From assembly GCF_042242105.1 (NCBI RefSeq), contig NC_092028.1, forward strand, positions 14,059,338-14,123,337: 64,000 nt of DNA, read 5' to 3'. Positions within the stretch are counted from its first letter, which is position 1; each line of letters opens with the position of its first letter. The DNA is from Pempheris klunzingeri. Taxonomy: Eukaryota > Chordata > Actinopteri > Acropomatiformes > Pempheridae. Shown here piece after piece: positions 1 through 64,000 of this stretch. The notes beneath the pieces are model-generated. The model saw only the letters and a program-made list of their open reading frames with translations. It was not told the DNA's origin and did no database searches. Both the position numbers and the translations under genes were made by a program.

Positions 1-776
1 TTATAGACATGGTTGCAACAGTAGAATACACTGTACTTTGCTCACGACCCACCCAGGTAATAAACCGCACCTATTGGTACAACTTCTTTACAGTTTGTGC
101 TGTATGTAACATGTCTGATATTGTTTTGGAAGCAGGTACGTTTCTGATTTGAGAAACCAGTTAATGACTAAAATGATTAATTTGATCCTTGTGTAATGAC
201 ACAATCCTTAATCCTTAATAATTAAATAAAAGTCATTTTTACTACCATATTTTACGGTGGCTACGCATCACTTTAACAACGGAGCACAACCCACCCCATA
301 ACCTGTAACTGCCAAGCTTAGGGGATTTAAACTTGTTTACTTTTTCAGGCTTCATGACCGTATCAGTTTGTTCCTATTCAAACTCCAATGAAAATCAAAA
401 GCAGATTAGAGATCTGCACAATAAATACGTGTAATTTTTAATAAACCTTTCACAAATTCATGTACTTTAGTAGAACAAGTTAATTTGCATCCATGAGTAT
501 TTTGCGTAGGTACAGGTTTTTGAATCATATGGATTCTAGTGACAGCACTGTATTTCAAAGCAAGAGTGTTTGAGATGAGCAACTGCACAAATCCAACCAA
601 ATGTAAGTTTTTCCTTGAGGGGAACTAAAGGCAAAATTGTGCATTTTCCTTAGGTTTAATTATTACAAGTAACTCTGCTTGGCTGCTTAAAATACTTCAT
701 GACTCTTTTCCTCCAGAAAATTGGAAAAGCAAATACAGTAGTAATAGACGGAAACACCCAAGAGCCAAACAGCTAC
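1..776. other. Left flank, no gene recognised
   Basis: AT-rich sequence downstream of the last hirip3 exon I can place. I searched the minus strand for the conserved hirip3 C-terminus and did not find it, so this is probably intron with the terminal exon(s) outside the window. Confidence 0.4.
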
Positions 777-3712
777 CTTGTGTGGCAATAATGTTGCTGA
801 CATCAAGCTCAGCTATCTCCTGAGCTTCTTCTCTCTTCATTCTGGCTTTTTTGCATTTTTCTTTTGTTGGTTTACCTGTGTGAAAACACATACAAACATG
901 ACGAGTTAAATTGTAAAAAAAAATGACAACTGAACAAATGACACATGTCACAATGTTTACAATTTAACATTCATCACTATCATACGTCAAAACGGGTCAA
1001 GAGACATCAGGATTCGCTCTCTGGAGGCCACAAATATCCTCATTACTCTTTTAACAGAAAATACATTGTCAGGATACCTTATAATGGGAAAATGTAAGTG
1101 TATTTAGGTCTCCAGGCATTTGCACCTAAATGTGCACTTGAATGTGTAGTCTGTTAAAACTTGAATGCATTCCCACTGACCATGGACACCAAGATCTTCA
1201 AGATCCTGCTTCAGAACAGTCACCTGCGAGCGAACAGAGCGACAACCATCGAGGAGCTTCTTGTAATTCCGCCTCACGCCACAGAGAGTGATGTAGCGCT
1301 TGAGCCTCACAACTGCTTTGTTGTCATGCTGTAGGACACACAGGTTGTGAAAAGAAGATGCAACGTTTATTCTGCATCTCTACAATTACCCTAGAACCCC
1401 TTACTTTCTGGTCATTTTCAAAACTTCATGTTTGCTTTTCCAGCATTCATCTCGCAGGCCACCTCTTGACTCCACTCAAAGCACTGAGGGCAAACACAGG
1501 AATGTTGATGTACTTTTACTCAATATGAAGAGTAAGGATAAAGGGTTGGGCATTAACAGACTAAATATTTTGGCTACTTCTTTCTAATTTGTGAAGGATT
1601 ATAAATTGAACCACTCAATTTTGCCTTTTTGAGTAGTTCCCTAAGCACTGCAGCGGATAATACCATGCATTTTGGTGGGCAGCACAAAGCACAATGGTGC
1701 ATAAACTGGTTTTATGTGACCATATCTAAATGTAATCAATTTAACTTAAGTTCAAAGTAAAAACTGATCACAATTCAAACTACAACAACCATTATAACAC
1801 CATCATTATCATACATCACATCAAAACACAATTAACTGAAAGCCACTAAAGCAAATAGCAAAACAAGATCAAGTTTCTTTTTTCTTTTAATAACATCATT
1901 CATGGGCTCACCTTTATACCTTTGGGGTGCTCCTTTTTTTTCACGTTTTTCTTCTTTTCACCATCTTGTTTGTCCTGTTTTGCTTGTCCTTTCCCGCCGT
2001 CCTGCTCATCCTCCAGACTGGGGAGTGAGGACGAATCTGTGTCGCTCTTTTTGATCTCCACCAAGGTTTTTTCTTCTACATAACACAACAGAAAGTTATA
2101 TCGAGCCATACAAAAGAATTGTGAAGTGAATACACATTTATATATTATGGTATATGTAAGTACCAAGTTTGCACAGTCACCTTTTTCATTGTCGTCTGAG
2201 GACTCATTACTGTTGATCTTGTCACTCTTTTCTGTCTTGCTATCCAAAGCTGATTCCTTCTCCTCATCACTCTGTGATTCTTTCTTTCCCTGATTTTTAC
2301 TGCTGATTCCCATCTCTCCAGTCTTTGTAGTGTCTGCTTTCTTTTTCATCTTTTCTTTTGGACTGTCAACACAGTTTGTCTCATTCCCTTTAATTTCCTC
2401 GTCTGTAGAGTCTTCACTGTTCATCTGCTGTTTACCATTTCCATTTGTCTTTTGCTGTGATTTTTTCAACTCTTGCTTTTCATCCTCAGACTCAGATTTT
2501 TTTTGCATCTCCTCTTCACTCTCCTCACTTCCCGTTTTGCAGTCCTCTTTTTCATCCGATTCTGTCATGAACCACACAAAAAGGACAATATTTCATGGTT
2601 TACAAGAGAGCAACACACCTCACTGGAAAGAACACAGACGAGGTGAAGTTAATGAGGTTAAGGTGTTGAGGTTAAGCTTAGGGTGTTGAGTGACTGATAT
2701 TATCTGAAACCACAAGTGCCTTCACTGAGTGGTATCCCAACCAAAAAAGTAAGTAAGTGCAACAGCTGACCTTCCTGGACTTTGGCTATGGATAAATGAC
2801 CACTAGTATCATTTTCTGTGAAATTATCCACATACATAGTACCCATAGTACCACAAAAAGTGTTTTCAAATGCTACTTTTAAAGTACAGGCTGTGGCTCA
2901 AAGGTAGAGCGGGTCGTCCAGATCATTGGTGTTTCAATCCCCAGCTCCTCCAGTCCACATGGCGTCCAAGTGTGTGCATGTGTGTGAATGATTTGTTTCC
3001 TGTATCCTCTATGAATGGCGTGTGAATACTTCAATGTGAATGTAGTGTTAATGTGCTTTCAGTGCTTGTAAAGATGAAAAAGGTGCAAGTACACTCCATT
3101 TACCATAATCACCACAATGACATGAAAATGCTTACAAGGTGGAATAACTTCCCATGCAATAGACATAATTATGCCTCTGAATCTCCACCTCCACCTTCTC
3201 CATCGCCTCATCTGTGGCTAGGTAGCTGCTTTATTCAGTGGAGAGTCAGCGACATTCTTGGACTGCTGAATGCACATCCTACTTAGAGCTGCAAAAGTTC
3301 ATCTAATTGGCAAATATTTTGAAGGTCAGTGAGATGTTTTTGTAATTTTTAAGCACAAATGCCGAAACAAGTGCTTCAGCTTCTCAAATATTATGAGGTC
3401 ATGTCTTAATTTCTGTATTTTATAATCATTGTAAACTGAATATCTCCTTCCAGTTTGGGTTCGGGGGGTAGACACCCTCTCTACATTTAAGAGTAGACTA
3501 AAAACCTTCCTTTTTGACAAGGCATATAGTTTAGGGCTGGACCAGGCCTTAGACCAGCCCCTAGTTATGCTGCTATAGGCTCAGACTGGGAATTCTTGAA
3601 TCCTTAATTTTGAATTCATGAATCGTTGGGTCTCTCTCTAATTAAAGAATCTGGTCTAGACCTGCTCTTCATGTAAAGCGTCTTGAGATAACGCTGTTGT
3701 GAATTGGTGCTA

Positions 3713-3744
<32 letters not shown>

Positions 3745-4642
3745 TTGAATATCTGTGGCAAAAGAAGGCCCATGATGACATCATCAGGGACTGATGGACA
3801 TTTTTTCAGACCAAACAATTAATTAAGAAAATTATCTGCAACTAATCAGAAATGGAGAAAGTCATTACCTGCAGCTCTAGTCCTACTGTTATTGATGTCC
3901 AGGACTTTTTACACGGAGTAACAGACCATGCTACAGACACAGGCATCAAAATATATCCAAACAGTTACACACCTGAGGAGGAGCTTGACTGTGATTTCAA
4001 ACGCGATCTCTTTGCCCTGGAATCATCTTCATCTTCTCCGTCACTTATCTCGTCATTTTCTTTTCCTCTCTTCCTTTTGTTTTGGACCTTCTTGGTCTCC
4101 AACTCACTTCCATTTTCCTCATTGTCCTATCAGGGAAAAAATACACAAGTAAAAAATGCTAATGATGACGATAACAACAGGACTGAATATGATCTCCCCA
4201 CAAAAATCTGAAACATATATAACATAACATAAAGCTTAGGAAACATATTAGCTGTATAGAAAGAACTCTGATACCTGCATTTTTCACCAGTTCCTCTTCA
4301 ACCACCTGTTTCATGAAATTTCTGGCCTCTGGACTTAATGAGTTACATTTCACATGTGCCAGATATTGTTTTTTCAAAATTCCTAAGGTCAGTGTGCTGG
4401 AATAAGACAGTAGAAAGATTATATCACGTCAGTATCAGTAATCAAATTAACAGACAGACTTAATGTGGTAACCTTAAACAGATAGAGGTACATGATCTTT
4501 AAAGTAATTGAAGATTTGGTGTTAAACGTGCAGCTGGTTTCAGTAGTTAAATGACCACTAAAAAGCAGTGTTTAAAGAGGCATGTGCTTGTTGTTAACTG
4601 CCATAGTGTTTTGCCTTAGCTCTTAGTCTTAGTCTAAGTCTT

Positions 4643-4675
<33 letters not shown>

Positions 4676-4790
4676 TCAAAGCGTCTCTCAGACAAACTCT
4701 TGAACTGCACCTCAGGTCTGGCTCATCTCGGACTTGACCACACACAAAGCTTCGGCTACTTTTTGCCTCTTTCTTTGACACCACCATCAT
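777..4790 (-). CDS. hirip3: HIRIP3 (HIRA-interacting protein 3), 3' end missing
   Basis: Histone chaperone of the HIRIP3 family, known to bind histones and HIRA in the nucleus. Coding exons on the minus strand: 4711-4790, 4275-4396, 3973-4126, 2181-2561, 1912-2075, 1181-1328 and 777-875. Exon 1 starts MMVVSKKEAK and joins exon 2 as PDL|STLTLGILKKQYLAH, matching the family N-terminus. The middle exons are Lys/Glu/Ser-rich, with long acidic runs and a basic stretch KRKRGKEND. The C-terminal exons carry RLKRYI..CGVRRNYKKLL and EIAELDVSNII, the conserved CHZ-like histone-binding region. Phases agree at every junction except exon 2 to 3, where one base is left over. The last exon(s) after NIIATQ are not in the window. 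About 382 residues are visible. Family identity is very secure from both ends of the protein; internal splice choices are less so. Confidence 0.92.
2880..3105 (+). repeat. tRNA-derived SINE-like element
   Basis: Lies in a hirip3 intron, opposite to the gene. It has an A-box-like TGGCTCAAAGG near 2894 and a B-box-like TGTTTCAATCC near 2930, the spacing of a type-2 Pol III promoter. A tail follows with GGCGTGTGAATACTTC and a degenerate body of the kind repeated in fish genomes. It cannot fold as a proper tRNA, so it is a SINE rather than a tRNA gene. Confidence 0.6.
3440..3750 (+). repeat. LINE 3' end with GATT tail
   Basis: Contains a short reading frame ending like RLKTFLFDKAYS, then an untranslated tail (GTCTAGACCTGCTCTTCATG, AAGCGTCTTGAGATAACG, CTATATAAATAAA) and a tandem GATT run at about 3724-3748. 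This tail is widespread in teleost genomes. It is 5'-truncated and dead, in a hirip3 intron, opposite strand to the gene. Confidence 0.7.
4645..4674. repeat. (CA)n microsatellite
   Basis: Perfect CA dinucleotide run of about 15 units in hirip3 intron 1. Confidence 0.95.
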
Positions 4791-4880
4791 TTCAGATTGA
4801 CTGTGGCAGCTTTTATTTCCTTTTTGGCGGCGGCGGCAGCGTGACTACGACGCATCCGGAAGTGACGTCAACACGCACAA
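4791..4880 (-). promoter_or_regulatory. hirip3 promoter with joined ETS and CRE sites
   Basis: Immediately upstream of the hirip3 start codon is a short CpG-containing stretch (GGCGG repeats). It holds CCGGAAGTGACGTCA at 4856-4870: an ETS core CCGGAAGT overlapping the palindromic cAMP-response element TGACGTCA. Such ETS/CRE composites are typical of TATA-less housekeeping promoters. The site is plainly visible; its activity and the start of transcription are inferred. Confidence 0.65.
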
Positions 4881-5580
4881 CTCCTTTCACAACTCGAAAT
4901 TTCTCAACGCAATTTTTTATTTTACCGCGATATTATGGGCAGCTATTAGTTGTAACATGCAACGCAACAGTATAAATACTAGTATAGTAAAGGTATAGAT
5001 CTAAGACCTGATCTAAGACCCGAACATTGCATTCATTATAGCCTACATGTCATGATTTTAATGTGAAAATGTGAAAATACACCACTTCACACGTAGTCAA
5101 TTATTAAACTGGAAACTGAAATGGAAAATTGTTTTGATTCAGAGTCTTCTGATTTGAGATTGTTTTTGTGCCATGTAATAGAGTACAGTAATGTTGATTA
5201 TCATCATGCATAGGCGCCTGAGCAATGGAGCAGGCAGAGCAGCTGCACACCCACTTTTAAACTTGGGGGAGCAAACTTGTGTTTTTGCAACTCCAAGTTT
5301 TGATCAGACAACTTTGGACAACAAGTTTGGATCAAAATGAGTTACTCCTGGCTGCTTCGTATGCAGTATGTGGTATCTGGTTATGTCTGGTACTGTAGGG
5401 TATGCTATGATATCGTATGGCATGCACAGTAATCTATGGTATCTATTGTAATCTATGGTTTTCTATGGTATTCTATGGTAATATATGGTATTTTATGGTA
5501 ACATGTGTGTGCGTTGAGTCAGTTTCTCTGTTATACTTGATGGAAAAAGGAAAAAGAAGAAACCAAGAAGCTACGGTTGG
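4881..5580. other. Intergenic region between hirip3 and kctd13
   Basis: No gene seen. Mostly AT-rich unique sequence, ending in the TATGGTA minisatellite listed separately. Confidence 0.5.
5395..5512. repeat. Degenerate TCTATGGTAT minisatellite
   Basis: About ten imperfect copies of a 10-bp unit near TCTATGGTAT/TCTATGGTAA. The reverse complement of the same unit appears at 53.0-53.2 kb next to the V array. Confidence 0.8.
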
Positions 5581-5593
5581 ATTTCATAAGTAA

Positions 5594-5599
5594 TTTATT
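5594..5599 (-). terminator. Candidate kctd13 poly(A) signal
   Basis: AATAAA on the minus strand, 1.2 kb past the kctd13 stop codon, giving a plausible 3' UTR of 5.58-6.81 kb. Other AATAAA copies occur in this AT-rich stretch, so the choice is uncertain. Confidence 0.35.
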
Positions 5600-6812
5600 T
5601 AGAACATTCCCATGAACACTGTTGGACGGATGTTACGTTAGTGCATATTTTAAGGTATTTCAAGGTGGGTTTTTAAAAGGGTCTGAGATACATATTGCTC
5701 TCATTCACTGTTTTCTTTTTCAGTATTCAGAGTGATTAGGTTTACAAATACACAGATGAATATTAGAAAGACAATACTTATCCACTCCCTGAGGGAAATA
5801 AAAATTCAACCCAGAATGAATTGCCTTTATCATCACTGTGTGGCCAATTACTTTGAGCAAATTTCAGTGGTTTGGTACAAGACATAAAGTAAAAGATCAT
5901 GGCTCAGAATAAAATACAATATCAAAGAAATGGTCACGGTTTCTCTTGAAACGTTAAACTAAAATGTAAGTTCACTATTTAGTCATTTACAGGAGTAAAT
6001 TCAAAATCTGATGTGTGCTATAGAGTGCAATCCTATCATTCCAAAAATTAAAACTTGCTTGAGCACTAGTTAACATGAAGATTGCATACAACACATTAAA
6101 TACCAAACAATAAATTAGGTTCATAAATTAATTAATAAAAAACATCTTGAAGCAAAAACATCTTGAAGCAACAGCAGTAATAATTTAAATAAAGAAAATT
6201 GAGCTGCTCAACAATCTCATTCATAAACAACCTCACTAAAATGGCTAATCAGTCTTATTCCAGTGTTAACACATCTGAACTAAACTTGACCATCATCTGT
6301 TCATCAATGTCAGGCAACATTATCTGTCCAACTTATGAAAAGGCAACAGATGTTTCACAACCTGACTAAACAGACGGACACAGTGCTTCCTACAGGTCCA
6401 ACACAGAGGAGGGTGCCAGTGCATATCATTAACACCCACATTAACAGCGGGCTGTCTGCTCTAGGAATAAACTCCACCTATGGGATAGAAGTTCAGTCAT
6501 GTGCAGGAGATTCCTTAACATTTGCAAAGTAATATTTATGCCAGTTTCACGTCCCAGATAATTTTACATGTTTCCTATTCAAATAATATACACAACTTGT
6601 TTTCTTGTAAACAGAAGCATTTTCCGATCTTCAGACGACTCTTACTTCAGTTACAAATCCGCCATCAACCCCTTAAATTCTGCAGTACCGTCTCAAAACA
6701 TTTCATGGAATAACTGCCGAGCTATTGCTATGATCATTTTTCATCCTGCTACCCTCCCAACAGAAAATTAATGTACATGAAGTCACTCTCCCATGTCTGA
6801 TGTTTCACATTA

Positions 6813-9587
6813 TTAGTCCTTATATACAGTTTGCTGACCATGCCCTCTTTCATCGTGCATTATATGCCTCCTGACGTGGATCCGCCTCACTCGCCTGTCA
6901 CCTCCCACAGCGCCCTCTTCCTCCGATGCCAGCGATGAACCTGAGCCTCTTGAATCTAAAAGGTGCAAGCCTCCTGGACCCGATCCTCTGCCGTTCTCGT
7001 AAATGAGGATATTAAGGGTTTCTTCAAAGATTCGAGCCTCAGGAAACTCAACCTAAAAAAAAAAAAAAAAGAAGTGAAGGTGAAAGGCTCCCTATTTGTA
7101 GAATTTATTTGAAATGTGCCGTGTTAAGTCCAGCAGCATTTTCCCCATAGCTTGAGTAGACAGCAGCAGAAGATGCACAGTGGTGATGACTGTGGAAACA
7201 AATGGAAACTAACAAGTAGAATTTCCCTACTATGAATAAATGTCATCAGCAACTTTAAGGAACAGTTCCACATTTTGGCAAATGCACTTATTCACTTTCT
7301 GGCAGAAATCTGGATGAAAAAAAACAATATTACTTTCATATTTGTCTTTTAAATATAAGAGGTTAGCTTAGCTTAGCATGAAGAGTGCTCTGTCACAGAT
7401 GTGTGTTAAAAGGTGTTTTTTAGAGTTGCTGGTGGGCTGGTTTTTATTAACTCTGGACAGAGCTCAGCGTGCTGTTTCCATTCATTTCCCATCAGAAAGT
7501 GAATAACTGTTTCTCAACATGTTAAACTATTGCTTTATGGATTTTAGTGTACACATTGTGTCGTGCTTACTTTGGTCTGCTTTTTCTCTGTGGCATAGAC
7601 AATGGAAGTGCAGCATACTTCAGCAATCTTACGGCCTTCACCATAGAAAGACCAGCAGCAGATCTCATCCCCGAGCACGTCTTTGACAAACAGGACGCGG
7701 CCATTGAATCGCAGCACAAGTTTGTCAAACAGTTCGATGTTCTTCAGCAGGTTGTCGTCAGAGTTGCTGGTCACAGGGAAAGACGAAGAGTAAGCAAGGC
7801 TGAGAAGATTACTCAGCACATTCCACGCAAAATCAAACAGGCGACGGTCAAGAGATCATGTGAAACACTGATCATTTGTTGTGGTAATTTTCTTTTCATA
7901 CTCTGTTGGACATATGCACAATTGGCCTTACTCTTTACCTGGTGTAAGAATATTTGTTGTTTCCTCTGTTGTTCTGCAATTTTACTACCGGCTGTAGAGA
8001 AAAGACACACAAATAAATCTGGGTATTTCTGTAGTTTATAATTCAAATCCACGTAAAAGAGTTGCATGTTACTCACTTAAATCAATTCTTTCACGCCTAA
8101 CATTTTAAAAGTAATGATAAAACATTTCCTTGAGAACTATACGGGACAAGTAGCCGTTTCACAGCTGCTGATCTAACACACACTTTTGCCAGTGGTCTAT
8201 TTGATTGAGGTAAAGTGAAATATTAAATAAAGTTTTACCTTTCTACAAGTAGCAATCATCTTCTGTTCTTCTTTGGCTGAGGTGATCATGGGGATGCGAC
8301 ACACACTTTCAAAAACATCCTTTTGTTTCTGAAGGTAAACACAAAAACATTGTTCTATAGTTGTTTCCATTATGCAGATGCTGATAAACCAGCCAGGAAG
8401 ATTGTGATGGTGATTATTTCAAACAAATAACAAAATTTGACGAGTGCATTCGCTATTATATGGAGGAAATTATGGAATACTTCACTTATTATACTAATAT
8501 TACAGTGTATAAGCATTTGTATGTTTTACATCTGAATTTGTGTATGTTAGAGGCCCCCTGTACATAAACAAAACCACTTAAAATTTCTTAAAAAAAAGAA
8601 AAGAAAGAAGTATTATCTATTTGCCTGCATGGCACTAAGGCAGTGCTGGACTAGTCCCTGGACCCGATAGTACTGGGCCTCCTTGAGAATCTCATCCAGT
8701 TCTTTGTGGTCGTCTGGAAGAGGCACTGAGCCGTCTCGCAGGAAGTTCAAAACCAGTCCGAAATGTCGGCCAGATCTGTCCAAAACAACCCAACCTGGAA
8801 CAGCAGGGATAAATTATTTTGAGTCATTTATATCCAGTAATCTTTTTGTGGTAGGCCCACGGTGTCACAGCTAACAAACTTTGAGCACCCAGTCATTTAA
8901 TGTGGAAACAGATTATTTGAAGAGGCAGCATATTAAGTTAAGAATAGTCTCAGAACTCACACTTATCTTAAGCTCTGACACTTGAGACACACTGCTGTGT
9001 GTGAGAGGCAAACATCTCTCCTAGCAGTCTCATTACAGTATTTTTGATCTCTTCCAGCACAAAACTGGACGGCAGTGTGAGACTTACTGTCCAAGTTCAC
9101 AAAAGTTGTAGGATTACACTCGATTGAGTAAATAACATTTTACATCTTAATGGAACGCGCTTTACGATGAAAGAAGAAGAGTTATGTGTCATTTAGTGCT
9201 TTAGAATTTATATCAATTCAAAACAGGGCTCCTGAAATAGGTATGTTATTAAGATGGCACAAGAAATGTTACTCCAGACTTGACCCTGATATCAACGGCC
9301 CAGCCATCCCATTAATCAGTGTGCTCAACAGACAGACACATCCACTCACCTTCTGAGTCGATGGTAACCTCTGTTCCTCCATTGCATATGTTTCGTAACA
9401 GACTGTCTTCCTTGCTTAATGTCTGGACGGTCGTATAATGCAGCGAGCCACCCACATTTAATTTGACATACTTGCTCCCCAGCAGGCCGCGATTCCTGAG
9501 CTCGTCTGTGTTGTGGAAGGCAGGCTGGGAAACGACAGACTGGGCAGAGTCAGCAGCATCACTGCCAACTGAAGCCTCAGCAGACAT
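6813..9587 (-). CDS. kctd13: KCTD13, BTB-domain Cullin-3 adaptor
   Basis: Substrate adaptor for Cullin-3 ubiquitin ligase; the family (KCTD13, TNFAIP1, KCTD10) is known to target RhoA. Six minus-strand coding exons: 9350-9587, 8625-8794, 8239-8328, 7939-7991, 7571-7766 and 6813-7052, together 987 nt or 328 residues, close to the usual 329. The start is [10 protein letters not shown]; the BTB/T1 domain begins at [16 protein letters not shown] (residue about 40) and continues through [20 protein letters not shown]. The C-terminal half has [34 protein letters not shown] and [18 protein letters not shown]. All phases fit. Intron 2 has a GC donor (CAG|GCAAAT). KCTD13 rather than its paralogues is chosen from the MSAEAS start and from the hirip3/sez6l2/asphd1 neighbourhood. 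Confidence 0.93.
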
Positions 9588-11577
9588 GGGGCTGAGGAGT
9601 CACTTCCTGTCTGTGATACAGAGGAACATGATACAGGTGAAGTCTGGGAAATTCCTGCACACGTGCACTATGTCGTCACCCTTTATGGGCTGCCAAACAC
9701 ACCCCGTTCTAGCTTGTGTAAGGGCAACATAATAATGAAGCAGCTGTTATTACGGGCACCAAACTCTAAAAACTGTACTGAGAACAATGAACATGGAGAG
9801 ATCGCAACATCTCCTTTGCTGTTATGTAAGATGATGGTTCTGCTCATCCTAAATAAAGATGGACAGGGAATGAAGCCCAGAGGGATTGATTTTGTTCAGC
9901 TTTCAACGTCAGGGAATTTAAGCAACTCTTGTTGTGGTCCTCACAGATACATCTGGATCATTTATCTTACTAGAGGGAGGCTTAACAAAAACAGATTCTT
10001 CCATCACAGCCCTCCTCTGCCTTGTGCTCCTTTGTTCTCAACTAACTGGGCAAAATGCAAACGCGTGAAAATACCATAAATGGATTAAATCTTCTCCGTT
10101 TGTGAAAAGTTACAGTTTACCGCCAAGACTTTTCTACACTTGATCTCAGTGGGATGCAGGAAGTGTTGTTCCAGAGCAGCTTTTACTCCTTAATGCATGA
10201 AATCATCCTACATTAGCAGTGGATGCTGCTAATACAGGAAGTAGACTGTCCTGACTGACTGAGGCTCCTCTTGTCCCACGGCAGCGTTACGGTGTTAAAA
10301 CTAGCATCAAAGTTATAGTTAGGTGTTAAGATACATGACGTTAGCAACAACTAAGCGGATTATAACCACAAACACCGCTGGTTCATTAATGATGGTAGAT
10401 GCTAACGGTACTCTGATGCTAATAAAGTAAACACGCACTACATTAGCTTATCATAAATTGTACTTACCACACTGAACATCAAATGTAGCTGCAAAAAGGA
10501 ACTTTGCTAAATTAATCCAAGCCAGCAGACGTTAAATGTGTACACGCTGATCAATCGGTAATCAGCTAGCCGGCTAGTATGAGTAGCCCAAAGCACACAA
10601 ATGAACTCACAACTACTGACAGCTCATTTTAATCGCAGCCAGCCCTGCTAAGCTAAATCAGAGTGGCTAACAACAGCTAGTTTGTTTTGCTACGCTTTCA
10701 GCTAGCAGGGCTCCTTTGTTTTGTGTCACTTCTTGGGTGAAAAATCAAAAACTAACCACCACAAAATGCAAATCGTTACCTTAAAACGACAACTTAAGTT
10801 ATTGAAGATAAAGATTATTAATCGATACCAAATAGGAGAAGCTAAGTAGGTCAGACGGAAACGAAACTAGCACATCAGCTTCCGCTGTTTTCTTCTTCTA
10901 CTGTCAAATTTGTGTAAAACAGCAACTGTACAGTAAAATGCTGCCACCCGCTGGCATGAAATGTTACTAACACTCTCAGGTTACCCCAATAGTTTGTATT
11001 TCTAACATGGATCATACAGTTTCACCTGATTATGAGAGACCACGAAACGAACACAGCTGTAATATAGTTGTAAAATATTCAGTTACATTTTAGTGGAAAG
11101 AATATCAGAAGCAGCGCTTTCTCGTTTGGTTGCTTTATTTTGAAAGTCTTAAGCGGAAGTGTGATTATGATTTTTTGTCTACCTTTACACGAGGTGGACT
11201 TGATAGTTCACTCCTGTATTTAGAAAAAGAATATACTGTATTTTAAGGAATGTATGAATTTAGATGAACTCTCCTCCACTGGTCGCATGGCTACAAATAA
11301 AGCACAGCAATATTACTACAGTTGTTTTGAATAACAACTCATATTACAATGATTGTTGCAAAAACACGGACCCATTACGAAGTTTTCTGATGTGCATTTA
11401 GAATCACCAGCTATTGCCGCCATCTAGTGGTTAAAGTGAAGAACTGTATGTTTTAATTCAGCAAGTTACTGTCAATGTAGCCGTAAAAGCATGCTAAGAC
11501 TTCCGGTAAATACTTTAAAAATAAAATGGCTAAAAGAAAGTGACCACAAACAAACGTACGACAAAACATATCGACAA
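9588..11577. other. kctd13 upstream region
   Basis: No further gene supported. The stretch around 10.85-10.91 kb (GGAAACGAAACTAG, AGCTTCCGCTG) could hold a non-coding first exon and promoter of kctd13, but I cannot place it firmly. ORFs here lack codon structure. Confidence 0.35.
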
Positions 11578-11853
11578 AATATTATACTATACTATACTAT
11601 ACTATACTATACTATACTATACTATACTTTATTTTACTATACTGTACTGTACTATACTATTCTATACTGTACTGTACTGTACTATACTATTCTATACTAT
11701 ACTATACTATACTTTATTTTACTATACTGTACTGTACTGTACTATACTTTATTTTACTATACTGTACTGTACTGTACTGTACTAGTCTATACTATACTAT
11801 ACTATACTATACTATACTATACTTTATTTTACTGTACTATACTATTGTATACT
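11578..11853. repeat. (TATAC)n pentanucleotide array
   Basis: About 275 bp of ACTAT/TATAC units, with higher-order variants in which TGTAC and TTTATTT units recur in blocks. It is open in more than one frame only because of the repeat. Confidence 0.95.
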
Positions 11854-12210
11854 AGGGGTTTTCAATGTCTTGCAGGTACTAATGTTTGCTAATGGCTCAC
11901 CCTTCTGGTGAACACAATGATACACAAACATGACCATCACTACTCAGAGGTAAAGTCATTTTCAAATTGGATTACTGAGTGAGTGGGACACCTTAAATAT
12001 TGGTAAGCAGCCCCCACGCTGAATTTTGTATTTCTCATTGCCCGCCCTAAAACATTACATTTACTGTTCCATTGTGATATTCTTTCTATTATATGAATTA
12101 TACATGTATTAACACAGTGTACGAATTCTCTACCACAAATGTCGGTATAGCCCAGTTATTTGGAAAAATAAAAGCTCATTTGTACAAGATTTACACCATT
12201 CAACAGAGAC

Positions 12211-12216
12211 TTTATT
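12211..12216 (-). terminator. Candidate sez6l2 poly(A) signal
   Basis: Minus-strand AATAAA about 1.25 kb past the sez6l2 stop. The intervening 12.2-13.46 kb is AT-rich with short TA, GT and GA runs (12.79-12.90 kb) and looks like 3' UTR. Confidence 0.4.
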
Positions 12217-13464
12217 TCCAGTTCAGCAAATAATTTACTGCCTTCAAAAGAGTGTATTCATATATGAAGCAAAGAAATGCTACTGATGATAAGAGAAGAA
12301 TTAAGTCTACAAAGCAACAGTCTCCAAGATCCTTCGTTTGGCACAGTGAATGAGACTACATCCACTGTTAAAACAATCAGTTGTAAATAAATACATAATG
12401 CATCACAGCAAGCAGCCAAGTTTGTAATTTTTCATCAACATAGTGCATACAACATCAAATTTGATAACAATGATAACTGTCAATAACTATAATGATGATG
12501 GCAAGATTGAGCAGAAGCAATATAATTTACAATCAGTGCATGCTCTAAGCATAATGACATTCATGTCCTCACCTTTTCTTAGATGTCATGTGACACTGGG
12601 TGACGGTGCACTCCAGAAACAGCGAAGAATAAAATAAACACTGCCTTTGTAAACAGTATTGCAACAACAGATGAAACACTTAGGGACATTAAATTATTTA
12701 ACAGTATATTTTGGCACTGAATTTTCATTACATATATAATGAAAATATATAACCTCCCGCCACCTTGTATAAGTGTATATGTGAGGCTTATATATATATA
12801 TATATGATTTAGTATATATATCAACCTCAATCAATATTAAGTCAGATATTTACATTCAATTTGTGTGTGTGTGTTACAGAGAGAGAGAGAGAGACAAAGT
12901 GAGGAAGAGAGAAAATGACTGCTGATCTCTAACTTTTTGTCATGATTGAAATTAAGATTTTCTTCCCCTTTACTGTATCATTTAGAAAACTGCAACATCA
13001 GCCACGCTAAAAAAAAAAAAAAAGAAAAATCAATATGTACTGTGTGCTCGTGACCCTAACTTTTAATAGTTAAAAACAAAGTATTGCCAAGTTCTCTGAT
13101 GTTTTGGCCTCATATTAATTCAGCTTAATAAATGAATCCTTTTCTTGTCACCCTTTCCCCCTCTCCTGCTCCTATGCCTCCCACACTTGTTTTTTTCTCT
13201 GTTGTTCATTTCTTACCCTTCATAAGGCACCAGTCCTGATCATACAGACAGTTGGACCGTGAAGTAGGACCCACATTTGGCAGACCACCATTTCAGTGCA
13301 ACAAATTAAAATAAAGCACTTCCACAATCGATAAACCAGAGATACAGTGATGGTAAATAGAAAGTTAAAATGAATGATAATAGGGGAATGAGGCCTCATA
13401 ATACCAAGGAATTTGTTTTCCAAAAGAATCTAATCTTTCATGACATTTTTCCCCATTTTCTCCT

Positions 13465-30723
<17,259 letters not shown>

Positions 30724-31369
30724 GGCTTTGGATGAAACTGAATGACCTGAGAAGGTTAAAGTGAGCAGATAGATTACTAAACTATTATGTAATAATGCAA
30801 TTAGAACAATTACTGTATTCTGCACTGTAATGTATTTGCTTATTAGTAGCTTATAATTACTGCAGGGAGCACAGAAATAGCACATGTTGGCTGGAGTGGG
30901 AATGAATAGCAAATTATCAGACCTATCGTTTAAAATTCTCGCGCAATTCAGGTGCTGTGCACATGTTTACATCACACAGGCCACAATGACTCGGATTAGA
31001 AGATCACTGCGAAATGATACTGTAAAAACTGAACTCTATCAATCTGCAAATATGCATTCAGTTAATGTTAAACAGAAGCGTCAAGAAGAATTTAATAAAA
31101 GTTTATTTTGCAGGTCTAGTAAAAGGGAACAGGTACACCTCACGGGGTATAAGGTTTAATATTCACGCTTTCCCTCTGCATTTTCTCACCCAAATCTGCA
31201 ACAACATGCCCGAAAATGCGCTATTCACCAAACGAGCCTACCCTCGCCGCAGGCAGACTGTAAACCTCATTCTATTGTCAACCTGTTTGTGGTAACGTGT
31301 CAAAAAGATCCTATGCTGTTATTCAAGGCGTTTCCTCGGTGAAATCGCCAGGCTGATGTGACAAAATGA

Positions 31370-31900
31370 TGGGGCTATACGAGGCGGCATCACTCGCACC
31401 TCCCCCGGCCCTCTTTGTGCGGAGGACGATTTTTGGCATCAGTCATCACCAACGAGAGACCGACAACCGTCTCAGCAACCTTGAAAGGCGCCCGTCGCTT
31501 ACCTTTATCTTCCAGGCTGCGTCCCGTGCTCTGTTACTTTGACTGTATCCTGTTGCTTTAGGCCCCGAGAACACGGCGGGGATTGTGCTGGTGAGATGCC
31601 CCTAGCTGGTTACCGTGTGGTTGACGCATTCGGCTATGATGTGAGGGCATTTGTGTTGAAGCTTCAGGTGCGCCCTAGCGGCCGCACGCAGGAACTGCAG
31701 CGGCGCGCGGGAGATATCCACATTTTGTCTGTGGGCGCTGGAGGAGCTGTCCACCAGCACGGTGCTGAAGTGTGTCCGAAACAAGGCTGCACGGTGTATC
31801 AAGGTAATCAGACGGATAGAAATGCAGCACGCAGTGTACGCTTGCTCATTTTAAGGCCTGCATGTGCCGTACGGTATGCATGGCGAACACTTTTGTGCCC
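31370..31900 (-). promoter_or_regulatory. sez6l2 CpG-rich promoter and 5' UTR exon
   Basis: This is the most CpG-rich stretch of the window, with GCGGCCGC near 31.68 kb and GGCGCGCGGG beside it. On the minus strand a donor AAAG|GTAAGC lies at 31501-31503, and the exon with the sez6l2 start has an acceptor CTTCTCAG just before 30746, so a non-coding first exon ending at 31503 is likely. The exact transcription start is not visible. asphd1 starts 2-3 kb away on the other strand, so the region may serve both genes. Confidence 0.6.
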
Positions 31901-31903
31901 GTT

Positions 31904-33512
31904 TGTTTCCTGTGATGGTTGGATGTTTGCGCAAACATGCAATGCGGACATTAAATATGAGCCAGCTGAGCTGTGTGGGCTGGTGCAGAGCAAAAGCAAA
32001 ATGAATGCTGAAGCGACTGCAAGAAAAACGACCCAAGTCCACAGTTTATGGGACACAGTTTATGAAGCGTAGCCGTGCTGTCGCCTAATAGGTGTTTCCA
32101 GTGGGCAGTATCATCACTTAGCATGTAATTGATGCAACTACTAAACGATTGTGTTGGAATAAGCCTATAGGGAAAGAGCCCTCCCACCTAAAACACATCC
32201 GCACACAGACGTGCACGCATTCATGTTTTCTCTTTGTAACAGTAGAAAGAAAAGAAAAAAAATCAAACCTCTCAGCCTGTCTGTCTGACTCACTGTTTAC
32301 ATCCTAAACACACACACAGACACACACACACACACACAAGATTTTGATCAAATCGTGTGCAAATCAGTTTCCAGACCAGTTGCTTACAGGACAGAAATTT
32401 GCCTGCGCTATTATCATGAACATTTTTATCATCTGATGAAGAAATCCTATTTATATACAACCCAATTCCAATATTTGGTGCCTGGTACTTTTGCACAGTT
32501 GATATGATTGAGTAAGGGTCCATGTCAGTGGGTGCTCTGCAAATCTTTTGCACAGAATATATAAACAATGGCATTGCTTGCTACCCATGTAATGTTCATA
32601 TTTGCTAATGATTAATTTCAACATTATCATAACCTAGAATTACATTCATTGTGCCAAAGTTCACTGTGACAAAAACTATTAGTGTCAGCAACAACAACAA
32701 CAACAGCTGAAAGCCAGCGAACAGACTTTTCAATGGGAAAGAGAGCACCAAACAGTGCATTACAATGACTGTGATCATAAGACAAGTATCCCAACTAGAC
32801 AAAAGTTGAGGCTGATAGGGAAAACTTTGAAGAAGTTTCCAAAGACTGATCCGTCATCTTTCATAACTCTAGCCCGTTTAATTTGCAGACCTCAAGGTGA
32901 CAAAGGCAAACATGATGAATTTAGCATTAAAAAAAAGAAGAGGACATTCTCTGAATTAGCAGCCAAGTCAGAGCGGTGTAAGTGGAGAGCCTTGATATGA
33001 CTTCAGAGTATTGCCTGCTGTGAAATCTTTAGCTACATCTTACATAACACCATGACGTCAGTCTCAGAAGCAGCTAAGGGTCACCGGCTCCATGATGGAC
33101 CAGCAACCTATTGGAAATGTTTCACTAATTTCTTCCAAGCATGCTGGGATAGGTCTCAGCTCCCTGTGACCCTGGAGGGGATTAAAGTAAAGAAAATAAA
33201 TGAGTCTGCTGTTTGACACAGGACGGTTTATCATTCTCTTTAGGCTGTTTTTGTTGGCAAACAGGGCCACCATGATCTGCAAGACTTTGACAAGCCAAAC
33301 AATGTCTTTGGATTGTAGCAAAGACAGCCAAGAACACTTATTCCTGTTGTTTTTATTATGTAAAAGCATCAACATTAAAGGCTAATAGTCATGAAGTAGA
33401 AGAACTGATCCTAGGCCATTAAAAACACAGTTTTTATTTCACTGGTATAGTTAATAATCAGAGATTATTTTATCGTACTTACCATAATCTCTCAATCTGT
33501 TTCTATTTCAGT
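31904..33512. other. Intergenic between sez6l2 and asphd1
   Basis: No gene seen. It contains a (CA)n run near 32310-32338, an AAC trinucleotide run near 32690-32705 and the repeat tail described next. Confidence 0.5.
33050..33200 (+). repeat. Dispersed fish repeat tail
   Basis: CATGCTGGGATAGGTCTCAG, then TGTGACCCTGGAGGGGATTA and AAGAAAATAAATGA. This matches the common teleost element that ends in a GATTAAGCGG..AAAATGGATGG-type tail; here it is diverged and truncated. Confidence 0.55.
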
Positions 33513-33539
33513 GTTTTAGTGTCTCACAAAATTTAAAGG

Positions 33540-35831
33540 ATGCACTGGTCAATGAACACACTTCCCTTGCCTCCATATGTTGAGCTGGGTGTCCATTCAC
33601 TGAGTGGCCTTCTGTGGACTCTACTGCTACTTTTTCTGTGGCACTGTTATCGGATGGGCTCTGATCTGCCAATCCCAGGCCATGCACATGCTGGAAAGCT
33701 CAAGTCAGGCTCAAGGCGGTCCATGATGTCCCGTGGCGGTAGCTGTGCAGGACCAAAATACAATGTGCGATCCAAGCTGTCGAGAAGTGATCAAATTACT
33801 CCCTTTATTTCCATGGAAACAGAGGAGGATGAGGAGCAGGGACAGGGCTACCTCACCCCAGTGCTGAGTCATGCCTTGTTCCCAGCCCAGGCATCTGCAG
33901 AAGCCAAGAAACTGTACGCAGCACTGCAGGAGTATGCCAAACGCTACAGTTGGGTGGGCATGGGCCGCATTCACAAGGGCCTCCGTGAGCAGGTACAAGT
34001 TTATTCCATGCCGTCAGAAGCTGGTGCGCTTACAATTGGCAGTAAATCTTGTGTCTTGTGTGTTGTTCACTAATGTGTTGCATTGAATTTGATCACAGTC
34101 ACTTTGTTTTTATAGCATACATGACTGCATAATCTTTTGTAAACAGGGTTGTTCTAACTTCATTTTGTCCAAACGTGGTTAATTTGAGGACATAGTTTCT
34201 CCAAATAATGGACAAAAGAAACATTGTCAAGAATTAACCATTGATTTCTCATTGTCCTGACTGTAGGTCAGACTGAATGATCACTCTGCTATACAGAAGC
34301 CTCATCTTTTCTTCCTGCCAGATGTCCCAAGTGTTCCTTTTTTCCCACGTGATGCTCATCGACATGACATTGAGGTCTTGGAAGCCAACTATTCTGTAAT
34401 CTTGGCTGAATTCAAGGCTGTTTACCAGCGGGGCATTGATCCAAAATCAGGCTGGACCTGTCTGGGACCAAAGGTACACTACAGGCCTGCTATGGGAAAG
34501 GAAAGAAATGTGTGTTGCACTGACAATGTATTTTTGCACTCACAATAACTAAGCTTGTCTGTGACTTAGGGAAGTGACTATTTCTCCATTTAAAAAATTC
34601 ACCTACAGTATATGTGCTGTTAATAAGAGATTAAAATAACTGATTTGTTTAATTCTGATTTGCTTGTCTCATCTCAATAATGTTAATTGCTGGTCATTGT
34701 CTCTTTCAGGGTCAGGCGGCGTTTCCTTTGTACAGTGCAGGTGTCTGTGTGGCAGGAAACTGTCGCTCCTGTCCCTGCACCTACCGGACACTTCTCTCTC
34801 TACGTACGTTTATAAGCAGCAACTCTCTGGGATCTGCTGGATTTTGGCTGTTGGGGCCTGGAGCTACACTGGGAAGCTCCTATGGACCCACCAATACACG
34901 CCTACGCTGTCACCTTGGTGAGTAAAAGAATTACACTCATCATGGTTTATCTGCATTTATCTGCATCTTGGATAAATCTGACGACCCTTCACTTGTGAAA
35001 GTTAATCAAGCTTTTTCTTTCGTCACACAGTGTACTGGAATTTGTTGCACTGTGCTCAACTGTAACTCACTGAGTCAGTGTCAGAATACTATGTGCTTTT
35101 GAATTGTTCCGGTGCAACTAATGCATTATTGTCAGACTTAACTACACCAAAAAGAGAGGAGAAAAATAACCAGATACTAATCTATTGCATAATGTGATAC
35201 TTTGTAGGTCAGGGTTAAGGTTCACTTTCCCTTAGCCCATTTTGTACTGTGATCCGTCTGGCTGTAATCCTCTCTGCGTTGAACACAGACAGGGATGGAG
35301 TGCACGGCCTTCTTAGCTAAGGGAAAACATAATATTTTGTTTCCGAAGTCTAAAAACAGACATCACTTTTGTAGGTCTGCAGACTCCACCCCTGTGTGAG
35401 CTGGTGGTCGGAGGGGAGCCTCAATGCTGGTCAGAGGGACACTGCCTCCTGGTTGATGACTCGTTCCTTCACACTGTATCCCACAAGGGTTGGTGAATCA
35501 CATAACATTTTTAAAAACTAATTTTATCGTAATTTGTGGCCATATATCATGTTTCCAGACACATGGTTAATAACTGCATTTATTCATTAAAAAGAAAAAA
35601 GAATGTAAAGTGCCTATAACTCAACTCAAGTATCTTCAGTAGTTTTGCTCCATTTCTTGAGTTGTTCTCAACAGTTGAACCACAATTTTGACAAAATTTG
35701 CATTTGTTTCGATCTCTAAAGGGCCTCCAGATGCTGGACCCCGAGTCATTTTGAGTGTGGACCTCTGGCATCCAAATGTGGCTGCTGCAGAGAGACAAGC
35801 TTTGGACTTCATGTTCAGCCCTGACCTCTGA
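33540..35831 (+). CDS. asphd1: ASPHD1 (aspartate beta-hydroxylase domain 1)
   Basis: Predicted type II membrane protein with a 2-oxoglutarate/Fe(II) aspartyl hydroxylase-like domain; its substrate is not known. Five plus-strand coding exons: 33540-33992, 34267-34473, 34710-34917, 35375-35488 and 35722-35831, together 1092 nt or 363 residues, all in phase. The start is the first ATG of the open frame; an acceptor (CTATTTCAG) 27 nt upstream shows a non-coding exon precedes it. A hydrophobic helix [14 protein letters not shown] lies near residues 23-36. The region [20 protein letters not shown] leads into the domain: [40 protein letters not shown] and [14 protein letters not shown]. The histidines of RCHLGL and DDSFLH match the metal ligands of ASPH. 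It ends [17 protein letters not shown]. Divergent to sez6l2, as I recall for the mammalian pair. Confidence 0.95.
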
Positions 35832-36618
35832 ATTTACTCCTGCACTACCAACATACAATATGCAGGGATGCCTTACCTTCGCCCTGCTTGTTGTGTGTCA
35901 TGCATCTCATTCCAGTCGATGAATCACTGTGTGAATCTGCCCTAAGAATTACACAAGCCATTAGCCAGGCTTTCAAGTGGTGTTGGATTTATGGTCTGCA
36001 CCAGGAAGTGCCACATGAACGCATTATCATGGATGATGTTAGACAACTCTACACGCTAGACAATTTGGCTGCAAACAACAAACAGACATCAATTGAAAGC
36101 ACAATGAGATCTAACCTAAGAAGAGCAGATCACTGCATTGTAAATCTTATCTTAGCATCATATACTATGCTAGTGAATGCTACTTGCATGTGAAACCTGT
36201 CTGTCCTGATTACTGGACTTTGTTTTGAGCTGCTAATGCATGTGCTCATATGCCTTCTGGAAGGGCAGGCCTTTAGAGTCAGACTGGAATGCTTTATTTT
36301 AGATTTAGGTAGAGAAGCTAGCTCAACCAAGTAACTGTGAAAACATGAAAATATATAAATGTACATTTTGTATCTATTTTTGTTCTCCAAAAGGAATGCC
36401 AAATGCATAATTCTTGAATACTGTGGTTATCCTTTCCTCTTCGTTACTGCACTTATTACTACCCCCTGTTTATGCTTGTATATTTCTATTTACAAATTAA
36501 CAAATATATTTTTCTTTGTTTATTGATATAACTGGTGGTTTGTTAACAGTTCATATATTGTATGATATGCATACATCAAGGTTTTTGTCAATTCTGTTTT
36601 CTTGGAATCCAAATAACA

Positions 36619-36624
36619 AATAAA
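36619..36624 (+). terminator. Candidate asphd1 poly(A) signal
   Basis: AATAAA about 790 bp after the stop codon. It is plausible, but the region is AT-rich. Confidence 0.35.
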
Positions 36625-36838
36625 TAACTAACTAAATCAGTATTGAGTCGGTGTAATTTGAATGTACACTTTTGTTGATATTGTACGCACTGAGAAGAGC
36701 TGTTTTGCAGGGCTCTCAAATAAGTAATGGACTTTTTATATGCATTTGTCTTAATCTAGTTTGCATGAAAATATACCATTTTTATTGCAGGGAAAACCAT
36801 ATCAACTACATGACTTGATAAAAAAAAGAAAAGAAATG

Positions 36839-37938
36839 TTAACCCTGGAGAACCCAAGAACCCTTTTCTTCTTTGGAAAATTATGAACTATGCATTAAAT
36901 GACTGCTATAAGTTCACTGAACATATCCACTTTTTCAATTTTAACCCTTTATTCCCTAATTTAGGATTAGGGCCAAATTTGACCCATTGGGCTTTAGGCG
37001 TATCATTTCAAAGAATCACAATAACAAACACTGTCAATGCAAACTATTTTAAACTTAGGAAAATAAACTGGATTTCAAATGTACAAACACACTTTGGCCA
37101 ATGGAAACAAGAACACAAGGCCAAAAAACTAACACCATGGGTCTTTGCTTATCAAAAAATCTGTTCTGCTAGAGAGAGGAACTCACACTAGACATTGTGG
37201 TAGTCTTTGAAACAATTTCTTTTTTTGTTGATGCAGAGAGGAACTTTTTCACACATTTGAACACATTTTTCACAGTGCATTTCAGTTTTGAGGTCCTTGC
37301 ACACAGCACATCGATGGCAATTGACTTATTATATATATTTATATATAAAATAAGTAATAAGTTATTATATTATTATAGTTATTATAAGTATTAGTCTCTG
37401 GCCCTGTACTACTGAGGTAACTTAGTAAAATATATTATACAAATGAATTTATTTCAAGGCTTTAGCCAAATACAGGACTGTCACCATTCTCCATCTACAA
37501 AGTCACTCAAAGAACCAAAGGGTCATTTTTGACCCGACATTTTTTAACCCATACACCCAGAGGGTCATTTTTGGCCCATCGTTTTTGAACTAGCTCAGAG
37601 TTGCTAATTTATCCAAAAAGAATATAAAACGTACTTCTAGGCATTCTGCAAGCTAATACTAAATAGATTAACAAAAAAAGCACAATTTTACCAACCACTG
37701 GTTTGCTGAGAAGACAATGTTTCCAGCTCAACAAAACAGCATGTGGTCAGTCATCTTGTCACTACCACTCTGGCTCATGTCAGTTCAATATTCATCCACT
37801 AAGTGTCTCTATGCAGGGGTCAGAAGTGGCACTCTGGGTTTTTGAAGTTAAATTTGACAATTTTTTTTATGTTTGTTCATTTTGGGTAGCAGCAATTAAC
37901 AGCGGCCAAATTTGACCACGTGGGTTCTCCAGGGTTAA
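36839..37938. mobile_element. Internally deleted piggyBac element
   Basis: Terminal inverted repeats CCCTGGAGAACCC (from 36843) and GGGTTCTCCAGGG (to 37934) are exact complements. They are flanked on both sides by TTAA (36839-36842 and 37935-37938), the piggyBac target site. The length is about 1.1 kb, far shorter than an autonomous copy. Inside, short subterminal repeats resembling TCATTTTTGACCC recur near both ends. The interior keeps the end of a transposase on the minus strand. Confidence 0.9.
37188..37335 (-). pseudogene. piggyBac transposase C-terminal Cys-rich remnant
   Basis: Minus-strand frame with the pattern C-H-R-C-A-V-C, then HCEKC, CEKVPLC, and a final NCFKDYHNV followed by TAG at 37188-37190. 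This spacing of cysteines ending in a D-Y-H motif is the Cys-rich zinc-binding tail of piggyBac transposases, which binds the terminal repeats. The catalytic DDD core is absent, so the copy is non-autonomous. Confidence 0.75.
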
Positions 37939-37989
37939 TGTGCCTATTCTCCATGGTACCCCGTATTACATTTTATACTTTAACACATC

Positions 37990-38560
37990 ATACATGTCTT
38001 TTGATTTAAATTAAGGTAATCATATTTAAATATTACACTCAAACTAAAACTAGGTATGAAACAACATTTTAGTTGTCTGAAAAAAAAACATAAAAACTAG
38101 AGTTCAGAAAAAAAATGGAAAAACTGAAATTATATTGTGTACCTACAAAACTAACTAAACTAAAATGAAAATATACAGGAAACCGCTTTACTGTTAATCA
38201 TTGGTCAAATTTGTCAACTAAACGAGCATGAGGAGACACTGGTGCATATGTTCATTGAGACTCTGATGTTTACATGACTGGGAGTCAATAGCCCTCATAA
38301 AGTGTTATGTTTGTAATGTAATAACAATTCTGGACTTTTTAAATCTTGCCCCTGACAAAAACACTTCCCCAATATTATGATACAAAAAAACTAAAAATGA
38401 TACCGAAACTAATAAAAACTAACTAAACATTCGATAACAATATAAAATGAGCTGAAACAGGCAAACTAACTGAAATAAAACGGAGGTGAAAACAAAAATT
38501 AAAAATAAAATAAAAATAAAAACTATGAAAATTAAAAAACGATAATAACTCTGATTTAAA
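37990..38560. repeat. A-rich AACTAAAA-type degenerate repeat
   Basis: Loose repetition of AAACTAAAA, TAAAACTA and AAAAATAAAA motifs, very A-rich on the plus strand. Possibly a decayed simple repeat or element tail. No coding content. Confidence 0.45.
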
Positions 38561-41500
38561 GACATTAAAACATCATTTTGTAGAACACATTCTGGTTCAT
38601 TAAGCTCCTATATCTTTTTGTTTGTTGCGTTTTTCTGTGAGTCCACGAGATTAGAGTGATGATTTTGTCTTATCTGCCATCTGTTCATCTGAGGATCCCA
38701 TGATGAGGATTACAGAGACTGAACTAATCCACCCCAGAGAGACAGATTATTCCTGAGATTGTTTGCATGTACAGTAGTTGCATGTATGTTGTGTCGTGAT
38801 GAATGATTCGTTCAAAACTGGATATTTATTCTATGAGTTGTGTGGGATTGGGTGAGAAGCTCAACACCATTGTCAAATTCACGAGCAAATACTTTTTAGT
38901 CTAATTTCATTAGAGGAATGCATTAAGGATGCATTAAGCATGACCTAGAAGACAATGCATGATATAATATATGTAGAATTTGCCAGTTAGATCTCAGATG
39001 AAAGTGACACATATATATGTAGGCAATAAATACTAAAATAGGGGTAAAGATTTAAGAATATTCCCACCAATGGTGTTTAGACACTGGGGTGAAAAGTATA
39101 GTTGAGAACTGAATACTGTGGAGAAGACTTCTGATGAGCACAGTCTCATGGCCGCTGAATGTGATGACAAGTGGAGGTACATGGGGTAAAGGGGGCTCAA
39201 CTTGCCTGAAATGACAGGTGACAGTGGACAGTTTTAAACTTTGACAGCTATGAGATGATTGGCTCATGAGGCTTTGAGCGGGAATTTTAGCAGTTTAAGT
39301 GTGAGAGTGTAAATGTCCACAATAAGATAATGAATTAGAGGCAGGAGGAGAACTGTGATTGCGCCATATTTTCCCTTGTGAAAGTGAAAATATTGAGCAA
39401 TCACGGTTGGAGAGTCCTCTCGATTGAATTTCTGATAAGCTTCATAACAACGAAATTTAGCATTACTATCATGGGTCAAAATCAAAGGATGGAAGGGTCT
39501 TGGAAAAAAACTCTACCACATCATCACAAGGCGAAGTTATGCACCTTGCTATGTCAATTCAGTGATGGCATCTGTAAATCCTTGCCGTAACATCTTTTGA
39601 TATCTTTTAGTGATACAGCAATTGTCAATTCTCTATTACCTCAAGAGATTATGACCAGCACATGCATTTGAAAGACAAAAATAGCTATTGTCACGCTCAG
39701 CAATTTTCCTGTTGGCCTTTTGTTATGCAACCGCATTAGCAACCTTTGAGGGATTATTTTCAGTGGAAGATGCCAAATGAACAAAGTGGTTGGAAAAATA
39801 AATCTGTAATTATTATTATTATTATTATCATCATCATCATTGGTAATCTGCCATTCGGAAATTAAGTCAGTAATTTTTGTTGAAATTCGGATTACTCGCC
39901 CGGTTTATGCAATATTCTGTTAATTTAGGTTTAGTGAAGCTCTATGATATGTAAGTAAGACTATTGTCTACTACTACAGTGCGCACATTCCATGGAATGG
40001 CAGATCTGTACTTCAGTAATCAATTGTACTCAACTAATAAAAAAAATTTAATTCACAGGCTTGACAACAACACAAATTTTTGCTTGACAGTGAAGCAGAA
40101 TCATTCCATGAATTAATGAAATATACGGACGTAATCATTAGAGATCATCTTCTGGGGATCCACAACACCAAACTGAAAAGCTTTCCAGTATGTTGCTTGA
40201 GAAAAAAAGTGCTGGATAGACTGTCGGATAAATGAATTGACTAAACCTTTTCCATAACCTTATCAATAAGAATGTATTTTCTCATAAACACAGGATATGT
40301 GAACATGTGGTGATATTTGTTGACAAATACATTTATTTCTCATTAACTGTATTTGTTAATATGACATTTTGACAAATGAATCAACATTTTACAGTTCAAT
40401 AACTGTAAAAACTTTAAAACATTACATCATTTAACTGACTGAATTTACTTCATATAACTCACTGCATGTCAACTAATTGATCACAAAGGAACAATCTCTC
40501 ATCAGACGTGTGTGCCACCCCAGCTGCAGCAAGTGGAGGAGAGCAGGATCAGACATTATGTGTAAAAATGAACAGTAAACAAGAAGAAATGCCAAACATT
40601 GGAGAAATACGTCGCATTTTTATTGTTTAAAATGTACAATTTATCTTTTAGATGTAAGTATGCTCATACGCAAAACTAAGAATTTTGATGGCTTCCTTTA
40701 CACAGTAGTGGTATTAGGTAAGAGGTGAAGAAGGGGGAGCAGTGGACACTTGGCCCACATCGTGTTCTCTTGGTGCCACTGAAGGGGCAGATGGTTTTTA
40801 TGCCAGGGTCAAGGCTGCAGCCACATTAAAGGGTCTGTGGCAGAGTCAACTATTACTTTTGGGAGGACACGGCTGAGCAGCTGATTTATGTTTATAATGT
40901 CCTCAGGATCAGACACAATTCTGCTGTCATGTGCTGCCAACTAGCATGCAGTCCGGTTACTAATGGCTTCCATGGGCTAATGCCATGTTCATGTATCATA
41001 GGAGTTACATATGTATTTCATTTGTGACTAAATAGCGCTCACGTCAACATCCAAATTGTAATTACTGGGAGACTGACATCAGCATGGATGTCTCAATTCT
41101 TAAAGTTTAATGGCTATTGTACAATATTGTCAAACTACAGTATTTTTAAACTTTTACATGATCAACTCTGTCTTGAGTTGTCAGTATTGTATCACATGTC
41201 AGTATCTCTACCATCCATCCCATATGAAGAGAACTTGGAAAGAGCCTCACCTCCCAAAGACCAGTAAAAAAAAAAAACAGAGGTTTACACCCACATAAGA
41301 TATTAGTTTGTATTTTCTTAAGTTCTGAGAAAGAACAACTTTTAGAACTTATTTTTGATAATGATGAAGTATGTTTATGGAGGGAAAAAGGGCAGTGTCT
41401 AGAGAGGGATATTCATATCACATATGTTGCCTTCAACATGTAATTTAATCACATGTTGAGAACATCAGTGCTCCATTTCAAATTCAAACGTTCAAATTAT

Positions 41501-41700
41501 CTAAAGAAATAATTTCACTTGCATAATTTTTCCATAGCAAAGACTGTAAGATTTTTTTTTTTACACCTTTGGTTTTACTTAAATTCTCCAAGTCCAGCCC
41601 AACCAACAGTGCAGCACACCCAGATTATCACACAGATTTGCTCTCTGTACTTTTCAAATTTTAGCAGCACTCCTAACTGGACATTTCAAGACACCTCTAA
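38561..41700. other. Intergenic, no gene recognised
   Basis: AT-rich sequence with a short ATT/ATC run near 39790-39840. Reading frames here are short and show no family signature. Confidence 0.45.
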
Positions 41701-41711
41701 TTTCACACACA

Positions 41712-41717
41712 TTTATT
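41712..41717 (-). terminator. Candidate cabp5 poly(A) signal
   Basis: Minus-strand AATAAA about 345 bp past the cabp5 stop. Others are possible. Confidence 0.3.
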
Positions 41718-42060
41718 AGTTCTTCTTATCTGAACAGCTGACAGTGCTGTATGCACTCACTGCTCTGTGGGACAGGTCTTAGGGATTCAGGGCAAACTAG
41801 ATGATAACAAGCTTTTTGTTGCGCTTAAATGAAGCATCCAAGAGGTGTTAATGGTGTGGCTGCCTAAGGCCATGCCCTTAAGAGCTTTTAGCGATTTTAT
41901 ATCCGTCAATTTTGATAAAAGCAACAAAACTTTGCTCATTTGAAATCTTGTATGAATCAGATACCACTTAAAAAACGGGGGGAAAAAAAGAAACATTTTC
42001 ATTAGAAGTGGACTACAATCAGTAAAAAACATTTACAGTCATGTATTCATTCTTCTGTCC

Positions 42061-43092
42061 TCATTTCTGCGCCATCATTTTCACAAACTCTGTGGAGAGA
42101 ATGGACAAGATACTGATAAGCTAAATTCTTGTAGGTGTATACTATAGCAAACTGAGATCACAATTTCAATCATAGCTAGGACAGTGCCACACTTCATGCA
42201 TGTTCTGCTTTGGTATTGAATATAAATAGTAAGAAATCTGACTGAACAAATTATTCCAAGAACAGATTTTTTGAAAAATTTCAGACATTGTGTCTTAGCA
42301 GCAAAAATTAAGGTGACACTAATAATATTAATGCAGGCTCAGGTGCCTGTAGTTGTTGCAGTAAGTCATACCAGTGAGTCAGCTACAATACCTTCTATAC
42401 CAACTTCTGTATCTCACAGAGCAAACAAGTTAATATAACACTACAAAACAACTACATATATTTGCGTGTGTTTGTTTCTCACCCTCAAAGTCAACTGTTC
42501 CATCTCCATTGTTGTCAGCTTCTCTGACCACTTGATCAATTTCTTTTGGGCTGGCATGTTCTCCTAATAACTTCATCATGGCATGTCTCAGCTCATCAGA
42601 TGTGATCGCCCCATCACCATCTATATCAAACTGTATGAAAGGGGGAGGAAAAACAGGTTAAAACTCATATTGTAGTCATGAAATGATGTTTTGCCAGAGT
42701 TCAGCTTTTACAGCATGTTCATTTAATATCCACCATGGGGTGCCAAAGACCAAAAAAAGAGAATAGGTATGTTGAGCTCACCTCTCTAAATGCCTCTTTA
42801 AGTTCCTTCAACCCAATCATCCCTGCAGTTTCAGCAAGAAGCTTAGGGGTCATCAGTTCCACGAAATCGTCAAAGTCCACCCGCCCCCCCACTGTGATAA
42901 GACAAATTATATGACTAATATAAGTATAAGCAATTAGTGACAGTTTTTCCAGCTATCTTTATTCATCTTCCATGCTTGAAATAAAGGAATTCATACAAAA
43001 TCTCAGTGAAGTGCATCATACAGTGTTCAGTCAGTCATTCAAGTGTGGATAGGTTGTCTATAGTTGCTGTTAATATTTTAGTTGCTGTTTGT

Positions 43093-43127
<35 letters not shown>

Positions 43128-45349
43128 CCAACCTCCACCCAACATGGACCCGGACAGAAAGCCGCCCACATCTGATCCTGGTTCTGTTCGAGGTTTCTTC
43201 CCGTTAAAGGGGAGTTTTTTCTTGCTACTGTTGCCTAATATAATATCTGATGCTTCTCATGTGGGGTATATTGATAATTTGTTTAGTTATTTGAGAGGGG
43301 ACAATGCACATTGGTGGACATCATGTAAACATCATGCAAATGAGACAGGTTTAGCCATGGAGGCTAATTTTCATCTGTGGTTTAATTTTGTAATTTATGT
43401 GAACCACAGACATACAATGTCATACGCCAACAGAGAATATATTCATGTGACTGTTCCTGGCAACACTTTGCAGTTTACTTTCGAGATAGAAATATGCAAA
43501 TATGTTCTGTGTCTCAGGAGATACTGAACCTAAAACACATGGCACTTTCAAAATGAGTCTTGAAGATGTTTTGCATTATATTTTAAAACGTGCTGTGGCA
43601 GAGATAGCACCCACAGATACTGTAGTTGCATTTGAGCATTGAGATCAGATGTTTTGGAGAGAGGTAGTGAATGACCATTTTGAAATGTTTCAAAACCTAC
43701 AAAACTGGCATCCAAAAATTATTTTCTTCTTCTCTATATTTCATATAGTGCACTGGAAAAAGGAAGGGATATACCTATTACAACGATGGATTATATTTTT
43801 AATATGATTGGCAGTCCTTTTACATCATGATTTAGAGGACATTACTCACAATTCATGTTGATGTTCTGGCTCAGTTCTATGAGCTCCATTTCAGTCGGCA
43901 TGTAACCCATGGTTCTCATGAGGTTCCCCAAGTCTTTACAGGTTATGAAACCATCCTTGTCTTTATCAAACTCTACAAAAGCTTCACGCAACTCTAGAGA
44001 GCATACAAAAACAAAATTTGAGAATAGTATGTGATTCAAAAAAAAAGAGATGTATATATCATTGAGCAGTCTAACAAATATATGTGAATACATAAAAACA
44101 GCAGTTACCTTCAATCTCATCATTTGTGAGAGTTCTTGTCTGTAAAACAGTAAGGACACAAATATGACAATTAAATTATGCCAACATGTTTCATATACAG
44201 TGATTTGCCACAAAATGTGCAACAATTGTTTTTATCTCTTCTGTTAAAGTGCCCTAAATCATGAGATTCTTACATGGCTTTACATTTGCTGTGTGATTTC
44301 AGACTATTATATGTTGGGATTTTTGCTAGATCTTTTGTTTTGGAGTGATACGCCATTCAAATGATGTTCTGGTGAAGATGCCCAACATCAACATTAAGCA
44401 GTTCATTATTTTGGCTTCACATTTTGTGCCCCTGTAAAGTTATTGTGCATATGAACAAACAATCTATAATTTCTGTATATAACGAATGAGAAAATGCAGC
44501 TACTTTTATTCAGTTCTAAAACCTATTTTTCAAAATGAAAGAATAATTCTGAATATCTGTTGGGCTTCTTTTGCATTAGCTTATAGCTTCAGTATACGAA
44601 AGAAGGATTCTGAACTATAATAAATTACATTAGATACATAAATCTGCTGGCTGTTTCTGAATACACATTAAGTGTATTTCTGTCAAATCTGCCAATTTGA
44701 GTTGGCAATAATGCCCAAAAATGTGTGCTTCCAACATCTGTAACAATGTCCACTATTAAATCCTTGTTTAGAACATTTTTTAAATACATATCATACAGTA
44801 TAATTATATTATAATGTGGGATGACAACATCAACATAGATTGTCTATAAATATCAAACACTGGTCAAAATATGTAACTAAGCAAGTTGTGCAGTGTATGT
44901 AAATAGGTTTTCAACTGTCTATAAAGTGTTGAGGCTTTGTATGAATAGAATCTTTGAAATCAGAAACAATGCATAAAAACCAAAGCTTGAGTCACGAGTG
45001 CCAATGCATCTGCCTAATGCACCCGCCTAATGCACCAGCTAAAAAGTTTGCCCTCCCACCTCTACTCCAGAATGGGACTAGTCCTTTAAGCTTCTTTTCC
45101 TAAAATAACACCATATAAGAATGCCCATTACAACAACAACAACAAAAAAAAACTATATTTGTTTCATAAACAATCAGCGGATGAAAGTAACATTTACTTA
45201 CTTCATTTGAAATATATAAAACTCTTAAGACTTGTAAGTAGTAAAAAACGACTAGAAAACCACAAACTGCAGTGTAAAACCAGAAAACCATGTTGACTTA
45301 CTCTCCTCGTTCCTCCTCTTAGAAAGATGCAGGCTTGCTTAACACTCAT
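42061..45349 (-). CDS. cabp5: CaBP5-like calcium-binding protein
   Basis: Calmodulin-like neuronal Ca2+ sensor of the CaBP family; CaBP5 is known from retina, where it modulates voltage-gated Ca2+ channels. Six minus-strand coding exons: 45302-45349, 44109-44139, 43850-43993, 42782-42891, 42483-42630 and 42061-42089, together 510 nt or 169 residues, with all phases fitting. The N-terminus [13 protein letters not shown] resembles CaBP5 (ACIFLR), which separates it from CaBP1/2/4. EF1 loop [12 protein letters not shown] is canonical. EF2 ([13 protein letters not shown]) lacks the first Asp, as in all CaBPs, and should not bind Ca2+. EF3 [12 protein letters not shown] and EF4 [12 protein letters not shown] are canonical. 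It ends KMMAQK. The paralogue call (5a or 5b) cannot be made here. Confidence 0.87.
43085..43300 (+). repeat. (TC)n run and LINE-type 3' fragment
   Basis: A TC run at about 43098-43123 is followed by a fragment with GGTTCTGTTCGAGGTTTCTT and AAAGGGGAGTTTTTTCTTGC, the conserved tail segment of a common teleost non-LTR family. It lies inside a cabp5 intron on the opposite strand. Confidence 0.6.
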
Positions 45350-46990
45350 GATGACAGCCTTGGTCGAGATCCTGGGATACTTTGTGAAAATCTTTGTTAA
45401 AAAAAAAAAATAGTCATATGTTGTTATATGATTTGGTTTCTTTTTTTCTTGTGCGAGCATGTGTGTGTGTGTATGTGTGTGTGTGAACGGTGATCAGTAG
45501 TGATCTGCGTATGCCAGAGAGGAGGGATGAGTTCTCATATGGATTATCTCTGAAGCTTTGGTCTAGAAAAGAAAGATGGGTTTAACGCTGTGCATATACA
45601 TAATTTCATATACACCGTCAAACATTATTGTTGTAAAAAGCTTTTTCATGAAAGATTAATTGCATCTAAATAGAAAATAAATACATTTTTACTTTAATAA
45701 CAACTGTTGTAGTTTAATACAGTTTACCGATGACAAAAAATAGCTATCTCACCTCATCTTTGGAATTCAATCCTTACTCATTTGTTAAATGGAAACCTAT
45801 TTTGAATATATATCTGTGTTTGCTTATTGTTTGCAGTTTGTTCATTCATTCCATCCTCCCATATTGTGCTAGTTGAGTAAATGACTGTCTGGATAAAGCT
45901 TGCTATCACTAAATGAAACAAAACAGAATACAACAGATGGGAAAATGGAGAGAGAACCAGTCTAGTATTAGAAGGATTGTGAATTATATGCCACTGCCTG
46001 CATTTGGAATTATTTTTAGATATGTGGGAAAAATAACACAATTTTATAGACAGAACTTTTGATTAAAATTTTATATTAATTGTTGCAATAGATACAAGCG
46101 AGTACGGCATTCATTAATCTTGCAAGTTATCTGATTATCAATAAATGACTGCAACACTTAAAATGCTTTGGTCACTGTATTTTAATATGAGAATATACAT
46201 CTTATAGCCTATTACATAAGCATATATGCTTGGACAAAATTAAAGTTGTGTGCAAAGAAGATGTTCTTAATCTACACGCAACGATCGCATTTTAAAGCTG
46301 AATTGTTTGAGGTATTGCATGAGATGCCCATGAATAAGATAAACAAGCACATGAGCAATTTGATCACATAAAAACAGCAAAGTCAGTGAAAATTAATTTC
46401 AAATATAGAGAATTTAGTGTATACAGTATAGTGTACATAAAAAGGATCAGCATCATGTGACATCATGAGCAGGATTCCAGATAATAAGATAATGCCATGA
46501 AATCGCTTTTCATATCTTTTTACATAACAGCACTGATGCTCATATATATGATAGGATGTTCATATCATATACCTACACTACATGATAAATACATCGAATT
46601 TACCATGTAAAATGTATGAAATTGACAGGCTTCTTCTGAGTAAAAATGATGTCCATTAATAAAAGGGACAGCTATGTCAGTAGAGCACTGAATAGAATTT
46701 GGTAATTTAAAGAAACGGTGACACAAGTGACTCAGTAGCATGATGATGATGCCAATAAGGGGTGGAAACAAGTGTGATGTGTGATGGAACGCAATGGCCT
46801 AGCAACAAAAGCTCATTTTGAAAAGATCAAAAACAATTAACTTCTGTTGAGCAGTGCTGGTTATATACCTGCTGATTTTTGATTTTGTTTCTTGCATGTT
46901 TTTCAGAAACTTCTGATGATCCTGTTGAAACAGATACAACAGAGGGTAAGGTTTCAAAAAATGATTGAATGATACAGATATCATGAGTAG
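45350..46990. other. cabp5 5' flank and intergenic DNA
   Basis: It has a GT-rich run near 45460-45484. No gene is supported; frames are short and unstructured. Confidence 0.4.
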
Positions 46991-47099
46991 GCTACAAATT
47001 GCAGAGCTTTAGAGCATTTCATAAGTCAGGTCATAGTCAGGTGTATGATTAACCAAGGCTTAAAACTGGGTGAGGAACAACCAAACTCTGCTACCAAGC

Positions 47100-47975
47100 T
47101 AAGGCTGTGGAAGACATGTTTCATGTTTCAGTTTCATGTCAAAGGTCATACATCATGGCAAGACTGAGCTCAGCAACAAGACAGAAGGCAGTTATACTGC
47201 ATCAGCAAGGTCTCTCCCAAGCAAACATTTCAAAGCAGACTGGGGTTTCAAGATGTGCTGTTCAAGCTCTTTTGAAGAAGCACAAAGAAACGTTGCGATG
47301 TTGCAGGCTGTAGACGCAGAGGTCGGCCAAGGAGACTTAGTGCAGCAGATCAAAGACACATTATGCTCACTTCCCTTCGAAATCAAATGATGTCCAGTAG
47401 CGGTATCAGCTCAGAACCAGCAGAAACCAGTGTGACCAGGTACACCTATCTAATGTCTGGAGAAGTCCGGCCAGAAATGGTCTTCATGGAAGAATTGCAA
47501 AGACACATACCTCCGACATGGAAACACGGCCAAGCAACTCAACTATGCAAGAAAAAACAGGAACTGGGGTGCAGAAAAATGGCAGCAGGTGCTCTGGACT
47601 GATGAGTCAAGTTGAAATATTTGGCTGTAGCAGAGGGCAGTTTGTTCGCCGAAGGGCTGGAGAACGGGACAGTACTGAATGTATGTAGGTGAGGCATGGT
47701 GGAGGTTCCTTGCAAGTTTGAGGCTGCATTTCTGCAAATGGAGTTGGGGATTTGGTCAGGATTAATGGTGTCCTCAATGATGAGAAATACTGGCAGATAC
47801 TTATCCATCATGCAATACCATCAGGGAGGCGTCTGATTGGTCCCAAATGAAGTGATCCATCACTCTTCATTTTGTGAATAGAGTGAAATAAACAATTCAA
47901 TTTTATATTTTTGAAAGCATTCTTAATTTACAGCATTTCTTCACACTCGCCTAAAATGTTTGCACAGTACTGCAT
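47100..47975 (+). pseudogene. Tc1/mariner transposase relic
   Basis: The frame MARLSSATRQKAVILHQQG followed by SKQTGVSRCAVQALLKKHKE is the N-terminal paired-like HTH of Tc1-like transposases. Later pieces in other frames include HGQATQLCKKK and a WTDESS-type catalytic segment. The right end reads GAAAGCATTCTTAATTTACA, then CTAAAATGTTTGCACAGTAC, the usual Tc1-like terminal sequence. Many frameshifts; no matching left terminal repeat found, so it is a truncated fossil. It separates cabp5 from the first V segment. Confidence 0.8.
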
Positions 47976-48117
47976 TGATGTATTTGAAATATATAGAATA
48001 TATTTGATTATACAAATACACTAGCTCCTCCCCCTCAGAGGGTATACTTCTATCCTCTCTGACTTGCTGTCATCTTGGTTAGTGTGAAGCAAGTGGGTTC
48101 ACATCTTCATAGTCAAG

Positions 48118-48572
48118 ATGATGAACAAACTGTCTTTTCTGTTGACAGCTCTCTGTCTGCCCTGTAAGTTGCTTCATGCTGCTATACTGATACATTTAAT
48201 GTTTGGGCATTTATTCCTCTCTAGCTCTTACTCGTCTCTTAATACTTGTGGTTCTTTGGCAGGTTTGAATGGCTAGGCTCTGGAGTCGATTCCCTCCACC
48301 TCGGTGTTGAAAAAGCCTCAGGAAACCCTCAGTCTCTCCTGCAAGGGAACTGGATTTGATTTCAGTCAGTCTGGAATGCACTGGATCAGACAGCCTGCAG
48401 GAAAAGCACTGGAATGGATGGGGCTTATTTACTATGATGCAAGTAAAACAGTGTATGCAAGCAGTGCGCAAGGACGCATAGAAATCACCAGAGATAATAG
48501 CAACAGCATGGTGTATCTGAGACTGTCCACCCTAAAGCCAGAGGACTCTGCTGTGTATTACTGTGCTAGACC
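48118..48572 (+). pseudogene. ighv: IGHV segment V1 with one nonsense codon
   Basis: Leader exon 48118-48163 (MMNKLSFLLTALCLP), intron GT-AG, V exon 48263-48572. FR1 reads LNG-stop-ALESIPSTS: a TAG where a Gln is likely (CAG in related segments). The rest is intact: first Cys in LSLSCKGTG, WIRQPAGKALEWMG, VYYCAR. Flanked by a good 23-RSS. Upstream ATACAAAT near 48015 could be a one-mismatch octamer. Different group from the array segments further right. Confidence 0.85.
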
Positions 48573-48611
48573 CACAGTGATCCAACTGAGCACAGACGCT
48601 ATACATAAATC
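48573..48611 (+). other. 23-RSS of V1
   Basis: Heptamer CACAGTG 48573-48579, 23-bp spacer, nonamer ACATAAATC 48603-48611 (7 of 9 to ACAAAAACC). Confidence 0.88.
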
Positions 48612-50183
48612 CTTGAATAACTCATGTTTACAACAACCAATAGAGGGCAGCAGATGATTTTAAATCTAAAATGTTATGAGAAACCAGTATAGCACCACCA
48701 CTGAAGATTCAGTGAAAAAAACACCACAATGTTTAAACACCAGCTGATGTTGTGGTTTGTGACTTCCCTTTTAAAAAAAATGGTTTTTCACTAATGTGTG
48801 CGTTTCTACAATGTACCAGTTAACATTCCCACCTGTTATTTTGCATAGTTGGTGCAAACATTCTTCATTTACTTGTCTGCAATTTGAATATTTTACAAAA
48901 AAAATTCCAGTGTCACTCTGATTTGTTAATTCTGTTGTGTTCATGTCACTTCTTAACTATAACAACATTAACAGTTTCAGAGAGTCAGTACTTGGAAGTC
49001 AACCTCGTAGACATATTAAAAACTGAAACTACAACTACACCTTTTCTTCCAATGGGTTTGAGAAACCAACATTTCCAACAGGGACTGCAATATTGGGGAC
49101 TCTAATAAGTTTTATACCAAATGTGAAAAGTGACAATAAAATAAACATTAAAATGAGACTGTAGTGCAATAATCTTGTCACCATGTGGCATGGAAATAGA
49201 TTTAGAATAATCACAATAAACGAGTTCGATCCTCATTCTGGGAGAGTGTTTAGTTCTGTTCTCTGTCTTAGCATTAAGTGACAAAATCCACAGGCTTTGT
49301 ACAGTCAATTGAACACACTTTAGTAACAGAAAAACAATGTTCTGTCTTTTTCCATGCTGAAAGTGGACAATTTACAATCCCTCCTTCATAACTCTAGACT
49401 CCAGTCTGGAACTGACTGAGTTTGATAAATACACTGATCATGATAAGTAATGTTCACAGTAAGCAACATTATGAAAAGAACAGAGGGGATTTGATTGGTC
49501 TTATGTGACATCAACACAAATACATTTGTCCAAATAAAATGATGTAAACAGTGTTGCGTGTAAGACAACATACAGTTATATATGAAATTTAGGGATTAAC
49601 TAAGTAACATAATGTGTTACTGATAAGATTTTGGTAATATTATCAACTTTATCATGTGAAATAACATGTTCCCTGATATTTCCCCCAGTTGACATCAGGT
49701 AAGCAGTCCTCTGTACTATCTGTTGTTGTCTCTGTGATCCACTGGCTGCCTGAAAGGTAGGAAATCAATCCTAAAGCTTTAGGAAATCAAATATACAAAA
49801 GAGGTATTAGATTGAAGTGACTATGATAGATTATGATAGATTTTTAGATCTAAATTATTAAAAACATGGACTCAAGGACAACAGGGTTCCTCATCATTAA
49901 CTTACTGTATATCAAGCTTAATAATAATTCCACTGAATCTATTACATGTTGTGTGAACTCCCTGCTGCAGGAACTGTTACTGACAGGAGGGTCTGATTAA
50001 GAGGAAGTGCTCACTAACCGTTGGCAAACACTCAAACTCAAATTTTATATAGCACAGAGCACAGGAAATGAGTATTAAAATGGAAGTGTTTAATAAGTAG
50101 TTACATGGAAAATTGCTTTGTCCGTGAAACCTGTTTGCTTCTCTTGGTTTAAACAACATGTGTTATGTGTTATTTTTTTTGTG
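48612..50183. other. Gap between V1 and J-like sequences
   Basis: Where a D segment would be expected, I find no short element with 12-bp-spacer RSSs on both sides. AT-rich; no gene. Confidence 0.4.
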
Positions 50184-50233
50184 ATGGATATTTTGACAGC
50201 TGGGGGAAAGGGACACAAGTCATTGTAACTGAG
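50184..50233 (+). pseudogene. ighj: JH-like segment J1, no splice donor
   Basis: Reads YFDSWGKGTQVIVTE, with the W-G-x-G motif that marks heavy-chain J (light-chain and TCR J use F-G-x-G). Upstream, TTTTGTG abuts the coding end and GGTTTAAAC lies 22 bp further up, a weak J-type RSS. The coding part ends GAG|CAATAA: the GT donor expected there is missing, so it could not splice to a constant region in the usual way. Confidence 0.7.
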
Positions 50234-50257
50234 CAATAACTGAAAACATTTTCAGAG

Positions 50258-50291
50258 AGGACAAAAGGCACCATGGTGACCATCACCTAAG
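50258..50291 (+). pseudogene. ighj: JH-like remnant J2, with splice donor
   Basis: Codons read R-T-K-G-T-M-V-T-I-T-stop, then G|GTACGT. Compared with WGKGTMVTVTS, the Trp and first Gly are replaced (AGG, ACA) and the last Ser codon (TCA) has become TAA, but the donor is good. It sits only 25 bp after J1. Either it is a second decayed J, or J1 and J2 are one J split by a short insertion or duplication. Confidence 0.55.
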
Positions 50292-51155
50292 GTACGTAAT
50301 TTTAAAATTTCAGAAAATTTTCTTTTTAAATTTTTTTACTTTCATTACTAAAATATATATTATTTTCCTGGTCACAACTGTTGGCTCAGTGATAAAACAT
50401 CCAACAGCATCTTGTAGCCTGACAAACAATGTGTGCTTCATGCTCATGGTTGTTGGTTTAGTTGGAAAGCCAATCAACAGGTTTTTTATATTTTACTGCT
50501 GCAGAACCCAAACTGTATAATAAGGAGTACAGGGAAAAACAATGTGTGAAGTTTGAAGTGTGAAGTTATTCTGTTGCTATTCTGTTAACTGTGACATCTG
50601 GGGGTGGTTTTGACTACTGAGGAACTGTGCTACTTCATTCAGTGCCCTCCAGTACAGAAAGGCAACATTTACATGATTTCATGGCATGCTGGCTATATCT
50701 AGAAAATCGAGGCAGAATAAGTATCAAGCAGAATACTGTTAGATGAGAAGAAGAAAAATGTAAACTTTCATGTTTTAATACAATATTATTTGGTGACCTT
50801 ATGTCAAATAACAAATTCAAGTCACAAAATCTCTTGTTATATTAATCTAACAGTAACTATAAATTTATAGCACGATTCACGAAATAAATGCAGCTGACTT
50901 TACCATATCTTTTGTAAATTTATCATGAGCTGCTTATAAAAATACATTTGAATAATATGAAATATAAAATAGAATAATGCCACCACCATCCCTCTAACTT
51001 TAGGCAAACATTTGATTAAATAAATCATATTTATAGGGGGTGCATTAACACTGTTTGTGTGCATGTGTTTTCTCTCCTGAGCCTTACACCCACAAGACAT
51101 TTGATGTGTAGTGCACAAATACATATAACACAATAATATATAACAAATAATATAC

Positions 51156-51249
<94 letters not shown>

Positions 51250-53004
51250 TATAATAATAATAATAATATAATATATATATAATATACTTTGTTGTTGTAA
51301 GTACTTTGTTCACCACCCCAACTAACAACTGAAAGACCTTTAACCACAAACCCAATGCATCTTTTTGCATATTGCTTTTTGCACTCTAGTGTAGCAAAAG
51401 CTTAACTATGAATGATGTAAAAAAAAAAAAAGCAACACTTAAATGTAAAGCTCTGAAACACTACTCTTAAAATAAAAATCCTGTTTGTAAAGAGTTTTGC
51501 AGATGACACTTTAGAGCTGTTGATTTAACTGTGTGGTAATTGAGTTATGTGAGTCATTTCACATTTTAGGAGTAATATACTGAATTCTCTTTTGTTTATT
51601 AAGACAAATTAAAGTATTAAAACAGCTGTACAACAAACAACAGCAGAAGCCATTGCATTTGTGCCATATGTTGACACATTTACTTTACAAATCATCAGAA
51701 AAATACATGGTGCAGTGCCCCAAGTTGATCTCACTTTAAAAAAACCTCACCTAGGTTTTTTTTTAATTCAAACAAAATATTTATGTTCCAGGCGTAAATG
51801 TTTAACTTAAAATGTGATGGATCTTATGAAGCGGTCAGACCAGCATTCAGGATTCATATGTGTTTATTATATTTTATGATGCAGGAATGTTGTAATTTGC
51901 ATGTGCATATATTATAAATTATACATCATAAATCCTATATAATCAATGTTCAATATAATCACACATGTAAATGCAGGAATTTGATCATATTGGTGCACTA
52001 ATCCATATTTTCTGTCTTTTCAGGTGAATGAAATGACTGAAATGTTCTGTAAAAAGTATTTTTGCATTAATTTTTCTTTTAAACTCTTAGTATCATGTAA
52101 GTAATCATAATTGTCCTTTTGTCATTTCAATTATTTTCTGAAAATGTTTATATGAACTTTTTTCTTTCTTCCTTTATTTCACCAAATAAATATTTATAAT
52201 ACTCCTGCCAGTATCCGATTGTATCTTTTATCATTTTATCATGTACCATAATATATTGCTATGGTCTTCACCTCCCCAGCACCTGGGACCAACAGCCCAT
52301 GTTCAACTCAATATGTAAATTTGGAGATTTCACAGTTGGTTGGGTCTCGTGTCTATTATTAATATGTTGGAGAACAAAAACCTTTAGTAGTCATGAGAAA
52401 CAGAAAACCTATGTGATAACATATGTAAACTGATATGAGATATTTAAATGTGCACCCTGTTTCTCTTACTGGCATAACCCCACCTCACACCTGGTGTCTG
52501 TGATACTATGTTGCTCTTAGCATCGTTTCACTTCTGTATTTTGGTGCTTTTTTGGGAAGGAGCAGCCAAAACCTTCAGTCTAAGTAGTGAGATTTAGCTG
52601 AATATGAAAGAATGGGCTGACGGCTCAAGTTTTACATACAAGTCCACTGACTTCAACACTGAACTCAGAAAAACAGCATGTATTTGTCAAAATAAGTTTG
52701 TAAGGCTACTGTAGGATAAAAAACATGCATGTAATAAATGCAGTAGTTTTAATTAGAACAACACTAATGGCTACACTTTTTTTGGTGCCAAAGCTATTTG
52801 GCTCCCATCTAGTAAGGTGATCCTTCTGCTTGGTTTTCGTTTTATATCATCTGAACTTATAACATGTAGAGCTGTTCATGAGTGCTTCTCATCCACTGAG
52901 AGGACTCTGAATGTCGCAGGTAAGACTACTGTGCAATATGGAAATCAGAGAGAAAGATGAGAGAGACATTCGCTTGGTTTTCTGTCTTTATCATCGATGA
53001 CCTG
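50292..53004. other. Gap between J-like sequences and V array
   Basis: No constant-region exon (paired Cys/Trp Ig fold) was found. AT-rich, with the AT repeat listed next. Confidence 0.45.
51156..51245. repeat. (AT)n microsatellite
   Basis: Nearly pure AT dinucleotide run of about 45 units, continuing into TAATAA-rich sequence. Assembly length here is likely unreliable. Confidence 0.95.
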
Positions 53005-53170
53005 CAGCCATACATTGCCGTGCATTACCACAGAACACTGTACATTACCATAGAATATCATACATTACCATACGTTACCGTACATTACCATAGCATGCGG
53101 TACATTACCATATATTATCATAGAATACCATAGGTTACCACGGAACACTGCACGGTACCATACATTACGT
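53005..53170. repeat. Degenerate CATTACCATA minisatellite
   Basis: About 15 imperfect decamers (CATTACCATA, GAATACCATA, GTTACCGTAC), the reverse complement of the unit at 5.4-5.5 kb. Lies about 250 bp upstream of the first group-B segment. Confidence 0.8.
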
Positions 53171-53359
53171 ACAAGACAAACTTACTTAATGTTTTAATAT
53201 TGAATTGTTGTCAATACAACACAGTCTGGCATAAATAATTTATAGTGAAAACAAAGTTAGCAGTTTAAGTTTTGTGATTCTTCTATTGGCTCCAGTTAGA
53301 CCAACACTGGTATTTCATGAGTTTGATTCTATGCAACTCTCCTTCCTCGTTACTCAGCT

Positions 53360-53419
53360 ATAAAAACTTCACATCAGGCCGTCAGTGGAGTTCACAGCAC
53401 GTCAGTTTCAACATCAACC
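53360..53419 (+). promoter_or_regulatory. VB1 promoter with TATA box
   Basis: CTATAAAAAC at about 53359-53368 lies some 55 bp before the VB1 start codon, with ATGCAACT (octamer-like, two changes from ATGCAAAT) about 30 bp further up. Confidence 0.5.
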
Positions 53420-53821
53420 ATGTTTTCTGTAGCTCTGCTGCTGCTGTTGGTAGCTGGATGTGAGTCTCTCTGGATTTGTTCAAGTCAAAAGTTCTTCTAT
53501 TGTTGTATATCTTGATCATTTGTTATAAAACCTTTTCTTATTTTAACAGGTGTGAAGTGTGAACAGTTGACACAGCCAGCCTCTGTGACTGTGCAGCCTG
53601 GTCAGAATCTGACCATCACCTGTCAGGTCTCTTATTCTGTGAGTGACTACTACACAGCTTGGATCAGACAGCCTGCAGGGAAAGGACTGGAGTGGATTGG
53701 AAGTAGAGCTGGATCCACAGCATACTACAAAGATTCACTAAAGAACAAGTTCAGTATCGACTCAGATGATTCCAGCAAAACAGTGACTCTAAACAGACAG
53801 AATGTGCAGCCTGAAGACTGA
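53420..53821 (+). pseudogene. ighv: IGHV VB1, 3'-truncated
   Basis: Leader exon 53420-53459 (MFSVALLLLLVAG), V exon from 53550: CVKCEQLTQPASVTVQPGQN, WIRQPAGKGLEWIG, TLNRQNVQPED, then TGA at 53819. A deletion of about 60-70 bp, judged against VB3, removes the SAVYYC end of FR3 and the RSS heptamer and spacer, leaving only an AAAACCCC nonamer remnant. This is the only group-B copy with a leader exon. Confidence 0.85.
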
Positions 53822-54824
53822 AAACCCCTCAGTGCCTGAACACTTGTAACAAACCACCAGAGGAGGAGCCCTCAGACCACTAATGATTTCAGGACTTGTT
53901 CATTGTTAAAGAGAGAAACAGACATATTTAGAAATGAAAATGAAAATGAATATAACATTGTTCATTGTCATTGTAACATATAACAATAATAACTATAGTT
54001 TGCTTTGCTTTTATTCCTTCTGGGCTTTACTTTCTCCTCATGTTCTAAAATTACTTATGAAGACTCAGTGATGAAATCAACAGTATAACATAATAACCAG
54101 TATTTATAAAAGTTTATGTTGTATGTGTATGTTTAGTAATCACATGGCACTTTATAATTCAAGTGGTCAGAGAGAAAACTAGACTTCTCCATCTCTGCTA
54201 TTGGCTGTTTTCAGGCTTTAGAAAATCTGGCCTGTGACAGGAGACTTTGGCCAATCACAGGTCTTCTCAGAGAGAGAGCATTCCTATTGACTATTTTGCA
54301 AACGCACGTGCGCGTGCAGGTTGTGTCAGATGCTGGAGGTTCAGGTCTACTGATGATTTGTATAATTGTGTCTGGCAGAGTCACTGTTAGAGTCAATATT
54401 TTGCTGCAAGCATCTGAGTGGATACTGAACTTGCCCAGCATCTGACAAAACATGCACACACATGTTTATGTAGCTAACGCTAGAGCCTCAAACCTCCGTA
54501 TATCATCTCAAAGGGCATTACAGTTCCACACAAAGAACATAGGACACTAAGTGTCATGTAACTGCTGCTATACAGTGTAGCAGCAGTTGACTGACTGAAA
54601 TGATGTTTGTGTTAACCTGTTGCACAAACACTGAAACATGGATTCTTGGATGAATGAGTAATACAGTGAATAATCATTCTCCAGTTTGATCACAGTAACT
54701 GAGAGCCAGGTAAAATCCAGTTCCACACTGAGAGGAGGAGTCAATGCAAAACTCATTAGTTCTCCTACCTCTACTTATCTGACTGCAGAGAGGATGACAG
54801 AGAACAGTGGACACACAGTTCAAC
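53822..54824. other. Spacer between VB1 and VA1
   Basis: Its right half (about 54.40-54.82 kb) is the same sequence that precedes every later A segment. The left part (54.2-54.4 kb) is not repeated in the array. Confidence 0.6.
54720..54824 (+). promoter_or_regulatory. Group-A VH promoter (representative)
   Basis: Each A leader is preceded by the same ~100 bp carrying ATGCAAAA, one base from the Ig octamer ATGCAAAT, about 75 bp before the ATG, with a pyrimidine-rich CTCCTACCTCTACTTATCTG after it. Equivalent copies precede 56388, 57983, 60289, 61862 and 63440. Confidence 0.55.
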
Positions 54825-55251
54825 ATGATGGACTACAGGACAGGACTGCTGCTTTTAGCTGTTTGCTGGACAGGTGAACATTTTTACACTTGGTGTAACT
54901 CAAATTAAAAACATACAACACTTACTTTCATTTTTTGTTGTGCCTTGACAGGTGTTGATGGTCAGACTCTGACTGAATCTGAACCAGCTGTTAAAAGGCC
55001 TGGAGAATCCCACAAATTGACCTGTACAGGCTCTGGATTCACATTCAGCAGCTACTATATGCACTGGGTCAGACAGGCTCCTGGGAAAGGACTGGAGTGG
55101 ATCGCTGCTCAATATAGTAGCAGCATCTACTACTCTCAGTCAGTCCAAGGCCGCTTCACCATCTCCAGAGACAACAGCAGACAGCAGCTGTATCTGCAGA
55201 TGAACAGCCTGAAGACTGAAGATTCTGCTGTTTATTATTGTGCCAAAGACT
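54825..55251 (+). CDS. ighv: IGHV VA1, apparently functional
   Basis: Leader exon 54825-54873 (tandem ATGs, [16 protein letters not shown]), 78-bp intron, V exon 54952-55251. Conserved points: [17 protein letters not shown], first Cys in [55 protein letters not shown]. No stop. CDR2 core [10 protein letters not shown]. Followed by a complete 23-RSS at 55252-55290. Confidence 0.92.
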
Positions 55252-55290
55252 CACAGTGACTGGAGTTGGTTGAGCAGCTGTACAAAATCC
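55252..55290 (+). other. 23-RSS of VA1
   Basis: Heptamer CACAGTG, 23-bp spacer, nonamer ACAAAATCC. Confidence 0.95.
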
Positions 55291-55471
55291 TAAAGTACTC
55301 ATCTTTCAGGCTGGTAGAGCCCAAACGAGATGTATTTTTATAATGTTTATAATGAATTTTATATATTTAATTTTTTTATAGGCTATAGATTTTTAAATGT
55401 TGTTTTATGTTCTCTATGTTAGCCTACATTTCATATATTTCACAACACAAAACACAACATAGATCACAACA

Positions 55472-55730
55472 AGCCAGCCTCTGTGACTGTGCAGCCTGGT
55501 CAGAATCTGACCATCACCTGTCAGGTCTCTTATTCTGTGAGCAGCTACTTCACAGCTTGGATCAGACAGCCTGCAGGGAAAGGACTGGAGTGGATTAGTA
55601 GCGACAGCAACGTTAAAGATTCACTAAAGAACAAGTTCAGTATCAAGACAGACTCTTCCAGCAACACAGTGACTCTAAACAGACAGAATGTTCAGCCTGA
55701 AGACTCTGCTGTGTATTACTGTGCCAGAGA
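55472..55730 (+). pseudogene. ighv: IGHV VB2, leaderless, collapsed RSS
   Basis: The V exon resumes at PASVTVQPGQN; leader, intron, acceptor and first residues are replaced by A-type 3' flank ending CACAACAAG. CDR2 is shortened (WISSDSNVKDSL). FR3 ends [10 protein letters not shown]. The RSS reads CACAACC, 4 bp, ACAAAACCC (55733-55752), so it obeys neither the 12 nor the 23 rule. Confidence 0.85.
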
Positions 55731-56387
55731 GTCACAACCCTGAACAAAACCCTTCAGTGCCTGAACACTTGTAACAAACCACCAGAGGAGGAGCCCTCAG
55801 ACCATTAATGATTTCAGGACTTGTTCATTGTTAAAGAGAGAAACAGACATATTCAGAAATGAAAATTAAAAGGAATACTGAACTTGCTCAGCATCTGACA
55901 AAATGTGCACACGCATGTTTATGTAGCTAACGTTAGAGCCTCAAACCTCCATATATCATCTCAAAGGACATTACAGTTCCACACAAAGAAAATAGGACGC
56001 TAAGTGTCATGTAACTGTTGTTATACAGTGTAGTAGCATGTTATTTGTTGTTTGTTTCTATTAAAATGGATTTAAAAATACACACTTCAGTGTTATTGTA
56101 AAACTGATGAACTATTGTTAAAGTCTTAACATGATGCAGACTGGATTAAATAACTGACTGAAATAATGTTTGTGTTAACCTGTTGTACAAACACTGAAAC
56201 ATGGATTCTTGGATGAATGATTAATACAGTCAATAATCATTCTCCAGTTTGATCACAGTAACTGAGAGCCAGGTAAAATCCAGTTCCACATTGTGAGGAG
56301 GAGTCAATGCAAAACTCATTAGTTCTCCTACCTCTACTTATCTGACTGCAGAGAGGATGACAGAGAACAGTGGACACACAGTTCAAC

Positions 56388-56817
56388 ATGATGGACTACA
56401 GGACAGGACTGCTGCTTTTAGCTGTTTGCTGGACAGGTGAACATTTTTACACTTGGTGTAACTCAAATTAAAAACATACAACACTTACTTTCATTTTTTG
56501 TTGTGCCTTGACAGGTGTTGATGGTCAGACTCTGACTGAATCTGGACCAGCTGTTAAAAGGCCTGGAGAATCCCACAAATTGACCTGTACAGGCTCTGGA
56601 TTCACATTCAGTGGCTACTGGATGCACTGGGTCAGACAGGCTCCTGGAAAAGGACTGGAGTGGGTCGCTGCTCATTATGATAGTAGCAACATCCACTACT
56701 CTCAGTCATTTCAAGGCCGCTTTACCATCTCCAGAGACAACAGCAGACAGCAGGTGTATCTGCAGATGAACAGCCTGAAGACTGAAGATTCTGCTGTTTA
56801 TTATTGTGCCAGAGACT
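56388..56817 (+). CDS. ighv: IGHV VA2, apparently functional
   Basis: Leader exon 56388-56436, V exon 56515-56817. Open throughout. CDR1 FSGYWMH, CDR2 [11 protein letters not shown], then [12 protein letters not shown] and VYYCAR. 23-RSS intact at 56818-56856. Confidence 0.92.
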
Positions 56818-56856
56818 CACAGTGACTGGAGTTGGTTGAGCAGCTGTACAAAATCC
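56818..56856 (+). other. 23-RSS of VA2
   Basis: CACAGTG, 23 bp, ACAAAATCC. Confidence 0.95.
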
Positions 56857-57036
56857 TAAAGCACTCATCTTTGAAGCTGGTAGAGCTCAAACTTGATGTA
56901 TTTTTTTAATGTTTATAATTGATATTATATATTTTATTTTTGTATAGGCTATAGATTTTTAAATGTTGTTTTATGATCACTATGTTAGCCTACATTCCAT
57001 ATATTTCACAACACAAAACACAACATAGATCACAAC

Positions 57037-57309
57037 AAGCCAGCCTCTGTGACTGTGCAGCCTGGTCAGAATCTGACCATCACCTGTCAGGTCTCTTATT
57101 CTGTGAGCAGCTACTTCACAGATTGGATCAGACAGCCTGCAGGGAAAGGACTGGAGTGGATTGGAAGTAGAGCTGGATCCACCACATACTACAAAGATTC
57201 ACTAAGGAACAAGTTCAGTATCGACTTAGACTCTTCCAGCAACACAGCGACTCTGAACTGACAGAACGTGCAGCCTGAAGACTCTGCTGTGTATTACTGT
57301 GCCAGACAC
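57037..57309 (+). pseudogene. ighv: IGHV VB3, leaderless with stop, RSS intact
   Basis: Same leaderless junction as VB2. CDR2 SRAGSTTYY. A TGA at 57259-57261 ends the frame in FR3 (TLN-stop, where its sisters have an Arg or Gly codon). Downstream codons still read [10 protein letters not shown]. The RSS is complete. Confidence 0.85.
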
Positions 57310-57310
57310 T

Positions 57311-57349
57311 CACAGTAACACAAACCATCAGTAGACCTGAACAAAAACC
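57311..57349 (+). other. 23-RSS of VB3
   Basis: Heptamer CACAGTA, 23-bp spacer, consensus nonamer ACAAAAACC at 57341-57349. Confidence 0.92.
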
Positions 57350-57982
57350 CCTCAGAGCCTGAACACTTGTAGCATGAAGCCACCAGAGGAGGAGCCCTCA
57401 GACCACTAATGATTTCAGGACTTGTTCATTGTTAAAGAGAGAAACAAACATATTTATAAATGAAAAAGTAAAAGGAATACTGAACTTTCTCAGCACCTGA
57501 CAAAACGCGCACACGCATGTTTATGTAGCTAACGTTAGAGCCTCAAACCTCCGTATATCATCTCAAAGGGCATTACAGTTCCACACAAAGAACATAGGAA
57601 GCTAAGTGTCATGTAACTGTTGTTATACAGTGTAGCAGCATGTTATTTGTTTCTATTAAAATGGATTTAAAAATACACACTTCAGTGTTATTGTAAAACT
57701 GATGAACTATTGTTAAAGTCTTAACATGATGCAGACTGGATTAAATAACTGACTGAAATAATGTTTGTGTTAACCTGTTGTACAAACACTGAAACATGGA
57801 TTCTTGGATGAATGATTAATACAGTTAATAATCATTCTCCAGTTTGATCACAGTGACTGAGAGCCAGGTAAAATCCAGTTCCTCACTGAGAGGAGGAGTC
57901 AATGCAAAACTCATTAGTTCTCCTACCTCTACTTATCTGACTGCAGAGACGATGACAGAGAACAGTGGACACACAGTTCAAC

Positions 57983-58415
57983 ATGATGGACTACAGGACA
58001 GGACTGCTGCTTTTAGCTGTTTGCTGGACAGGTGAACATTTTTACACTTGGTGTAACTCAAATTAAAAACATACAACACTTACTTTCATTTTTTGTTGTG
58101 CCTTGACAGGTGTTGATGGTCAGACTCTGACTGAATCTGAACCAGCTGTTAAAAGGCCTGGAGAATCCCACAAATTGACCTGTACAGGCTCTGGATTCAC
58201 ATTCAGCAGCCACTGGATGAACTGGGTCAGACAGGCTCCTGGAAAAGGACTGGAGTGGATCGCTTTCATCACCACTGACAGTAGCAGCAAATACTACTCT
58301 CAGTCAGTCCAAGGCCGCTTCACCATCTCCAGAGACAACAGCAGACAGCAGGTGTATCTGCAGATGAACAGCCTGAAGACTGAAGATTCTGCTGTTTATT
58401 ATTGTGCCAAAGACT
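57983..58415 (+). CDS. ighv: IGHV VA3, apparently functional
   Basis: Leader exon 57983-58031, V exon 58110-58415. Open. CDR1 FSSHWMN; CDR2 [12 protein letters not shown] is two residues longer than in VA1. FR3 ends VYYCAK. 23-RSS intact at 58416-58454. Confidence 0.92.
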
Positions 58416-58454
58416 CACAGTGACTGGAGTTGGTTGAGCAGCTGTACAAAATCC
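58416..58454 (+). other. 23-RSS of VA3
   Basis: CACAGTG, 23 bp, ACAAAATCC. Confidence 0.95.
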
Positions 58455-58635
58455 TAAAGCACTCATCTTTGAGGCTGGTAGAGCTCAAACTTGATGTATT
58501 TTTATAATGTTTATAATTGATATTATACATTTTATTTTTGTATAGGCTATAGATTTTTAAATGTTGTTTTATGTTCTCTATGTTAGCCTACATTCCATAT
58601 ATTTCACAACACAAAACACAGCATAGATCACAACA

Positions 58636-58908
58636 AGCCAGCCTCTGTGACTGTGCAGCCTGGTCAGAATCTGACCATCACCTGTCACGTCTCTTATTCT
58701 GTGAGCAGCTACTTCACAGCTTGGATCAGACAGCCTGCAGGGAAAGGACTGGAGTGGATTGGAAGTAGAGCTGGATCCACCACATACTACAAAGATTCAC
58801 TAAGGAACAAGTTCAGTATCGACTTAGACTCTTCCAGCAACACAGCGACTCTAAACGGACAGAATGTGCAGCCTGAAGACTCTGCTGTGTATTACTGTGC
58901 CAGAGAGC
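58636..58908 (+). pseudogene. ighv: IGHV VB4, leaderless but open, RSS intact
   Basis: Open from PASVTVQPGQN through WIRQPAGKGLEWIG to [11 protein letters not shown], with a full 23-RSS (58909-58947). Its only visible defect is the lost leader, acceptor and first FR1 residues. It could still recombine but should not give a secreted chain by the normal route. Confidence 0.85.
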
Positions 58909-58947
58909 CACAGTAACACAAACCATCAGTAGACCTGAACAAAAACC
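58909..58947 (+). other. 23-RSS of VB4
   Basis: CACAGTA, 23 bp, ACAAAAACC. Confidence 0.92.
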
Positions 58948-59006
58948 CCTCAGAGCCTGAACACTTGTAGCATGAAGCCACCAGAGGAGGAGCCCTCAGA
59001 CCACTA

Positions 59007-59042
59007 ATGATTTCAGTACCTGTTCACTGGTACTGAAATCAT
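59007..59042. repeat. 14-bp inverted repeat at unit breakpoint
   Basis: ATGATTTCAGTACC, 8-bp loop, GGTACTGAAATCAT: a perfect hairpin. In sister units the same place reads on as TTTCAGGACTTGTTC, so the right arm is new and marks the start of the extra segment. Confidence 0.9.
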
Positions 59043-59280
59043 CTCCTAACAACTGTCTTATATTGTTTGTACTGTATGTCATATAACAGAAGAAAAGATT
59101 TGGACATTTCAAGAGTAGTTGGAATTTAATTATAAAGCCCAAAATAACAAATAACAATTTGTCTCACACATGTACAAGGTGCAACACCCTGTCAGAAAGA
59201 AAAAACCTCCACAAAAACCTGTTTTCAAATGGAAAAACAGAAAAACCTCAGGTAGAGCAACAGAATCAAGCCCCTCCTAC
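59043..59280. repeat. Inserted non-Ig sequence in third unit
   Basis: Not found in the other units. It contains AAGGTGCAACACCCTGTCAG, AAAAAACCTCC and AACCTCAGGTAGAGCAACAG, which resemble the reverse complement of a common teleost LINE-tail segment. Probably an element fragment carried in during the duplication. Confidence 0.5.
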
Positions 59281-59333
59281 AGTACTCGTGTATGAGGCTG
59301 GTAAAGCCCAAACATGACGTATTTTTACAATTA

Positions 59334-59632
59334 TATTGAAGTGTGAACAGTTGACACAGCCAGCCTCTGTGACTGTGCAGCCTGGTCAGCGTCTGACCAT
59401 CACCTGTCAGGTCTCTTATTCTGTGAGCAGCTACTTCACAGCTTGGATCAGACAGCCTGCAGGGAAAGGACTGGAGTGGATTGGAAGTGGACGGGTTGGA
59501 TCCACCACATACTACAAAGATTCACTAAAGAACAAGTTCAGTATCAAGACAGACTCTTCCAGCAAAACAGTGACTCTAAACGGACAGAACGTGCAGCCTG
59601 AAGACTCTGCTGTGTATTACTGTGCCAGAGAG
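59334..59632 (+). pseudogene. ighv: IGHV VB5, extra leaderless copy
   Basis: Keeps slightly more 5' sequence than the other leaderless copies (KCEQLTQPASV), but there is no acceptor AG or leader before it. Open to [14 protein letters not shown]2 SGRVGSTTYY. RSS collapsed: CACAACC, 4 bp, ACAAAACCC (59634-59653). Preceded by group-A type 3' flank (GAGGCTGGTAAAGCCCAAAC). Confidence 0.83.
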
Positions 59633-60288
59633 CCACAACCCTGAACAAAACCCCTCAGTGCCTGAACACTTGTAACAAACCACCAGAGGAGGAGCCCTCA
59701 GACCACTAATGATTTCAGGACTTGTTCATTGTTAAAGAGAGAAACAGACATATTCAGAAATGAAAATTAAAAGGAATACTGAACTTGCTCAGCATCTGAC
59801 AAAACGTGCACACGCATGTTTATGTAGCTAACGTTAGAGCCTCAAACCTCCATATATCATCTCAAAGGACATTACAGTTCCACACAAAGAAAATAGGAAG
59901 CTAAGTGTCATGTAACTGTTGTTATACAGTGTAGCAGCATGTTATTTGTTGTTTGTTTCTATTAGAATGGATTTAAAAATACACACTTCAGTGTTATTGT
60001 AAAACTGATGAACTATTGTTAAAGTTTTAACATGATGCAGACTGGATTAAATAACTGACTGAAATAATGTTTGTGTTAACCTGTTGCACAAACACTGAAA
60101 CATGGATTCTTGGATGAATGATTAATACAGTTAATAATCATTCTCCAGTTTGATCACAGTGACTGAGAGCCAGGTAAAATCCAGTTCCACACTGAGAGGA
60201 GGAGTCAATGCAAAACTCATTAGTTCTCCTACCTCTACTTATCTGACTGCAGAGAGGATGACAGAGAACAGTGGACACACAGTTCAAC

Positions 60289-60715
60289 ATGATGGACTAC
60301 AGGACAGGACTGCTGCTTTTAGCTGTTTGCTGGACAGGTGAACATTTTTACACTTGGTGTAACTCAAATTAAAAACATACAACACTTACTTTCATTTTTT
60401 GTTGTGCCTTGACAGGTGTTGATGGTCAGACTCTGACTCAATCTGAACCAGCTGTTAAAAGGCCTGGAGAATCCCACAAATTGACCTGTACAGGCTCTGG
60501 ATTCACATTCAGCAGCTACTATATGAACTGGGTCAGACAGGCTCCTGGAAAAGGACTGGAGTGGATCGCTGCTCAATATAGTAGCTACATCTACTACTCT
60601 CAGTCAGTCCAAGGCCGCTTCACCATCTCCAGAGACGACAGCCGACAGCAGGTGTATCTGCAGATGAACAGCCTGAAGACTGAAGATTCTGCTGTTTATT
60701 ATTGTGCCAGACACT
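60289..60715 (+). CDS. ighv: IGHV VA4, apparently functional
   Basis: Leader exon 60289-60337, V exon 60416-60715. Open. FR1 begins [10 protein letters not shown] (Gln for Glu). CDR1 FSSYYMN, CDR2 [12 protein letters not shown]3 ends VYYCARH. 23-RSS intact at 60716-60754. Confidence 0.92.
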
Positions 60716-60754
60716 CACAGTGACTGGAGTTGGTTGAGCAGCTGTACAAAATCC
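60716..60754 (+). other. 23-RSS of VA4
   Basis: CACAGTG, 23 bp, ACAAAATCC. Confidence 0.95.
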
Positions 60755-60930
60755 TAAAGCACTCATCTTTGAGGCTGGTAGAGCTCAAACTTGGTGTATT
60801 TTTCTAATGTTTATAATGAATTTTATATATTTTATTTTTTTATATAGATTTTTAAATGTTGTTTGATGTTCTCTATGTTAGCCTACATTCCATATATTTC
60901 ACAACACAAAACACAACATAGATCACAACA

Positions 60931-61206
60931 AGCCAGCCTCTGTGACTGTGCAGCCTGGTCAGAATCTGACCATCACCTGTCAGGTGTCCTATTCTGTGAG
61001 CAGCTACTACACAGCTTGGATCAGACAGCCTGCAGGGAAAGAACTGGAGTGGATTGGAAGTGGACGGGTTGGATCCACCACATACTACAAAGATTCACTA
61101 AAGAACAAGTTCAGTATCGACTTAGTTGCTTCCAGCAACAAAGCGACTCTAAACAGACAGAACGTGCAGCCTGAAGACTCTGCTGTGTATTACTGTGCCA
61201 GAGAGC
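60931..61206 (+). pseudogene. ighv: IGHV VB6, leaderless, collapsed RSS
   Basis: Open from the shared junction. WIRQPAGKELEWIG has Glu for the usual Gly; CDR2 SGRVGSTTYY. Ends [14 protein letters not shown] remnant CACAATC, 4 bp, ACAAAACCC (61207-61226). Confidence 0.85.
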
Positions 61207-61861
61207 CACAATCCTGAACAAAACCCTTCAGTGTCTGAACACTTGTAACAAACCACCAGAGGAGGAGCCCTCAGACCACTAATGATTTCAGGACTTGTTC
61301 ATTGTTAAAGAGAGAAAAAGACATATTCAGAAATGAAAATTAAAAGGAATACTGAACTTGCTCAGCATCTGACAAAACGCGCACACGCATGTTTATGTAG
61401 CTAACGTTAGAGCCTCAAACCTCCGTATATCATCTCAAAGGACATTACAGTTCCACACAAAGACAATAGGACACTAAGTGTCATGTAACTGTTGTTATAC
61501 AGTGTAGCAGCATGTTATTTGTTGTTTGTTTCTATTAAAATGGATTTAAAAATACACACTTCAGTGTTATTGTAAAACTGATGAACTATTGTTAAAGTCT
61601 TAATATGATGCAGACTGGATTAAATAACTGACTGAAATAATGTTTGTGTTAACCTGTTGCACAAACACTGAAACATGGATTCTTGGATGAATGATTAATA
61701 CAGTGAATAATCATTCTCCAGTTTGATCACAGTGACTGAGAGCCAGGTAAAATCCAGTTCCACATTGAGAGGAGGAGTCAATGCAAAACTCATTAGTTCT
61801 CCTACCTCTACTTATCTGACTGCAGAGAGGATGACAGAGAACAGTGGACACACAGTTCAAC

Positions 61862-62291
61862 ATGATGGACTACAGGACAGGACTGCTGCTTTTAGCTGTT
61901 TGCTGGACAGGTGAACATTTTTACACTTGGTGTAACTCAAATTAAAAACATACAACACTTACTTTCAGTTTTTGTTGTGCCTTGACAGGTGTTGATGGTC
62001 AGACTCTGACTCAATCTGAACCAGCTGTTAAAAGGCCTGGAGAATCCCACAAATTGACCTGTACAGCCTCTGGATTCACATTCAGTGACTACTGGATGGC
62101 CTGGATCAGACAGGCTCCTGGAAAAGGACTGGAGTGGATCGCTGCTCATTATGATAGTAGCAACATCCTCTACTCTCAGTCAGTCCAAGGCCGCTTCACC
62201 ATCTCCAGAGACAACAGCAGACAGCAGGTGTATCTGCAGATGAACAGCCTGAAGACTGAAGATTCTGCTGTTTATTATTGTGCCAGAGACT
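61862..62291 (+). CDS. ighv: IGHV VA5, open but heptamer mutated
   Basis: Leader exon 61862-61910, V exon 61989-62291. Open: [33 protein letters not shown]2 [17 protein letters not shown]. The heptamer reads CACAGAG instead of CACAGTG. The same base change removes the TGA that closes the frame in the other A copies, so the unrearranged frame runs on past the nonamer to about 62383. Recombination efficiency is probably reduced. Confidence 0.88.
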
Positions 62292-62330
62292 CACAGAGAC
62301 TGCAGTTGGTTGAGCAGCTGTACAAAATCC
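62292..62330 (+). other. Altered 23-RSS of VA5
   Basis: Heptamer CACAGAG (position 6 changed), 23-bp spacer, nonamer ACAAAATCC. Confidence 0.92.
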
Positions 62331-62510
62331 TAAAGCACTCATCTGTGAAACTGGTAGAGCCCAAACTTGATGTATTTTTCTAATGTTTATAATTGATATT
62401 ATACATTTTATTTTTGTATAGGCTATAGATTTTTAAATGTTGTTTTATGTTCTCTATGTTAGCCTACATTCCATATATTTCACAACACAAAACACAACAT
62501 AGATCACAAC

Positions 62511-62784
62511 AAGCCAGCCTCTGTGACTGTGCAGCCTGGTCAGCGTCTGACCATCACCTGTCAGGTCTCTTATTCTGTGAGCAGCTACTTCACAGCTTGG
62601 ATCAGACAGCCTGCAGGGAAAGGACTGGAGTGGATTGGAAGTAGAGCTGGATCCACCACATACTACAAAGATTCACTAAAGAACAAGTTCAGTATCAAGA
62701 CAGACTCTTCCAGCAAAACAGTGACTCTAAACGGACAGAACGTGCAGCCTGAAGACTCTGCTGTGTATTACTGTGCCAGAGAGC
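62511..62784 (+). pseudogene. ighv: IGHV VB7, leaderless, collapsed RSS
   Basis: Open from the shared junction: [48 protein letters not shown] remnant CACAATC, 4 bp, ACAAAACCC (62785-62804). Confidence 0.85.
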
Positions 62785-63439
62785 CACAATCCTGAACAAA
62801 ACCCTTCAGTGTCTGAACACTTGTAACAAACCACCAGAGGAGGAGCCCTCAGACCACTAATGATTTCAGGACTTGTTCATTGTTAAAGAGAGAAACAGAC
62901 ATATTCAGAAATGAAAATTAAAAGGAATACTGAACTTGCTCAGCATCTGACAAAACGTGCACATGCATGTTTCTGTAGCTAACGTTAGAGCCTCAAACCT
63001 CCGTATATCATCTCAAAGGACATTACAGTTCCACACAAAGAAAATAGGACACTAAGTGTCATGTAACTGTTGTTATACAGTGTAGCAGCATGTTATTTGT
63101 TGTTTGTTTCTATTAAAATGGATTTAAAAATACACACTTCAGTGTTATTGTAAAACTGATGAACTATTGTTAAAGTCTTAACATGATGCAGACTGGATTA
63201 AATAACTGACTGAAATAATGTTTGTGTTAACCTGTTGCACAAACACTGAAACATGGATTCTTGGATGAATGATTAATACAGTGAATAATCATTCTCCAGT
63301 TTGATCACAGTGACTTAGAGCCAGGTAAAATCCAGTTCCACACTGAGAGGAGGAGTCAATGCAAAACTCATTAGTTCTCCTACCTCTACTTATCTGACTG
63401 CAGAGAGGATGACAGAGAACAGTGGACACACAGTTCAAC

Positions 63440-63866
63440 ATGATGGACTACAGGACAGGACTGCTGCTTTTAGCTGTTTGCTGGACAGGTGAACATTTTT
63501 ACACTTGGTGTAACTCAAATTAAAAACATACAACACTTACTTTCATTTTTTCTTGTGCCTTGACAGGTGTTGATGGTCAGACTCTGACTGAATCTGGACC
63601 AGCTGTTAAAAGGCCTGGAGAATCCCACAAATTGACCTGTACAGGCTCTGGATTCACATTCAGCAGCTATTGGATGGCCTGGATCAGACAGGCTCCTGGA
63701 AAAGGACTGGAGTGGATCGCTGCTCAATATAGTAGCACCATCTCCTACTCTCAGTCAATTCAAGGCCGCTTCACCATCTCCAGAGACGACAGCAGACAGC
63801 AGGTGTATCTGCAGATGAACAGCCTGAAGACTGAAGATTCTGCTGTTTATTATTGTGCCAGAGACT
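63440..63866 (+). CDS. ighv: IGHV VA6, apparently functional
   Basis: Leader exon 63440-63488, V exon 63567-63866. Open. CDR1 FSSYWMA, CDR2 [16 protein letters not shown]. 23-RSS intact at 63867-63905. No B copy follows in the remaining 95 bp, and the flank departs from the other units at about 63918. Confidence 0.92.
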
Positions 63867-63905
63867 CACAGTGACTGCAGTTGGTTGAGCAGCTGTACAA
63901 AATCC
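63867..63905 (+). other. 23-RSS of VA6
   Basis: CACAGTG, 23 bp, ACAAAATCC. Confidence 0.95.
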
Positions 63906-64000
63906 TACAGTACTCATCAGACCTCCAATAGTTCCCTCACACGATTGTCTTGATGTCATCAGTCTATCAATTATGTTAGAAATCATGCTACTGTTTCAGT

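Follow-up and report, generated by a model that had tools for sequence, protein, structure and literature searches.

The pseudo-V sequences of chicken carry neither a leader nor a recombination signal sequence (RSS). Arrays of these sequences are used in gene conversion, as described in the available portions of several reports (PMC9772431, PMC3308330, PMC10917233). Among teleosts, partial texts on the IGHV loci of Atlantic salmon and rainbow trout state that some pseudogenes are transcribed (PMC2996982, PMC6866254), while the Atlantic cod IGH locus is described in excerpt as having closely packed IGHV genes, some of them within 1.5 kb and with one common TATA box and octamer (PMC11223323). 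V families evolve by a birth-and-death process, outlined in part of one of these sources, wherein duplication, deletion, pseudogene formation and exchange act within one cluster (PMC3308330).

Here we describe the 5′ edge of an IGHV array in a bony fish, Pempheris klunzingeri. The window is a stretch of 64,000 nucleotides on one contig of the 646-Mb genome, and positions above 64000 are window coordinates carried on downstream. With a probability of roughly 0.8, we read this edge of the teleost array as hitch-hiking pseudogenes beside amplified functional V genes, in which a deletion-fused unit was copied and its units recombine.

Results

An IgH locus with two V families

The array is composed of two V families, A and B, which mostly alternate downstream, with B ~0.95 kb behind A. 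A J motif, recognized by regular expression only, is present at locus position 180694, downstream of the V array and in the same orientation. Three Ig constant-type exons (best C1-set E value 2.5e-13) follow at 182.0-183.7 kb, also in the V-array orientation, and this arrangement identifies an IgH locus. A whole-genome search with the VB4 exon gave matches on one contig alone among the best 40 of 53 candidates scored, and Pfam searches of five further ORFs, located in the window but not in the V cluster, returned no match. Features of the edge, all on the + strand, are as follows.

53420..53821, VB1: leader (53420-53459) and a V exon starting at 53550; truncated 3′ ahead of Cys104 and the RSS (class T)
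54825..55290, VA1: complete IGHV (leader 54825-54873, V exon 54952-55251, RSS 55252-55290); leader/RSS scan and Pfam V-set
55291..55471, 3′ flank of A (to 55467) and 4-bp filler (55468-55471) at junction J; junction alignment
55472..55742, VB2: no leader (junction J), frame open, RSS lost
56388..56856, VA2: complete IGHV, 23-RSS at 56818; leader/RSS scan
57038..57349, VB3: no leader (junction J), frame broken by TGA, RSS retained (57311-57349)
57983..58454, VA3: complete IGHV, 23-RSS at 58416; leader/RSS scan
58636..58947, VB4: no leader (junction J), frame open, RSS retained (58909-58947); Pfam V-set
59007..59042, imperfect hairpin where the VB4 3′ flank meets the upstream spacer of VB5; inverted self-match 88.9%
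59275..59644, VB5: A 3′ flank remnant fused to B exon (junction K; exon from ~59336), open, RSS deleted
60289..60754, VA4: complete IGHV, 23-RSS at 60716; leader/RSS scan
60931..61216, VB6: no leader (junction J), frame open, RSS lost
61862..62330, VA5: IGHV, heptamer CACAGAG (one mismatch); leader/RSS scan
62512..62794, VB7: no leader (junction J), frame open, RSS lost; exon almost identical to those of VB8 and VB5
63440..63905, VA6: complete IGHV, 23-RSS at 63867; followed by the junction-K copy VB8 beyond the window

All six A genes in 54825-63866 (VA1-VA6) carry a leader, a GT donor, an AG acceptor and an open V exon, as well as the octamer-like ATGCAAAA at -81 and a 23-spacer RSS that matches 14 or 15 of 16 consensus bases. 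Each of the six also has the conserved Cys, Trp and Cys and qualifies as a teleost IGHV gene segment. VA1, the sole A copy submitted to Pfam, matches the V-set domain, and VA7 and VA8 likewise pass the scan for leader, acceptor, frame and RSS. Leader and intron are nearly identical among VA1-VA8 (mean p 0.004), compared with 0.348 to 35 other A genes with a found leader. Of 49 A genes, 8 count as incomplete. Six of them did not fit the leader pattern, which covers two leader types only, and one of the six contains a stop as well; the remaining two did not pass the RSS test.

A fusion junction shared by five B copies

A preliminary description of this DNA held that every leaderless B copy except VB5 begins at one junction between an A 3′ flank and a B exon, and that a single deletion followed by tandem copying was responsible. 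The B exons occupy the positions assigned to them there, and both proposals stand for five copies. Five of the six leaderless B copies in the window, namely those behind VA1-VA5 (VB2, VB3, VB4, VB6 and VB7), have a base-identical junction, here called J, whereas VB5 (59336) differs. The structure of the junction needed refinement: the A flank ends at ATAGATCAC and four filler bases, AACA, intervene before the B exon begins from AGCCAGCC. The source of this filler is not traceable. The 15-mer CACAACAAGCCAGCC occurs at 55465, 57031, 58629, 60924 and 62505, and a search of 204 kb on both strands with a 22-mer across the junction, allowing up to three substitutions, recovered those five sites only; uniqueness of junction J applies to these 204 kb. 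Each of VA1-VA5 carries a dead or crippled B ~180 bp behind its RSS, as had been suggested.

An unfused relative of these pairs is present downstream, where the VA7 3′ flank is followed by the leader-bearing VB9. The VA7 flank is collinear with the J flank (88.7% identity over 177 aligned bases), and the last ~40 bases up to ATAGATCAC are nearly identical before the two diverge. Comparison with VA7-VB9 implies the deletion of ~760 bp between A 3′ flank and B exon. All five J units have an A-to-B gap of 210-215 bp. Among 19 A-B pairs whose B has a leader, it is 925-981 bp in 16 and 559-560 bp in the other three. The identical junctions and the unfused comparator together point to one deletion and subsequent copying for the five J copies.

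VB5, which has no A partner, has a different junction (K) that is common to VB8, a relationship missed in the earlier account. The two copies match at 98.4% over 306 bp, and the K pattern is found at 59326 and 64441 only (204 kb, both strands). A second fusion arose here and was copied to two. The same breakpoint and collinear flanks, as in tandem amplification, are observed in all five J copies and both K copies. Further leader losses in the locus affect copies at 137425 and 166158.

B copies at the edge lack leaders and recombination signals

Among the seven B copies in the window, only VB1 has a leader exon and only VB3 and VB4, both leaderless, have a 23-spacer RSS. None combines the leader and RSS of a functional teleost IGHV segment, and all seven (nine of nine with VB8 and VB9) classify as IGHV pseudogenes or truncated V segments. 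VB1, which we equate with the leader-bearing copy at 53.4 kb from the numbering of copies used previously, shares its 3′ truncation with VB9 (locus 66778). The RSS is missing in seven of the nine edge copies, with ~20 bp of it gone from VB2, VB5, VB6 and VB7; VB4 is the only window B copy with both an open frame and an intact RSS. Neither the RSS losses nor the truncation of VB1 before Cys104 had been reported in the preliminary description. An overlooked leader had been named as a possible objection, and a scan of both strands, allowing up to five substitutions, found no B leader between that of VB1 (53420) and the B leader at 66645.

Complete B copies account for 17 of 22 downstream and none of nine at the edge (Fisher p 1e-4; grouping chosen after the data were seen). 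Three third-family V matches and four fragments below 90 bits are excluded from this count, and six B-like copies of less than 65% identity, which the acceptor test in its written form is unable to pass, were tallied separately. The edge copies also exhibit an excess of framework changes. Relative to 20 of the 22 downstream copies (137425, which is 5′-truncated, and 161493, missed by the start motif, were excluded), the nine edge copies contain 28 replacement (one a stop) and 10 silent framework codons that are absent downstream. Leave-one-out private codons average 0.25 replacement and 0.05 silent per downstream copy, although these are unlike tests because edge changes are shared and one change can be counted several times.

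The B copies are open except for VB3, which has a TGA stop; an ORF check confirms this part of the preliminary description. Its proposed comparison of synonymous and non-synonymous change gave framework pN/pS values of 0.98 (0.36-3.45) for B and 0.89 (0.35-3.96) for A, ratios so near to each other and intervals so broad that the two families cannot be told apart by this measure. For the 20 downstream B copies the value is 3.40, with an interval (0.85-194) that is huge because silent differences are nearly absent. The open frames had also been said to be a possible reflection of recent copying or of use as donors. In a rough drift simulation of substitutions only, with indels left out and four assumed divergences, at least five of six copies stay open in 27-61% of runs. 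Drift thus often preserves such frames; they carry little weight, and we reject them as evidence of use.

Units have recombined

Junction J is paired with an intact RSS in VB3 and VB4 and with a deleted RSS in VB2, VB6 and VB7, while classes K and T occur only with the deleted-type flank. The intact type is seen in all 21 downstream B copies read correctly (the spacer of 94457 is two bases longer), which marks it as ancestral. These combinations of junction class and RSS state require later recombination. Informative sites along the units conflict in a home-made PHI-type test (p 0.006-0.012), and VB7, a J copy, clusters with the K copies VB5 and VB8 with support of 97/97. Divergence is also uneven: leader and intron differ by 0-0.7%, whereas some stretches of the A 3′ flank and of B CDR2/framework 3 differ by 9-12%. 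Copying and drift alone leave this unexplained, such that homogenization or exchange must be added. Hence tandem copying of the fused unit holds, but not as the whole story, given the second fusion, the mixed J and RSS combinations and the conflicting sites. A single clade for all nine edge B exons is weakly rejected (AU p 0.037, CDRs included).

Discussion

In the most probable course of events, one A-B pair underwent a ~760-bp deletion that took away the promoter, leader, intron and first codons of B, so that the A 3′ flank was fused with what was left of the B exon. The resulting compact unit of ~1.57 kb, a functional A with a headless B, was then copied in tandem to the five present copies, probably by unequal exchange. 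A second fusion, at junction K, was copied to two, and recombination between units has continued to mix halves and CDR2 cassettes. The B copies would be hitch-hikers, drifting and probably devoid of function of their own, with the fused ones lacking promoter and leader and most edge copies lacking the RSS. Selection, if any, would act on the A genes. Counting against the hitch-hiker reading, VB4 retains both frame and RSS.

One alternative is that the leaderless B copies are retained to donate sequence to expressed A or B genes by somatic gene conversion, as chicken pseudo-V genes do. We consider this unlikely, even though the copies occupy the 5′ edge of the array, lack a leader and in most cases an RSS, are mostly open and vary in CDR2. 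VB4 is 89-95% identical to 22 downstream B-family matches (one partial), and the CDR2 residues of VB2 equal those of the complete B gene at locus 173638 with one silent base difference, which implies either that sequence moved between edge and downstream copies or that it was inherited in common. However, openness is expected under drift, and the many complete rearrangeable V genes make donors unnecessary. Donation into A genes, raised in the preliminary description, is unsupported: mean A-B identity is 0.55 with a longest common run of 20 bases, and a search of VA1-VA6 with k-mers of 10-16 revealed no B tracts, the only A-private k-mers present in B being overlapping ones around a one-base difference in VA1 and a single 10-mer in VA5. 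As to donation into B genes, S11N (5/9 edge copies), D63K (4/9) and G75R (4/9), numbered as in the B-copy alignment, occur in none of the 20 downstream copies, an absence that weighs little because the codons were picked for it and because the comparison of direction covers only states private to the edge copies. This weak test found no germline sign of edge-copy donation into complete downstream B genes.

It is quite improbable that the B exon draws on the promoter and leader of the A gene in front of it through skipping of the A exon, making VB4 and a separate A-B fusion at locus 166158 expressible after V(D)J joining. Splicing to an AG nine bases ahead of the B start would place the A leader and B in one frame, the fusion at 166158 keeps acceptor, frame and RSS with an in-frame A leader, and the partial cod account reports a TATA box and octamer shared by V genes within 1.5 kb (PMC11223323). 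The pyrimidine tract before that AG is nevertheless poor (0.38, and 0.44 at 166158, versus 0.75-0.81 for true acceptors), the better acceptor of the A exon itself sits upstream, and another in-frame AG, 90 bases ahead of B in four of five units and preceded by a good tract (0.75), runs into a stop. Because four of the five J copies lack an RSS or contain a stop, at most VB4 in the window could gain from this arrangement. Were the fusion units two-exon V cassettes, with one promoter and leader for either A or, through exon skipping, the headless B, which strikes us as similarly far-fetched, deletions of B leaders need not silence B, and VB4 and above all 166158 would be live examples.

Near-identical tandem copies are prone to false duplication in assembly. 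That one unit was duplicated falsely here is very unlikely, as the copies differ by ~1-2% in the sequence upstream of A (U2-U6), by 2-4% within A and by 1-10% among the B exons VB2-VB7. Moreover, their CDRs and RSS states are distinct, VB3 alone has a stop, and they start at unequal spacings (1563, 1595, 2306, 1573 and 1578). Leaders were lost more than once in the locus (junction K, 137425 and 166158), but convergence upon junction J or separate loss in each copy, which had been named beforehand as a finding that would overturn the single-deletion proposal, is scarcely credible and is refuted by five junctions identical down to the 4-bp filler in units alike along their length.

The hitch-hiker reading portrays a V-gene cluster making functional genes and debris at once. 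It carries a warning for annotation, since openness of a V frame does not indicate function: five leaderless B copies in the window are open, and four of these also lack an RSS. Furthermore, the edge B framework codons absent from the compared downstream B genes render donor use directly testable in repertoire reads.

Comparison with known systems

The available portions of the salmon and trout IGHV reports describe no fused unit of A and headless B with one copied junction such as that found here (PMC2996982, PMC6866254), and we found no description of such a unit in the open-licence literature, seen in part and hence a weak negative. IGHV genes are closely packed here as in cod IGH, whose V genes are not described as headless fusions in the accessible text (PMC11223323); most partners here also lack an RSS. 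Like the chicken pseudo-V arrays, the edge presents V-like sequences upstream of functional V genes, with no leader, mostly no RSS and open frames. Unlike in chicken, many complete rearrangeable V genes exist, identity between B and the adjoining A genes is only 55%, and the germline shows no donated tract. The processes are those of ordinary birth-and-death evolution, unusually well preserved. In contrast to the portion of that account available (PMC3308330), this array keeps the intermediate steps side by side: an unfused pair (VA7-VB9), a fused pair (J), another fusion (K) and copies that have lost the recombination signal.

The immunoglobulin locus and its V genes

Two kinds of VH exon lie on the plus strand in the last 10 kb of the window (C17:14059338-14123337), in vertebrate DNA. 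All four exons tested, VA1, VB1, VB4 and VB5 (VA and VB denote A- and B-family genes; VB1-VB9 follow the numbering that the preliminary description appears to use), match the Pfam V-set model, and for VB4 the PDB yields matches to variable domains of antibody heavy chains. Each of the six A genes at 54825-63866 is complete, with a leader exon, a GT/AG intron, an open V exon and a 23-spacer recombination signal (RSS) that matches 14 or 15 of 16 consensus bases, the VA5 heptamer having one mismatch. These genes carry an octamer-like box, ATGCAAAA, at -81. Matches resembling a 12-spacer RSS (CACAGTG, nonamer 6/9) at 57849, 60155, 61728 and 63306, each some 134 bases upstream of the leader of one of VA3-VA6, are probably due to chance.

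Our scan covered 204 kb of the same 646 Mb genome, comprising the window and the next 140 kb downstream, where numbering continues past 64000. Two features follow the V genes:

180694, same direction as the V genes: J motif
182.0-183.7 kb, same direction as the V genes: three Ig constant-type exons

Because these elements come after the V genes in the same direction, the V genes make up an IgH array pointing towards a J-C region. In its downstream part, most genes of the two families are arranged in alternation. Across the 204 kb, a B exon stands behind an A gene in 27 places, with a B leader present in 19; the A-to-B gap is 925-981 bp in 16 of these 19 pairs, including VA7-VB9 just past the window, and 559-560 bp in the other three. 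Strictly complete copies number 41 of 49 for A and 17 of 31 for B. The window contains no complete B copy, and the proportion of complete copies is 0/9 at the 5′ edge (VB1-VB9) versus 17/22 downstream (Fisher p 1e-4, for groups drawn after the data were seen).

At 50150-50310, between the array and another V gene (V exon 48295-48570), are a JH-like WGKGTQVIV (50201-50227) and, about 60 bases further, a second J-like fragment (KGTMVTIT). Two ORFs tried at 47401-47880 gave no Pfam match; judged by eye, this segment resembles a decayed Tc1-like transposon fragment.

Fusions and other losses among B copies

VB2, 3, 4, 6 and 7 all start at one fusion junction, J, while VB5 starts at a different one. 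The 204 kb contain five instances of J, each behind one of VA1-VA5, and J was not found on the opposite strand of this region. The preliminary description held that one deletion had joined an A gene's 3′ flank to the middle of a B gene, and for the five J copies this idea is supported by VA7 and VB9, a comparator beyond its view. The VA7 3′ flank is the J flank in unfused form, collinear to ATAGATCAC (88.7% over 177 aligned bases); past that point it runs into other sequence, and the leader-bearing VB9 stands behind. Relative to VA7-VB9, which keeps the unfused arrangement, the fused copies lack about 760 bp; four filler bases are present in them.

Other lesions affect the remaining copies. 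VB5 and VB8 (98.4% identity over 306 bp) share junction K, whose A side is nearer the A gene and whose B side is earlier in the B exon than in J. Derivation of either junction from the other by further deletion is ruled out, because each retains sequence absent in the other. A third lesion is a 3′ truncation common to VB1 and VB9. Individual cases are:

53420: VB1, with its own leader, cut before Cys104 and the RSS
137425: 5′-truncated B copy, RSS intact
165632-166453: separate A-B fusion, B at 166158, gap 76 bp, in which the RSS, the splice acceptor and an open frame are all retained

As the 166158 fusion and the 137425 copy show, B heads were lost repeatedly. In the VB1-VA1 spacer, what remains of the 3′ end and RSS of a B copy lies inverted at 54306-54381 (80.9% identity across 47 aligned bases), together with part of the unit's start.

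Loss of signals and probable recombination among units

An RSS scan of the window B copies found signals at VB3 (57311) and VB4 (58909) only, and VB2, 5, 6 and 7 have in common a deletion of about 20 bases inside the signal. This loss is the main feature missing from the preliminary account of the B copies. VB3 carries a stop, and among the window B copies VB4 alone combines a signal with an open frame. Where the VB5 spacer and the VB4 3′ flank meet (59007-59042) there is an imperfect hairpin, possibly a template-switch repair scar.

The B 3′ flank was read in 21 of the 22 downstream copies (137425 was left out), and the intact-type signal and flank are taken to be ancestral because all 21 have them, the spacer being longer by two bases in one. 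J is found with intact signals (VB3, VB4) and with deleted ones (VB2, 6, 7); K and the 3′-truncated class have only the deleted-type flank. Given these combinations of junction class and RSS state, recombination between copies would be needed if each deletion occurred once. In five units, 51% of the pairs that can be formed from 38 informative sites are incompatible, and neighbouring sites are less incompatible than shuffled ones (p 0.006-0.012, home-made PHI-type test). Simple tandem copying of the fused unit, as first proposed, is not supported as the whole account. VB7 (J) and VB8 (K) are separated by 3 aligned differences, VB7 and VB5 (K) by 6. VB5 and VB6 have the same CDR2 insert, and VB2 agrees in its CDR2 residues with B173638, a complete gene, the two differing there by a single silent base. 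On average the units diverge by 0-0.7% in the leader and intron, but the value reaches 9-12% in some stretches of the A flank and of B CDR2/framework 3.

Drift, donation or use of B copies

The edge B copies seem to be drifting apart, while downstream frameworks are near-uniform. VB1-VB9 contain framework codons absent from all 20 downstream B copies compared, of which 28 are replacements, including one stop, and 10 are silent; the downstream leave-one-out equivalent averages 0.25 replacement and 0.05 silent private codons per copy, although the two counts are not quite one test, since edge copies share changes. Open B frames had been linked to recent copying or to possible use as sequence donors, yet openness is expected under drift: in a rough neutral simulation, at least 5 of 6 frames were still open in 27-61% of runs. 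Comparison of synonymous and non-synonymous change, an approach raised in the preliminary description, decides nothing, framework pN/pS being 0.98 (0.36-3.45) for VB2-7 and 0.89 (0.35-3.96) for A genes, with wide intervals. At 69-175 kb, silent framework differences are nearly absent from the downstream B copies (pS 0.006, 20 copies) although CDR2 varies strongly, a pattern that homogenised frameworks combined with cassette exchange may explain.

Donation of sequence by edge copies to complete B genes is possible, VB4 being 89-95% identical to downstream B genes. No germline donation was seen through three edge-shared codons, S11N (5/9 edge copies), D63K and G75R (4/9 each), which occur in 0/20 downstream copies, a weak test because their absence there was the reason for choosing them. 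That edge copies donate to their A partners, as suggested earlier, is unlikely because A-B identity is only 55% of bases and, apart from a 10-mer in VA5 and a single base in VA1, VA1-VA6 contain no germline B tract. There is a low probability that an A leader serves the B exon behind it through skipping of the A exon, with VB4 and 166158 as cases: an AG that precedes the B start by 9 bases would let the leader join in frame, and the 166158 fusion retains its acceptor, frame and signal, with the leader fitting in frame, but the pyrimidine tracts are poor (0.38, 30th percentile in the window, and 0.44, 45th percentile at 166158, versus 0.75-0.81 at true sites). Sharing of a TATA box and octamer is among the features reported for Atlantic cod V genes (PMC11223323).

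Relation to known systems

Published accounts of salmonid IGH loci include partial V pseudogenes, possible conversion and internal amplification (PMC6866254, PMC2996982). Birth-and-death evolution (PMC3308330) is the general process of which this array is a well-preserved case rather than a new kind of system.
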